Assembly (NCBI GenBank): GCA_016937255.1
Contig: JAFGWG010000102.1
Coordinates: 1 to 54,739 of the forward strand
DNA length: 54,739 nt
Direction of reading: 5' to 3'
Origin: Bacteroidales bacterium
Lineage (GTDB): Bacteria > Bacteroidota > Bacteroidia > Bacteroidales > DTU049
This document shows, in pieces, positions 1 to 54,739 of the stretch; position 1 is the first letter of the stretch; each line of letters begins with the position of its first letter. The notes under the pieces were generated by a model, which saw only the letters and a list, made by a program, of their open reading frames with translations, was not told the origin of the DNA and made no database searches. Both the position numbers and the translations under genes were made by a program.

Positions 1-3000
1 ACATCATACTGCAATTGGTTTTCGCCACGCAGCAGATCTGCTTCTTCTTGTAGAACAGTTTTTCCATACATATCCTGAATATACACAATCGCACTTTCAT
101 CTAGCGCAACTGATAATTTTACATTCAGATTATCTGCAACAGGATTTGGAAGAATTACTATTTCAGAAAGTCCTTCAAAACTGATACAATCACTTTCAAT
201 CACATTAGAATAGGCATATTTCCCATTGAAATCGATCTGCTTGAGTCGATAATAATACAGTGAACCGACACCTTCCAAGTCTGTAAAACTGTAATCGACA
301 ATCTGATTGCTGTTTCCGGCTCCCTGAATTTTTGAAATCGTGATCCAATTTTTCAAATCTGTTGATCGTTCAACTTCAAAACCCATATTATTTTGTTCTG
401 ACGCTGTGCTCCAACTCAACAGAGTTCCATTTTCTGAGCACTCAGATGTAAATGAAACAAGCTCAACCGGGAGTGTCGAAGCATCGTAAAAATAAACAGT
501 ATAATCTTCCGCCTGGCCATAAGTTCCGGTACTGCATGGAGTAGCCGGCACGCCTCCAAAGCTAGACACCACCCTCATCCTCAACCCTTTATTCAAGACT
601 ACACCACTTGCCGGAGTAGTAAAAGACAAAGTTCTAAATCCGGCAGTATTAGAAGGAAAACTTACCACAGCTTCTGATGCTTCCAAATCTCCATCATCGT
701 CATAATCGATATAGACTCTTGCTCCCTCAGGATTGGCTGTTCCTGTGGTAACACTAATATTATACATAGTGTTCAGATCAAGATTGGTGAAATAAGAACA
801 AGAATAATCACTATACTGAGCATCATTATAGCTGGTTGAATTGCTAATATTTTCTAATCCAAAATACGAAACCCCGATTCCAAAACCATTTCCAGGGTTA
901 CTGGTTGCAAGAAATGTACAAGTTGTACAAGCGGTTGGAGAACTACTCTGCACCAAAATAAGATTGTTTTTAGTTATGCTCGCTGCACCTCCGTCAATAT
1001 CGAGTTTCACAGAATACAATCCATCGGCATTATACGTATGCGACGGGTTTTGTGTAGTATAATCGGTTGTGCTATTATCATCTATATCCCAGGCCCAATC
1101 GCCATTTGGATTAAGACTCGCATCTATAAACTGCACAGTTAAACTTCCAGTACATGAGTAAGTTTGATCTACGCCAAAATCTGCCACCTGAGATGTGGCA
1201 AAAATATCGGTTGTAAATAATCCCCTGCCATGAGTAGCTACTACTACTACATTATCTATTGGCCTAAGTTCGAGCATATCGCAACGCGTATTGGCTAATC
1301 CAATATTACTGGGACCATACGTTGGTGCATTTGAAGTTCCGGGTTGAAAATTATCAGTACTCCAAACCCCTAATTCAGTTGCGCATAATACATCGTTTCT
1401 GTCATTAGGATTATAAATCGCCCATCGAACAGGCATATCTGGCAGGTTGCCTTCTTTATCATACCAATTTGTTCCACCATCAGTAGTTTCCCAAACAGAT
1501 GCTACACCATAGTTTGAATACGTAACCAGCAACTGATTATCATTTGCACCCACGTCTATAGAACTCACCCAACCTGAAGCAGTAATAGGTATTGTGCCAT
1601 TGTCAATTCTTGTAAGCGTAGGGCTTCCGGTGCTTGCATTAGTCAACTTATATATCCTGCCATTTTCAACGCCAAGAAAAACTACATCATTATATGGACT
1701 CACTTTTAAGGTTGAAATCTGAGCAGAGCCTACCGATCCAATAGTTATTGTCATTGTTCCGTTTGTAGGTGAACCATCGATATTACTAATTCTCCTCAAC
1801 CTATTATCGCTATCAGCGGAATACAGAATTTTTCTTTGGCTATCATAATCTGATGGATTGATAAAGTGGCCTGTAGTATTTGATGTAATCTGGGGAAAAG
1901 TATTTCCCCCATCAAGAGAACGAAAAACAGTATTGTACACATACGAAGTAATCTGTATATCTGGATTCACCTGATCGATATGGCAAAAAGCGCCATCACC
2001 TCCGGTAACTTCTGTAGTACTATTCATTCCAGGTTGCGTAAATTGTTGTGATCCGTTATCTTGCGCACCACTAAGAAAATAATGACTATTCACTTCATTT
2101 TTGGTTGCACAAGCATAAAACTGAGTAACATTATATCCGGTATTTTTATTACTAAAACTTGGGTTTGCTGCCGAGTTTCCTGCATCTGAAGAATAATAGA
2201 TACCACCATCATTCCCAAAAACCAATTCATTACTGCTCCCTGGTCTAAACACAATAGCATGTTGATCGGCATGCACTTCAGGCTCTCCATAACCACCATA
2301 CCAATGCGATATTCCTGTCCATGTTGTACCACCATCTGTTGTACGATGCAAATCAATTCCCCCAACAATAACCAGATTTGGATTGGTTGGGTGAACTGCC
2401 AGAATAAGATCGTACCATGCTTGAGCTCTGGTAAAATCATCTCCAGAACCATCTATCATTTGAGGAGTCGTAATGTCTGCCCAAGAACTACCACCATTAG
2501 TGCTTTTCTTGAACCATTCCACATCATTATCACCGCTACCACCATGAGCAACGGCATAAATCACATTTGAATTAGAAGGAGCGCATGCAATTTCAATTCG
2601 TTGCTCATTTGCTGCAGGACTTGGAGTGATATCGACCCATGTACCCAAAGCACCGTCATTTGCATTGGTAGATTTGTATATTTTCCCTTGAGAAAAACAG
2701 CCAAAACTGGAATATAAATCACCGTTTGCAGCAATTTCAACATCTGCAGCTCTATCATATAATGTTCCGGCACCGGTATAAACACTTAGAACCTGAGCCC
2801 AGGTGTTACCACCATCGGTAGATCGCAAAATACCGCCCCTGTTTATAAAATAACCACGACAAGCCGCAATGATAGTACCATTAGGCTTAACTACAATTTT
2901 TTGAACATAATGAAAATTGCTTCCACTATTATATGCTCCGGGATCGGTTGCTGCAAGTTGTACCCACGTTGCGCCACCATCACTTGATTTCCAAATTCCA

Positions 3001-3731
3001 GCACCACGTTGTGCTCCACCATTATACCAACCTTCACCTGTTCCTACATAAAATTCCTGTGTATTGGCCGGGTTATATGCAATAGTACTAATAGAAATAT
3101 TACTCCACAAATCATTCACTTTAGTCCAAGTAGGAGAAGCCGCAGTAATATCATTGGTATACCATAAACCACCACCAACACCACCAGCCCAGACCTTTTT
3201 ATTTGTTACATCATTCGGATCAAACATTAATGCTCTTGAACGGCCACCCACGTTATTTGGACCTCGTTCCAACCAGCTCACACCAGAAATAGCCGCTTTA
3301 TTTTTATCTATCATTTCCTGCATTTGCTTTGCAGCAATAGCAAGTCTTTCATAAGGCACTTCCCCTAATGCAGGATCTACTGTTTTGAAGAAATCGAGCT
3401 GCATAGCCATATCAGGTCGGTCTGCTTTTGGCAGTTCCTTCCACTCCTCATCTGTTTTATGCTCAGTCTGAGAATATGGATGATTCGCCAAAAACATTTC
3501 CCATTTTTGTCTCTGATAGATATAATCTGGTAGAATTTCTTCAGAATTTTGGCTAGAGTTATCAAAATTTCGATCAAAATCAGAGCTTTCAATAAAAAAA
3601 ATAGAATGATTTGATACTGAAACAGCTGATATACGTTCTGAATTTTCACGTATATAAACGCTTAAAGTAAGACTGACACCTACAAGCATTAAAATACTAA
3701 ACAGCAAAATTCTTCGATTAAGCTTTTGCAT
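1..3731 (-). CDS. T9SS-sorted BNR/sortilin-like repeat protein with PKD and GEVED-like domains (3' end cut by window)
   Basis: The minus frame is open from the ATG at 3731 to the window edge, giving about 1243 residues without a stop. Residues 8-24 form a hydrophobic signal or anchor. Around residue 150 is WLERGPNNVGGR, which starts a beta-propeller region rich in S/T-x-DGG-x-TW motifs (BNR or sortilin/VPS10-like repeats). A PKD-like domain follows at about 847-925 (VQFIDAS, then PSHTYNADGLYSV). Next is a GEVED-like domain ending in GQAEDYTV, then a fibronectin-III-like segment at about 1087-1183 (LLSWSTASEQNNMGFEVERS). The start of a T9SS type A sorting domain is visible (VILPNPVADNLNVKL), and roughly 30 residues are missing beyond base 1. 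This is a large secreted or surface-attached protein. The ligand or substrate is not evident, and BNR repeats alone do not show sialidase activity. Confidence 0.9.
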   Translation of the reverse strand, partial: MQKLNRRILLFSILMLVGVSLTLSVYIRENSERISAVSVSNHSIFFIESSDFDRNFDNSSQNSEEILPDYIYQRQKWEMFLANHPYSQTEHKTDEEWKELPKADRPDMAMQLDFFKTVDPALGEVPYERLAIAAKQMQEMIDKNKAAISGVSWLERGPNNVGGRSRALMFDPNDVTNKKVWAGGVGGGLWYTNDITAASPTWTKVNDLWSNISISTIAYNPANTQEFYVGTGEGWYNGGAQRGAGIWKSSDGGATWVQLAATDPGAYNSGSNFHYVQKIVVKPNGTIIAACRGYFINRGGILRSTDGGNTWAQVLSVYTGAGTLYDRAADVEIAANGDLYSSFGCFSQGKIYKSTNANDGALGTWVDITPSPAANEQRIEIACAPSNSNVIYAVAHGGSGDNDVEWFKKSTNGGSSWADITTPQMIDGSGDDFTRAQAWYDLILAVHPTNPNLVIVGGIDLHRTTDGGTTWTGISHWYGGYGEPEVHADQHAIVFRPGSSNELVFGNDGGIYYSSDAGNSAANPSFSNKNTGYNVTQFYACATKNEVNSHYFLSGAQDNGSQQFTQPGMNSTTEVTGGDGAFCHIDQVNPDIQITSYVYNTVFRSLDGGNTFPQITSNTTGHFINPSDYDSQRKILYSADSDNRLRRISNIDGSPTNGTMTITIGSVGSAQISTLKVSPYNDVVFLGVENGRIYKLTNASTGSPTLTRIDNGTIPITASGWVSSIDVGANDNQLLVTYSNYGVASVWETTDGGTNWYDKEGNLPDMPVRWAIYNPNDRNDVLCATELGVWSTDNFQPGTSNAPTYGPSNIGLANTRCDMLELRPIDNVVVVATHGRGLFTTDIFATSQVADFGVDQTYSCTGSLTVQFIDASLNPNGDWAWDIDDNSTTDYTTQNPSHTYNADGLYSVKLDIDGGAASITKNNLILVQSSSPTACTTCTFLATSNPGNGFGIGVSYFGLENISNSTSYNDAQYSDYSCSYFTNLDLNTMYNISVTTGTANPEGARVYIDYDDDGDLEASEAVVSFPSNTAGFRTLSFTTPASGVVLNKGLRMRVVSSFGGVPATPCSTGTYGQAEDYTVYFYDASTLPVELVSFTSECSENGTLLSWSTASEQNNMGFEVERSTDLKNWITISKIQGAGNSNQIVDYSFTDLEGVGSLYYYRLKQIDFNGKYAYSNVIESDCISFEGLSEIVILPNPVADNLNVKLSVALDESAIVYIQDMYGKTVLQEEADLLRGENQLQYD

Positions 3732-3863
3732 AGCCCGACAACAATTAAATTACTTTAATCCACCATTCATGTAAAGAATTACTATACCACTCTTTACAAC
3801 CAACTAATATACAAAAACCAGTCTGCGAAAGCAAGTATTTCTGAATTGAGTTATGGCATTTTC

Positions 3864-3897
3864 AAAAAAAAGGCTGCCAATTTTTTTTTGACAGCCC
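3864..3897 (-). terminator. Rho-independent terminator after the S46 peptidase gene
   Basis: On the minus strand a GGCTG/CAGCC stem encloses an A/T-rich loop and is followed by a run of T (A run at 3864-3871 on the plus strand). It lies 24 bases beyond the stop codon of the peptidase gene. It separates that operon from the giant T9SS gene starting at 3731. Confidence 0.75.
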
Positions 3898-3920
3898 TTA
3901 GAAATTTCTAAATATTCAGC

Positions 3921-6101
3921 TTAACGAATATCAAGTTCATCGATAATGTTAGTTGCCTCCGCATATTTTTCAACTATGAAAAGAACATAGCGAATATCAG
4001 TACTGATAGTTCTAGTTTGTTCGGGAACATAACTTAAACTTGAAGCAGTAGCTTCCCAGTTAATATCGAAAACAATACCAACGAGCTCTCCTTTACCATT
4101 TAATATCGGAGCACCTGAGTTACCACCTGTCACATCACAGTCTGTAAGGAAACAAACAGGGATAGTGCCATTGGCATCTTTATACCTTCCAAAGTCCTTC
4201 TTTGCATATAAGTCTTTCAGTTTCTCAGGAACGATAAAATCAGGATTATTTGGATCTTCGCGTGAAATCAACTGATCGATAGTTGTATAATATGGTTTTT
4301 CAATACCATCTGTTGGGGTGTAATTTGTAACCTTGCCATAAGTGAGACGCATAGTACTGTTTGCATCTGGATAAAACTTACGTTTACCATTGTTCATTTC
4401 AAGAAGACCTGCCATGTATATACGCTCACCACTTTCGAGCACATCACTAACCTTATTGTATTTTTCGTTAATTTCGTCATACTTTGAATAACAAGACTGC
4501 ATTGCAATAAATGCAGGATCTTTCTCCATTACTTTTGCACTTGGGTCACGCAAAAACTCATAAATACTTTCCTTACTTCCAAATATTGATTTTTCAAAGA
4601 GGAAGTTTGCATAAAGTGAAAAATTTGATTTATACTTTTTCTGAACATCATCGAAGAAAGAAGGATAAAATTCACTGTCAAGATCATCAAACAATATTCT
4701 AAGCAAGCTCACAAAAAGCTTCTTATCAACTTCCATATTATAGCTATTGAAGTAATAATTTGATGAATAATATTTCAGTTTAGTGCTAAGGTCTGCTACT
4801 TTAGCCAGCCTAAGATCCTCAGGAATTTCATCTGTCTTTAGATAGAAGTATAAAGAATCGAATTTATTTGCAAAGCTAATTATTTCGGGACCTCTAAAAA
4901 TTGCTTCTCTATAGTAAACATAGGCTCTACGATATTTTGTCAGGTCCTGATAAGCACCATTAATAATATTGAAGGCTTCACCATATTTACTCTTACGATC
5001 AGCACTGGCATTTACCCATTTGGTAAAATCATCTTCCATGGCTTTTTTCTTATCATAAGCCTTAAGCCTTTTCAGAACCTCAGTTTGACCAATATAATAT
5101 TTCCAATAATTGGAAGAGCGATTGTATTTTGAACGATACATCAATTTAATAGAAGGATCGCTATCCATGGCTTCTTTCATTAGGCGAAGCTTGGAATCAC
5201 GAATTTTAACAATCGAGGGATTAATTTCATCGAGTGCTATCTGAATTCCCGTACTGGTCATGAAACGATCTGTTGTACCAGGATAACCCAGTACCATGGT
5301 GAAGTCACCTTCATTTACACCTTGTGTTGAAACAGGAATATGGTATTTAGGCACATAGGGAATATTTTTTCTTTTATCATAAGGAGCTGGCTTCCCATCA
5401 GGGCCCATATAAACTCTAAAGAAAGAGAAGTCTCCGGTATGACGAGGCCACAACCAGTTATCAGAATCAGCACCAAAATTACCAATAGCCATTGGTGGAG
5501 CACCTACAAGGCGAACATCGCGATAAACCTCGTAAACAAAAAGATAAAACTCATTACCTTTAAAGAAGCTTTTCACCTCTGCTTTATAGTGAGTTCCTTT
5601 AACTGCTTCTGCTTCGAGCTTGGCAGAAATTTCATCTACAGCTGCATTCCACTCTTCAGCAGTCATTTTATTGTTTACTTTCGCTAATATTTTTGAAGTA
5701 ACATCCTCAACACGAACCAAAAATGTAGCTGTAAGGTTCGGATTGTACAATTCCTGCTTCTTATCATAAGCCCAGAAACCATTTTGTATATAATCTGAAT
5801 TATACTTAATAGCATTTTCAGTAATATACTCCAAACCACAGTGATGATTGGTCATCATCAAACCTTCCTTAGACACCATATAAGCAGTACACATTCCATC
5901 ATTCATAGACACAATTGCATCTTTTAGACTGGAGTGATTAATGCTATAAATTTCATCTGCAGTAAGCTGCAGACCCATTTCTTTCATGTCGGTGTAATTT
6001 AGCCTATCAACTAAAAGCGGCAACCACATCCCCTCATCGGCTGACACCTTAAAAAATGTTGAAAACAACATGAGAACTGCAAAAAGAACTTTCTTTATCA
6101 T
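3921..6101 (-). CDS. S46 family serine dipeptidyl peptidase (DPP7/DPP11 type)
   Basis: The 726-residue product has the usual length for S46 dipeptidyl peptidases, which release dipeptides from oligopeptide N-termini, usually in the periplasm. A signal peptide covers about residues 1-21 (cleavage near VSA). The chymotrypsin-like triad can be placed at His87 (TNHHCG), Asp224 (PRHTGDF) and Ser662 (GGNSGAP). Downstream, FDINWEA carries Ile680 where I recall Gly in DPP7 and Arg in the acidic-residue-specific DPP11, so specificity is uncertain. The gene lies 28 bases downstream of the PorE-like OmpA gene on the same strand with no terminator between, so they probably share a transcript. A clear terminator follows. 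Peptide scavenging for amino-acid nutrition is the likely role. Confidence 0.93.
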   Translation of the reverse strand: MIKKVLFAVLMLFSTFFKVSADEGMWLPLLVDRLNYTDMKEMGLQLTADEIYSINHSSLKDAIVSMNDGMCTAYMVSKEGLMMTNHHCGLEYITENAIKYNSDYIQNGFWAYDKKQELYNPNLTATFLVRVEDVTSKILAKVNNKMTAEEWNAAVDEISAKLEAEAVKGTHYKAEVKSFFKGNEFYLFVYEVYRDVRLVGAPPMAIGNFGADSDNWLWPRHTGDFSFFRVYMGPDGKPAPYDKRKNIPYVPKYHIPVSTQGVNEGDFTMVLGYPGTTDRFMTSTGIQIALDEINPSIVKIRDSKLRLMKEAMDSDPSIKLMYRSKYNRSSNYWKYYIGQTEVLKRLKAYDKKKAMEDDFTKWVNASADRKSKYGEAFNIINGAYQDLTKYRRAYVYYREAIFRGPEIISFANKFDSLYFYLKTDEIPEDLRLAKVADLSTKLKYYSSNYYFNSYNMEVDKKLFVSLLRILFDDLDSEFYPSFFDDVQKKYKSNFSLYANFLFEKSIFGSKESIYEFLRDPSAKVMEKDPAFIAMQSCYSKYDEINEKYNKVSDVLESGERIYMAGLLEMNNGKRKFYPDANSTMRLTYGKVTNYTPTDGIEKPYYTTIDQLISREDPNNPDFIVPEKLKDLYAKKDFGRYKDANGTIPVCFLTDCDVTGGNSGAPILNGKGELVGIVFDINWEATASSLSYVPEQTRTISTDIRYVLFIVEKYAEATNIIDELDIR

Positions 6102-6129
6102 AACGTCATTTTTTATCTTTCAACTTCAA

Positions 6130-8136
6130 TTATTTGCTTAAAATCTTGAATTCGGTACGTCTGTTCATCTGACGTCCTTCTTCACTCGTATTGGTTGCAA
6201 TAGGTTCTGTTTCACCATATCCTTTGGCAACCAATCTATTCTTATCAATTCCACTCTTTATCAAAAACGATACCACAGATTGAGCACGTTCTTCAGAGAG
6301 CTTCATATTATACTCATCTGATCCAACATCATCGGTATGGCTCGAAATTTCAATTTTTAAAGAAGGAATATCACTCATTAATTTTACCAATCGGGTCAAT
6401 TCTTGAACAGACTCTGGTCTGAGAGTAGCACGGTCAAAATCGTAAAAAATATTGTTCAAGACAATTTTTTCTCCAACGCGTACATCTTCAATATTTGCTT
6501 TAGCTGTATCTCCGGCCAATAATAATGGATCGAGGAAAAGATCTAAAATAAGTAAATCTCTTTTTTCATTATCGTTTACCGATAGAGTGTATTCTCCCAT
6601 TTTGTAACCATCTGCTTTAGCTTTAATCACATAATCATGACCTAACAAAAGACTTGTTGCATAAGCACCATCATCTTCGTTAGATATCAAGCTTGCAATA
6701 TTGGTATTGGAGGTTTTTGAATAAATCTCCACATCCGCTTTTAATGCCCTAAATGAAGTGGCATCAGCAACACGTCCGCGAAGATTGATGGTTTTTTTCT
6801 TTGGCTTTACAATAGTAATGTAATATAAGTCCTGCGCACCAAATCCATAATTCTTGGATGAGGAATAAAACGCATGCTTTTCGTCAGGAGTAGGCATGTA
6901 AAAAACATCGTCTTCAGTTGTATTAATCGGATATCCAATATTTTCAGGTGAAGACCAAAACCCATCCACAGAAATGGTTGAAATAAAAATATCAAATCCA
7001 CCCATATTCTCATGTCCCTGAGAAGCAAAATAAAGAGTATATCCATCAGGAAGCATATAAGGCGCATCCTCATCAAATTGCGTGTTAATGGTTGACCCAA
7101 GATTTTCGGGTTCAGCCCATTCACCTTTAATTTTTTCACTCATATAAATATCACGACCACCGTATCCACCAGGACGGTCACTTACAAAATACATAGTGTT
7201 TTTATCTGGTGAAAGACAAGCGTGGGTTTCCCAGTTTTCTGTATTAATGGTATTGGGAAGCTTTTCAGGTTTTGACCAATCCTCTCCGTTCAACTCACTG
7301 GTATAAATATTTCCATCGCCCTTGTCGTCACGATATAGAAATAGAGTTTTGCCATCAGGAGAAATAGAAATAGTTGCTTCGTGCCCAACCGTATTGATTT
7401 TCCCTCCAACATGCTTGGCATCAGACCACTTACCATCTATTAAGCTCGTATAATACACATCCTCAAAATAAAGACCTTTATAATCCTTCTTGTTTCCCGT
7501 ACTTCCTTCTCGGCGAGAAGTAAAATACAAAGTTTTCATATCCATCGTTAAAACAGGAGAATATTCCGGATAAATGGTATTAATTTTATCTCCAAGATTC
7601 TCAATTCGAATACTCAATGGGTTATTAATGATTTTAATTGCTGTATAGGATTTTTCCTTCAGCATTTTCACGGAATCAGCAAATTCAGGATTATCAAATT
7701 CTGCATACTTCAAAAAACGATCATAGTTTTCAATGGCCTTTCCAAACTTATAATCAACATGATATGCCTGAGCCAAATAAAAATACAGGTCAACAGGTGC
7801 ATTCATTTCGAGTGCATCTCCCATATATTCCTGAACGACACTGCTGCTTGCCTTCTCAAGATAAGGAATTGCTCTGGGTTTATCGCTACTCATATTGGCA
7901 TAGCAATACCCAATTTTGAAACTTAAGTTTGGATTCCCAGGATAAATAGAATCCCACTTTTCGTATATCAGAACAGCCTGCTCAAAATTTTTGTCCAACA
8001 ATAATAGCTCAGCATTCTCATACTCATTCTTATAATCCTTATTCTTTTCCATCAAAGAATAAATATCTTCCGGTTGAGCATAAGAAGCTAATCCACAAAG
8101 TAATAAGCACAGGCTTAGCAAAAAATATTTACGCAT
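6130..8136 (-). CDS. PorE-like OmpA family protein with TPR, PD40 propeller and regulatory beta-sandwich
   Basis: The product has 668 residues. Domains in order: signal peptide (1-20, cleavage after SYA); TPR-like helices at about 30-170; a PD40/TolB-type propeller at about 180-440 with repeats such as LYFVSDRPGGYGGRDIY-like strands; a carboxypeptidase-regulatory-like beta-sandwich at about 450-535; and a C-terminal OmpA domain at about 550-668 (IFYDFDRATLRPES, HTDDVGSDEYN, GRQMNRRTEF). The Asp and Arg that bind diaminopimelate in peptidoglycan appear in SDEYNMKLSEERA. PorE of Porphyromonas gingivalis, a T9SS component bound to peptidoglycan, has this architecture. Bacteroidota carry several such paralogues, so identity with PorE is not proven. 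PorE is a lipoprotein, whereas no good lipobox is visible here. Confidence 0.88.
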   Translation of the reverse strand: MRKYFLLSLCLLLCGLASYAQPEDIYSLMEKNKDYKNEYENAELLLLDKNFEQAVLIYEKWDSIYPGNPNLSFKIGYCYANMSSDKPRAIPYLEKASSSVVQEYMGDALEMNAPVDLYFYLAQAYHVDYKFGKAIENYDRFLKYAEFDNPEFADSVKMLKEKSYTAIKIINNPLSIRIENLGDKINTIYPEYSPVLTMDMKTLYFTSRREGSTGNKKDYKGLYFEDVYYTSLIDGKWSDAKHVGGKINTVGHEATISISPDGKTLFLYRDDKGDGNIYTSELNGEDWSKPEKLPNTINTENWETHACLSPDKNTMYFVSDRPGGYGGRDIYMSEKIKGEWAEPENLGSTINTQFDEDAPYMLPDGYTLYFASQGHENMGGFDIFISTISVDGFWSSPENIGYPINTTEDDVFYMPTPDEKHAFYSSSKNYGFGAQDLYYITIVKPKKKTINLRGRVADATSFRALKADVEIYSKTSNTNIASLISNEDDGAYATSLLLGHDYVIKAKADGYKMGEYTLSVNDNEKRDLLILDLFLDPLLLAGDTAKANIEDVRVGEKIVLNNIFYDFDRATLRPESVQELTRLVKLMSDIPSLKIEISSHTDDVGSDEYNMKLSEERAQSVVSFLIKSGIDKNRLVAKGYGETEPIATNTSEEGRQMNRRTEFKILSK

Positions 8137-8164
8137 ACCCCAAGTTATTAATAATTTATTTCTG

Positions 8165-8172
8165 CAAAATTA
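8165..8172 (-). promoter_or_regulatory. Candidate -7 box (TAATTTTG) for the PorE-like/S46 operon
   Basis: The minus strand reads TAATTTTG, matching the Bacteroidota sigma-ABfr -7 consensus TAnnTTTG, 28 bases upstream of the ATG at 8136. The -33 element is weak (TTTA about 20 bases upstream). Confidence 0.5.
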
Positions 8173-8244
8173 ATAATTAATCCCATAATATCTAAAATTA
8201 AATAGACAATTTATGGCTAAATGACGAAATAATTTGCTTTTTCC

Positions 8245-8688
8245 TTATATTTCTCTTTTCTCTCTAAAAAAGTTTTTTAGTATCTCAGCGCAATCATCCT
8301 TTTCCACACCCGACGAAACTTTCGTCTTAGGATGCAGAATATCAGGAGAATATATTGAATACCCTGCCTTTTCATCTGAAGCTCCATACACAATACAACC
8401 CAGTCTTGCCCAACGAATTGCCCCAGCACACATAACACAAGGTTCTAATGTAACATATAAAGAAAAACCTTCAAAATACTTTGTTCCCATAGATGCTGCT
8501 GCAGATGTAATTAATAATATTTCAGCATGAGCCGTAACATCATTTAGAAGCTCCGTTTGATTATGAGCCCTCGCTACAATTTTATTGTCATGCACCAAAA
8601 CTGCTCCTACAGGCACTTCACCAGCAGCATAGGCTTTTTCAGCTTCCTTTAAAGCCTCTTTCATGAAATAGGCATCATCAAAAATCAT
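8245..8688 (-). CDS. tadA: tRNA adenosine(34) deaminase TadA
   Basis: The 147-residue protein is a zinc-dependent cytidine-deaminase-fold enzyme. TadA converts A34 to inosine in the anticodon wobble position of tRNA-Arg(ACG). The zinc and catalytic residues are visible: His54 and Glu56 in HAEI, and Cys84 and Cys87 in PCVMC. GEVPVGAVLV near residue 24 is a typical family motif. Length matches bacterial TadA (about 150). The start codon overlaps the stop of the upstream OmpA gene (ATGA at 8685-8688), which suggests translational coupling. A guanine deaminase is the main alternative for this fold, but the motifs and length favour TadA. Confidence 0.93.
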   Translation of the reverse strand: MIFDDAYFMKEALKEAEKAYAAGEVPVGAVLVHDNKIVARAHNQTELLNDVTAHAEILLITSAAASMGTKYFEGFSLYVTLEPCVMCAGAIRWARLGCIVYGASDEKAGYSIYSPDILHPKTKVSSGVEKDDCAEILKNFFREKREI

Positions 8689-9857
8689 TTATTCAGTATT
8701 TTTATTTCTACTCGACGATTCATCTGTCGTCCCTCGACTAGAAAATTATCGGCAATAGGCACAGAAGAACCAAACCCACAATATTTCATACGGGACAAAG
8801 ATATGCCTTTTGAGTAAAGATACTCCAATACAGATTTAGCACGGGCTTCGCTCAATGCCTGATTATATGAATCGGAACCCGTATTATCTGTATGCCCTCG
8901 AATTTCAATCTGCATTTTAGGGTATTGACACATCAGCTGATAAACACGATCCAATTCAGTAAATGAATGAGGAAGCAACGTAGATTTGTCGAATTCAAAA
9001 TATATATTCCGCAATATGATGGTTTCGCCAATATCAACGTCCTCCATAAAAGGATCAATCTCTTCCTTCGCAAACTCAATCTCAGGAAAAGAATCAAGCT
9101 GAGTATTGATTACATTACAATTACACTGTTCAAGCGAATCAATCTCATATAAGCTAAAATCATCGAACAAATAATATGCAAAAGAATGAATTTCCTTACT
9201 TGCATTTGAAACTATGGTTAAATAATGTGTATCAGAATAGTCCATAAATGCACCAATACTCAAATATCGCTCTTCTCCACTTGCCCTAAAAGCTCCTGAA
9301 TATAATTGCCATTGCTTTTGCTCCGACAATATAGTATCTAATGGCATTTGCATTTGTGGAGTAAATGAAAAATGCTCTGTGGCTTCTTCCCACGATGGTT
9401 TATTTGCGCTTAGATAAACAGATAACCCATTGGCGGCAATACCACTTTCCGATGATAAAACATAATAAAAATGAAAACAATAAAGCTTATTGCGCACTGG
9501 CGGTGCCAGCAAAGTGGTTTGCAAATGCTCATTATATGCCCTCGAAAACATATATCGATTGGTATCTGCTCTTAAAATCATTCCCACATAAGCGGCTCCT
9601 TCTTTTGGAGGCATAGTACCTGCAAAATTTTCCGGAACTCCAACCTGGCTATTTTGACTACACATATTAAAATAATCAGGAGTAGAGGAATTTACAATAA
9701 ACCATCCAGGAACTAACTCAGTTACACCAGAATGATACTGATTATGCATTTCAGGGCAGTTTTTATATATTTCAAAGCCACCATTGTAAATCAGGTTTTT
9801 TTGACCGACACCAATGAGTGAAACAATTAAAAATATTATAAAAAAACCTGTTCGCAT
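8685..9857 (-). CDS. OmpA family peptidoglycan-associated protein with N-terminal beta-sandwich-like domain
   Basis: From the ATG at 9857 the product has 390 residues and opens with a good signal peptide (MRTGFFIIFLIVSLIGVGQ). This start has AGAGG just upstream; earlier starts in frame (ATG at 9893, TTG at 9902) only add a polar leader and are less likely. The N-terminal half begins NLIYNGGFE and contains LVPGWFIV, a pattern of secreted galactose-binding-like domains in Bacteroidota. The C-terminal 120 residues are an OmpA domain (IYFEFDKSTLLPHS, RGHTDNTGSDSYN, GRQMNRRVEI). It probably links an outer-membrane or periplasmic module to peptidoglycan. It overlaps tadA by 4 bases. The OmpA domain resembles that of the PorE-like protein nearby, so the two may be related by duplication of this domain. 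Confidence 0.88.
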   Translation of the reverse strand: MRTGFFIIFLIVSLIGVGQKNLIYNGGFEIYKNCPEMHNQYHSGVTELVPGWFIVNSSTPDYFNMCSQNSQVGVPENFAGTMPPKEGAAYVGMILRADTNRYMFSRAYNEHLQTTLLAPPVRNKLYCFHFYYVLSSESGIAANGLSVYLSANKPSWEEATEHFSFTPQMQMPLDTILSEQKQWQLYSGAFRASGEERYLSIGAFMDYSDTHYLTIVSNASKEIHSFAYYLFDDFSLYEIDSLEQCNCNVINTQLDSFPEIEFAKEEIDPFMEDVDIGETIILRNIYFEFDKSTLLPHSFTELDRVYQLMCQYPKMQIEIRGHTDNTGSDSYNQALSEARAKSVLEYLYSKGISLSRMKYCGFGSSVPIADNFLVEGRQMNRRVEIKILNK

Positions 9858-9936
9858 CTTACCTCTTACATTTACCCTGTAAAAATAACCCATTTTAGTC
9901 AATGATTATTGCTATTTTCGCAAAAAGATTTAAAAA

Positions 9937-11691
9937 ATGTATCGAACACATCATTGCGGAGAACTGCGAATTGAAGATTGCGGACAAAAAGTTAAACTCG
10001 CCGGCTGGATACAGAGAATACGAGATCTGGGAGGCATGACATTTATAGATTTAAGAGATCGCTACGGAATTAGCCAGCTGGTTTTCAATATGGAAACCAA
10101 ATCAGATTTATGTAGCAAAGCACGTGCAGCGGGCCGGGAATTTGTTATTCAGATTTCGGGTAGCGTAGTAGAGCGAAGCAATAAAAATCAACAAATGCCA
10201 ACCGGGGATATTGAAATAGATGTAGACGAGCTCATCATTCTAAATAAAGCAGAAACTCCTCCATTTACAATTGAAGAAATAAGTGATGGAGGGGATGAAT
10301 TGCGCATGAAATATCGTTATCTCGATTTACGTCGTTCGCCACTTCAAAAAAACATTATTCTAAGGCATAAAATAGGTATTGAAATTAGAAAATACCTTAG
10401 TGATCTTGATTTTCTTGAAATCGAAACACCCTTTCTTATAAAAAGCACACCAGAGGGAGCTCGCGATTTTATTGTTCCTTCTCGATTAAACAGCAATGAG
10501 TTTTATGCATTGCCCCAGTCTCCTCAGACCTATAAACAATTGCTAATGGTCTCGGGATTTGACAAGTACTTTCAAATTGTACGATGCTTCCGTGATGAAG
10601 ATCTAAGAGCAGACCGTCAACCCGAATTTACACAAATTGACTGCGAAATGTCTTTTGTAGAACAAGAAGACATACTCAACACTTTTGAAGGGTTAACCCG
10701 TCATCTTCTTAAAGAAATTAAAGGAATTGAATGTGAAGAATTTATCCGCATGCCTTATTCTGAAGCCATGGCTAAATATGGATCTGACAAGCCTGATCTG
10801 CGTTTCGACATGCCACTGCATAATATAAGCAAGATAAGCAAAGGAAAAGGCTTTAAGGTTTTTGATGATGCAGAAGAGATTATTGCTCTGTCTGTGCCCG
10901 ATGCAGCCGAGTGGTCGAGAAAGCAGATTGACGCACTTACTGAATGGGTAAAACGACCTCAAATTGGTGCAAGTGGCCTCATTTGGATGAAATTTGAAAA
11001 AGATGGCACCATGAAAAGCTCTGTTGATAAATTTTTCAGTGAAGAAGATAAAAAAGAATGGATTGATGCCTGTGGAAGTAATGAAGGTGACATGATTCTA
11101 ATTTTAGCTGGAAATGAAAAACAAGTATTAAATGCTGCAGGAGAACTCAGACTTGAAATGGGAACACGCCTTAATTTAAGAGATCCAAAGAAATATGCTC
11201 CCCTTTGGGTTGTTGATTTTCCATTACTTGAATGGAATGAAGACGAGCAAAGATTTTTTGCCATGCACCACCCTTTCACTTCGCCAAGAAAAGAAGATAT
11301 GAGCAAACTAAAAAGCGCACCAGGAGATGTTCGTGCAAATGCTTATGATCTGGTAATAAACGGTGTGGAAATTGGTGGAGGCTCTATCCGTATTCATGAT
11401 AGGGAAATACAAATGCAAATGTTTGAAGCATTAGGATTTACTCCTGAAGAAGCTGAAGCCCAATTTGGGTTCCTTCTGGGGGCTTTCAAATACGGAGCCC
11501 CACCTCACGGAGGGATTGCCTTTGGGTTTGATCGGTTTACTGCTATTATGGCTGGGCAAAATAATATCCGCGATTTTATTGCCTTCCCAAAAAACAATAA
11601 CGGGCGCGATACCATGTCGGATGCTCCTTCTGCAGTTAGCTCAAAACAATTAGATGAATTATTGATTAAAATTATTCCTTCTCAGGAATAA
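9937..11691 (+). CDS. aspS: Aspartyl-tRNA synthetase
   Basis: The 584-residue protein is a class II aminoacyl-tRNA synthetase of bacterial AspRS length. An OB-fold anticodon-binding domain lies at about 1-110 ([23 protein letters not shown] is shared in pattern with the family). The catalytic core carries motif 2 ([18 protein letters not shown]) and motif 3 (GGIAFGFDR), with the bacterial GAD-type insertion between them. A weak -7-like box (TATTTTCG, 9913-9920) lies 16 bases upstream of the ATG. It is transcribed divergently from the OmpA/tadA pair. Its last 20 bases overlap the end of the convergent lipoprotein gene. Whether the enzyme is discriminating (Asp only) or also charges tRNA-Asn cannot be decided here. 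Confidence 0.97.
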
Positions 11692-12241
11692 GATCGTACT
11701 TACCGGCAAACTCTTTCATAATCTCATTCAGAACTGATACTCTCTCATTCAGCAATGAGTCTGCAGTATATGTCAGACTTAATATCTCTGTGTATTCTGC
11801 ATCATTTACCGGGAATTTGAAATTCGAAACTCGATCGCAAATTACTTTATATTCTTCATTGCTTACTTTCTCATAAGCCTGGCACAAATTCTTAGCAGGG
11901 CTGAGAATATCAAGTTTGTCATCAAATATCTCTGCAGAATCAATTCTGGCACACGACGTTGAAATTGTATTGAGTAAAGAATCATATCTAATAATTAAGA
12001 CTTTTGCTGAATCTTCAACCTGTTTTCTAGCATCTTTATCCCTTTTCAAAAGAGGCTTTTGCATTTCTCGCATAAGATATTGCAAACAAATGCCATAGGT
12101 ACTATCTGCTTCTACAATATTAGAAACGGAAATCAAAACAGTTTCATATAAGTTTTCGGCCTGCTGCTTTTCCTCATCAGAATATGAGCAAGAAATTAAC
12201 ACTGCCAGCAAAACAATCAAAGAAAGAAAAATTTTATTCAT
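11672..12241 (-). CDS. Putative helical lipoprotein of unknown function
   Basis: The ATG at 12241 gives 189 residues; a TTG three codons earlier is an unlikely start. The N-terminus is a lipoprotein signal with the lipobox LISC, placing the product in an outer or inner membrane leaflet. The mature part looks entirely helical, with alternating acidic and hydrophobic residues, ending [10 protein letters not shown] do not recognise the family. Its size, signal and helical, acidic character recall the three paralogues just upstream, so it could be a distant relative, but no clear sequence identity is visible by eye. The stop codon lies inside the 3' end of aspS on the other strand (20-base convergent overlap). 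Confidence 0.75.
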
Positions 12242-12278
12242 TAAAAACAAATTAATAAATGGCTAAACTGTTTTAATC

Positions 12279-12310
12279 AAAAAATGGCTGCCATAAGACA
12301 GCCATTTTTT
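12279..12310. terminator. Bidirectional rho-independent terminator
   Basis: AAAAAATGGCTG and CAGCCATTTTTT form a 12-bp perfect stem around an 8-base loop, with A and T tracts on both flanks, so it can act on either strand. It lies 17 bases after the stop of the minus-strand gene at 12327, whose transcript it most likely ends. Confidence 0.8.
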
Positions 12311-12326
12311 CGAAATAAATAATTTC

Positions 12327-12836
12327 TTAGTCACCAACGAGCTCAAAATTGTACTCAGCAGCAAAATCTTTCTGTGCATCAAGGAAAGCATCATTTGCTT
12401 CACCTTCTTTGTCGTCGATATCTTCAATTAGATTATCCCAATCGTCAAAATCCTGCTCAGTTAAATCTTCAGCATCTTTTGACCAAATGTCAATAAGATC
12501 TCTGTACTCATTTTTAGCAACATCGGTAAACTCAGTAAGAAGAGCAATCATTGCCTTACGGAAGGTATCGTTATCGTCGAAAGCTTCCATATCTTCATAT
12601 TCTTTCAAAGTTTTTTCCAGAAAATCAACATACTCATCATAAGCATCTTCGATTACATCGATATCACCATCTTCGGTAATAGCAGAAATGAGGTCGTCTT
12701 CAAGTTTCAACATAGCTTTCTGATCAGCTACAATTTCGTCGTTTTTAGCAATAGCATCCTCTGTTGTAGGTCCACAAGAGGTCATAGTCATAAGAAAAAC
12801 TACTGCTACTCCAAGGGTAAGAAAAATCTTTTTCAT
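12327..12836 (-). CDS. Acidic helical lipoprotein, paralogue 1 of a tandem family
   Basis: This 169-residue protein has a lipoprotein signal peptide with lipobox TSC (MTMTSCGPTT). The mature region is helical and very acidic. It shares a pattern with the next two copies: a DEI/DDIV element, LEDDLISAI, AYDEYVDFL, FRKA, EYRDLIDIW, EDLTEQDFDDWDNLI and a final AAEYNFEL. The function is unknown. NCBI uses the name 'LIC11966 family surface protein' for similar short surface lipoproteins; I make that link only from memory. A TATATTTG -7 box lies upstream and a strong terminator follows, so it may be its own transcription unit. It is the only lipidated member; the others have ordinary signal peptides. 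Confidence 0.85.
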   Translation of the reverse strand: MKKIFLTLGVAVVFLMTMTSCGPTTEDAIAKNDEIVADQKAMLKLEDDLISAITEDGDIDVIEDAYDEYVDFLEKTLKEYEDMEAFDDNDTFRKAMIALLTEFTDVAKNEYRDLIDIWSKDAEDLTEQDFDDWDNLIEDIDDKEGEANDAFLDAQKDFAAEYNFELVGD

Positions 12837-12871
12837 TTTCGGATTTTTTGTTAATAATGGTTTTTACGGTT

Positions 12872-12879
12872 CAAATATA
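12872..12879 (-). promoter_or_regulatory. Candidate -7 box (TATATTTG) for paralogue 1
   Basis: The minus strand reads TATATTTG, an exact TAnnTTTG match, 35 bases before the ATG at 12836. A TCTG about 20 bases further upstream may serve as a weak -33 element. Confidence 0.55.
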
Positions 12880-12937
12880 TAAAAAAAATACTCTTCTCGC
12901 AGATATTTTAGTTAAATCTGACAATTAAAAGGCCTAA

Positions 12938-13432
12938 CTAATCATTTAATGAAAATTTATATTGCTTTGCAAAATCATTTTGCTTTTCCAAAAAGGCATT
13001 GTTGCTTTTCACCTCCTTGCTTTCAATTATTTCTATCAACTCATCCCATCTGTTAAAATCTTCTTCAGTCAAATCATCTTCAGGTTTAAACCAGATTTTG
13101 AGAATTTCTGCATATTCAATTGTCGCAACATCTCTAAATGCGTAGAGTAAGTCAAGATATGCTTTACGGAATATATCTTTACGATCAAACTTTGTAAGTC
13201 CTTCGTAATAATTTATGGCTTCATTTAAAAACGTCAAATAATCAACATAGGCAACAGCAATAGTATCAATGGCTCCATTATCTGTTATCGCACTTACTAA
13301 CTCATCTTCAAGAGAAAGCATCATGATCTGACTGGCTACAATATCATCATTCCATTTAATAGCTTCATCAACTGTTTGAGCCTGAGCAGTAAAAATCGAA
13401 AAGCAAAAAAACATTGTCAATAAATATTTCAT
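12938..13432 (-). CDS. Secreted acidic helical protein, paralogue 2 of a tandem family
   Basis: The 164-residue product begins with a signal peptide ending TAQAQ, suited to signal peptidase I rather than lipidation. The mature part starts TVDEAIKWNDDIVASQ and carries the family pattern LEDELVSAI, DYLTFLN, FRKAYLDLL, EYAEILKIW, DDLTEEDFNRWDELI, KQYKFSLND. It is clearly homologous to the genes on both sides, so the cluster arose by tandem duplication. No TAnnTTTG box is seen in the short gap upstream; the gap instead holds the hairpin terminator of copy 3. No function can be assigned. A periplasmic or surface location is inferred from the signal. Confidence 0.83.
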   Translation of the reverse strand: MKYLLTMFFCFSIFTAQAQTVDEAIKWNDDIVASQIMMLSLEDELVSAITDNGAIDTIAVAYVDYLTFLNEAINYYEGLTKFDRKDIFRKAYLDLLYAFRDVATIEYAEILKIWFKPEDDLTEEDFNRWDELIEIIESKEVKSNNAFLEKQNDFAKQYKFSLND

Positions 13433-13460
13433 AATAATTGAATTTAGTTAATAAGAAAAT

Positions 13461-13487
13461 GCACAGGCTTTAATGCAAAACCTGTGC
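13461..13487 (-). terminator. Hairpin terminator after the frameshifted paralogue 3
   Basis: GCACAGG and CCTGTGC form a 7-bp stem, and on the minus strand ATTTTCTTATT follows. It lies 23 bases beyond the stop codon at 13510. Confidence 0.6.
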
Positions 13488-13509
13488 AAATTTAATATTG
13501 TTTACGATT

Positions 13510-14002
13510 TTAATCGCCCAATGAAAAACCATACTGAGCCGCAAATTGCTTCTGAGCTTCAAGGAAATTATCATTGCTTTCTCCTTCTACTTTATCAATC
13601 TCAGCAATTAAAACATCCCACCTATCATAATCAGAATCTGACAAATCATCTGCAGGCTTCAGATAGATATAAATCAATTCAGCATATTCGTTTGCCGCGA
13701 TTTCTTTAAACTCACTCAATAACTTTATTATCGCTTTTCTAAAAGTATCCTTAGTATCGAAAGGATCCTCATCTGCATAATAATCAATAGCAACATTAAT
13801 GAAAGTAAGGTAATTAAAATACGCAACAGCAATTGAATCTGTTGATTTATCTTCAGCAATTGCAGAAATTAAATCATCCTCATAGGAGCAATACTGACTG
13901 TGTCAACACAATATCATCATTCCATTCTATTGCTTCGTCAACGGTTTGTGCTGTTAATGCTGTAGCATACAACATAACAAACATAAAAATTAAGTTCTTC
14001 AT
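13510..14002 (-). pseudogene. Frameshifted paralogue 3 of the acidic helical protein family
   Basis: The ATG at 14002 opens MKNLIFMFVMLYATALTAQ, a good signal peptide, followed by TVDEAIEWNDDIVLTQSVLLL and then a stop near 13884. The rest of the family sequence continues in another frame: SYEDDLISAIAEDKST, then AVAYFNYLTFINVAI, FRKAIIKLL, EYAELIYIY, DDLSDSDYDRWDVLI and AAQYGFSLGD, ending at 13510. Aligned with copy 2 (QIMMLSLEDEL against QSVLL-SYEDDL), two bases appear to be missing near 13886. Apart from this the whole gene is intact, with no other stops and good conservation. It is either a very recent pseudogene, a phase-variable or programmed frameshift, or an assembly error. Confidence 0.8.
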
Positions 14003-14113
14003 AGGCACAATTGTTAGATTTGTAAGTAAAAATAAAAAACAATCATTTAGGCTCATTCTCTTTAACACTTTGTTAACGATAATAAAAATTAAATTCAGGA
14101 CTAAGAAATGTAG

Positions 14114-14121
14114 TACTTTTG
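14114..14121 (+). promoter_or_regulatory. Candidate -7 box (TACTTTTG) before the U32 gene
   Basis: TACTTTTG matches TAnnTTTG. A transcript from it would start near 14128, which favours the ATG at 14136 over the one at 14127 and implies a very short or absent leader. Confidence 0.5.
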
Positions 14122-14135
14122 CATAAATGTGTTTT

Positions 14136-15374
14136 ATGAACGTAGAAATAACAGCTCCTGTTGGCTCATTTGATTCGCTAATGAGCGCCCTTCAAAATGG
14201 TGCCGACTCTGTATATTTTGGCATTGGCAACCTGAATATGCGATCAGGATCGGCCGTAAATTTCACAGAAAATGATTTACCCAAAATAGTTCGTCTTTGT
14301 CGGGAGCATAATGCTAAAGCATATCTTGCATTAAATGTGGTAATCTTCGATGAGGAAATTGACAAAGTCTATCAAATATTGGCACAGGCAAAAGATGCTG
14401 GAATAGATGCTATTATTGCCACAGATATCAGCGTTTTAAATAAAGCCAAAGATCTTGGACTCGTTATTCACATGTCAACACAAAGCAATATCACAAACCA
14501 CAAGGCTGCAGAGTTTTTTTCTCAATGGGCCGACGTTATTGTGCTTTCAAGAGAAATGAATCTTGCTCAGGTACATGAGCTCAACGCACTCATTCTTGAT
14601 AAAAATATTTGTGGTCCATCTGGCAAACCCCTACGAATTGAGCTCTTTGCGCACGGTGCTCTTTGCATGGCCATTAGTGGAAAATGCTACCTAAGTCTTG
14701 ACAATATGAACAGCAGTGCCAATAGAGGTGCATGCACCCAGATTTGTCGCCGCCCATATAAAGTAACGGATCTTGAAGGCGGTGTGGAACTCGAAGTTGA
14801 CAATCAATACATCATGTCGCCTAAAGACCTTGCCACCCTATCCTTTCTTGATAAACTTGTGGAAGCAGGTGTTAGCATTTTGAAAATTGAAGGTCGCGGA
14901 CGTCCTGCAGAATATGTTGGAACAGTTATACGGGTTTATAAAGAAGCCCTCAAAGCAATAGAGGAAAACACCTATTCTCAGGAAAGAGTTACAGAATGGA
15001 TGGCAGAAGTGGGCAAGGTGTATAATCGTGGATTTTGGGAGGGGTATTATATGGGCAAAGTAATTGGTGAATGGAGTAAAAGGCATGGTTCTTCTGCGTC
15101 AAAATCCAAAGAATATATTGGACCCATCAATAATTATTTCAGCAATATCGGAGTGGCTGAAGCCAGAGCGGAGACAGGAGATGTATTTCCAGGGGAAGAA
15201 TACTTGATTACGGGTCCTACAACAGGCATTATTGAAGGCCATTTTGAAGAAATTCAAATTGATCATTCAGCCCAGGAAAAAGCTGAAAAAGGTCAACTTT
15301 TTGCATTCAGGGTACCGCGTTTGGCAAGAAGAGGAGACAAACTATACAGACGCATAGAAACCAACAGAGATTAA
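14136..15374 (+). CDS. U32 family peptidase / TrhP(YegQ)-like tRNA hydroxylation protein
   Basis: The product is about 412 residues from the ATG at 14136 (415 from 14127). It begins NVEITAPVGSFDSLMSALQNGADSVYFG in pattern, typical of the TIM-barrel U32 N-terminus. The U32 signature is present: ELFAHGALCMAISGKCYLS, followed by NRGACTQICRRPY with clustered cysteines. E. coli YegQ/TrhP of this family is needed for prephenate-dependent 5-hydroxyuridine in tRNA, RlhA acts on 23S rRNA, and other members were first called collagenases. Length and motifs favour the TrhP-like group, but the exact substrate is not certain. It stands alone, divergent from the acidic-protein cluster and convergent with the TonB genes. 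Confidence 0.85.
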   Translation: MNVEITAPVGSFDSLMSALQNGADSVYFGIGNLNMRSGSAVNFTENDLPKIVRLCREHNAKAYLALNVVIFDEEIDKVYQILAQAKDAGIDAIIATDISVLNKAKDLGLVIHMSTQSNITNHKAAEFFSQWADVIVLSREMNLAQVHELNALILDKNICGPSGKPLRIELFAHGALCMAISGKCYLSLDNMNSSANRGACTQICRRPYKVTDLEGGVELEVDNQYIMSPKDLATLSFLDKLVEAGVSILKIEGRGRPAEYVGTVIRVYKEALKAIEENTYSQERVTEWMAEVGKVYNRGFWEGYYMGKVIGEWSKRHGSSASKSKEYIGPINNYFSNIGVAEARAETGDVFPGEEYLITGPTTGIIEGHFEEIQIDHSAQEKAEKGQLFAFRVPRLARRGDKLYRRIETNRD

Positions 15375-15398
15375 TCCTCACCATCTAATAAATGTCTG

Positions 15399-15426
15399 CA
15401 AAAAATGCATCCTCGAAAGGATGCAT
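15399..15426 (-). terminator. Rho-independent terminator after the distal TonB gene
   Basis: ATGCATCCT and AGGATGCAT form a perfect 9-bp stem with a CGAA loop. On the minus strand TTTTTT follows directly. It lies 33 bases after the stop codon at 15460. Confidence 0.8.
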
Positions 15427-15459
15427 GGCGTTATATTGCATCAAGAATGGTTATCTAGA

Positions 15460-16137
15460 TTAGTGGAGAACAAACTTAACAGGCAGTGTAAACTGTACCC
15501 TTACAGGGCGACCCTGCTGATTGCCAGGGGTCCATCGAGGCATATTTCTTACTACTCGCATAGCTTCTTCATCACAACCACCACCAATACCTCTCAGTAA
15601 ACCAACATTGCTAATTGACCCATCAGTTTCAATTACAAAAGTTAAATGAACTGTTCCCTGAATACCAGTTTCTTTTGCAGCCATTGGATATTGGATATTA
15701 TGAGCTAAATATGAAAACATAGCATCATCTCCACCAGGAAACAAAGGCATATCTTCAACTACCCTATAAACTATTTTGTCATCACCAATATCTGGATCAT
15801 CAATAGGATCTTTTTTAACAGGAATATACTTTTTCGCTTCCTTTTTTTGATCATCCTCTACATTGATATCTACATCCTTCACATCTTTCTGATCATCTTC
15901 CACGGCTTTCACATCAGCTCTTTCCAGTTTCTTTTCCTGTTTCTTTTCCTGAACAACGGGTGGTAATTCATCTTCAATAAGTACAAAATCGGTACTCACA
16001 AAAACGTGATTACCCGAATCGAAAGATTTCCACTCAAAGGCAAATAAAACTACTGCCAGAGAAACAATCAATCCTGATTGGAAAAACAAAGACTTATATC
16101 TTTCCAGGTTTTTTCTTTTGTCTTTTTTTGCATTCAT
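15460..16137 (-). CDS. TonB-family energy transducer, copy B
   Basis: The 225-residue protein has a short cytoplasmic N-terminus, one membrane segment at about 18-35 (GLIVSLAVVLFAFEW), a charged linker rich in Asp, Lys and Glu, and a C-terminal TonB domain (MPLFPGGDDAM, YPMAAKETGIQGTVHLTF, VLRGIGGGCDEEA-like, PRWTPGNQQGRPVRVQFTLP). TonB couples the proton gradient through ExbBD to outer-membrane receptors. The linker has few prolines and is acidic, unlike the Pro-Lys linker of enterobacterial TonB. It is a close paralogue of the gene just upstream. The terminator between them at 16234-16263 suggests at least partly separate expression. Confidence 0.9.
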   Translation of the reverse strand: MNAKKDKRKNLERYKSLFFQSGLIVSLAVVLFAFEWKSFDSGNHVFVSTDFVLIEDELPPVVQEKKQEKKLERADVKAVEDDQKDVKDVDINVEDDQKKEAKKYIPVKKDPIDDPDIGDDKIVYRVVEDMPLFPGGDDAMFSYLAHNIQYPMAAKETGIQGTVHLTFVIETDGSISNVGLLRGIGGGCDEEAMRVVRNMPRWTPGNQQGRPVRVQFTLPVKFVLH

Positions 16138-16233
16138 AATAATTGGTTTTTAAGTTTATAATGCAATATAAATCAGACAGAAGCCCATTGCAACAGATCA
16201 TCTGTAAATGGCAGTTTACACTAAGTTTAAGGC

Positions 16234-16263
16234 AAAAAAAAACCGACCAGAGGTCGGTTTTTC
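16234..16263. terminator. Bidirectional terminator between the TonB paralogues
   Basis: AAAACCGACC and GGTCGGTTTT form a strong stem around a 3-base loop, with A and T tracts on both sides. It lies just after the stop of the TonB gene at 16279 on the minus strand. Confidence 0.8.
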
Positions 16264-16278
16264 ATTATCGAACAATTA

Positions 16279-16959
16279 TTATCCTTGCAATACAAATTTG
16301 ATCGGGAGGTTGAATTGCACACGAACAGGCTTTCCTCTTTGTTTTCCAGGAGCCCATCTAGGCATTTTTTTCACGACACGTACAGCTTCATCATCACAAC
16401 CACCACCAATTCCTCTTAAAACACGTGTATTTGAAATATTGCCATCGGGCTCTACAACAAAAGTAACAAATACCGTTCCTTGAATATTACTTTCTTTGGC
16501 CATTTGCGGATACACAATATTTTTCTGAAGATATTCAAACAGAGCTTCTTCGCCACCTGGGAAAGCTGGTTGTTCTTCAACTATAGTAAAAATCTCAGCT
16601 TCAACAATTACTGGCTCATCATCATCGATAGGAGCAACAAAATCGCCAACTTCAGAGTCTTGATCATCTTCTGCATTAATATCAAGATCATCCTCTACCT
16701 CAACATCATCTTCCACGATTTCCAACTCTGTGGTTGTTTTTTCAGGTTTTGGAGGTTCCGGCTCTTCCTGACGAGTAATTTCTGCTTGCTCTTCAGGGAT
16801 ATCAATAACCATCAGTTGATCCCAATCCTCACCACCGCCGTCAGTTTTCTTCCATTCAAATGCATAAAGAACTATTGCCAAAGAGAGAATTAAGCCACCT
16901 TGAAAAAGTAGTCCTTTAATTTTCTCCAGATCGTGTTTTGAATCTTTTTTAATTTCCAT
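16279..16959 (-). CDS. TonB-family energy transducer, copy A
   Basis: The 226-residue protein matches copy B over nearly its full length. It has an N-terminal membrane segment at about 20-36 (GLILSLAIVLYAFEW), a linker with a short Pro-rich patch (EEPEPPKPEK) then a strongly acidic stretch, and a TonB C-terminal domain (QPAFPGGEEALFEYL, YPQMAKESNIQGTVFVTF, PRWAPGKQRGKPVRVQFNLP). The final FVLQG mirrors FVLH in copy B. It lies downstream of the VanZ-like gene. TonB genes beside the gcvH/sprA cluster are, as I recall, common in Bacteroidota. It likely energises SusC-like or siderophore receptors; no receptor gene is in the window. Confidence 0.9.
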   Translation of the reverse strand: MEIKKDSKHDLEKIKGLLFQGGLILSLAIVLYAFEWKKTDGGGEDWDQLMVIDIPEEQAEITRQEEPEPPKPEKTTTELEIVEDDVEVEDDLDINAEDDQDSEVGDFVAPIDDDEPVIVEAEIFTIVEEQPAFPGGEEALFEYLQKNIVYPQMAKESNIQGTVFVTFVVEPDGNISNTRVLRGIGGGCDDEAVRVVKKMPRWAPGKQRGKPVRVQFNLPIKFVLQG

Positions 16960-16990
16960 GACAAATGTGTTTTATTCGTATAATTTCGCT

Positions 16991-17386
16991 TCAAAGATGA
17001 TAAAAATATTTCAAACATACAAGTGCAAACCAGCCAAATGCATCTCCGAATAAGTTAACGGTAAGATCCCAAGGGTCATAATTGCGATTAGGCACATATA
17101 ATCCCTGAAAAATTTCGAGCAAACTTGCATAAACAGCAACGATTAAAAAAACAACTACAAAAGCTTTGAAATAGTGTTTTTCATAATCTTTATATCTATG
17201 CCAAGCCAGATAAAGTAATACAGACATCAGGGCATAAACCCCAAAATGAACGACTTTATCAAGCATCAATCTGTCGAACCAATTAAACTTTGGCAAAGAA
17301 CTACCGGGCATTGCCATTAAAAAAGCAACTATCAGCATCCAAAGGATGGCCCACCTGAAATGTTTAAAAAATGATTTACTCGCCAA
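16991..17386 (-). CDS. VanZ-like family membrane protein
   Basis: The 131-residue protein has about four membrane segments (roughly 12-28, 45-62, 75-95, 108-127). The VanZ-like pattern is visible: DKVVHFGVYALMSVLL, then SLLEIFQGLYVPNR, then DLTVNLFGDAFGW. The original VanZ gives low-level teicoplanin resistance by an unknown route, but most short homologues are housekeeping genes of unknown role, and no resistance is implied here. The start overlaps the end of gcvH by 11 bases, so the two are cotranscribed. A VanZ-like gene after gcvH is part of the familiar neighbourhood of sprA. Confidence 0.85.
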   Translation of the reverse strand: MASKSFFKHFRWAILWMLIVAFLMAMPGSSLPKFNWFDRLMLDKVVHFGVYALMSVLLYLAWHRYKDYEKHYFKAFVVVFLIVAVYASLLEIFQGLYVPNRNYDPWDLTVNLFGDAFGWFALVCLKYFYHL

Positions 17387-17756
17387 TATGACCTTTATAG
17401 GTTTCGGCGTCCATCAGGTCGTTTATTTCTGAAGGATCTGACATTTTAACTTTAATCACCCAGCCATCGCCGTAAGGATCTTGGTTAATGAGATCTGGTG
17501 CATCCTGAAGTTTTTCGTTGAATTCAACAATTTCTCCACCTACAGGCATAAACATATCGCTAACAGTTTTTACTGCCTCAATTGTTCCAAAAGCATCTTC
17601 CTTTTCAATTTCTTCGCCTACAGTTTCCACCTCAACAAAAACAACATCTCCCAATTCTGATTGTGCAAAATCGGTAATGCCAACAAAGGCAAACTCGCCA
17701 TCCACTCTGATCCATTCATGATCTTGGGTGTACTTCAAATCGTCAGGTATTTTCAT
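17376..17756 (-). CDS. gcvH: Glycine cleavage system H protein
   Basis: The 126-residue product carries the lipoyl domain of the H protein, which shuttles the aminomethyl group between the P and T proteins of glycine cleavage. The lipoylated lysine is Lys63 in TIEAVKTVSDM. The family start KYTQDHEWI is present at residues 9-17, and GDVVFVEVE precedes the swinging lysine. Length matches the family (about 125-130). No gcvP or gcvT is in the window; in Bacteroidota gcvH often stands alone beside sprA. It overlaps the VanZ-like gene. A TAAATTTG box upstream may provide its own promoter. Confidence 0.95.
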   Translation of the reverse strand: MKIPDDLKYTQDHEWIRVDGEFAFVGITDFAQSELGDVVFVEVETVGEEIEKEDAFGTIEAVKTVSDMFMPVGGEIVEFNEKLQDAPDLINQDPYGDGWVIKVKMSDPSEINDLMDAETYKGHIGE

Positions 17757-17789
17757 TTTCTATGTAATTTGTTTTTTAATTTTCGAGCC

Positions 17790-17797
17790 CAAATTTA
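17790..17797 (-). promoter_or_regulatory. Candidate -7 box (TAAATTTG) for gcvH
   Basis: The minus strand reads TAAATTTG, an exact TAnnTTTG match, 33 bases before the gcvH ATG in the sprA-gcvH gap. No convincing -33 element is seen. Confidence 0.45.
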
Positions 17798-17826
17798 CAT
17801 CATTTTTTCATTTAAAAAAAATTTCC

Positions 17827-20800
17827 TTACTGTGCAAGTGAAAAACGCATACTGATTCCGGCATTGGTATTACTGGTAAGGAACTGTGAAGAAATATATG
17901 GGTTATTAATCACTTTATCAAAGAATGCCCGTATTGTAAACTTTTGAGACAACTGATACTCAGCTGATGCATTTATTGACATCACTTTCTGTCCAGCGCT
18001 AATTTGATTCACATCTTCAACAATTTTACGCAAAATAGTTTTATTGTTTCTAATAGAGAAATCCAATTTAAGGTTCAAATCACTTTTAAAACTTTTATTT
18101 GAAATCTGCAATTCAACATCCTTAAAACGATAACCAAGACCGATTGTAATTTCACTTGACACCACTTCTGTAAGCTGATTATTTGCAAAACTCATTGCAA
18201 GGTTTCTGGATTTTTTAAACTCAAATTTACTAATCAGACTATTTTGCCAGGTAGCATCAAGATTAATCAACGGGCTATACTGCTCTGTAACACTTACCTG
18301 CGCAATTTCATATTGCGGAAGAAAATTATCCATTGCATCTTGCACAAATGTATAACCATCGTTATCCAAATCGCTGAATAAAACATTGCTAGTAAATCCA
18401 CCAATATTATATGTTGAACGATAAGCATGCGAAACAGTAAACGACTTAAAGCGTTTCTTAAACCAAGGAATTTTTGTCAAGCCATTATAGGAAATACGCC
18501 AGTTGGGCAGAGGAATTTTAGGGAATTTACTCTTTGCATATTTATTAATATTCCCGCCAGTGTATGCTGCCAAAAATGCTGGGATCAGTACATCCTGAGA
18601 AGTAGGGCCATATCCAGTTGGATAAGATTGTCCGGTAATACTATCGGTAAAATATGTTCCATCCCAGTTAGGGCTCTGCGAAGCTACTAAAGATGCCACC
18701 CCTGGTCTTGAATTCATAAACTCAATAAATGTATTGTTAGAATAGTCATTATTGTCGGTAATAAAAGCAGTTTTCCAAGTAATAATTGACATACTAAAAC
18801 TACCATTATCTATAGGAGAGTAGCTCTTAAACCCAGACGAACCATCGTATCGGAAATACTCATTGTGATTAATGGAATAATTTCTCATTGCAGTAATTTC
18901 TATTCTAAAGCCATTGGCTGGTTCGAGTGACACCCGAGCATTAATATTCTCGTTTTTTCGTGTCATAAAAGCATTGTTCAGCAATGTATCATTGGTAATT
19001 AACCCTTTATCTACCATAGACTGCCTAATATCACGCTGATCGCCAAAAACAAAACCCCATCCTGGCGCCTGATTATCCAAATCCATTCCCATGGCAACCG
19101 GTTTAGCTCTAAATCCAGGTAAAACTGTTCCTTCAGCTAAGGTATATGAAAATGAAACGTTTTTGGTCATCATTAAAAACTTCAGGAAATTATCAAGAAT
19201 AGTTTTACCAACCGGAATTTTATCATCATCTACAGCCGTTGAATCGGCGGGGTCTTCATCAGATACGCCAGGAGCTCTATTTTGTCGTGGTGGCCGAGTA
19301 TTGCCGTTAAGCTTTTTCAGATATGGAAAGTAATTATAAAGGTTGGTCATATTTCCATTGGCATTGACCGAAATAGTGCGGTTATTTTCAATGGTATTGG
19401 CATAAGGATGTTCTTTGTATTCACCAAGCGAATCTTTATATAAAGGTGCAGCAGTCCATGTATAATCTCCTTGATACTGAACAGATGTACTCACCCAATC
19501 CATAAACGGGAGTTTATTAATCGGCAACGCGTAATTGAGTTTTATACTTTGGTTAAAACTGGTAATACGACCCATATTTTTAATATTGGTCCATATAGAA
19601 TCCATCTTAAATTCATAATCACTTTCACTTTTATCTACCCGACCAGGAGCCTCATCAATACGGGCTATGGCACTCGCATTATAATCAATCTTAATGCTTT
19701 TTGTCAAATCATATTTCAGAGAATAAGTTCTATTCCAATTAAACGTTTTAAGATAGGTAGGTTCAATAATAAGTAGAGCGCCTGATTTATTACGCCAGAG
19801 ATTCTCCTCATAACTTCTATTCATATCAGTTCGGAAGGAGAGCGATTTGGGCATGAGATAAAAATTGAAATCCCCAATCAATCGGAAAGCTTTAGTGCGA
19901 AGCAATTTAACCTTTTTGAAAGGCTGGTAATTTTTAGGCGTATTATTGAAGTTATAACCTAAAGCACCGCGGAAATTCTTCTTCAAATTATATTCCACAT
20001 CAATATTTCTCTGAAAAACTTCATTATACGCATAGGTGAAATCGAAATTAGAAATATCGTAAATTCTGGCCTTCTTGTCGGTTCCGGTTTTCTCTTTCCT
20101 TACATTAATAAAATTGATACTCTTTCTTCGCGTATAATCCTGAACAATATTGATAATAGAATCTTTCTCCCTTTGACTAGCATAAGTATCCAAATCATCG
20201 CTCAAATACAAATCAGGGCTCATTGGATTATACTGAGGGTTACTGAATGTTTCACTATAATCGAAGTGCATTGGAACGCGAATACCCGATTTTTCAGGGA
20301 GGAATTTACCCAGTTCAATATTTGTTGCAAGATCGTAAGAAGTGATGTTTTCTTTCTGGCGCTCAGACACTTTCTTTTCAATACTTCCAAATCCGGCTGT
20401 AGAAACATTTCCTACCATTATTACATTACCCAAATCGGCAAGATCGGCTGTTACCCGAGTAGTTGCCGCCCAACCACCATCCTCGTCAAATTCAGATAGT
20501 CTAAGTTCATTAATCCAAATTTCTGCACATTTCGCCATTCCGTCGTCATTAAGATTCACAGGCGATCTTTTTGGATTACGAATTCCGATCATAAGTGTTC
20601 GAACATCGCTTAAATTTGGAATTCCAACTATCGTAACTTTATTTGCACCATCATACTGGTAGAAAGGAGTTGAAAGAGAGATTGTGCTACCATCAGAACG
20701 CATAGCAATATTACGGGCAATTTTCAGCGCAACAAACTTTTCAAGTTCAATATCAAGAGAATCGGCCCAAACCAAATTTTGAATATTGGGATCCTGACTA

Positions 20801-23800
20801 CTAATATTAAGACTTGTAGGATTCAGAGGTACTTCATACTCATAATAATTGCTGGTAAAATCAGTACCTAAGCGAACGAATAATGTTAGATCGCCTGAAT
20901 TTAAGGTATACATATCAGGATTAGTAGCCTCAGAGTGAATATACATTTTAAGGCGTTTGTACTGACGAATATCAAAGTCGGTAGTTTTATATACGGCACG
21001 TGCATCACCATCAATAAGGTTACAGGTTTTCAGCACAAGAGCCTGCTCATTCATTTCATATAACGTAGTAGATCCATAACCAACTTCGCGATCAATTCCA
21101 GGAGGAAGAACATAAGGTATTGGTGTTCTGGCACCATTTTCCTCAATATTTACTGCTGAAATCTCAAAAGAAGTACCATTTTGATCGTCTCCGGGAATAT
21201 ATTCACCAGGACCCAGCAAAGCATTTTCATATTTACGCCATTGTGAACGAACCAGTTCTAATGTTGCAAAACGTAAAACAATGGGTTCGCTAAACTCGCG
21301 GAGGAAAATCCTCATGAAACGAATTGACTTAAAATCTTGTATATTTCCAATAATTTGATCGGGATCTTTAACCGGAATTTTAAATTGATACCACTTTACA
21401 TCTGTAGTGGTATTATTTTCAAGCTGAACACCAGGAGCAGTATAAACGTCACTAATATAATTTTCACCCACATTCATTTTAGATGGCTGTAGATCAATTA
21501 TATACTGAAAATATCTTTCCGCCTCACTCAAAGTATTATCTCTGTTTATATCCTCAACGTTTGGCAAAGTTGTGGCCGAAGTAGGGTACGTTTCAGGAGA
21601 CTGATCACTGGTAGGTGAGTTTCCATCCATCCCATTGTACTTTTTATAGCGATTCAGAATATCAACCGCATCCGCATCATAATCGCTACCACGGAAATAA
21701 TGAAAATTATCTGCCGAGGGATCTGCTACTGCATTAGCATAAGCCTGAGAAGCAGTACCAAAGGTTGTGGCAATATCATTAATGTATGAACTTTGGAAAT
21801 AACTCTGCTCATCTGCATCGCCCAATCCATCAAGACCCACATCTTGATACTGACGAGAAGTAGGATCGTTATCGAAAGAGTTTACCAATGCCTGAAGCAG
21901 CGGCACCCTTCCCCATTGGGTAGTATCTACATCTACAACTGTAGAGCTGGTAGGGAGTCCATTTTCATACGACTTTCTGTGATCACGCAATACATCCTCG
22001 CTGATATCGCCAAGATTGAAATACAATTTACCGCCTGAATGAGAAGGATTATTGATAAATGGATCCATCATCCAAAACTCAATATATTCCACATTGGTTT
22101 CTTCAAAATCGGGAGTTTCAATTTTGCGCATAATACCTCCCCAACGAGATCCGGGATCATTCAAGGCCCCCGATGCATCGATGCCTGCCGAATAAGGAGA
22201 AGACGACACATCGTAATTATAGGGTCCTTTTTCTTCAGGATAATATGCTAAATCAAGAACTGCAATATTGGTAATAATACCATTAGGGTTTTGCTTATTT
22301 GGAAAAACTTCTGATTCAAGCACCTCTCTCATATAAGGATCTGACTGCATTTCGTCGTCATTCTTAATATGTTCAGGAGTCAAGTTATTATCGCGGAAAA
22401 ACAAAGGATCGATTACATACCAAGCCAGTTTTGAGCGGTTAAAACCACTTACAAGAGTACTATCGTCAGCCGCTTCCGGGAAAATAGCGTTCTGCCCCTG
22501 AGGAACTGATGACAGAAACCATGTTCCCACATTCTTGATATCAATTGAAGACTTACTGCCTTCAAAATCATCAATATAAGCAGTTCCTTCTTTTCCAATA
22601 GCACGTGCATGACCGGGAACTAAGTTTGCAAATTCTGCATCAACAGTTACCTTTGATGGAGCTTTTGTTTGAATAAAAGGAAGAGCATCTACCGCTTTGG
22701 TCAGCAAACGAGATTCAGTTTGGTAAGAAAGATTGACACCCCACATGGTATTTGAAATAGGTTCTTCGCCAATATTTACTTTATAAGTAAAAGGACGCTC
22801 AGTTAGACGAAGAATTGTGGCACCAACCATAAAATTATTGCTAACCTCATAATCCACATGAGTACCAAGGAAAGTTTTTGTTTGAATACTAAAAAGCGAA
22901 TTACTTTCAAGAGAAATATTAATTGGTGCTCCTGAATTTAAGACCCCTTCATTGATAATTTTCACACGACCAAGTGTGTAATCTACTGTATAATCAACGT
23001 TTTCTGTAAGAGGAACACCCCCTGCAGTAACACGAACTGAGCCCTGAGGGATATTCATGGCATTGAGCGAAATCTCATTTCCAACAGAAGACTTAAATTG
23101 ACCGGCAATGGTAAATCGGTTTTTATCGGGAAACTGTCTTGCTCCAGTTTTGGTCATTGTATATAATGAATCGTAGCAATACTTATCGGCCAAAGCCTGA
23201 TCATTAATAAAAGCTCTCAAATCCTTCCCAAAAGGCTCCAAAACCGGGAAATATACTCTGCCATTTCTCGCATTAATTGTTCCGCCATAAATCGCAGCCT
23301 GATCAATAAAATCAAAAACACCATCAGACTCAGGGTCGCCGTTTGCATTAAGATTATCCATGTTTAAAACGCGGATCAGAGGAATTCCCTTCAAATCGCC
23401 TTCCAACAAATAACCTGCAGGCACACCAAGCTCATCACTTTTATAAAGAACATCAAGACGAAAATCATCGGGATTAACCTGATATCCACCTATTGCATAT
23501 ACGTTTTTCATCATAAGATCCCAAAGCGGAATCTGAGTATTCTGAGCAGTACTCTTAAGCAATTTAACGGTCAAGCATTCCGGAGATGCAATTCCACCAT
23601 TTGAAAACTCTCCTACCTGATAGATAGAGTCGCTTCCCAGCACTGTATATTGATATGCAATTGCAAGAACCTGATCATCGTTGAGTGTAGAATTAAGAGA
23701 TATGAAACCGAGTTTTGAATTAAAAGTATACTCTGTAGGACTAAGCAAACGAGCATTTTCTACTTTCTCGTAATCAATACTATTATCAAAGCCAACGCCT

Positions 23801-25056
23801 GCTAAATATGAGTTTACATTATTGATATCACGAACTTGATTAACGTCGATGATATCGAACATATTATTGCTTCTATTTGAAGGATAAATAGCATCTGCCT
23901 GAAGGTTTGGGAGGATAGTATTATTGTATGGATCGTATTCTCCCACATCAAGCAGAGCAACAATATTTCTATTTTCCTGAGTAGCAGGACCAATATTTGT
24001 TACCCATACTTCAACCTTAGTAATATTGACAGGCGAGCCAACAATAGGTAGATCTTTCAGCCATTTATTATAATTATTTCGAAAGTATTGCCCCATGAAA
24101 AAGTGCTTTTTCTCTTCATATTCATCGGCATATATTTCAAATTCGCTGGTTTGCGCTCCGCCAGTTACCGTAATATTAGATGTTTGCCCCTTTTGTTGTG
24201 ATACTACTGAAGTAACAGTTGCTTTACCAAACTGCAATTGAGATTTAATTCCAAAAAGCGATTGACTACCTTGAATAAGTGTACTATTTAAAGGAAGAGT
24301 TACATCACCTGCTTCAATACTCTTGATTATTTCGTCTTCTTGACCTTCGTATTTGAGTTTCATTTTGTTTTCAAATTCGAAAGAAGACTCGGTATTATAT
24401 TTAACGCCAAAATCAATTTTATCACCAATTTTAGCCTGAACATTCATTTGAATTTTTTCCTGGAAATCGAAATTAGCAGTGCGTCGTTGCTTCACGTTTA
24501 GCGCCGGATCATCACGGCGGTTTGCATTCACACCAAAAATAAGTTCTGCTGTTCCAGAGGGACGAATATCAATAGTGTTGGAACCAAAAATACCTTCAAA
24601 AGCTTTTCCTCCAACATTAATTGTAGGAATAAGACCAGTATTCCCCCCTGCCCCAGCAGTTGCAGATATTCGTTCATGCCAATAATCATTCATGGCTCTA
24701 TCAAAATCATAAGCCTGATATTCATCAAAGCTCATTTCATAAGGAGGGCGATAATCGATATCTCCCATTTTCCTGTAGAAATAGTAACTATTGCTTTCAG
24801 GGTCATACACAACTGAATCTTTGATATTGGAAGGATCGCCTAAATACAGCGGGTGATTGTAGCCAGACCCAGGTCCATACCACTGATCATCGGGCAAAGG
24901 GTAAGGCAGTGTATCGTCGGGATTCGTATCTGTTGGTAACGGCATGCTGTAAAAGCTCATCGAAGACTGAAATTTTTCAGGATGCGTGGGACTAAACACC
25001 TGCCATGCAATCAGAGACAGTGAGAAAATTATTGGAATATATACAAGTCCTTTCAC
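17827..25056 (-). CDS. sprA: SprA (Sov): outer-membrane translocon of the type IX secretion system
   Basis: The 2409-residue product matches the unusual size of SprA in gliding Bacteroidota (about 2400) and Sov of Porphyromonas. SprA forms the giant 36-strand outer-membrane beta-barrel through which T9SS cargo leaves the cell. An N-terminal hydrophobic signal (KGLVYIPIIFSLSLIAW) is followed by long beta-rich, Asn- and aromatic-rich sequence; LIFGVNANRRDDPALN and TIDIRPSGTAELIFG in the N-terminal region look family-typical. The C-terminus alternates polar and aromatic residues and ends ISMRFSLAQ. The context maeB-ruvA-sprA-gcvH-vanZ also supports the call. The presence of six sorting-domain genes or remnants in the same window fits an active T9SS. 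Confidence 0.96.
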   Translation of the reverse strand: MKGLVYIPIIFSLSLIAWQVFSPTHPEKFQSSMSFYSMPLPTDTNPDDTLPYPLPDDQWYGPGSGYNHPLYLGDPSNIKDSVVYDPESNSYYFYRKMGDIDYRPPYEMSFDEYQAYDFDRAMNDYWHERISATAGAGGNTGLIPTINVGGKAFEGIFGSNTIDIRPSGTAELIFGVNANRRDDPALNVKQRRTANFDFQEKIQMNVQAKIGDKIDFGVKYNTESSFEFENKMKLKYEGQEDEIIKSIEAGDVTLPLNSTLIQGSQSLFGIKSQLQFGKATVTSVVSQQKGQTSNITVTGGAQTSEFEIYADEYEEKKHFFMGQYFRNNYNKWLKDLPIVGSPVNITKVEVWVTNIGPATQENRNIVALLDVGEYDPYNNTILPNLQADAIYPSNRSNNMFDIIDVNQVRDINNVNSYLAGVGFDNSIDYEKVENARLLSPTEYTFNSKLGFISLNSTLNDDQVLAIAYQYTVLGSDSIYQVGEFSNGGIASPECLTVKLLKSTAQNTQIPLWDLMMKNVYAIGGYQVNPDDFRLDVLYKSDELGVPAGYLLEGDLKGIPLIRVLNMDNLNANGDPESDGVFDFIDQAAIYGGTINARNGRVYFPVLEPFGKDLRAFINDQALADKYCYDSLYTMTKTGARQFPDKNRFTIAGQFKSSVGNEISLNAMNIPQGSVRVTAGGVPLTENVDYTVDYTLGRVKIINEGVLNSGAPINISLESNSLFSIQTKTFLGTHVDYEVSNNFMVGATILRLTERPFTYKVNIGEEPISNTMWGVNLSYQTESRLLTKAVDALPFIQTKAPSKVTVDAEFANLVPGHARAIGKEGTAYIDDFEGSKSSIDIKNVGTWFLSSVPQGQNAIFPEAADDSTLVSGFNRSKLAWYVIDPLFFRDNNLTPEHIKNDDEMQSDPYMREVLESEVFPNKQNPNGIITNIAVLDLAYYPEEKGPYNYDVSSSPYSAGIDASGALNDPGSRWGGIMRKIETPDFEETNVEYIEFWMMDPFINNPSHSGGKLYFNLGDISEDVLRDHRKSYENGLPTSSTVVDVDTTQWGRVPLLQALVNSFDNDPTSRQYQDVGLDGLGDADEQSYFQSSYINDIATTFGTASQAYANAVADPSADNFHYFRGSDYDADAVDILNRYKKYNGMDGNSPTSDQSPETYPTSATTLPNVEDINRDNTLSEAERYFQYIIDLQPSKMNVGENYISDVYTAPGVQLENNTTTDVKWYQFKIPVKDPDQIIGNIQDFKSIRFMRIFLREFSEPIVLRFATLELVRSQWRKYENALLGPGEYIPGDDQNGTSFEISAVNIEENGARTPIPYVLPPGIDREVGYGSTTLYEMNEQALVLKTCNLIDGDARAVYKTTDFDIRQYKRLKMYIHSEATNPDMYTLNSGDLTLFVRLGTDFTSNYYEYEVPLNPTSLNISSQDPNIQNLVWADSLDIELEKFVALKIARNIAMRSDGSTISLSTPFYQYDGANKVTIVGIPNLSDVRTLMIGIRNPKRSPVNLNDDGMAKCAEIWINELRLSEFDEDGGWAATTRVTADLADLGNVIMVGNVSTAGFGSIEKKVSERQKENITSYDLATNIELGKFLPEKSGIRVPMHFDYSETFSNPQYNPMSPDLYLSDDLDTYASQREKDSIINIVQDYTRRKSINFINVRKEKTGTDKKARIYDISNFDFTYAYNEVFQRNIDVEYNLKKNFRGALGYNFNNTPKNYQPFKKVKLLRTKAFRLIGDFNFYLMPKSLSFRTDMNRSYEENLWRNKSGALLIIEPTYLKTFNWNRTYSLKYDLTKSIKIDYNASAIARIDEAPGRVDKSESDYEFKMDSIWTNIKNMGRITSFNQSIKLNYALPINKLPFMDWVSTSVQYQGDYTWTAAPLYKDSLGEYKEHPYANTIENNRTISVNANGNMTNLYNYFPYLKKLNGNTRPPRQNRAPGVSDEDPADSTAVDDDKIPVGKTILDNFLKFLMMTKNVSFSYTLAEGTVLPGFRAKPVAMGMDLDNQAPGWGFVFGDQRDIRQSMVDKGLITNDTLLNNAFMTRKNENINARVSLEPANGFRIEITAMRNYSINHNEYFRYDGSSGFKSYSPIDNGSFSMSIITWKTAFITDNNDYSNNTFIEFMNSRPGVASLVASQSPNWDGTYFTDSITGQSYPTGYGPTSQDVLIPAFLAAYTGGNINKYAKSKFPKIPLPNWRISYNGLTKIPWFKKRFKSFTVSHAYRSTYNIGGFTSNVLFSDLDNDGYTFVQDAMDNFLPQYEIAQVSVTEQYSPLINLDATWQNSLISKFEFKKSRNLAMSFANNQLTEVVSSEITIGLGYRFKDVELQISNKSFKSDLNLKLDFSIRNNKTILRKIVEDVNQISAGQKVMSINASAEYQLSQKFTIRAFFDKVINNPYISSQFLTSNTNAGISMRFSLAQ

Positions 25057-25074
25057 TTTATCGAATTCTCAGTT

Positions 25075-25659
25075 TTATAAATACTTCAATGCCCGTCGGA
25101 TCATCTCTTCAACACTAGAAATGCTGCCGGATTCGGTAGAAATTCGGGTTAAAACTTTATCAGCGGCCATACGTGAAAATCCTAACTGGACTAATGCTGA
25201 TAACGCCTCTTGTTTAATTGTATTGTGCGGGTCAGAAATATTTTCCGATAAGTCTATATTTTTATCCACCTTATCCCTCAAATCAACAATGATTCGCTGA
25301 GCTGTTTTAAGACCGATTCCTTTCACACTTTTCAAACGATTGGAATCGTTGGAGGTAATGGCTTCATAAACCTCCGCGGGATTCATTGCTGAAAGAATCA
25401 TTCTTGCAGTATTTGCTCCTACACCAGAAACTCCAAGCAAAAGCTTAAACATTTGCCGCTCACTATCCTCGGCAAATCCATACAGGAAATGACCATCATC
25501 GCGAACGATAAAATGCGTTAACAATTTAGCTTCTTTTAAGCTTTGAATTTTCCCGAAGGTATGAAGAGAAATATTTACCATATACCCTACTCCGTTACAC
25601 TCTACAACGGCAAAAGCAGGATTAATTTCTGTAAGTTTCCCATTGAGGTAATGAATCAT
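25075..25659 (-). CDS. ruvA: Holliday junction branch migration protein RuvA
   Basis: The 194-residue protein has the RuvA plan: an OB-fold N-domain (MIHYLNGKLTEINPAFAVVE, YGFAEDSERQMFKLLLGVSG), tandem helix-hairpin-helix motifs (VSGVGANTARMILS and VKGIGLKTAQRIIVDL), and a C-terminal RuvB-binding helix bundle (ALVQLGFSRMAADKVL). It binds four-way junctions as a tetramer and loads RuvB. Only 18 bases separate it from sprA and 2 bases from the malic enzyme gene, so the three are very probably one operon. No ruvB or ruvC is in the window. Confidence 0.96.
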   Translation of the reverse strand: MIHYLNGKLTEINPAFAVVECNGVGYMVNISLHTFGKIQSLKEAKLLTHFIVRDDGHFLYGFAEDSERQMFKLLLGVSGVGANTARMILSAMNPAEVYEAITSNDSNRLKSVKGIGLKTAQRIIVDLRDKVDKNIDLSENISDPHNTIKQEALSALVQLGFSRMAADKVLTRISTESGSISSVEEMIRRALKYL

Positions 25660-25661
25660 GC

Positions 25662-27116
25662 TTACTTAATTTGTGAAACAGCAAATTGTAGTGCTTCTTC
25701 AATCATTTCCGCAGGCGGATCGGCAATAAAACCGTTTTCGCTCATGGAATGCGCCAAATTTCTTGAATACTCGATATCTTTTTTAGCCCAAGCATAAGCC
25801 TCATCGCGACTGATATTGATACGAGCCACACCATCTTTAATTGCCTGCATGGCTACATCGGCAGCTTCAAATGGAAACACATCGGCCTCGTCCATAGTGG
25901 GCACAATATTTTCTGGATTTATACCGCGCTTTTCAGCATAGTTGGCCAAAGAATGAGCTGCGGCAATCGCCATATTGTCGGTAATTTTTCTTGCACGAAC
26001 CATAAGAGCTCCTTTCAAAATCCCAGGGAATCCGATAGAATTATTCACCTGATTCGGGAAGTCGCCACGTCCGGTTGCCACGATATACGCACCGGCTTCT
26101 TTGGCTGCATAAGGATAAATTTCAGGAACAGGGTTTGCACAAGTAAAAACAATGGATTTCTCTGCCATAACTCTAATCCACTCGGGCTTAATGGTATCCG
26201 GACCCGGAGTTGAAAGAGAAATTAACACATCTGCTCCACTCATGGCTTCTTCCATGCTATTGATTAATGCAGGGTTGGTACTTTCGCACAATTCCCATTT
26301 ACGATAGAAACGCTTATCCGCTTCAATGTCAGCACGTTCTCTATTGAGAGATCCTCTCGAATCGAATATGATCATGTTTTTGGGATCGGCTCCATCGGTA
26401 ATGAGCAAACGAGCTATAGTAGTATTGGATGCACCGGCACCAAAAAGAACAAATTTGGCTTCGCTTATTTTCTTTCCGGCGAGTTTTAATGCATTGATTA
26501 CTCCGGCAAGAGTAACACTGGCAGTTCCTTGGGCGTCATCGTGCCAAACAGGAATATCACATTCTTCGCGCAATACATCAAGAACTTTGAAGCAATTGGG
26601 CTGGCTGATATCTTCAAGATTAACTGCTCCAAAACTTGGCTGAAGCATTTTCACAAACTCAATAATTTTATCCGGATCATTCTTCCCGTCTTTATCTTTG
26701 CTATCGACACAAAGAGCAACGGCATCAACACCGCCGAGATATTTCATCAAAAATGCTTTGCCTTCCATAACGCCAAGTCCACCAGATGGGGTGACATCAC
26801 CATCACCAAGAACGCGGGTACTGTCACTTACAACAGCTACTAAATTACCTCGGTTGGATAGCTCGAAAGACATATGGTTATTATCGCGAATTTCTGTAGA
26901 AACCTTTGAAACTCCTGGCGTATACCAAACATTAAACCAGTTGAATCCTGGAACAGGAGCCTTTGGTGCAGTTTGAATCTTTCCACCATAAAACCTGTGA
27001 GACAAGTCGGCAAGTTTTTTCAAAAAAACCGTTTTAGCTTTAGCAATCTGCTCCTGAGTAAAATCCTCAGGGAAAAAAGAATCGAGGTTTTCGAGTTTCA
27101 AAATTGAGGGATCCAT
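25662..27116 (-). CDS. NAD(P)-dependent malic enzyme, short form without phosphotransacetylase domain
   Basis: The 484-residue enzyme decarboxylates malate to pyruvate with reduction of NAD(P). The malic N-terminal domain shows YTPGVSKVSTEI and NRGNLVAVVSDSTRVLG; acid residues near VWHDDAQGTA bind the metal. The nucleotide-binding domain follows (KFVLFGAGASNTTIARLL). It ends at ALQFAVSQIK after the NAD-binding domain. Many Bacteroidota homologues in this locus are MaeB-like proteins of about 760 residues with a phosphotransacetylase-like C-terminal domain, which is absent here. Cofactor choice cannot be settled by eye. It is the first gene of the maeB-ruvA-sprA run. Confidence 0.93.
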   Translation of the reverse strand: MDPSILKLENLDSFFPEDFTQEQIAKAKTVFLKKLADLSHRFYGGKIQTAPKAPVPGFNWFNVWYTPGVSKVSTEIRDNNHMSFELSNRGNLVAVVSDSTRVLGDGDVTPSGGLGVMEGKAFLMKYLGGVDAVALCVDSKDKDGKNDPDKIIEFVKMLQPSFGAVNLEDISQPNCFKVLDVLREECDIPVWHDDAQGTASVTLAGVINALKLAGKKISEAKFVLFGAGASNTTIARLLITDGADPKNMIIFDSRGSLNRERADIEADKRFYRKWELCESTNPALINSMEEAMSGADVLISLSTPGPDTIKPEWIRVMAEKSIVFTCANPVPEIYPYAAKEAGAYIVATGRGDFPNQVNNSIGFPGILKGALMVRARKITDNMAIAAAHSLANYAEKRGINPENIVPTMDEADVFPFEAADVAMQAIKDGVARINISRDEAYAWAKKDIEYSRNLAHSMSENGFIADPPAEMIEEALQFAVSQIK

Positions 27117-27190
27117 ACTATTAAATTTTATAATTAAGAAACAAAATTACACTTTTCTTTGAAAGACTAATTAACTTTATGTTTTTCCTA

Positions 27191-27217
27191 GCCACGAATT
27201 ACACATATTTACACGAA
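27191..27217. repeat. Short degenerate repeat (ACACgAATT-like units)
   Basis: The gap between the malic enzyme and response regulator genes contains CCACGAATTACACATATTTACACGAA, three degenerate ACACGAATT-like units. Strings of this type recur between genes of many environmental bacteria, from memory. The rest of this 200-base gap shows no gene or clear terminator. Confidence 0.35.
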
Positions 27218-27320
27218 TAGTTTTTCTTTCTTAATTATAGCGAATAATAATGCCAAGGCGTTATCCACAATACTACAAGAAATTATATTTTACTGCATTT
27301 GTGGCACAAAATCAAATCAT

Positions 27321-27968
27321 CTATTCCAACTCAATTATTCCATTCTTGATGGCATATTTTATCAGATCGGCCAAAGTATTTAGCCCTAATTTCTTCATGA
27401 TATTTTCCTTGTGTGTTTCAACTGTTCGGGGGCTTATAAAAAGTTTATCGGCAATTTCCTTATACGACAAGCCTTCGGCGAAACCTTTCAATACATCTTC
27501 TTCCCGCGCTGTCAAGTCAGTTTTCATTTTTACGAGACCGTCTTTTTTACGCAAAAAACTCTTGTATAAAACCTCTCCGACTTTCATGCTAAAATATTGC
27601 TCGCCTGAGAAAACCGTATTGATTGCATTCTTAACCTCAATTAACGAAGCATCCTTGCTAATATATCCTGCAACTCCTTTGTTTACAGCATCAAGTATAA
27701 TTTTTTCATCGGTAAGGGCTGAAAAAATCAGCACTCGGCAATGGTTGTTTTCATTTATAACTAAGGAGGCCAGTTCCAAACCCGTCATATCAGGCATTTG
27801 CACATCTAGAATGGCAATATCTACATGATTTAGTTGCAATAGTTTGAGAAAATCAGTTCCGTTTTCAGCTTCAAAAACAAATTCAAAATCAGTTTCAGTT
27901 TTTGTCATAAGACGTATTCCATCACGAACAATGGCATGATCATCGGCTATGGCAATTCTGATTTTCAT
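27321..27968 (-). CDS. LuxR/NarL-family response regulator
   Basis: The ATG at 27968 gives 215 residues beginning MKIRIAIADDHAIVRDGI, the normal start of NarL-type regulators; an upstream in-frame ATG at 28049 would lie inside the kinase gene and is rejected. The receiver domain has Asp9/Asp10, the phosphoacceptor Asp55 (AILDVQMPD) and Lys105 (GYISKD). The C-terminal LuxR helix-turn-helix reads LTAREEDVLKGFAEGLSYKE then ISPRTVETHKENIMKKLGL. It starts one base after the stop of the sensor kinase gene (TGAAATG), so the pair is translationally coupled and surely a cognate two-component system. The target genes are unknown. Confidence 0.95.
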   Translation of the reverse strand: MKIRIAIADDHAIVRDGIRLMTKTETDFEFVFEAENGTDFLKLLQLNHVDIAILDVQMPDMTGLELASLVINENNHCRVLIFSALTDEKIILDAVNKGVAGYISKDASLIEVKNAINTVFSGEQYFSMKVGEVLYKSFLRKKDGLVKMKTDLTAREEDVLKGFAEGLSYKEIADKLFISPRTVETHKENIMKKLGLNTLADLIKYAIKNGIIELE

Positions 27969-27969
27969 T

Positions 27970-29721
27970 TCAAGAGTCTTTGTGCAAAGGTAACGATAAT
28001 CGGAATGTACTTCCCTTTTTGGAACTTTCGAGCAGCAAAATTTCGCCATTCATTTTTAGCATCAATTCCGAAGAAATAAAAAGTCCGAAACCAGTGCCTT
28101 TTTCTGTATTACCAGCGGCATCCGAAGCCATTCGCTTGAAAAGAACAGATTTCAAATTCTCTGGCACACCGGGTCCTTGGTCGCTTACATCAAGATGAAC
28201 CACTTTACCCTGTACTTTTGTAGCAATACTAACAACAGAAGCTTCTGGAGCAAACTTCAGCGCATTCGACATCAGATTACGCAGCACAATATGTAGAAAA
28301 TTTTTGTCAGCTATTACAGAGCCATCAGAACCATCGTGAAAAGAAATCTCAATTCGCTTTTCCGATGCAGCGCTACGACAATCGTCTAATGCATTATTGA
28401 TACAAGCACCAATATCGCACTTATCTAAATTCAAACTCATTCCCCCTTGTTGACTTAAGGACCAATGGAGTAAATCTCGCAGCATATGATTCAAATTCAT
28501 TGCTGTTTTATCAATTTCAACCAAATAGGTCTTTATTTCTTCTGGTTGCAAATGATCAATTGCCTTAGAAAGAGAAGAAGTAATGCGGCTAAACGAAGAA
28601 ACAGGCGAACGTAAATCATGAGAAATTATAGCAAACAATTTATCCTTGTATGTATTGATATCTTCGAGTTGCCGATTTTTCTCATCGAGCAATACATTGA
28701 TTTTTTTGCGAGCTCTGTATCGATACACTAAAAAAGCAACAATTATAAGTAAAACGAAGAATAAGAGTATCAGAACATTACGAACATTCTTAAAGGAATT
28801 AATCTTTTGTTCCTTCACCAGCAAATCAGCCTTTTGCTCTTGAATTTCTAATTCTTTTTCCGCTGTCTGATAGCGGGTTTCCACCTCTAACAGTGCTTGT
28901 TCTTTTTGTTGATTAAAGATAGAATCCTTGTATTCAACATAAGTTAAGTGACTACGATAAGCGTTTTCCCAATCACCCAGCATTGCATAGGATTCGCTCA
29001 GGTTTTTATACCCTTGTCTTAGCTGATTTATAAGTGCGGAGCTATAGGCTACAGCAATTCCATCTTTCACAAAAGTAATTGCCTTATGATGAAGCCCTTG
29101 AGCATTAAAAAGTGCCCCCAGATTAATCAGCATAAACGACTCTGCATCTTTATTACCAGCCAGATGATAGTAATGAAGCGACTTCTCAGCATAAAAAGCA
29201 ACAGAATCGAAATCTTGAATCACATAATACAATGAAGCGTATCCATTGTATACATCAGCGAGACCTGGATAATTGTTTTTATTAAGAAAAATATTCACCG
29301 ATTTTGCGAAATGCGAACGTGCTTCATCATACAGCCCTTCGTCCACATCAATCATTCCGATTTTGTAGTATTGATCGGCCACATTGATTGAATCACGCTG
29401 TTGTAAGTACAAATCAAGTGCGCTCTCATAGTTAAACCGTGCTTTTTGCAAATCGCCAATGCGATAATAATCGGTAGCAATACCGTTGAAAGCTTTAGAT
29501 TTCAGCAAAACATCCGATTGCTGTTTAGCGATTGTAAGTGCACCCAAATCATATTGAAGAGCTTTATCATAAGCCCCCAACTTGCGTTCATTTGCCGCCT
29601 GAACAATCAGGCTATCGCCAAAATCTACATTTTGCGCTGAGACATTATTGCAAAAAAATAATATTATCGCATGCAAAATTTGCACGGCTACAAAAAACTT
29701 CAACTGTCCATTTTGCTTCAA
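27970..29721 (-). CDS. TPR-containing sensor histidine kinase
   Basis: The 583-residue protein has a signal-like N-terminus (ends NNVSAQ), about six TPR-like repeats at 40-260, a coiled coil, a membrane segment at about 310-330 (LILLFFVLLIIVAFLVYRY), then HisKA and HATPase domains. The phosphoacceptor is in ISHDLRSPVSS; the N box is NLMSNALKF, G1 is SDQGPGVP and G2 is GTGFGLFIS. The TPR domain would be periplasmic. This design is common in Bacteroidota. The frame has no ATG near its N-terminus: the first plausible start is TTG at 29721, 17 bases downstream of a TATATTTG box, so a non-ATG start is likely. The response regulator follows immediately. Confidence 0.94.
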   Translation of the reverse strand: MKQNGQLKFFVAVQILHAIILFFCNNVSAQNVDFGDSLIVQAANERKLGAYDKALQYDLGALTIAKQQSDVLLKSKAFNGIATDYYRIGDLQKARFNYESALDLYLQQRDSINVADQYYKIGMIDVDEGLYDEARSHFAKSVNIFLNKNNYPGLADVYNGYASLYYVIQDFDSVAFYAEKSLHYYHLAGNKDAESFMLINLGALFNAQGLHHKAITFVKDGIAVAYSSALINQLRQGYKNLSESYAMLGDWENAYRSHLTYVEYKDSIFNQQKEQALLEVETRYQTAEKELEIQEQKADLLVKEQKINSFKNVRNVLILLFFVLLIIVAFLVYRYRARKKINVLLDEKNRQLEDINTYKDKLFAIISHDLRSPVSSFSRITSSLSKAIDHLQPEEIKTYLVEIDKTAMNLNHMLRDLLHWSLSQQGGMSLNLDKCDIGACINNALDDCRSAASEKRIEISFHDGSDGSVIADKNFLHIVLRNLMSNALKFAPEASVVSIATKVQGKVVHLDVSDQGPGVPENLKSVLFKRMASDAAGNTEKGTGFGLFISSELMLKMNGEILLLESSKKGSTFRLSLPLHKDS

Positions 29722-29738
29722 AACAAGTTTTTAATGGA

Positions 29739-29746
29739 CAAATATA
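29739..29746 (-). promoter_or_regulatory. Candidate -7 box (TATATTTG) for the two-component operon
   Basis: The minus strand reads TATATTTG, an exact TAnnTTTG match, 17 bases before the TTG start at 29721. It supports the non-ATG start, since a transcript from here would begin only about ten bases before it. Confidence 0.5.
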
Positions 29747-29819
29747 ATGTAAAATATTATTAAATTGCGAACGAACAATAAGAAAATATTTACTTTAAAA
29801 CACAATACAGTCGTGCCTT

Positions 29820-31865
29820 TCAATCTGCTTTTAAAAACTTGCCTCGCTTGGTTTCTTTGGCCGATTCGATTCTAATAAAATACAATCCCGGTTTCAATGA
29901 AGAAACATCGATTGAGTTTGTGGTTGCAAATCCCGACAAAAGAAGTTGACCTGTAGCATTGAATATTGAATAGCTTGCGCCAGACATTACATCGACAAAA
30001 ATGGTTTCGGTGGCAGGATTAGGAAAAATGCTCAAAACTGAGTAATTTTCTGGGTCGTTTTCGTCAAAACCTACACCTGGAAGTGGTCCGCGATGAAGCA
30101 TCATGCTATTGTAGCCAGTTGCATACAATGTTCCTGATGGGGCTTCTGCAATTGATGTCACAAGCCAACCTGTAAAATGCTCGCCTGCATTCCAAGTAAT
30201 ACCACGATCATTCGAAAAGCCAATTTTGCCGCCAATTCCAAACGCATACAAAGTATCGGTTGAAGTAAATAGTAAATTTTGAATTCCATATCCATCATTA
30301 ATAGTTGTACTGCCCCAAGTCGCACCTGCATCATAGGAATGAAGCAATACACCGTTCCAGCCTCCGGCAATAATAGTATCAGCACTCAAGTGAATTACCG
30401 AGTAAATAGACTGGCTTGTTCCCGATGTCGCCGGATTCCAGTTTGCGCCACCATCGGTTGTTCGCAAAACTACACCCCCCAGCCCAACTGCCACGCCATT
30501 GTTTGCATCTGCAAAACTGATATCGTATAATAAATTTGTTGTTCCTGATGTTTGTGGTGTCCAACTTGTACCTCCATTCACACTTTTAAGAATGGTTCCA
30601 CCTAATCCACATGTCCAAATATTACTGGCATCGACAGCAAAAACAGATAACAACCAATTGGGTGTTCCTGTTGTTAAAATGGACCAAGACGCTCCTGCAT
30701 CAATGGTTTTAATGATTTGTCCGTTATTGGAACAAGCAAATGCAGTTGAAGTATTGAACAGTTCAATATCGTTAATTTTGCTAGTAATGCCAGAAGGAAT
30801 ACTGTCCCAATTGTTTCCGCCGTTGGCTGAACGAAAGATCGCACCATCGGCACCTGCCACAAGGATAATATTGTTATCAAAGCAAACCACATCGTTAAAT
30901 TGAATCGATGGAGTTATCAGGTAGCTGGAATTATCGCTCCAACTGGTTCCACCATTGGTGGTTTTAAACAATTGAGCAAAATCGTTCCCGGCAACCACAA
31001 TAGATGCATCGAAAGCCCAGATGGATTGAATATAATCGTAGTTTCCCATACTGTAAGGAGTCCAGGTGCTTCCGCCATTGGTGGTTTTGAAAATCACCCC
31101 ATCGGAACTTAAAAAGCCAGTATTTGCGTCAATAAAAGAGCAAGCCTGAATATCTTCGTGCGTTGAAATGCTTTGGCTGCTCCACGAAGTGCCACCATTG
31201 GTTGTTTTAAATACTGCGCCCCAATCACCGGCCATCCAGCCAGTATTGGCATCGACAAACCAGATGCACTGAAAGTCTTCGGCTACTCCAGCATCAATTT
31301 CGGTCCAAGTCGTTCCACGATCGGTGGTTTTGAAAAAATAGCCATCCTCGGCCGAAATATAACCCGTTGTTGCTGTAGGAAAACAAAAAGAAGTCATGTT
31401 TTCAGATGAGCCACCTACACTTATTACTGACCAATTTTGACCTCCATTATTGGTGCGAATCAGAAATCCATAATCGCCACAAATGAAGCCCGTATCGGCA
31501 TTCAGAAAATAGAGATCGGTAAAATTGTCGCTCGTATATGAAGTTAAAATCTGTATCCAACTATTTCCACCATCGGTTGTTTTAATAAATGTTCCATTAT
31601 CGCCGCAAGCAAATCCTGTACTTGCTCCAGTAAAAAATATTGCATTCAAACACTGATCGGTTGGTTTATCAGCAATGCTCCACGAATCGCCGGCATTAGA
31701 CGATTTCAGAATTGCGCCACTCAATGTTGAGGCAAATCCTGTGGTGTTATCGATAAAATACATATCGGTAACAGCATCACCCTGTGGAGATGGATTGAGC
31801 CAGTTCCACTGAGCTGAAAGCATGAATGGAAGCATGATTAAAAAAATTGTTGCAAGTTTTTTCAT
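29820..31865 (-). CDS. YCF48/BNR-repeat protein with T9SS type A sorting domain (copy 1)
   Basis: The 681-residue product starts with a signal peptide ending LSAQ. It then holds about thirteen repeats of roughly 42 residues built on the pattern TTNGGTSW, spaced with D-x-NTGF/GWMAG elements, a YCF48/BNR-type beta-propeller. After GVGFDENDPENYSV comes a C-terminal T9SS sorting domain (LSIFPNPATETIFVDV, then LKPGLYFIRI and KRGKFLKAD). It is therefore exported across the outer membrane by T9SS and probably surface-anchored or released. YCF48 itself assists photosystem II assembly, but these bacterial secreted repeats have no known photosynthetic role. It is a paralogue in design of the next upstream gene. 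Confidence 0.9.
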   Translation of the reverse strand: MKKLATIFLIMLPFMLSAQWNWLNPSPQGDAVTDMYFIDNTTGFASTLSGAILKSSNAGDSWSIADKPTDQCLNAIFFTGASTGFACGDNGTFIKTTDGGNSWIQILTSYTSDNFTDLYFLNADTGFICGDYGFLIRTNNGGQNWSVISVGGSSENMTSFCFPTATTGYISAEDGYFFKTTDRGTTWTEIDAGVAEDFQCIWFVDANTGWMAGDWGAVFKTTNGGTSWSSQSISTHEDIQACSFIDANTGFLSSDGVIFKTTNGGSTWTPYSMGNYDYIQSIWAFDASIVVAGNDFAQLFKTTNGGTSWSDNSSYLITPSIQFNDVVCFDNNIILVAGADGAIFRSANGGNNWDSIPSGITSKINDIELFNTSTAFACSNNGQIIKTIDAGASWSILTTGTPNWLLSVFAVDASNIWTCGLGGTILKSVNGGTSWTPQTSGTTNLLYDISFADANNGVAVGLGGVVLRTTDGGANWNPATSGTSQSIYSVIHLSADTIIAGGWNGVLLHSYDAGATWGSTTINDGYGIQNLLFTSTDTLYAFGIGGKIGFSNDRGITWNAGEHFTGWLVTSIAEAPSGTLYATGYNSMMLHRGPLPGVGFDENDPENYSVLSIFPNPATETIFVDVMSGASYSIFNATGQLLLSGFATTNSIDVSSLKPGLYFIRIESAKETKRGKFLKAD

Positions 31866-31929
31866 AGAAATTGAGTTTAAAATTTTACGATTATGAAAAA
31901 TCGAAAAACATTTTTACTAATCAAGTTTT

Positions 31930-31998
31930 GCCAAAAGCCATCCTTCGATACAAATTTTCCTTCGTCGAGGCTCTGGAATAATCAGGATGACTTTTGGC
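31930..31998. repeat. Long imperfect inverted repeat (REP-like hairpin)
   Basis: GCCAAAAGCCATCCT (31930-31944) and AGGATGACTTTTGGC (31984-31998) pair over 14 of 15 positions around a 39-base loop containing CCTTCGTCGAGG. There is no T tract, so it is not a standard terminator. It lies 6 bases after the small coupled gene. CCTTCG...AGGATGAC arrangements resemble dispersed intergenic repeats in Bacteroidota, from memory. Confidence 0.6.
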
Positions 31999-32004
31999 TT
32001 AGTT

Positions 32005-32217
32005 TTATTTTACTTTGAGTTCATTTATCATTCTCTTCAAAATTATCTGACGAGCCTGAAGAATTTTATCGTGCAAGTCGATATCTATTGTTTCGAGAAA
32101 CTTGCTATCGAATTTTTCAAACACTTGCCAGGCTTCATCTACCCGTTCTTGCTTGATTAAACGATGTATTTTACGCAATCCTTTGCGGGCTTCGTCGTTG
32201 GCAGCAACATCTTTCAT
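32005..32217 (-). CDS. Small hypothetical protein coupled to a T9SS cargo gene
   Basis: The 70-residue ORF starts at an ATG sharing one base with the stop of the preceding T9SS gene (TAATG), a classic coupling arrangement. The protein is soluble and charged with no signal peptide. It is predicted helical (RKGLRKIHRLIKQERVDEAW, then LHDKILQARQIILKRM). EAWQVFEKF recalls a half TPR unit. I do not recognise a family. The coupling and sensible composition argue for a real gene, but its shortness leaves doubt. It would act in the cytoplasm if translated. Confidence 0.5.
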   Translation of the reverse strand: MKDVAANDEARKGLRKIHRLIKQERVDEAWQVFEKFDSKFLETIDIDLHDKILQARQIILKRMINELKVK

Positions 32218-34745
32218 TATCTAATGATAAGAAAAGTTGAAACTGCATCAGCAAAACGCACATAGTACATACCCTCAGGTAAACCAGAAACCTGAATTTC
32301 AGTTTTTTGAGAAGCATATTGCCTTATCACTATATCACCCGCAATATTGTAAACAAGAATTTCAGCTGGCGTAGATCCGTTGATGTCCAATACAATATAA
32401 TCGGAAGCAGGATTGGGATACAAATGAATTCTATTTGCATTTACTTCTTCTAAGGAAGTGGTGGTAGTTGCTGTTCCAGTGTTGGAATAATCGGAAACAC
32501 CATAGGCATTCACTGAACGTAATCGATAGTAATAAGTCATTCCGGGTGTAAGTCCTGAAACTGCATAATTGAGGCCTGATACGACCAAACTATCGTAGCC
32601 TGATAAATTGGTAATGAAATTGTCGTCGGAAACAAAAAGAGCATATTCTGTAGCATTGGTTCCGGCAGTCCATTCAGCAGTAAAACCATGATCGTTAAGC
32701 GATGCAGCAGGCTGAACCACAGGGGCAGAAATATCAGCGTTCAAAACAAGTGTAATGGTGGTGTCGCTACTGATGTTCAAGACGCCATTTTGAGTAAGAT
32801 AGCCGGTGCATGTGAACGAATAATTGTAAGATCCTGCCACCAAACCATTAGCAGTATATGTTCCAACCGGATAAACACTGCTATTAAAATCCATAGTTGC
32901 GTTGGCAACTGCAGCACCAAAATAGTTCTCGATCACAAAATCGACTTGATAAACCGGAACAATTGATTTACGCAAAATCATTCCATCTTGTCCAACAATA
33001 TATCCAGTACCGTCGGGAGTAAACCAGATAGCACGAAGGCTACGCTGTGTATGACTTTCAATTTGGAACCATGTATTTCCGGCATCTTCACTTTTGAATA
33101 TGGCACCATTGTGACCAACTGTATAAGCGGTGGTATCGTCAAAAAACGTGACATCATACATAGAAGCTCCAATATTCTTAACTTGGGTCCATGTTACGCC
33201 CCGATTGGTGGTTTTATTAATTTTTCCCCAGCTATTCACATAGATACCTGTGTCAGCTGATAAAAAATGAAGTCCATATATAATATTTGTAGCGGTCAAA
33301 GGACCTGTCCATGTATTTCCCCCATCAAAAGTATAACCAAAAGATGTGGAACCCCCAAAATAGACAGAATCGTTGTTAAGTGCTGTTGCACAGTATACAC
33401 TGCCAAATGTCCCTGAAACAGCCCAGCTGCTTCCACCATCGTTTGTTTTATAAATATTTTCGCCACCAAAAGCAAAGCCTTCGGTCGAAGAATACATATC
33501 AATTCCACGTGTAGTACTAAGATTAAATCCAGTAGCCGAAGAACTCCAAGTTTGAGCCGAATCGATCGATTTCAGCATAAGACTGTCTTCGCCTGCAATA
33601 AATATAGCAGTTGGGTCGAAAAAGCTTACACCTTTCAGGTTTTTATAAGGGTGAACTGTTTCAATTACCCAAGTGTTTCCACCATCGGTAGTTCTTTTTA
33701 TTTTTCCGTTGTCGCCAACAGCAATACCAATCTGATCATTAATAAATTGAACATCGTTTATATAGCCTGAAAAGGCTCCCAAGTGCAATGTATCCCAAAC
33801 AACACCATTGGACGTTGAAACAATGAGCCCACCCTTGCCAACAACAAGAAGCTTTCCATTGTCATCGAGTTCAATATGGTTAAAATTTTCATTAGCAGAC
33901 TGATAGGCAAGATTCCATGTTGTTCCGGCATCGGTAGTTAAATAAACTTGGGTTCCAAGGTGATTCAAAACAAAACCTGTTGTACTATTCAAAAAGCGAA
34001 CATCTTTAACCAACTCAGAAAAGGTATACAAAACAGACCATGTATTTCCTGAATCCACGGAGCTTAATAATTGTCGATTATTATTCAAATAGTATCCATG
34101 AACAGGATCACTGAACCATAAATCAGTCAAATACTGGCCTGTAGCTTGCTCACCCCAAGTGTTTCCACCATCAACACTCGAATAGAATTTTGAGTTGGCT
34201 CCCGAATGATAACCTTTCGATGCTGTCACAAACCAGATATTATATATGCTATTTACACCTGAGCGAGTCACGGTTGTCCAAGTTGAGCCTGAGTCGGAAG
34301 TCAATAAAACCTTTTCATATGCCGAAACCCAACCAACACTATCATTAAGAAAATAAATGTCGTTCAATTCAGAAGTCTGTGAATAGATTTCGGTCCAGTT
34401 GCTTCCACCGTCGTTTGTACGAAGCACTTTACCAAAATAATTTCCATCATCATCGTTTCCACCAATAATATATCCAACAGTGGGGCTGGTAAATTGAATC
34501 TGCCATAATTCATATCCAACTCCAATATCGTAAGTTGACCATGTGATTCCACCATCAGTTGTTTTTAGAAACGCGCCGCCTGTACCCACCGCAAAACCAG
34601 TTGTAGATGACACAAAATCGATATCGTTCAACTCGGAATTATCAGAGGCATTGCCAATCTCAATCCAGCCTTCATCAACCGGAGTTTGAGCAAATAATAC
34701 AAACGAGATCAGCATCACAGATAAAAATAGAATGTTCTTTTTCAT
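32217..34745 (-). CDS. YCF48/BNR-repeat protein with fibronectin-III and T9SS type A sorting domains (copy 2)
   Basis: The 842-residue protein has a signal peptide ending VLFAQ and about thirteen TTDGGNTW-type repeats forming one or two beta-propellers (residues about 20-600). A short beta-sandwich follows (VIENYFGAAVANATMDF), then a fibronectin-III domain at about 675-760 (GLTPGMTYYYRLRSVNAYGV). The T9SS type A sorting domain ends the protein (IHLYPNPASDYIVLDI, then GLPEGMYYVRF). It is a secreted T9SS substrate. It sits directly upstream of a small coupled ORF, and the other large YCF48-repeat gene follows on the same strand, which suggests tandem duplication with divergence. Ligand unknown. 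Confidence 0.9.
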   Translation of the reverse strand: MKKNILFLSVMLISFVLFAQTPVDEGWIEIGNASDNSELNDIDFVSSTTGFAVGTGGAFLKTTDGGITWSTYDIGVGYELWQIQFTSPTVGYIIGGNDDDGNYFGKVLRTNDGGSNWTEIYSQTSELNDIYFLNDSVGWVSAYEKVLLTSDSGSTWTTVTRSGVNSIYNIWFVTASKGYHSGANSKFYSSVDGGNTWGEQATGQYLTDLWFSDPVHGYYLNNNRQLLSSVDSGNTWSVLYTFSELVKDVRFLNSTTGFVLNHLGTQVYLTTDAGTTWNLAYQSANENFNHIELDDNGKLLVVGKGGLIVSTSNGVVWDTLHLGAFSGYINDVQFINDQIGIAVGDNGKIKRTTDGGNTWVIETVHPYKNLKGVSFFDPTAIFIAGEDSLMLKSIDSAQTWSSSATGFNLSTTRGIDMYSSTEGFAFGGENIYKTNDGGSSWAVSGTFGSVYCATALNNDSVYFGGSTSFGYTFDGGNTWTGPLTATNIIYGLHFLSADTGIYVNSWGKINKTTNRGVTWTQVKNIGASMYDVTFFDDTTAYTVGHNGAIFKSEDAGNTWFQIESHTQRSLRAIWFTPDGTGYIVGQDGMILRKSIVPVYQVDFVIENYFGAAVANATMDFNSSVYPVGTYTANGLVAGSYNYSFTCTGYLTQNGVLNISSDTTITLVLNADISAPVVQPAASLNDHGFTAEWTAGTNATEYALFVSDDNFITNLSGYDSLVVSGLNYAVSGLTPGMTYYYRLRSVNAYGVSDYSNTGTATTTTSLEEVNANRIHLYPNPASDYIVLDINGSTPAEILVYNIAGDIVIRQYASQKTEIQVSGLPEGMYYVRFADAVSTFLIIR

Positions 34746-34864
34746 GATTAAGATGTTTTTTGCAAATGAACAGGAATCTTGGATGATAAATTATCAGGGA
34801 AATTACGGAAAATGGATCATCAAAATCCGTAGAATTACTGATACGCCTCCTTTTTGAAAGGAAA

Positions 34865-34872
34865 TAATTTTG
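34865..34872 (+). promoter_or_regulatory. Candidate -7 box (TAATTTTG) for the 34.9-kb T9SS gene
   Basis: TAATTTTG lies 23 bases before the ATG at 34896. It falls downstream of a TTG at 34854 that opens the frame, so the ATG at 34896 is the better start. Confidence 0.5.
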
Positions 34873-34895
34873 CCACAAATCAAAAAACCAAAAAA

Positions 34896-36536
34896 ATGAA
34901 AACTCTATTCTTTGCTTTAATAATGTTTACCGAGCTATTTATGTTCGGACAGAATTATTGTTTTGTTCCCAACTACGCCGGAACAACATCCCCCGATACC
35001 GATCCGTTTGACATTACATACGGATATACACGAACCGCCATCATTTACAACAAAGCCGATATCGGAGCAAGCGGGACAATTAATCAAATGGTCATTCCTG
35101 TAATATCGGGATACAATGACAGCATTGATATTACCATCAAACTCAAGGAAGTATCTTTCAGCTATTGGGGCGGAACGGGTACATACAGCAGTCTCTCCAG
35201 TGGTGCCACCACCGTATTCAGCGGCAAAGTCAAATTCAACACAGGCTATTGCTATATTGATCTGACCACACCCTTTGCTTTTAGCAATACCAATCATCTT
35301 ATTATTTTTACTGAAACAGACTTTGGAGGAAACGGCAGTATCACCCGTCCTACTTTCCCATGTTATACTATTACCAACATGTCAGGATATGAGTACTATT
35401 CTTTGAGATGGCACAATGATTATTCGGTTCCTACCAACAACGGATTCGATGGTGATAAATATCCGGTTTGGGCCCTTGTGTTCAACTCCCCCAACGGGCC
35501 ACAGAGTGTCAATGCAACGAGTCAATGCGACGGCATTATGCTCAACTGGCAGAAAAACACAACCGGCGACGATGTTGTTATTGTCAGAAAAGCTGGTTCT
35601 GCTCCGATTAACAAGCCTTCAATGGGAACCAATTATTCAATTGGCGACGATCTGGGAAATAACACCTACATCGCTTATGTTGGCTCCGCCGCTTCTTATC
35701 TCGACACTGCTGCTAATGCAGGAACAGAATATTTTTATTCAGCCTATTCCGACGACGGAAATCAGATATTCTCAGAATTATATAAAACTGATTCTGCTTT
35801 TATGCCGGCCATAACACCATATTCTATTGATTTCGATTCTGCCTTATCATACCCGGAAGGATGGGAGGGCGACATGAGCATTACATTCGCACACGGCAAT
35901 TCCGGAAACGCTTTAATAGCCCTTCTCGATGATCCAACTGAAGAGTTTTATGCAGTTTCTGCACCTGTATGTATATCCGGAGCATCGGCTATTGTAGAGT
36001 TCGACTATCGAATTATCAACACAACATCTTACCCGCTAAACGCCACTCCAAGCAATGAAATAGGACCCGTTTACATTCAGGTTTCAAATAATGGCGGCAA
36101 CAGTTTCACTACAATTGACAGTATAAGCCCAACCAATCATACCGCATCGGTCAACTTCGAAACTTTTCAAAGTTCCCTGGCTGCATACAATAATGAAATG
36201 GTTTTGATCAAAATACTTTGCACCGGCGGAAGTGGCTCTTACTATTTAGATATTGACGATTTCAAAGTGTACGATTATGTAGGTATTGAAGAAAATGCCG
36301 CAAACAATTTACATATCTTTCCAAACCCAGTTGACGACTATCTAAACATTGAAAACAATGATGCAAACATTTCAATGGTTTGCATATACGACATGAATGG
36401 GAAATTGCTGATTGAACATAAAACCGACAACAGTGCTAATATCCGCATAAACATAAAACAACTTGCTTCTGGAATGTACATGGTAAAAAGCATGTCAGAA
36501 AACGAATTGTTTCAAAATTTAATCATCAAAAATTAA
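34896..36536 (+). CDS. Secreted T9SS-sorted protein with MAM/cleaved-adhesin-like domain
   Basis: From the ATG at 34896 the product has 546 residues, starting MKTLFFALIMFTELFMFGQN, a clean signal peptide. The first part (about 20-200) is an unrecognised beta-rich domain with YGYTRTAIIYNKADIG. A fibronectin-like segment follows at about 205-300 (DGIMLNWQKN, AGTEYFYSAYS). Next is a jelly-roll of the cleaved-adhesin or MAM type (ASAIVEFDYRI, VSNNGGNSFTTID, YYLDIDDFKVYD). The C-terminal T9SS type A sorting domain reads LHIFPNPVDDYLNIEN and QLASGMYMVKS. No catalytic signature is visible, so it may be an adhesin or matrix protein rather than an enzyme. Confidence 0.88.
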   Translation: MKTLFFALIMFTELFMFGQNYCFVPNYAGTTSPDTDPFDITYGYTRTAIIYNKADIGASGTINQMVIPVISGYNDSIDITIKLKEVSFSYWGGTGTYSSLSSGATTVFSGKVKFNTGYCYIDLTTPFAFSNTNHLIIFTETDFGGNGSITRPTFPCYTITNMSGYEYYSLRWHNDYSVPTNNGFDGDKYPVWALVFNSPNGPQSVNATSQCDGIMLNWQKNTTGDDVVIVRKAGSAPINKPSMGTNYSIGDDLGNNTYIAYVGSAASYLDTAANAGTEYFYSAYSDDGNQIFSELYKTDSAFMPAITPYSIDFDSALSYPEGWEGDMSITFAHGNSGNALIALLDDPTEEFYAVSAPVCISGASAIVEFDYRIINTTSYPLNATPSNEIGPVYIQVSNNGGNSFTTIDSISPTNHTASVNFETFQSSLAAYNNEMVLIKILCTGGSGSYYLDIDDFKVYDYVGIEENAANNLHIFPNPVDDYLNIENNDANISMVCIYDMNGKLLIEHKTDNSANIRINIKQLASGMYMVKSMSENELFQNLIIKN

Positions 36537-36558
36537 TTCCATTTTGCTTTAGGATTAC

Positions 36559-36590
36559 AAAGCCGGCCAATAGGTCGGCTTTTCTTATTT
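36559..36590 (+). terminator. Rho-independent terminator after the T9SS gene
   Basis: AAGCCGGCC and GGTCGGCTT form a 9-bp stem (one G-T pair) with an AATA loop, followed by TTTTCTTATTT. It lies 23 bases after the stop at 36536. Confidence 0.8.
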
Positions 36591-36611
36591 ATAGTTGATC
36601 AAGATATTTTA

Positions 36612-36619
36612 TATTTTTG
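36612..36619 (+). promoter_or_regulatory. Candidate -7 box (TATTTTTG) for the glycan cluster
   Basis: TATTTTTG lies 19 bases before the ATG at 36639 and directly follows the preceding terminator, marking the start of a new transcription unit. Confidence 0.5.
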
Positions 36620-36638
36620 CAGAAAGCAAGACTGCAAA

Positions 36639-37835
36639 ATGGACAAGAAATACGAAAACTCGCTACTAAAAGTCCTCGAATATGCCCGAAAAAGGGATTA
36701 TAAAGGCTATAACAAATACGATGCTTTAGACAGCAAAGTACTATGGTTCCTGTCTTTTGGAATAAAATTTCTACGATTGCTATACAGTCAGGTCATCATG
36801 CGCAGTCCTATAAATTTAAGACCCATATTTTTTGTACCTAAAACAAGAAATCCAAAAGGAATTGCATTATTTGCCATGTCATATTTGAATTTGTATAAAG
36901 CCAAAGGAGATAAAAAACATTTGGAGGAGGCTCGCACTTTACTCGATTGGCTCATAGAAAATCCTGCCAAATCGGAATATGGAATGTGTTGGGGATACCA
37001 GCACCCCTGGCAAGATGTTGGCTTTTTTGCCAGAGCGCACCTACCCAACAGAGTAGTTACTTATTTCGTGTGTACTGCCATGATGAATATGTATGATATA
37101 AGTGGCGATAAAAAATACTATGATGCAGCGCATTCTGCCATTCCATTTTTATTAAATGCACCTAAAGTGCTTTACGAAGATGAAACCATGAAATGCCTAA
37201 GTTATGTCCCCTCTGAAAAAATCAACTGGATTGTGATGGATGTAAGCATACTCACTGGCAGCATTCTTGCACGCATCAACAGTGTGAAAAAAGATGAAAG
37301 TTTGGGAATAGAAGCCAGAAAACTTGTTAATTTTGTTGTGGACAAACAAACCGACTACGGTGCTTGGTACTACACTCATCCTGCAAAAGACCACCCCAGA
37401 AAACACGATAACTACCATACAGGTTATATTGTAGATGCAATTTACGACTACATGAAATACAGTGAAGATCGTTCTTTTGAAGCTGCTTATCAGAATGGTA
37501 TTAAATATTACGAAGAACACCTTTTCCTTCCTAATGGCGCACCCCGTTGGGCAAATGACAAAACGTATCCTCTCGATGTTCATGGTTCTGCTCAAGGCAT
37601 TATTTCATTCACAAAGCTTGCCAGCCAAGACAATGACTTAAAAAATCTTTCTATTAAAATTGCAGACTGGGCTATTGACAATATGCAAAACAAACGAAAA
37701 GGCTTTTTCTATTACCAAAAAACAAGTCTTTTCAAAAAACCATTCACACTTATGCGCTGGTCAGATGGTTGGATGAGCAGAGGCTTATCTGAATTGGTGG
37801 TTTTACTTTCCCAAAAATCTGAAGAAACAAAATGA
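36639..37835 (+). CDS. Predicted (alpha/alpha) toroid protein of a glycan biosynthesis cluster
   Basis: The 398-residue protein has no signal peptide and a helical repeat pattern (ALFAMSYLNLYKAKGDKKHL, YFVCTAMMNMYDISGDKKYY, HTGYIVDAIYDYMKYSEDRS), typical of six-hairpin or (alpha/alpha)6 toroid proteins such as glycoside hydrolases, epimerases or lyases. Aromatic and acidic clusters (CWGYQHPWQDVGFF, DYGAWYYTHPAKDHPRKHDN) could form a sugar site. Similar proteins in databases sometimes carry doubtful names such as aminolevulinate dehydratase; nothing here supports that. Its stop overlaps the start of the GT4 gene by 4 bases (ATGA), so it surely works with the glycosyltransferases. Exact activity unknown. 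Confidence 0.75.
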   Translation: MDKKYENSLLKVLEYARKRDYKGYNKYDALDSKVLWFLSFGIKFLRLLYSQVIMRSPINLRPIFFVPKTRNPKGIALFAMSYLNLYKAKGDKKHLEEARTLLDWLIENPAKSEYGMCWGYQHPWQDVGFFARAHLPNRVVTYFVCTAMMNMYDISGDKKYYDAAHSAIPFLLNAPKVLYEDETMKCLSYVPSEKINWIVMDVSILTGSILARINSVKKDESLGIEARKLVNFVVDKQTDYGAWYYTHPAKDHPRKHDNYHTGYIVDAIYDYMKYSEDRSFEAAYQNGIKYYEEHLFLPNGAPRWANDKTYPLDVHGSAQGIISFTKLASQDNDLKNLSIKIADWAIDNMQNKRKGFFYYQKTSLFKKPFTLMRWSDGWMSRGLSELVVLLSQKSEETK

Positions 37836-39214
37836 CTATAAAAACTGAAAAAACAAGAACTACATTAGGAGACAGAATGTCTTCGGGTGGGGTTTCAATC
37901 AATTCTCCAAAAACACCAAATAAAGACTTAAAAAAGGTTCTTTTCATTTCTTATTATTGGCCTCCTGCCGGAGGTGCGCCCATTCAAAGAATTTTAAAAT
38001 TTTACAAATACCTGCCCGAATATGGATGGAATCCCATTATACTTACAACAGAAAACGGTGATTTCCCTTATATTGATAACGATTTACTAGGTGAAATCAG
38101 ACCCGAAAGCAAAATATACCGTGCAAAAAACTTTTCTCTACACAAACTATTCTCTCTCTTTGTAAAAAATCCGAAAGAAATGTTTGTTCCTTTCGCTTTT
38201 ACAGAAAAAAAGAACAAAAGCATTAAAAGCAGAGTAAGCCGTTGGGCTAAATACAATATTATTCCTGATACAAGAATATTCTGGAAAAGAAGAGCCATTC
38301 GAAAAGGAAAAAAAATACTCCGTTCTGAAAAAATCGATCTTATCTTCTCCTCTTCTCCTCCTCAAACGAATCATAGAATTGCAAAAGCACTTTCAAAAAA
38401 ATTCAGAATCCCATGGATTGGAGATCTCAGAGACCCATGGACAGATGTATATTGGATTAATACGAATACACAAAGATGGAAAATTGTTCACCGTATTGAT
38501 AAAAAAATTGAACGCAAAACACTCAATGCAATGACTGCAATAACAACTGTAAGTCCTGGCTGGGTGAAATTATTTGAAAGTAAAAGCAAATCTCCGGTAT
38601 TTCTCATTCATAATGGCTTTGATGAGCGAAATGAAAAAGCTCTAGAGAAAAACAAAAAGTTCACAATCACCTATGCCGGCAGTATCAGTGTGGAACAAGA
38701 TCTGAACCCTTTTTGTCAGGCTATTTTACAAATTGAAGAAAAGCTGAATTTATCCGAGAATTTACATATTCGATTTATTGGAAATTTCCCCTCTTTTGTA
38801 AAAGAAATATTAGAAAAATACTCATTCTATTCTCAAATTGAATTCATTCCATACATGCCTTCTGAAAAAGTGAAAGCATATATTTCTTCATCAGATTTAC
38901 TTCTATTATTAATTCATATTACTGCAGATGGAGGAGCCATCAATTTTAAGATGTATGATTACATGGCTGCTGGAAAACCAATTCTTGCCTATGGCTCTTT
39001 AGAAGGAGATGCTACTGAAATTCTTCACACATCGAAATGTGGCAGAATGTTTACTTACGAACAAATAAACGAGTCTTCCGATTTCATTTATGAAGCCATT
39101 GAAAAATGGAAAGAAAATAAAAAATTCAATGAACCAAATGAAGAATATATAGAATCATTTTCCCGACGCAATCTCACAAAAAAGCTTGCCGACATTTTTA
39201 ATAAACACATATAA
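37832..39214 (+). CDS. Glycosyltransferase family 4 (group 1)
   Basis: The 460-residue product has the GT-B layout of group 1 glycosyltransferases. After a polar 30-residue leader, VLFISYYWPPAGGAPIQRI is the N-terminal domain start; WIGDLRDPWTD follows near residue 195. The C-terminal domain begins FTITYAGSISVEQDLNPF, with the acceptor/donor-site region FKMYDYMAAGKPILAYGSLE near 370-390. It probably transfers a nucleotide-activated sugar during surface polysaccharide or glycoconjugate synthesis. The 4-base overlap with the upstream gene shows cotranscription. The polar leader may be artefactual; ATGs within it (MSSGG) are alternative starts. The sugar is unknown. Confidence 0.9.
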   Translation: MTIKTEKTRTTLGDRMSSGGVSINSPKTPNKDLKKVLFISYYWPPAGGAPIQRILKFYKYLPEYGWNPIILTTENGDFPYIDNDLLGEIRPESKIYRAKNFSLHKLFSLFVKNPKEMFVPFAFTEKKNKSIKSRVSRWAKYNIIPDTRIFWKRRAIRKGKKILRSEKIDLIFSSSPPQTNHRIAKALSKKFRIPWIGDLRDPWTDVYWINTNTQRWKIVHRIDKKIERKTLNAMTAITTVSPGWVKLFESKSKSPVFLIHNGFDERNEKALEKNKKFTITYAGSISVEQDLNPFCQAILQIEEKLNLSENLHIRFIGNFPSFVKEILEKYSFYSQIEFIPYMPSEKVKAYISSSDLLLLLIHITADGGAINFKMYDYMAAGKPILAYGSLEGDATEILHTSKCGRMFTYEQINESSDFIYEAIEKWKENKKFNEPNEEYIESFSRRNLTKKLADIFNKHI

Positions 39215-39253
39215 TTAGCAAAGACGCATTCTTCTAATAAAATGCTAAATTGC

Positions 39254-39261
39254 TATCTTTG
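39254..39261 (+). promoter_or_regulatory. Candidate -7 box (TATCTTTG) before asnB
   Basis: TATCTTTG matches TAnnTTTG exactly and lies 16 bases before the asnB ATG at 39278. No good -33 element is seen. Confidence 0.5.
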
Positions 39262-39277
39262 CGCATAATTATTTACC

Positions 39278-41221
39278 ATGTGCGGGATTTGCGGAATATT
39301 TGAAAAAGATGTAAACAATACATCACTCATGCACGAAATGCTCGATATTATTGAGCATCGTGGTCCTGATGGCAAATCTGTTTTTACACACAATGGATTC
39401 ACTCTTGGACATCGGCGTCTAGCTATTATTGATCTAAATACCGGCGATCAACCTATCTTCAACGAAAACAAAGATATTTGTGTAATTTTCAATGGAGAAA
39501 TTTACAATTTCAAGGAACATAAAGCCAATTTACTCTCTCTTGGACATCACTTTTATACCGACTCTGATACTGAAATACTGGTTCACCTATATGAAGAATA
39601 CGGCTGTGATTTCTTTGCAAAACTAAATGGGATATTTGCCTTTGCCTTACTCGATTTGCGAAAGAATAAACTCTATCTGGTACGAGATCATTTTGGGGTT
39701 AAACCTCTGCATTATTTTCACCAAAATGGCAAATTGATTTTTGCTTCAGAGCAAAAAAGTATTCTTTTACACCCCGATATTGAAAGGAGAATTAATCTCA
39801 AGGCACTGCACTCACATCTTAATCTGCGCTACACGCAAATGAATGAAACCCTTTTTGAGGGAATAAAACGTTTGCCTCCAGCTCATTTTCTGGAATTTGA
39901 AAACGGAAATATCAGTATTAAAAAATACTGGTCTAATGAGACAAAGCCCGATCTTGCCATGAATGAAGAAGATGCCATCGAGCAGATGCATACTCACATT
40001 AAAGAGGCAGTAAAGCGGCAATTAATGAGCGATGTTCCCTTAGGAGTATATCTCTCAGGAGGGATGGATTCTTCCACCATTGTTCAAAAAATGCACGAAC
40101 TGGGGGTGTCTGAAATCAATACCTTCACAATGGGATTCAACGAACCAACCGATGAATTTCCCGATGCAGAGATGATTTCGAAATATTTTGGCACAAATCA
40201 CCATACTCTAAGCCTGAGCATGAATCCCATGCAGCAATTTCCTGAAGTACTTTGGCATGCAGAAGAGCCTAAAATAAATCTGCTTCAAGGCTTCAATATG
40301 TCTGCATTTGTTCGAAAAAACATCACTGTAGTTTTAGGTGGTTTAGGTGGCGACGAATTGTTTGCCGGATACGATATTCATAAATTAATTTACCCTTTCA
40401 ATAAATGGCATAAAGCCTGCCCACAATGGCTTTGGAAAATTTCAGACATGAAATCCAAATTGCTGTTTAGAATGCAAAATGCCACTCATACCATGAGCCT
40501 TGATGAATACAGGCGTGGACTACAAATGCTTTTATCCATTGGAAATGTTGAAAAATTCTATCTAATTCTTCGCAATACTTGGGATTACGATAATCCGTTT
40601 TACAAGAATATCTACCACCCAGATATGCGAAACCAAATGAAGATGGAAATTCCCAAAGTGCATAAGGCTTTTGATTTATTTTTCAAAGAAAAATCTGATC
40701 TCAGGGCACTTGATCAGGTTCTTCATACCGAGTTTCAATCGAAAATGGTAAACGATTATTTGCTTACTGAAGACCGCATGTCAATGGCAAACAGCATCGA
40801 AGAAAGGGTGCCATTTTTAGATTTAGATTTGGTGAATTTTGGTTTTTCAATTCCCATGCATTTGAAAATAAAAAACAATCAAACCAAATACCTGTTTCGC
40901 AAAGCAATGGCTCAAAAACTGCCGGAATCCATTATTCAGAAGAAAAAATGGGGATTTACCGTAAATCCATACCTGCAGTTTAAAAAAGACCTTAAAGAAA
41001 CTGCTGAAAATATCTTAACTCCCGATTTTATTGAACAACAGGGCTTGTTTAACTACAATTATATTCGCCGAATATTGGATCATAAACCCAGTAAAAAAAT
41101 GCGCTGGCACTATAACTTTATCTGGATTCTTACCGGTCTTGCCATTTGGCAAAAAATGTATATTGACTCCGATAAGTTCAAAACCAAAAGTTTCGATATC
41201 CGCGATTATTACTCAAAATAA
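39278..41221 (+). CDS. asnB: Asparagine synthase (glutamine-hydrolysing)
   Basis: The 647-residue protein begins MCGICGIF, so Cys2 is the N-terminal nucleophile of the class II glutamine amidotransferase domain (about 2-200). The synthetase domain has the pyrophosphate loop LSGGMDSSTIV near 260 and GGLGGDELFAGY near 350. It makes asparagine from aspartate, glutamine and ATP. Members of this family in polysaccharide clusters may instead amidate sugar acids or peptides; its place between two glycosyltransferases makes that possible. Length (about 640) fits the AsnB group common in such clusters. The gap to the next gene is only 6 bases. Confidence 0.93.
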   Translation: MCGICGIFEKDVNNTSLMHEMLDIIEHRGPDGKSVFTHNGFTLGHRRLAIIDLNTGDQPIFNENKDICVIFNGEIYNFKEHKANLLSLGHHFYTDSDTEILVHLYEEYGCDFFAKLNGIFAFALLDLRKNKLYLVRDHFGVKPLHYFHQNGKLIFASEQKSILLHPDIERRINLKALHSHLNLRYTQMNETLFEGIKRLPPAHFLEFENGNISIKKYWSNETKPDLAMNEEDAIEQMHTHIKEAVKRQLMSDVPLGVYLSGGMDSSTIVQKMHELGVSEINTFTMGFNEPTDEFPDAEMISKYFGTNHHTLSLSMNPMQQFPEVLWHAEEPKINLLQGFNMSAFVRKNITVVLGGLGGDELFAGYDIHKLIYPFNKWHKACPQWLWKISDMKSKLLFRMQNATHTMSLDEYRRGLQMLLSIGNVEKFYLILRNTWDYDNPFYKNIYHPDMRNQMKMEIPKVHKAFDLFFKEKSDLRALDQVLHTEFQSKMVNDYLLTEDRMSMANSIEERVPFLDLDLVNFGFSIPMHLKIKNNQTKYLFRKAMAQKLPESIIQKKKWGFTVNPYLQFKKDLKETAENILTPDFIEQQGLFNYNYIRRILDHKPSKKMRWHYNFIWILTGLAIWQKMYIDSDKFKTKSFDIRDYYSK

Positions 41222-41227
41222 AAAAGG

Positions 41228-42250
41228 ATGAAGTACTCCATAATCGTTGCAACATATAATCGTCTGGAAGAGCTGAAAGAACTCTTCAACTCTGTTGAAA
41301 AACTTGATTTCCCGTCAAACAAATATGAGTTTGTAATTTCAGATGATGGTTCAACAGATGGAACCAAAGAATATATAAGCGAACTGCAAAAAAATCTTAG
41401 TTTCAACATTCAATATTTATTTCAAAAAAATCAAGGTCCCGGAGCAGCCCGCAATACTGCAATGAAAACAGCAAACGGAGAATATTTTATTTTCATCGAT
41501 TCTGATGTAATGCTGCCCCCGGAATGGTTAAAAACTATTGACGACGGTCTAAATCAAAACAAATACGATGCTTTTGGCGGGCCAGATACTTGTCACGAAA
41601 GCTTCTCGCCATTGCTAAAAGCTATTAATTATAGCATGACCTCATTTATTGGCACTGGTGGAACACGAGGTAGCAAAAAATCTGTGCAAAAGAAATTCTA
41701 CCCCAGAAGCTTCAATATGGGAATATCAAGAGCTGTATGGGATAAAATTGGAGGTATGGGGCAATTGCGTCATGGTCAAGACATGGAATACTCTGCCAGA
41801 ATTTATCGTAATGGATTCTCCGTGGGACTCATTACTGACGCATTCGTATATCACAAGCGCAGAACCAGCTTAAAACGATTCTATAAGCAGATTTTCAACT
41901 GGGGTGTTGCACGAATAAATCTTGGGCGTATGGATAAAAATATGCTGAAACCCATTCATCTTATTCCCGCGGTAATTATTGCCGGATTTATTGGATTGGC
42001 CATACTTACCCCTTTCTTCTTCTTTACAATATATTTATGGATGGCTGCAGGTGCTTTTCTTGTGTTTTTGGCTCTTATTGCTTTCACTCAGTCATTTTCG
42101 ATGTATAAAAAAGCGCGAATCTCATTCTTATCCATAATCACCCTTTATATTCAGATTTTTGCATACGGATTTGGCCTCTGGAAAGGAATTTTCCAAATAC
42201 TTAGTGGTAAAAAATTAGCCAGTGGATACACAAAGAATTATTACAAATAA
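41228..42250 (+). CDS. Glycosyltransferase family 2 with C-terminal membrane segments
   Basis: The 340-residue product starts MKYSIIVATYNRLEELKEL, the GT-A opening. SDDGSTDGT and the DxD-type FIDSDVMLPPEW bind the nucleotide sugar and metal. ISRAVWDKIGGM and QDMEYSARIYRNGF match the acceptor region of family 2 enzymes. Two or three membrane helices fill about 240-325 (IPAVIIAGFIGLAILTPFFF onward), so the enzyme is membrane-bound and acts on the cytoplasmic side, probably on a lipid-linked acceptor. It is 6 bases after asnB and closes the glycan cluster. The sugar and acceptor are unknown. Confidence 0.92.
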   Translation: MKYSIIVATYNRLEELKELFNSVEKLDFPSNKYEFVISDDGSTDGTKEYISELQKNLSFNIQYLFQKNQGPGAARNTAMKTANGEYFIFIDSDVMLPPEWLKTIDDGLNQNKYDAFGGPDTCHESFSPLLKAINYSMTSFIGTGGTRGSKKSVQKKFYPRSFNMGISRAVWDKIGGMGQLRHGQDMEYSARIYRNGFSVGLITDAFVYHKRRTSLKRFYKQIFNWGVARINLGRMDKNMLKPIHLIPAVIIAGFIGLAILTPFFFFTIYLWMAAGAFLVFLALIAFTQSFSMYKKARISFLSIITLYIQIFAYGFGLWKGIFQILSGKKLASGYTKNYYK

Positions 42251-42269
42251 TGCAGGCATTCGTTAAATA

Positions 42270-42301
42270 TTTGCCATACATGAGCCCGATTTGTATATTT
42301 G
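42270..42301 (+). promoter_or_regulatory. Promoter with -33 TTTG and -7 TATATTTG
   Basis: TTTG (42270-42273) and TATATTTG (42294-42301) are separated by 20 bases, a near-perfect Bacteroidota housekeeping promoter. It lies 56 bases before the ATG of the lipoprotein gene at 42357 and probably drives both it and the radical SAM gene. Confidence 0.7.
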
Positions 42302-42356
42302 CGATTAGTAAACAATAAATTAGTTGCTACGGCGCTGTTTATATAAACTTAATCTT

Positions 42357-42731
42357 ATGTCACTCAGGTGGAGAAAAATTAAACGTAAAGTACTTGGATT
42401 TGTAAGCTTCTCAGCAGCATTATTCATTTTTCAAGCATGCTATGGTGCACCACAAGACACGCAGAGCGATATAATCGTGCAAGGAACAGTTAAATCTGAT
42501 TCCACCGGGCAAACCGTGGAGGGCATTAAAGTTACTTTCACTGAAACAGATCAGTATGTTATAACCGATTCCTCTGGAGCATTCTACTTTTATCTTCCAG
42601 AATACAACAATTATCCACTGCGTTTTGAAGACAATGATTCCACTGAAAACGGATCATTCAATACTTTCGACACTATCATTCAGGGCACTCCTGCAGCACC
42701 TATTGAAATTACATTGAGGCAAACTCCTTAA
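42357..42731 (+). CDS. Radical SAM-associated putative lipoprotein (TIGR04134-like)
   Basis: From the ATG at 42357 the product has 124 residues; a TTG 33 bases earlier is unlikely. A basic N-terminus (SLRWRKIKRKVLGF) leads to a hydrophobic stretch and a lipobox-like FQAC, giving a mature start CYGAPQD. The rest is a short regulatory beta-sandwich of the carboxypeptidase type (IIVQGTVKSDSTG, YVITDSSGAFYFYLP). I recall the family TIGR04134, short Bacteroidota lipoproteins with a CYGxP start paired with a dedicated radical SAM enzyme (TIGR04133), exactly as here with 10 bases between the genes. It may be the substrate of that enzyme, but this has not been shown to my knowledge. Confidence 0.8.
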   Translation: MSLRWRKIKRKVLGFVSFSAALFIFQACYGAPQDTQSDIIVQGTVKSDSTGQTVEGIKVTFTETDQYVITDSSGAFYFYLPEYNNYPLRFEDNDSTENGSFNTFDTIIQGTPAAPIEITLRQTP

Positions 42732-42741
42732 AACCAATATT

Positions 42742-43797
42742 TTGCTCAACCGCTTCCGGAAAGCCAGTTTTAGACATTTTCGTGAAAACGAAGCCCAATT
42801 GCACGATCTCATGTATTTATTTTGGGAATGCACTTTGCGTTGCAATCTCAATTGTTTGCATTGCGGGTCCGATTGTTCTAAAGATGCTTCGGTTCCTGAC
42901 ATGCCTTTCGATGATTTTCTGAATGCAATTTTACCCCTGCATAAGCATTATAAACGCGATGCTATAATTGTAATCATAACCGGTGGTGAGCCTTTAATGC
43001 GAAAAGATTTGGCAGAAAACGGTCGGCGACTTAGAGAAAATGGATTTCGCTGGGGTATTGTCACCAACGGCATTTTGTACGATAAAGAAAAACAAAACGA
43101 ATTGCTCAATGCCGGTCTGGGATCCATAACCCTGAGTCTGGATGGATTAGAAGACAACCACAATTGGCTGCGCGGTACATCTGTAGCCTATAAAAAAGCG
43201 CTGAATGCGTTGGAATTAATAGGTTCTCAGAAAAGACTCAATGCAGATGTGGTTACATGTGTAAACCAGAGAAATTTCTCAGAACTGGATAAAATTAGTG
43301 ACTTAGTTCACCAGCATGGATTAAGTCAAAGGCTGTTTACCATTAGCCCAATTGGCAGAGCAAAAGACAACCCGGAATTATTCCTTACGAATGCCCAAAT
43401 GAAAGAGATGATGGATTTCATTGTTGAAAAAAGAAAAGAAGGACACGAAATTTCATTTAGCTGCGAAGGATATACGGGAAAATACGAAGAACAAGTCAGA
43501 GAAGGGTTTTTCTTTTGTCGAGCAGGCATTCATATTGGATCAATTCTCGCCGACGGAAGCATTGGTGCCTGTCCAAATATCGATCATAGCTTTGTGCAGG
43601 GAAATATTTACAAAGACGATTTTGCAGATGTCTGGATGAGCCGTTTTCAAGATTTCCGCAACCGCAGCTGGGCAAGAACCGGAATATGTGCCGATTGCAA
43701 GGAATTTAAGTATTGCAATGGAAATGGCTTGCATTTATGGGATGAAAAGCGAGATGAGGTTTTGGTTTGTCACCATAGGAGGATATCTGATTTATAA
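42742..43797 (+). CDS. Radical SAM/SPASM domain protein (TIGR04133-like)
   Basis: The 351-residue enzyme carries the radical SAM cluster CxxxCxxC at Cys34, Cys38 and Cys41 (TLRCNLNCLHCGSDC), then TGGEPLMRKDL and SLDGLEDNHNWLRG. The C-terminal SPASM domain has cysteines in FFCRAGIHIG, GACPNIDH, GICADCKEFKYCNGNG and VCHH, which would hold further iron-sulfur clusters. SPASM proteins typically modify peptides or proteins. The start is a TTG; the first ATG (codon 24) would cut the conserved region FRENEAQLHDLMYLFWECTL. It follows the lipoprotein gene by 10 bases under the same promoter. The modification and substrate are unknown. Confidence 0.9.
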   Translation: MLNRFRKASFRHFRENEAQLHDLMYLFWECTLRCNLNCLHCGSDCSKDASVPDMPFDDFLNAILPLHKHYKRDAIIVIITGGEPLMRKDLAENGRRLRENGFRWGIVTNGILYDKEKQNELLNAGLGSITLSLDGLEDNHNWLRGTSVAYKKALNALELIGSQKRLNADVVTCVNQRNFSELDKISDLVHQHGLSQRLFTISPIGRAKDNPELFLTNAQMKEMMDFIVEKRKEGHEISFSCEGYTGKYEEQVREGFFFCRAGIHIGSILADGSIGACPNIDHSFVQGNIYKDDFADVWMSRFQDFRNRSWARTGICADCKEFKYCNGNGLHLWDEKRDEVLVCHHRRISDL

Positions 43798-43866
43798 GAA
43801 GGGAAGTTACTATCCCAAAAATGTAGAAAAACCTGATAAATAATTATTTTTTATAACAAAATAGCT

Positions 43867-43896
43867 TTTGTTTGTAACGAAAATTACTTATCTTTG
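43867..43896 (+). promoter_or_regulatory. Candidate promoter (TTTG, 18-base spacer, TATCTTTG) for the DUF4143 ATPase gene
   Basis: TTTG at 43867-43870 and TATCTTTG at 43889-43896 fit the -33/-7 pattern, 21 bases before the ATG at 43917. Confidence 0.6.
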
Positions 43897-43916
43897 CCAA
43901 CAAAAACTATAGCTAT

Positions 43917-45119
43917 ATGTTAACAAAGTTAATAATAAAACAAGTAATTGATTCACAGCGAGAGAGGCTTAAGAAGACCGATACTGGCTTACCAAGAGAA
44001 ATTACAGGATTCGATGATTTAAGTACGCATGCCTTTATTGTAAGTGGTATCAGACGGTGTGGAAAAAGTACTTTACTACAGCAAATTTACAACACATTCA
44101 ACAAAACTTCAATTTATATAAATTTTGAAGACCCTCGCCTGTCTGGATTTGATTTAAACGATTTCAACCGTTTGCACGAAATAGCAGAAAGCAAGAAAAT
44201 CACTACCTATTTTTTTGATGAGATACAACTTGTTCCGGGATGGGAGAGTTTTGTCAGGTTTCGATTAGATGAAAATTACCGAATATTTATTTCGGGATCA
44301 AACTCATCTATGCTAAGCAAAGAATTAGGCACAAAATTAACAGGTCGGCATATTTCTCGTGAATTATTCCCGTTTTCGTATAACGAATACTTAAAATTCA
44401 AAAACAAAAGCAGCGGTTTTAAGTCCTTTCAGGAATATTTATTTTCCGGCGGGTTTCCTGAATTTTTAAAAACCAAACAAGCCGAAGTTTTAATGCAGCA
44501 TTTTAACGATATTATTATTCGGGATATTGCTGTAAGATACAATGTGAAAAACATAATGCTGCTCAAGCAATTGGCAGTGTGGTTGATTTCCAATATTGGG
44601 AAACCGGTAACGGGAAACAGCTTAAAAAAGATGTTTAATATTGGTTCGTCAGCCAGCATTATGGAATATTTATCTTATTTTTCCGATGCATATATGTTTT
44701 TCTTTATTCCGAAATTCAGTTATTCTCAAAAAGTACAATTGGTTAATGCAAAAAAGGTGTATTGCATAGACAATGGGTTAGTTAATACCAATTCCGTTTC
44801 ATTTAACGAGGATTTGGGGCGGTTTTTAGAAAACATGGTCTATATGCACCTGCGACACACAAACACAGAAATTTACTACTTTAACGAAGGCAAAGAATGT
44901 GATTTTGTGGTATTTAAAAATGGAGCCGTAAATCAAATAATTCAGGTTTGCTATCAATTAGATCAAAATAATTTTGACAGAGAAATTAATGGCATCGTTA
45001 ATGCATTGGAGTTTTTCAATCAAGATACGGGAACAATTATTACAAGTAATCAAAATGACCGGTTTACAATTGAGAATAAAACAATTGAAGTTGTGCCTTT
45101 TTATCAGTATTTTCTGTAA
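43917..45119 (+). CDS. AAA family ATPase with C-terminal DUF4143
   Basis: The 400-residue protein has Walker A in GIRRCGKSTLLQQI (near residue 48) and Walker B in TYFFDEIQLVPGWE (near 100). GSNSSMLSKELGTKLTGRH follows as sensor-like sequence. The C-terminal half matches the DUF4143 nuclease-like region (SVSFNEDLGRFLENMVYMHL, IYYFNEGKECDFVVF), resembling a PD-(D/E)xK fold with E..D pattern. Such ATPases occur in many strain-specific copies in Bacteroidota and archaea and move between genomes; their role is unknown. It stands alone, with its own promoter, between the radical SAM pair and a decayed T9SS gene. Confidence 0.9.
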   Translation: MLTKLIIKQVIDSQRERLKKTDTGLPREITGFDDLSTHAFIVSGIRRCGKSTLLQQIYNTFNKTSIYINFEDPRLSGFDLNDFNRLHEIAESKKITTYFFDEIQLVPGWESFVRFRLDENYRIFISGSNSSMLSKELGTKLTGRHISRELFPFSYNEYLKFKNKSSGFKSFQEYLFSGGFPEFLKTKQAEVLMQHFNDIIIRDIAVRYNVKNIMLLKQLAVWLISNIGKPVTGNSLKKMFNIGSSASIMEYLSYFSDAYMFFFIPKFSYSQKVQLVNAKKVYCIDNGLVNTNSVSFNEDLGRFLENMVYMHLRHTNTEIYYFNEGKECDFVVFKNGAVNQIIQVCYQLDQNNFDREINGIVNALEFFNQDTGTIITSNQNDRFTIENKTIEVVPFYQYFL

Positions 45120-45132
45120 AAGAGAACAAAGC

Positions 45133-45165
45133 CTGCGATTGTAAATTTTCAATCGAAAATCGCAG
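45133..45165. terminator. Hairpin between convergent genes
   Basis: CTGCGATT and AATCGCAG pair over 8 bp, with an inner GATTG/CAATC that can extend the fold. It lies just after the ATPase stop (45119) and just beyond the minus-strand stop at 45167. A T tract is lacking on both strands, so termination is only inferred from position. Confidence 0.45.
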
Positions 45166-45166
45166 T

Positions 45167-46369
45167 CTACTCCTTAACAAACCTCCCTCGATACCACTTA
45201 TTTTCAGTTTGCAGAATCAATAAATAATACCCTGAAGCCAGAGATGAGATATCTATGTGCTCATTATCCGTAATACCGTTTTGTAGTATTCTGCCTGTAA
45301 TATCGGATATATAAAACTTTACTGATTCTGTATGCGGAAGCTCAAACTGTAATGTGTACTCAGCAGGATTAGGAAATAGTTTTATTGTAGCATAAGGTTC
45401 ATTTTCATCTATTCCTGTGTCTTCAAGTACAATTATAAAGTATTTCTTTCGAAGGGTATATGAGCAGCCTGTTGAGCTTGTAGCAGTTAGTTTTACAGAA
45501 AATGTATCAGGACTAAGATAGGTGTGCTGTGGATTTACCTGCGAGCTAAAAGTACTATCTCCAAAATCCCAGTAATATGAAACACCGTTAAGGGTTTTGT
45601 TGGTAAACTGAACCACTCCGGTGCTTAATTTAGGACGCAAAGTACTTGCTTCAAAGTCAACTACCAATGCCGAATCAGGAACAGGATGCCAAGGTGTTTC
45701 AAATAGCATTCTCTCGGCTATCGGAATACTATCGCCTGCTGCGCAGGTGTGGTACATTAAAGAATCATTGTGCCCTATGCCGGGAACTTCAGCATATTGC
45801 CATTTTAATGTTGTTCCTAAACTTAATGCGTTTGTATCACAGAAAGCAAAGAAATTTCTTGCTCTTTCAAGCCTGCTGTCTCCCTGTTCAACACAGATGG
45901 AATAATATGCGCTATCTGCTTCACCCACCAGTACTCCATAATTCTCATTATAGTATTGAAAAATATGGTCATCACAAATAAACCGGAGATTTACAGTGTC
46001 ATTAATTCCTGAAATACAATCACCATAATAATTCATCGCATTAAGACCAAGCCCACATGGGGTACCTAAAAACATGGAATTGAAAGTGTCCGTGGGGAAC
46101 AAATAAGCTGCCGGGCTAACAGAGACAGCCATTTTGATTGGAATAGAATCAGGATAAAACTGTCTGACAAACATATATCGTGTAACAACCTGTCCCCCTG
46201 CTGAAAAACCTGTTAAATAAACAGGTATCTCGTTTCTGCATTGCAGAATAGAAAAATGAAAGTGAGTCTGGTGAAGCATACATGCGTTCAATATACCCAG
46301 AAAAAGTCTGAGAACTCACAACGTTCATAAATGTGAAGAATAGCACCGCTAAAGAAAGTAGTTTTTCAT
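45167..46369 (-). pseudogene. Decayed T9SS-sorted alpha/beta hydrolase with PKD domain
   Basis: The ATG at 46369 begins MKNYFL and hits a TAG at 46349-46351. Adding one T there restores a full signal peptide (MKNYFLLAVLFFTFMNVVSSQTFSG). The signal frame then runs into a third frame, where RNEIPVYLTGFSAGGQVVTR gives the nucleophile elbow of an alpha/beta hydrolase. Normally over 100 residues separate signal and elbow; only about 45 remain, so the early part of the catalytic domain is deleted. The rest is intact: a catalytic-His-like PGIGHNDSL, a PKD domain (YYWDFGDSTFSSQVNPQHTY) and a T9SS sorting domain (IKLFPNPAEYTLQFEL). A 374-residue frame from 46291 may still be translated but would lack an export signal. 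Confidence 0.78.
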
Positions 46370-46377
46370 ATTTGAAA

Positions 46378-47298
46378 TTATTTAAAAATCAGAATTTTCT
46401 CAATCACTTGGTTCTCAGAATTATTAAATTCAGCAACAATTATATAAACACCATTTTGCAAATGGGTCAAGTTTATAGATTCACTGGAATGAAAGTTTGT
46501 AAAACAATTAATCTTTTCTCCCATTTCATTAAAAACTGATATTTGCGCAAAATCCTCGGCTGATCTTATATTTACAATTCCTTGATTCGGTGAAGGATAA
46601 AATAATCTCTTTCGAGGTTTTTGTTCAGAAATATAAGATGCTGATCCAATAAAAATTTCAAAATCATCAATTGCTACACCATTAGTATTGTTTGTTGAGT
46701 CTGAATCTGAATAAAAGGAGAATCTGAATAAAAGAGTATCAATTGATGAAAGCAGCTCATTTTGACAAGGAAACCCAATATCATTATAAATAAAAATAGT
46801 GCGCTCTGACCAAGGTGCATTTCCCGTAAGCGAGCACCAATCATTTCCCGGCCCCCATGGAAATTGTTGTGGATAACAGCTTGAGTAATTCGTATCATTT
46901 AAGTTATACCAATTAACACCATTATCAGGTGAATATTCTAAATATGCAGTATCTCCGTTACAGGATGACTGATAATTATATGTAATAAAGAACCAACTAC
47001 CGTATGAAGCATTTTGATTAAAAACTTTAATATAAAAATATGAAACATTAGCAGAACTATATGGGTTCATTGTATCAGTAATTAACACTTTATTTCCTGA
47101 AATTGTAGTATTTAACACAGATTTACTTGGTCTCCCAATCTGCCATACATTATTCTGATTTGAAACTGTATCAGCTTCAATAACTACATTTGAGTATGGA
47201 GTTGAAGATTCAAAGTCAATTAAATAGTATCCAGTAGAAAACTGAGCAATTAATTCAAATTGTACAAATACAAATAATAAGGCCAAAATTGTTTTCAT
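46378..47298 (-). CDS. Secreted T9SS-sorted protein with MAM-like domain
   Basis: From the ATG at 47298 the product has 306 residues and a signal peptide MKTILALLFVFVQFELIAQ; a TTG start at 47343 would only add a polar leader. The mature region is beta-rich and resembles MAM or immune-inhibitor-like jelly-rolls: YYLIDFESSTPYSNVV, AYLEYSPDNGVNWYNL, then NNTNGVAIDDFEIFIG. The C-terminal T9SS type A domain reads RLFYPSPNQGIVNIRS (with PSPNQG in place of PNP), LTHLQNGVYIIVAEF and KILIFK. No catalytic motif is seen. The decayed hydrolase gene starts 8 bases after its stop, so the two were probably one operon. Confidence 0.85.
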   Translation of the reverse strand: MKTILALLFVFVQFELIAQFSTGYYLIDFESSTPYSNVVIEADTVSNQNNVWQIGRPSKSVLNTTISGNKVLITDTMNPYSSANVSYFYIKVFNQNASYGSWFFITYNYQSSCNGDTAYLEYSPDNGVNWYNLNDTNYSSCYPQQFPWGPGNDWCSLTGNAPWSERTIFIYNDIGFPCQNELLSSIDTLLFRFSFYSDSDSTNNTNGVAIDDFEIFIGSASYISEQKPRKRLFYPSPNQGIVNIRSAEDFAQISVFNEMGEKINCFTNFHSSESINLTHLQNGVYIIVAEFNNSENQVIEKILIFK

Positions 47299-47632
47299 AT
47301 AGAAGTATTTTCTCAAAAAATGAAGTTCGTTTATTAAAGACAAACAATATTAAGAAAAAATTGCATTGGAATTACATTTTGTCTAATATAATTGAGAATC
47401 TGCCGAACCTTTATGCAAAAACAATATTAGACAAAAAATATGCACGGCTGCAAGAGGAGGATAATCTGCTGTTTATGCAACAAAACAAGAAACCCTCTGC
47501 ACAACCTTGCCATGATCCTCCTTCGTCGGAACGATTACAAGGTGCTTCCCGCTCTTTTTACATACACAATCTGGGTGAAAAATTAGCTGAATGAGAACCA
47601 ACTGAATAGCAAAAGCTGTATTAATCAGCAAA
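47299..47632. other. 334-base stretch without a convincing gene
   Basis: Short ORFs on both strands have no family features and are rejected. The notable element is a 13-bp perfect inverted repeat, TTTTGTCTAATAT (47377-47389) and ATATTAGACAAAA (47424-47436), with a 34-base spacer. No TAnnTTTG box was found for the T9SS gene that starts at 47298. The right half (47495-47600) is richer in G+C than the left, with no structure I can name. Confidence 0.5.
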
Positions 47633-48151
47633 TCAAACCTCGTCATACCACGACGCATACAGCATATAATTACTAGAAATGCGTTTTACTTCGCCTTCGA
47701 GCAGAGATGGGTCAATAGCCTTTATCTTTTTTGCCGGTAAACCACCATACACAGAACCAGATTCCACGCGGGTGCCTTTGGTAACCACCGCTCCGGCTGC
47801 AATGATGCAATTGCTTTCAACATGAACATCGTCCATAATAATTGAACCCATACCAATCAGCACATTGTCTTCTATGGTACATCCATGCACAATGGCACCA
47901 TGAGCTATAGAAACATTATTACCAATGGTAACAGGCGATTTTTTATAGGTGCAGTGAATTACAGCATTGTCCTGAATATTCACATTATCGCCAATGTGAA
48001 CAAAATGCACATCGCCACGAACCACAGCATTAAACCATAGGCTGCAGCCTTTTCCCATCTTTACATCGCCGGTAATAACAGCATTTTCTGCCATCCAGCA
48101 ACCCTCTCCAAATTCCGGTTTAACACCATTAACCGATTTTATTATAGCCAT
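47633..48151 (-). CDS. Gamma-carbonic anhydrase family protein (left-handed beta-helix)
   Basis: The 172-residue protein is a left-handed beta-helix with hexapeptide repeats (GDVKMGKGCSLWF, VTIGNNVSIAHGAIVHG, IEDNVLIGMGSIIMDD). The three metal-binding histidines are present at His66, His84 and His89, in the spacing of gamma-carbonic anhydrases such as YrdA and PaaY. Family members hydrate CO2 or have an acyl-CoA-related role; many bacterial copies have little measured activity. RGDV near residue 45 and the final NYMLYASWYDE are typical. The gene is divergent from the coiled-coil protein gene 76 bases away. Confidence 0.9.
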   Translation of the reverse strand: MAIIKSVNGVKPEFGEGCWMAENAVITGDVKMGKGCSLWFNAVVRGDVHFVHIGDNVNIQDNAVIHCTYKKSPVTIGNNVSIAHGAIVHGCTIEDNVLIGMGSIIMDDVHVESNCIIAAGAVVTKGTRVESGSVYGGLPAKKIKAIDPSLLEGEVKRISSNYMLYASWYDEV

Positions 48152-48227
48152 ATTCTAAGCGTTAAGAATTGCGAAAATACAAAGACTTTGGCAAAATTTC
48201 TGTATTTTTACATCAAAAATAAGACTT

Positions 48228-48887
48228 ATGAAAAAGAATATTCTAGCCCTCTTTCTAATATTTTTAAGCATTGTTGCTTTTGGCCAGAAAACCAAAGTAA
48301 AAGAAAGCATCATCAAAATCGGTGAAGGTAAAAACAACGCGCTGATCGTAAATATTAACGGCGCTAACGAAGATGACGTCATTAAAGCCTGGAAAGACAA
48401 AATGAAAGCTACAGGCGCTAAAGTTTCCGGCAAAAAATCAATGTTTGCTGATGATGCCACAATGATGAGCATCAGCTCAAATACCATGGATATTTACAGT
48501 GAAATTTCTGAAAAAGGCGAATATATAGAACTTGCGGTAGGATTTGATCTTGGGGGAGCATATCTCAATTCGAAAGAACATGCTACAGGCTATAAAGCAG
48601 CTGAAAAAATGCTCTATGATTTTGCTGTTGACCAAGCTAAAGAAGCCATTAATAAGGAAATAAGCACACAGGAAGGATTGATTAAAGACCTCGAAAAAGA
48701 TCAGTCAAAACTTGAAAAAGACAATGAAAAATTAGCTTCCGACATCGAAGATTACAAAAAACGTATTGAAGATGCTGAAAAGACCATTGAAAACAACAAA
48801 ACGGAAATAGAAAATAAAATCAAGGAGCTGGAAACACAGAATGAAAGCCTAAAAAGCCTTGAGAAAAAGCTCAATGATGTAGACTGA
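48228..48887 (+). CDS. Secreted coiled-coil protein of unknown function
   Basis: The 219-residue product has a signal peptide ending AFGQ. Residues 25-130 form a mixed domain (ALIVNINGANEDDVIKAW, YIELAVGFDLGGAYLN) with no family I recognise. Residues about 140-218 are a highly charged continuous coiled coil with heptads (LIKDLEKDQSKLEKDNEKLA onward). It is probably periplasmic. It precedes surE by 4 bases, so it may share that operon. No catalytic residues or anchoring motif can be seen. Confidence 0.82.
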   Translation: MKKNILALFLIFLSIVAFGQKTKVKESIIKIGEGKNNALIVNINGANEDDVIKAWKDKMKATGAKVSGKKSMFADDATMMSISSNTMDIYSEISEKGEYIELAVGFDLGGAYLNSKEHATGYKAAEKMLYDFAVDQAKEAINKEISTQEGLIKDLEKDQSKLEKDNEKLASDIEDYKKRIEDAEKTIENNKTEIENKIKELETQNESLKSLEKKLNDVD

Positions 48888-48891
48888 TACT

Positions 48892-49653
48892 ATGGAGAAA
48901 CTTATTTTACTGAGCAACGATGATGGAATTGATGCTCCCGGCTTGCAATACCTTATTTCATTTGTAAAAGACCTCGGGAAAGTGGTGGTGGTGGCGCCCA
49001 CTCAAGGAATGTCGGGCATGAGCCATGCTGTAACCATAGAAAGCCCCCTGCGGCTTAAAAAGCATAATACAATCGACAATATAGAGCGCTACAGTGTTAA
49101 CGGCACTCCGGTTGATTGTGTAAAAATGGCAATGGACAAGGTTTTAAATCGGAAGCCAGATATCATTATTGGCGGAATTAATCACGGAGCCAACTCTTCT
49201 GTCAATATTCTCTATTCCGGCACTATGGCTATTGCCATTGAAGGTGCGATGCTCAATATTCCGGCCATTGGTTTTTCATCACTATCATATGATCTGGCAT
49301 ATAACATGTCTCACTATGAAGATTGGATTAAAAAAATAGTGCGTAAGACAATAGACAACGGTTTACCTGAATCGACTTGTCTTAATGTAAATTTACCCGC
49401 AGAAGAAACAATTAATGGCATTCAGATATGTAATCAAAGCATGGGGTTTTGGGAAGAAAGTTTTGACGAAAGAATCGACACGCACAAAAAACCATATTTC
49501 TGGCTAAGAGGCAAGTTCAATTTGTACGAAAAAGAAAAAGACAGTGACGAATTTGCACTGGAAAACAATTTTATCAGTATCGTACCCGTTAAAATCGATC
49601 TGACTCATCACGCTTATATCGAAACACTACGTAAACAATACAAAGAAGAATGA
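48892..49653 (+). CDS. surE: 5'/3'-nucleotidase SurE
   Basis: The 253-residue protein is a SurE metal-dependent nucleotidase that dephosphorylates nucleoside monophosphates in survival and nucleotide balance. The N-terminal metal site is SNDDGIDAPGL (Asp10, Asp11). PTQGMSGMSHAVTI follows near residue 45, and GGINHGANSSVNILYSGTMA carries the family Asn and Ser residues. Length fits SurE (about 250). It overlaps the next small gene by 4 bases (ATGA), followed by lpxB. The surE-lpxB pairing is, from memory, common in Bacteroidota. Confidence 0.95.
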   Translation: MEKLILLSNDDGIDAPGLQYLISFVKDLGKVVVVAPTQGMSGMSHAVTIESPLRLKKHNTIDNIERYSVNGTPVDCVKMAMDKVLNRKPDIIIGGINHGANSSVNILYSGTMAIAIEGAMLNIPAIGFSSLSYDLAYNMSHYEDWIKKIVRKTIDNGLPESTCLNVNLPAEETINGIQICNQSMGFWEESFDERIDTHKKPYFWLRGKFNLYEKEKDSDEFALENNFISIVPVKIDLTHHAYIETLRKQYKEE

Positions 49654-49928
49654 GAAGTTTTTTTAAACGCGATAATATCTGGCTAGGCATTGGAATTGCT
49701 CTTGTAATTCCAGTAATAATGTATTTCCTGTTGAAATTAATCAATCTTTTCACCGGAGAGGAGCATATTTTACAAAACTCGACCATGCAGCTCATTGCAG
49801 TTTTCATCAACCTACTTCCATTTCGCTATTATCTTATAAGACTTAAAGCTGATAAAACCGGTCGTGGCATTTTACTGGTAACCATGGTTTTAGCACTGGT
49901 TTACTTCTATTTCAATATTGAGCTTTAA
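49650..49928 (+). CDS. Small membrane protein of unknown function
   Basis: The 92-residue protein has three hydrophobic segments (about 10-30, 43-58, 72-90): GIGIALVIPVIMYFLLKLIN, then LIAVFINLLPFRYYLI, then GILLVTMVLALVYFYFNI. No family is recognised. It overlaps surE by 4 bases and lies 6 bases before lpxB, so it is made with them. Location in the surE-lpxB operon suggests a link to envelope biogenesis, by inference only. Confidence 0.8.
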   Translation: MRSFFKRDNIWLGIGIALVIPVIMYFLLKLINLFTGEEHILQNSTMQLIAVFINLLPFRYYLIRLKADKTGRGILLVTMVLALVYFYFNIEL

Positions 49929-49934
49929 ACCATT

Positions 49935-51035
49935 ATGAAATATTTTATCATAGCAGGAGAGGTTTCAGGCGATTTGCATGGATCCAATTTGGCCAATGAG
50001 ATTTTCAAGGCTGATAAAACAGCAGAAATTCAGGCCTGGGGTGGCGACCGAATGAAAAACAGCGGTGTTCAAATCAAAAAACACATTAAAGATCTTGCAT
50101 TTATGGGATTCATAGAGGTTTTAATGAATCTCAAAACCATTATGCGCAATATTAAACAATGCAAGCAAGAAATTGAAGATTTCAAACCCGATGCAATAAT
50201 TCTGATCGATTATCCTGGCTTTAATATGCGCATTGCTGCTTGGGCAAAAGAGAAAGGAATTCCTGTGTACTATTATATTTCTCCACAAATATGGGCATGG
50301 AAAAGAAACAGAGTAAAGAAAATTCGCCGCGATGTAAAAAAAGTTTTCGTTATTCTTCCTTTCGAAAAAGACTTTTATCAAAAATATGGAGTGGACGCCG
50401 AATTTGTTGGACACCCGCTTCTTGATGCTATTGCAAACTTTAAAACAGAAACAGAAAGCGAAGATTTTAGTGATGGAAAACCGATACTGGCTTTACTTCC
50501 CGGAAGTAGAAAACAAGAATTAAAGAAGATGCTGCCGTTGATGGTGGAAGCATCTAAAAAATATGCCGACACACATAAAATAATTATTGGTGGGCTCAGC
50601 ACAGTAAAAGATTTATATCAAGATTTCCTACAAGATCATATTTCCATAGTCTACGACAAAAGCTACAGATTACTAAATCAAGCAAATGCTGCTTATGTAA
50701 CGAGTGGAACCGCTACCTTAGAAACAGCACTATTCTCTGTTCCCGAGGTGGTTTGCTATAAAGCCTCCCCTATTTCATATCAAATTGCCAAAAGGCTCAT
50801 TAAAGTCAAGTATATTTCTCTGGTGAACCTCATCGCTGATGCTCCTGTAGTAAAAGAACTTATTCAGCACGACTTAAACATCAAAAACATGCACCAAGAG
50901 ATGGATCTTCTACTTCGCGAGAGTCCGGAACATGATAAACTAATGAAAAATTACGGCATGATTCATGAAAAACTTGGTGGTGAAGGTGCATCTGAAAGAG
51001 TTGCGACAAAGATCATCGAAGATTTGACAAATTAA
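49935..51035 (+). CDS. lpxB: Lipid-A-disaccharide synthase
   Basis: The 366-residue GT19 enzyme condenses UDP-2,3-diacylglucosamine with lipid X to form the lipid A disaccharide. Visible family motifs are AGEVSGDLHGSNLA, WGGDRMKNSGV, AFMGFIEVL, YYISPQIWAWKRNRVKKI, FVGHPLLDA, LLPGSRKQELKK and YVTSGTATLETALF. It is a peripheral inner-membrane enzyme. The length is slightly below the E. coli protein (382) and normal for Bacteroidota. It shares an operon with surE and the small membrane protein. The next gene begins 12 bases after its stop. Confidence 0.96.
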   Translation: MKYFIIAGEVSGDLHGSNLANEIFKADKTAEIQAWGGDRMKNSGVQIKKHIKDLAFMGFIEVLMNLKTIMRNIKQCKQEIEDFKPDAIILIDYPGFNMRIAAWAKEKGIPVYYYISPQIWAWKRNRVKKIRRDVKKVFVILPFEKDFYQKYGVDAEFVGHPLLDAIANFKTETESEDFSDGKPILALLPGSRKQELKKMLPLMVEASKKYADTHKIIIGGLSTVKDLYQDFLQDHISIVYDKSYRLLNQANAAYVTSGTATLETALFSVPEVVCYKASPISYQIAKRLIKVKYISLVNLIADAPVVKELIQHDLNIKNMHQEMDLLLRESPEHDKLMKNYGMIHEKLGGEGASERVATKIIEDLTN

Positions 51036-51043
51036 TATATTTG
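51036..51043 (+). promoter_or_regulatory. Candidate -7 box (TATATTTG) before the SpoIID-like gene
   Basis: TATATTTG lies in the 12-base gap before the ATG at 51048. The TSS would be at or just before the start codon, so any transcript would be nearly leaderless; it may instead be a chance match. Confidence 0.35.
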
Positions 51044-51047
51044 CAGC

Positions 51048-52196
51048 ATGAAATATGTGCTGACTATAATATCTCTTTTACTTGCTTTCAACTTCTCCAA
51101 AGCTGAAACAAAACTACTGATACATATTTTCAGCAATTCTCAAATCAGAGACATAGATTTTGAAGTTTTTTCTGGGAAATACGAAGTCGTTGACACCAGC
51201 GGGAAAGTGCTCGGAATTCTTCAAAAAAACGAAGTTCTCCAAATTCGCAGCTTCGGGAAACTTATGCTACTCACTAAAAATGGCGACACCCTTGGCATTG
51301 AAGAAAAAGTTGAGTTGCGCTCTGCCGGATTTCTCAACATTTTAGAATTAACCCCCATTCGGCCTGCAATACATTCGAGAGTTTACGATGATGATATGAT
51401 TATTGAAATCGAAAGCAATAGCAGTCTAAAAATCATCAATAATGTTCAACTTGAGCATTATGTAGCCGGGGTAATTGAAGCTGAAGCAGGTATTGGTAAT
51501 AACGAAGAATTTTTTAAGGTTCAGGCTGTTTCCACCCGCACCTTTGCCCTAAAAAACATGAATAAACATGAGGAAGAAGGCTTCCACCTTTGCGATCAAA
51601 CACATTGCCAAGTATATCAAGGACGATGTTCGAGAACAGATATTATGATTGCCACCAGTAAAACTGCCGGACAAGTGATGATTGACTCGGAAGGAGAACT
51701 CATTTCTGCCGTTTTTCATTCCAACTCGGGTGGACAAACCGCAAATTCTGAAGACGTTTGGAGTAAGGCTCTGCCCTATCTTCGATCGAAAATCGACTCC
51801 TTTAGCATTGGCCAACGCAGCTATTCTTGGACTCAAAGCATGAAAAAACAGGAATGGCTCGATTATCTAAACCGAACATATAATTATCCAATCGACGATC
51901 TACTGGAACAGAAAAAAGTTCTTTCTTTTTCACAACCTTATCGCAAAGTTTGGCTTACCAACGGCATTAGTCTTAAAAGAATCAGGCAAGATTTGCACCT
52001 ACGCTCAACTTTTTTTAATATCAGTACAGAAGGCGATATTGTTACTTTCACCGGGCGAGGCTTTGGGCATGGGGTCGGCATGAGCCAGGAGGGAGCTATA
52101 AAAATGGCTAAAATCGGATATTCCTACGACTATATTTTGAAATTCTATTATTCAGGTATCGAAATTATTCAACTTGATGAACTTAATATAAATTAA
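51048..52196 (+). CDS. SpoIID/LytB domain protein
   Basis: The 382-residue protein has a signal peptide ending SKA. The SpoIID domain spans about 125-370: VQLEHYVAGVIEAEAG, KVQAVSTRTFALKN, FHLCDQTHCQVYQG, SAVFHSNSGGQTANSEDVW and GRGFGHGVGMSQEGAIKMA. In sporulating Firmicutes SpoIID is a lytic transglycosylase that cleaves glycan strands stripped of peptides; in Bacteroidota its role is not well established. The catalytic Glu candidate is in EAEAG. It would act in the periplasm on peptidoglycan. It lies 12 bases after lpxB and 12 before the ComEC-like gene. Confidence 0.92.
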   Translation: MKYVLTIISLLLAFNFSKAETKLLIHIFSNSQIRDIDFEVFSGKYEVVDTSGKVLGILQKNEVLQIRSFGKLMLLTKNGDTLGIEEKVELRSAGFLNILELTPIRPAIHSRVYDDDMIIEIESNSSLKIINNVQLEHYVAGVIEAEAGIGNNEEFFKVQAVSTRTFALKNMNKHEEEGFHLCDQTHCQVYQGRCSRTDIMIATSKTAGQVMIDSEGELISAVFHSNSGGQTANSEDVWSKALPYLRSKIDSFSIGQRSYSWTQSMKKQEWLDYLNRTYNYPIDDLLEQKKVLSFSQPYRKVWLTNGISLKRIRQDLHLRSTFFNISTEGDIVTFTGRGFGHGVGMSQEGAIKMAKIGYSYDYILKFYYSGIEIIQLDELNIN

Positions 52197-52207
52197 AGCC
52201 ATCAGCC

Positions 52208-54277
52208 ATGAGCATCTGGAGCCGGGCGCCATTTCTGAGGATTATTATTCCATTTACAGTGGGAATTCTGCTGTACAATTTCAATTTACCCCTTAATGTT
52301 TTCAACCTCAATATTATAATTCTCATTTTTGCACTCATTTTTACTGCATTTTCCATCTTTCAAAGTAAGAAACTAGTAAGTTTCAGCAATATGCCTTTGT
52401 TTGGAGTCGTATTCTTCTTCGCTTTTCTTAGCATAGGATTACTCATTTCTCAGAAACACGATATAAGAAATGCGCCCGATTATATTGGCAAAAAGGATAT
52501 TCAAAACGGATCGCAGAAACTGCTGGTGCAAATAATGAATGAGCCCGAACCCGGCAATACATATATTAAAACAAGCTGCCACGTTTTATCCGTGCAAAAT
52601 CAAAATGGGAACTGGGAAAATGCCGAAGGAAAAATTCTACTCTATCTCGAGGCCACAGACAGCACCCAAATTCCAGAATATGGCAATACTCTGGTTTTAA
52701 ACAGTTATGTTCAACCCATTCAAAAACCGCTTTTCAATAGCGATTTTAAGTATAATGAATATCTGGCCAACAAAAATATCTACTACCAGAGTTTTGTTCG
52801 CTCCACATATTGGAGTATTATCGATGAAGGTCAGGGAAATCCCATTATCAACTTCTCGCTGAAACTCAGACGTAATTTGCTTTCCATTTTGAAAGAAGAA
52901 CTTGGAGCAGGCGATGAATATGCAGTGCTGGCAGCCATGCTGGCCGGATATCGAGCCGATCTGAGTGCCGACATGCTGAAAGCCTACAGTGGAGCTGGAG
53001 CAATGCATATAATGTCGGTTTCAGGATTGCATGTGGGCGTAATATATGTCTTATTGATATTTATTTTCGGACTCTTTCCCGGGATGAAAAAGAAACTCTG
53101 GATTAAAGCCATATTCATTTTGCTTTCAATCTGGTTATTTGCATTTATTACAGGACTATCTGCTTCCGTTTTACGCGCAGCCGTAATGCTCAGTTTTATT
53201 GTAATTGGTGAAGCGCTTGGACGAAAAATCAATCCTTTTAATAGCCTTGCAGCTGCAGCATTTTTACTTTTACTCTTTAATCCATTTATGCTTTTTGAAA
53301 TCGGATTTCAGTTAAGTTTTGCAGCGCTTGCAGGTATTCTATTACTCTATAATCCCATTTATAAAGCAATTTATGTCCGTTGGAAATTTGCAGACAAGAT
53401 TTGGCAACTTATGGCGATGAGTATTGCTGCACAACTAGCGACCTTGCCCTTTACACTATATTATTTTGGGCAGTTTCCCTTGTATTTTCTTATCACCAAT
53501 ATTCTAGTGGTGCCGCTTTCGGGCGTGGTAATTTATGCAGGAATTGCAACAGTAGCTTTCAGCTTTATTCCCTGGCTGGGCGATGGTGTTTCGTGGATTA
53601 TGATCTGGCTTGCCCGTATCATGAATGGGATAGTGCAAGCTGTAGAATCATTGCCCGGTGCACTCATCAGCAATATTTACATTCATCCAATAGCTGCATT
53701 ATTACTAGCAGGAATAATAATTGCGATAGCGATTATGCTCATTAAGAAGAAAATAAGGGCTCTGTATCCGGCATTGGCTTTCGTAGCACTTTTTGCCATG
53801 ATGCAAAATATTGAAAAAAGACAAAATCTGAATGAAGAATTCTTTTTGCTGATCAAAGATGGAGACCGGCACATTGCATTGTACAAAGAAGGCCGGAATT
53901 TTTATGCTTTTATGCCGGAAAACACCACCTATATTCCTTCAAATTTTGTTTCATCGAGAATTAGCAAGTACAAAGAACGAAACGGACTTATATTCAGGAT
54001 AGTAGGATCTAAATATAAAGAAAACCAAATCTTCACAAAAGGGCAGTTTAGTCAAATCAAAGATATTCGTATTCTAATCTGGAACGACAGCAATAATCCA
54101 CAGAATATGGAATATATACCAAATGTGGATCTGGCCGTAAAAAGCGGAGGCGGGTATTTCTCAGCCCAAAGTTTCGAAGAAAATATACCGGCAAAACTCA
54201 TTTTACATAATTTCGGCAGCAATATGACGCTGGAAAAGAGTTTGAAAGAATTGAGGGAGTGGAAGGTAAGCTTGTGA
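52208..54277 (+). CDS. ComEC/Rec2 family DNA-uptake channel protein
   Basis: The 689-residue membrane protein has the ComEC layout: N-terminal membrane helices, a soluble DUF4131 domain (about 100-200), and a polytopic Competence domain (about 225-510) that opens with LAAMLAGYRADLS and HIMSVSGLHVGVIYVLL. The usual C-terminal metallo-beta-lactamase domain with HxHxDH is not visible; after the last helices about 160 residues remain, with no histidine cluster, as in many Bacteroidota homologues. ComEC conducts single-stranded DNA across the inner membrane in natural transformation. No other competence gene is in the window. It may be in the lpxB-SpoIID operon. Confidence 0.9.
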   Translation: MSIWSRAPFLRIIIPFTVGILLYNFNLPLNVFNLNIIILIFALIFTAFSIFQSKKLVSFSNMPLFGVVFFFAFLSIGLLISQKHDIRNAPDYIGKKDIQNGSQKLLVQIMNEPEPGNTYIKTSCHVLSVQNQNGNWENAEGKILLYLEATDSTQIPEYGNTLVLNSYVQPIQKPLFNSDFKYNEYLANKNIYYQSFVRSTYWSIIDEGQGNPIINFSLKLRRNLLSILKEELGAGDEYAVLAAMLAGYRADLSADMLKAYSGAGAMHIMSVSGLHVGVIYVLLIFIFGLFPGMKKKLWIKAIFILLSIWLFAFITGLSASVLRAAVMLSFIVIGEALGRKINPFNSLAAAAFLLLLFNPFMLFEIGFQLSFAALAGILLLYNPIYKAIYVRWKFADKIWQLMAMSIAAQLATLPFTLYYFGQFPLYFLITNILVVPLSGVVIYAGIATVAFSFIPWLGDGVSWIMIWLARIMNGIVQAVESLPGALISNIYIHPIAALLLAGIIIAIAIMLIKKKIRALYPALAFVALFAMMQNIEKRQNLNEEFFLLIKDGDRHIALYKEGRNFYAFMPENTTYIPSNFVSSRISKYKERNGLIFRIVGSKYKENQIFTKGQFSQIKDIRILIWNDSNNPQNMEYIPNVDLAVKSGGGYFSAQSFEENIPAKLILHNFGSNMTLEKSLKELREWKVSL

Positions 54278-54612
54278 TGTGGACGTGGAACCGTCGCAGG
54301 GCAATGTTGTTGGCTTCAACGATTTCATGTCCGTTTCGCCAATTTTCAACATGCAACGCTCACGGACGTTGGAATGTTGAAGCCTAGACCCTGCAGATAT
54401 CTCTGTATCCACTGCAGGGGGATCTGAGTGCATCTGCAAAGCACAAAGCCAATGGTTCTTAACTGTCAGACAACCATTTTCTGTTCATCATTGCAGGTGT
54501 CTGACATGTTTCGTATTAATATTTTTCATAAATTTGAATGCAGGAATAAGATAGAAAATGCCTAAATTTTTTCATTTTTTTATACATTTTCCCATCCCAA
54601 AATTTAAATATA
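54278..54612. other. Intergenic region with nested inverted repeats
   Basis: The first about 200 bases are visibly more GC-rich than the flanks. Three hairpins can be drawn. First, GGCTTCAAC (54312-54320) with GTTGAAGCC (54376-54384), enclosing GTCCGT (54329-54334) with ACGGAC (54362-54367). Second, CCCTGCAG (54389-54396) with CTGCAGGG (54412-54419). Third, TGTCAGACA (54464-54472) with TGTCTGACA (54498-54506). The short minus-strand ORF across it looks spurious. It could be a structured RNA, a non-autonomous repeat or a complex terminator; I cannot tell which. Confidence 0.55.
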
Positions 54613-54642
54613 TTGCTATAACAAGAAAAAATACTAATTTTG
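54613..54642 (+). promoter_or_regulatory. Promoter of the tRNA-Leu gene (TTG, 19-base spacer, TAATTTTG)
   Basis: TTG at 54613-54615 and TAATTTTG at 54635-54642 are 19 bases apart, matching the Bacteroidota promoter. The box ends 11 bases before the tRNA. Confidence 0.65.
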
Positions 54643-54653
54643 CAATCGGATTC

Positions 54654-54735
54654 GCGGATGTGGCGTAATTGGTAGCCGCGCTAGACTTAGGATCTAGTGC
54701 CGAGAGGCGTGGGGGTTCGAGTCCCTTCATCCGCA
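54654..54735 (+). tRNA. tRNA-Leu (anticodon UAG)
   Basis: An 82-base class II tRNA. The acceptor GCGGATG pairs with CATCCGC. The anticodon stem CTAGA/TCTAG encloses CTTAGGA, so the anticodon is UAG (reads CUA/CUN). The variable arm is long (TGCCGAGAGGCGT), as in tRNA-Leu, and the T arm is GGGGG-TTCGAGT-CCCTT. The discriminator is A, and CCA is not encoded (CAAA follows). Confidence 0.96.
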
Positions 54736-54739
54736 CAAA

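Follow-up and report, generated by a model that had tools for sequence, protein, structure and literature searches.

Radical SAM/SPASM enzymes of the family TIGR04133 are encoded beside genes for several exported scaffolds that have a Tyr-Gly-x-Pro (YGxP) motif in common and do not form one family, and the enzyme very probably targets this motif in its neighbours. The locus studied here comes from a Bacteroidales bacterium (DTU049; assembly GCA_016937255.1, contig JAFGWG010000102.1, forward strand), and 'the window' denotes the whole 54,739-nt stretch of DNA that was analysed. As a complete explanation, we judge tyramine excision at the YGxP of exported proteins to be somewhat likely. The pair would then be a two-gene protein-modification module, in which a cytosolic enzyme would act on the Tyr-Gly-x-Pro of a newly synthesised protein bound for export, ahead of that export or in its course, and would cut part of the tyrosine from the protein backbone (loss of C8H9NO). 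Lipidation and export would leave a reactive ketoamide beside the lipid anchor in the window's class of substrate, and on a linker, coiled coil or tail in other classes, where it could plausibly serve as a covalent protease-binding or protease-resisting element. We infer Tyr-Gly as the reaction site, excision as the reaction, its timing and its role, the excision chemistry on the grounds of motif likeness and kinship. An otherwise unexplained pair of families would thereby yield a prediction open to direct test, a single mass shift at a single dipeptide.

The gene pair of the window

The pair described in the initial annotation, a 124-residue lipoprotein with an enzyme 10 bases on, agrees with the two open reading frames (ORFs) found here and the 10-nt gap between them (Table 1). 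A promoter-like element of the form TTTG-N20-TATATTTG, which we take to be the Bacteroidetes promoter consensus, precedes the pair, as does a sigma70-like match (10/12) at 42271-42299. The element was previously called a strong promoter; the match itself is there, but the window has 4 occurrences of the pattern where 2.7 would be expected, which leaves 'strong' unproven. An Rfam scan of the window gave a single match, a tRNA at the window's end.

Table 1 Features of the lipoprotein–enzyme pair, with positions in the window
Feature	Position	Strand	Details and basis
Upstream glycosyltransferase gene	ends 42250		
Promoter-like TTTG-N20-TATATTTG	42270..42301	+	Pattern match upstream of the pair; weak alone
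Lipoprotein ORF, predicted substrate	42357..42731	+	124 aa; mature CYGAPQD
Signal peptide, residues 1-27	42357..42437	+	Ends FIFQA ahead of the lipobox Cys; read from sequence
CYGAP	42438..42452	+	Lipid cysteine C28 plus YGxP (Y29 G30 A31 P32)
Transthyretin-like beta domain	42468..42716	+	Pfam CarbopepD_reg_2; Foldseek
Radical SAM/SPASM enzyme ORF	42742..43797	+	351 aa; first start codon TTG
CNLNCLHCGSDC	42841..42876	+	Radical SAM CX3CX2C plus family-invariant C45
SPASM domain	43516..43770	+	C259, C277, C316, C319, C325, C343; Pfam SPASM, column comparison

The smaller protein has the n-region, h-region and lipobox cysteine of a predicted bacterial lipoprotein, as read from its sequence (MSLRWRKIKRK...FIFQAC). 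Pfam CarbopepD_reg_2 scored 31.6 bits on it, just under the cut-off of 32.2, and the AF2 model confidently predicts a transthyretin (TTR)-like domain (pLDDT 90.7), for which Foldseek ranked teneurin first, then carboxypeptidase N/D TTR-like domains, with the SusC N-terminal extension (NTE) domain in tenth place (TM values of the matches about 0.53-0.57, by query length). Nif11 gave no match in this lipoprotein. Filing it under TIGR04134 was ruled out by its score, 28.9 bits against a curated cut-off of 39.8; by position and adjacency it behaves as a member of that family would, without being classified there.

The enzyme is a full member of TIGR04133 (468.1 bits, curated cut-off 425), and other profiles scored far lower (for example, NirJ2 at 118.1 bits and TIGR04103 at 99.8 bits, the latter under its cut-off of 725). 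Its AF2 model is confidently of the SPASM type (pLDDT 92.5), with SkfB, BlsE, CteB (5why) and SuiB as the solved structures nearest in fold. In the TIGR04133 alignment, C34, C38 and C41 of CX3CX2C are invariant (146 members), as is CNLNCLHCGSDC both there and in an alignment of 28; the CGS part of CNLNCLHCGSDC is common to the TIGR04103 and TIGR03913 members compared; the invariant residues specific to TIGR04133 are C45, D169, C173, C241, R206 and H331. The canonical SPASM motif has seven cysteines. Pfam SPASM matched the enzyme at 36.6 bits (cut-off 21.5), and column comparison identified six of the seven, the final X3C of CX2CX5CX3C being absent.

A mobile Tyr-Gly-x-Pro motif in exported neighbours

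Enzymes were collected by phmmer (E ≤ 1e-60), which gave 148 from 180 records, and the five loci with <350 nt upstream were left out, giving 143; one gene was counted twice (L003 = L067), so that both totals overcount by at least one. Partners were chosen by a rule that ignored the motif (same strand, adjacent, signal-peptide-like with a lipobox-type cysteine); an initial, stricter signal-peptide filter hid real partners, and its loosened version yielded a partner at 127 of the 143 loci. YGxP was present in 108 of these 127 blind-chosen partners, against a mean of 2.0 and a maximum of 8 in shuffled sequences. The earlier suggestion that the small gene beside the enzyme is its likely substrate is supported. 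The dipeptide YG occurred in 120 (shuffles: mean 42, maximum 62); because shuffles often give YG and rarely YGxP, YG alone is weaker evidence and YGxP is strong. By hand, in a check made with the motif known and thus not blind, a YG-bearing exported neighbour was found at 136 of the 143 loci and none at seven (L049, L057, L058, L111, L116, L135 and L142); the enzyme matches at L057 and L058 are partial only, and the genome that holds L116 (G565) has a second enzyme locus, L097, with an EYGTP partner. With a single procedure applied to all loci, a YGxP-bearing secreted neighbour was found at 125 of 148 enzyme loci, compared with 1 of 28 loci of other radical SAM enzymes and 11 of 108 loci of other large ORFs, with means of 3.0, 1.8 and 2.4 candidate ORFs per locus, respectively.

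Related loci are not independent events, which a test by clusters answers, although short proteins can hide homology: after masking of the motif, single-linkage clustering placed 125 partners in 24 clusters, with YGxP in 15 and YG in 21, against a chance expectation for YGxP of 0.26 clusters (one random shuffled member per cluster). The classes of scaffold included lipoproteins with CYGxP directly after the lipid cysteine; proteins with xYG(S/T)P in a linker ahead of a TTR-like domain; coiled-coil-like proteins with internal VYGSP or VYGGP; tiny lipoproteins, often in tandem, with KYG(V/I/P)P in their tails; and proteins with AQYGxP past a signal-peptidase-I-like site, including sorting-tail proteins. 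Among the clustered partners, the residue ahead of Tyr was C (31), E (23), V (23), M (20), K (10), L (5) or others. The initial annotation had placed the motif as CYG after the lipid cysteine, which needs correcting: the motif is YGxP, mobile between scaffolds and also present in non-lipoprotein substrates. A motif specific to the lipid cysteine was ruled out, as YGxP shifts between scaffolds and positions.

The window's own genome holds three copies of the enzyme with three kinds of substrate: the CYGAP lipoprotein; an AQYGAP protein with a C-terminal sorting domain (G000:C145; L063:2573-4506); and a tandem of three small genes that each carry a pair of YG motifs close to the C-terminus, one of these motifs reading TEYGVVFPY (G000:C254; L064:49-2325). 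Elsewhere, lipoprotein-like genes beside the enzymes at L174 (upstream of 1974) and L227:175-456 have CYASQEP / CYAPAP where CYGxP would stand, and at both loci a YGxP lipoprotein is encoded further upstream; the genes with CYASQEP or CYAPAP are possibly decayed paralogues.

Conservation within the window's lipoprotein class was assessed with a domain-only query (residues 37-124, signal peptide and motif omitted). This search returned 138 distinct homologues, most of the sequences behind them having been chosen for a nearby enzyme, and just ahead of the domain 109 had YGxP, 16 had YG alone and 13 had neither. Six of these 13 came from genomes in which no enzyme was hit (L188, L190, L204, L209, L230 and L232) and four from genomes that have the enzyme (L174, L195 and L207, the last with two); for the other three (L099, L196 and L197) the clip stops before the motif position, and L196 and L197 do hold YG. 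C-Y-G was invariant in 35 aligned lipoproteins, partly by construction, these having been selected with a CYG-type pattern.

Co-occurrence, motif loss and kinship of the enzyme

In a sample of 393 genomes from the order, the window's own included, the enzyme was detected at E ≤ 1e-95 in 93 and over the TIGR04133 cut-off in 86; in a phylum-wide sample of 395 genomes, three were over that cut-off, again including the window's own. Within the order sample, 58 genomes had a TIGR04134 match over the cut-off and 54 of them had the enzyme (E ≤ 1e-95), versus 39 of 335 others; TIGR04133 and TIGR04134 co-occur far beyond chance. The pairing of the two families that had been proposed for this locus is supported; the window's lipoprotein itself scores under the TIGR04134 cut-off. 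The pairing also withstood a check of whether the lipoprotein is often found without the enzyme, which had been named beforehand as grounds for refutation: 67 of the 85 TIGR04134 matches that passed the cut-off in the order sample lay ≤3 kb from an enzyme, 14 lay elsewhere in enzyme genomes and 4 were in genomes where no enzyme hit reached E ≤ 1e-95, one of which (G636) does hold an enzyme homologue.

The enzyme was not found in the draft genomes G696, G758 and G618 (95%, 75% and 94% complete, respectively), in which, these being drafts, it could sit in a gap. In two of them the motif has changed: G696 reads AGNGSPYAKF versus DEYGTPSAKF in L077, its nearest compared relative (46% identical), and G758 reads EDNKTPHADY versus AEYGTPSADF in L097. 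The remainder of both proteins aligned end to end with the compared proteins, and both are still lipoproteins. Tyr-Gly thus goes with the enzyme, and in these losses (Tyr in G696, Tyr-Gly in G758), which are small in number, the flanking Pro stays; this suggests that Tyr-Gly, and not the fold, is what the enzyme needs. G618 has kept an AQYGAIE and a CYGSP protein, though no enzyme was found there. YG is retained by 13 (8 as YGxP) of the 14 over-cut-off homologues that sit elsewhere in an enzyme genome; the exception, in G521, has lost it, and two neighbour genes on one side of that homologue are the same as for the G758 protein.

The arrangement recurs in further records: a genome outside the order (G929) has the enzyme beside a CYGVP protein, with EYGSP and MYGAI proteins elsewhere in the genome; Parabacteroides distasonis has the pair with CEYGSP; and Phocaeicola massiliensis has it with CEYGTP, the partner lying downstream of the enzyme. 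Plasmid pTS1 of Treponema saccharophilum also carries the pair, with the partner TSCYGMP. On this plasmid (L181:2806-5098) the pair adjoins a serine recombinase whose annotation assigns it to the Mpi DNA invertase family, which hints at horizontal transfer and perhaps at phase variation.

A midpoint-rooted tree of 39 radical SAM proteins recovered TIGR04133 as one clade (100/100), sister (87/93) to a group comprising TIGR04103, TIGR03913 (GDL/DUF1843), the f19 family and an Agathobacter protein, and the two together stood apart from NirJ2, Ahb-type enzymes and MftC. Constrained topologies that joined TIGR04133 with NirJ2/Ahb (p-AU 0.013), or grouped it solely with TIGR04103 and TIGR03913 (p-AU 0.024), were both rejected. 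A consistent YG neighbour was not seen for members of the f19 family, so the motif cannot be assigned to the whole sister group. The proteins at L005, L006, L007, L008, L010, L012 and L013 belong to a Bacteroidota radical SAM/SPASM family other than TIGR04133 (two scanned members score ~200 bits on TIGR04103) and likewise show no consistent YG neighbour; L005 and L008 have a common short ORF with YGRP, ~0.75 kb downstream.

The radical SAM/SPASM enzyme on a plasmid of Agathobacter rectalis scores 235 bits on TIGR04103, under the cut-off. Immediately upstream of it lies a short ORF without annotation (L185:3713-3919), found while seeking the motif, that ends in GPVMYGTGVRM and is a possible XYG peptide substrate in a gut member of the Lachnospiraceae. 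On a plasmid of Tropicibacter oceani (L226:1174-3948), a TIGR04103/TIGR03913-like enzyme with ~90 extra N-terminal residues is directly followed by a gene for a trypsin-like peptidase, a neighbour that may be meaningful, given that ketoamides are reported as protease inhibitors.

The proposed reaction and its nearest known systems

Tyramine excision by the splicease PlpXY takes place at XYG, with MYG and LYG as natural sites; the leader is dispensable, and sites have been reported at N-terminal, internal and C-terminal positions. Splicease tags include PIRPLYGLPI, PIRPGYGLPI and AVAAGYGVVFP. When FtsZ was tagged, 2 of 16 variants were modified, both with PIRPGYGLPI, and GYGVVFP tags were unmodified, so context matters and a bare YG-x-P need not suffice for PlpXY. 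The PlpX-type sequences LYGLP and GYGVVFP are closely similar to EYGTP, KYGVP and EYGVVFP at Bacteroidales loci, and this likeness is our main ground for proposing the same chemistry; CYGAP in the window likewise contains the XYG of the spliceases. The initial annotation knew of no described chemistry for the pair: the TIGR04133 and TIGR04134 numbers or model names indeed appeared in no paper of the literature searched, and what it missed is the XYG match to tyramine-excising spliceases. Scott et al. 2022 (Chem, 10.1016/j.chempr.2022.09.017) reportedly surveyed such residues, and a Chem Sci 2024 paper is said to deal with tyramine splicing; the 2022 survey may already cover this system.

Some other chemistry at the YGxP site (a Tyr-centred crosslink, oxidation, a decarboxylation-like reaction or epimerisation) is unlikely, with several observations nonetheless in its favour. 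SPASM enzymes are chemically diverse, the best folds here include sactipeptide, streptide and PQQ-type enzymes, and TIGR04133 has the invariant residues of its own given above and lacks a SPASM cysteine. The PlpX-type HMM score is moreover not the highest: the enzyme is by this measure no closer to the PlpX type than to heme types, which we count against the proposed explanation, together with the rejected grouping with TIGR04103 and TIGR03913, the f19 members, the lack of a PlpY-like match, the missing SPASM cysteine, the CYASQEP and CYAPAP paralogues beside enzymes, the exceptions in G618 and G521, the 7 of 143 loci without YG and the unmodified FtsZ variants. Excision is favoured over these chemistries by the published splice site, which is alike in its YG, its free preceding residue and its following Pro or VVFP, and by the position of the family in the tree beside the PlpX-containing group; a crosslink at x is disfavoured in particular, since x can be Gly (6) or Pro (9) among the clustered partners and the residue before Tyr is free.

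Other readings would assign the motif or the enzyme a different part altogether. The motif sits at positions between the beginning of the mature protein and close to its end, as might a docking tag for a modification elsewhere in the substrate; nothing else common to the scaffold classes was seen, however, and the Tyr itself is lost, with the flanking Pro kept, in two genomes in which no enzyme was found, making a tag of this kind quite improbable. The relation of TIGR04133 to heme and cofactor enzymes could instead mean that the enzyme makes or changes a small molecule, with the exported protein as accessory or receptor. This is improbable too: a search of 114 downstream ORFs found no conserved third gene downstream of the enzyme (97 clusters, the largest with 5), and unrelated scaffolds would all need to keep YGxP. 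It is scarcely credible that CYG is a lipoprotein sorting or export signal with an incidental link to the enzyme; the window's class does have the motif directly after the lipid cysteine, but it is also found in linkers, coiled coils, C-terminal tails and AQYG sorting-tail proteins, and two homologues that have lost it, in genomes with no enzyme found, are still lipoproteins.

If tyramine excision at YGxP is the reaction, a rare protein-splicing chemistry would serve exported proteins of many related bacteria, and backbone splicing would extend beyond RiPP-like peptides to become a common edit of exported proteins in a major order represented in gut and rumen. It would also suggest that anchored proteins bear protease-reactive groups. 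A role in covalent protease contact or in protection is a guess, drawn from the protease-inhibiting activity reported for such ketoamide residues (PMC10373908). The wider picture, in which a lipid-bearing N-terminal Cys would be joined to a ketoamide warhead at the membrane, with tails, coiled coils and sorting-tail proteins modified likewise and one family tagging part of the secretome, is tentative and falls somewhat short of likely.

Among known systems, the NCBIfam pair TIGR04133/TIGR04134 (hypothetical equivalogs) is matched by the window in that its enzyme is a full member and its gene order is as in most loci; the NCBIfam names carry no chemistry, and many of the partners found here are other scaffolds. 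SkfB, CteB, SuiB and PqqE are among the closest solved folds and differ in substrates and products. These enzymes presumably carry N-terminal recognition domains or partners, whereas in its AF2 model the window's enzyme shows no more than a helix of some 20 residues ahead of the fold core. In the sister group, the GDL/DUF1843 system (TIGR03913) likewise combines a radical SAM enzyme with small peptides, many of which have XYG near the N-terminus; these peptides differ in being short and without a signal peptide, and some have YA or YM instead of YG. Peptide starts seen at four such loci (L186:3043-3743, L184:2204-2917, L009 and L011) were MLYGGA, KPYGVAI, MPYGVAIREA and LYGVGIREA, and DUF1843/GDL peptides may be spliceotide-type substrates too.

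The closest comparison is with PlpXY. We take IPR026482 to be nif11-class maturase 3, TIGR04103. A search for extra TIGR04103 members among plasmids found one, and a Nostoc plasmid encodes a full TIGR04103 enzyme (853 bits) together with a Nif11 precursor that ends in GGRGSIALYGLPPELF (ALYGLPPELF) and a 71-aa protein where PlpY might stand. PlpX has been placed in IPR026482 (PMC11002830). With the 71-aa Nostoc protein as query, its identity as PlpY being assumed, no PlpY-like protein was matched at E ≤ 1 in 146 loci, a search that a diverged RRE could escape. Unlike PlpXY, the window's system has no PlpY-like protein seen and no Nif11 or NHLP leader, its substrates are exported with signal peptides, and one SPASM cysteine is missing; if it does excise tyramine, it would represent a splicease-like family without a leader or visible RRE partner, useful for labelling. 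What the two systems have in common is a radical SAM/SPASM enzyme, an XYG followed by Pro or VVFP, and a free residue before the Tyr.
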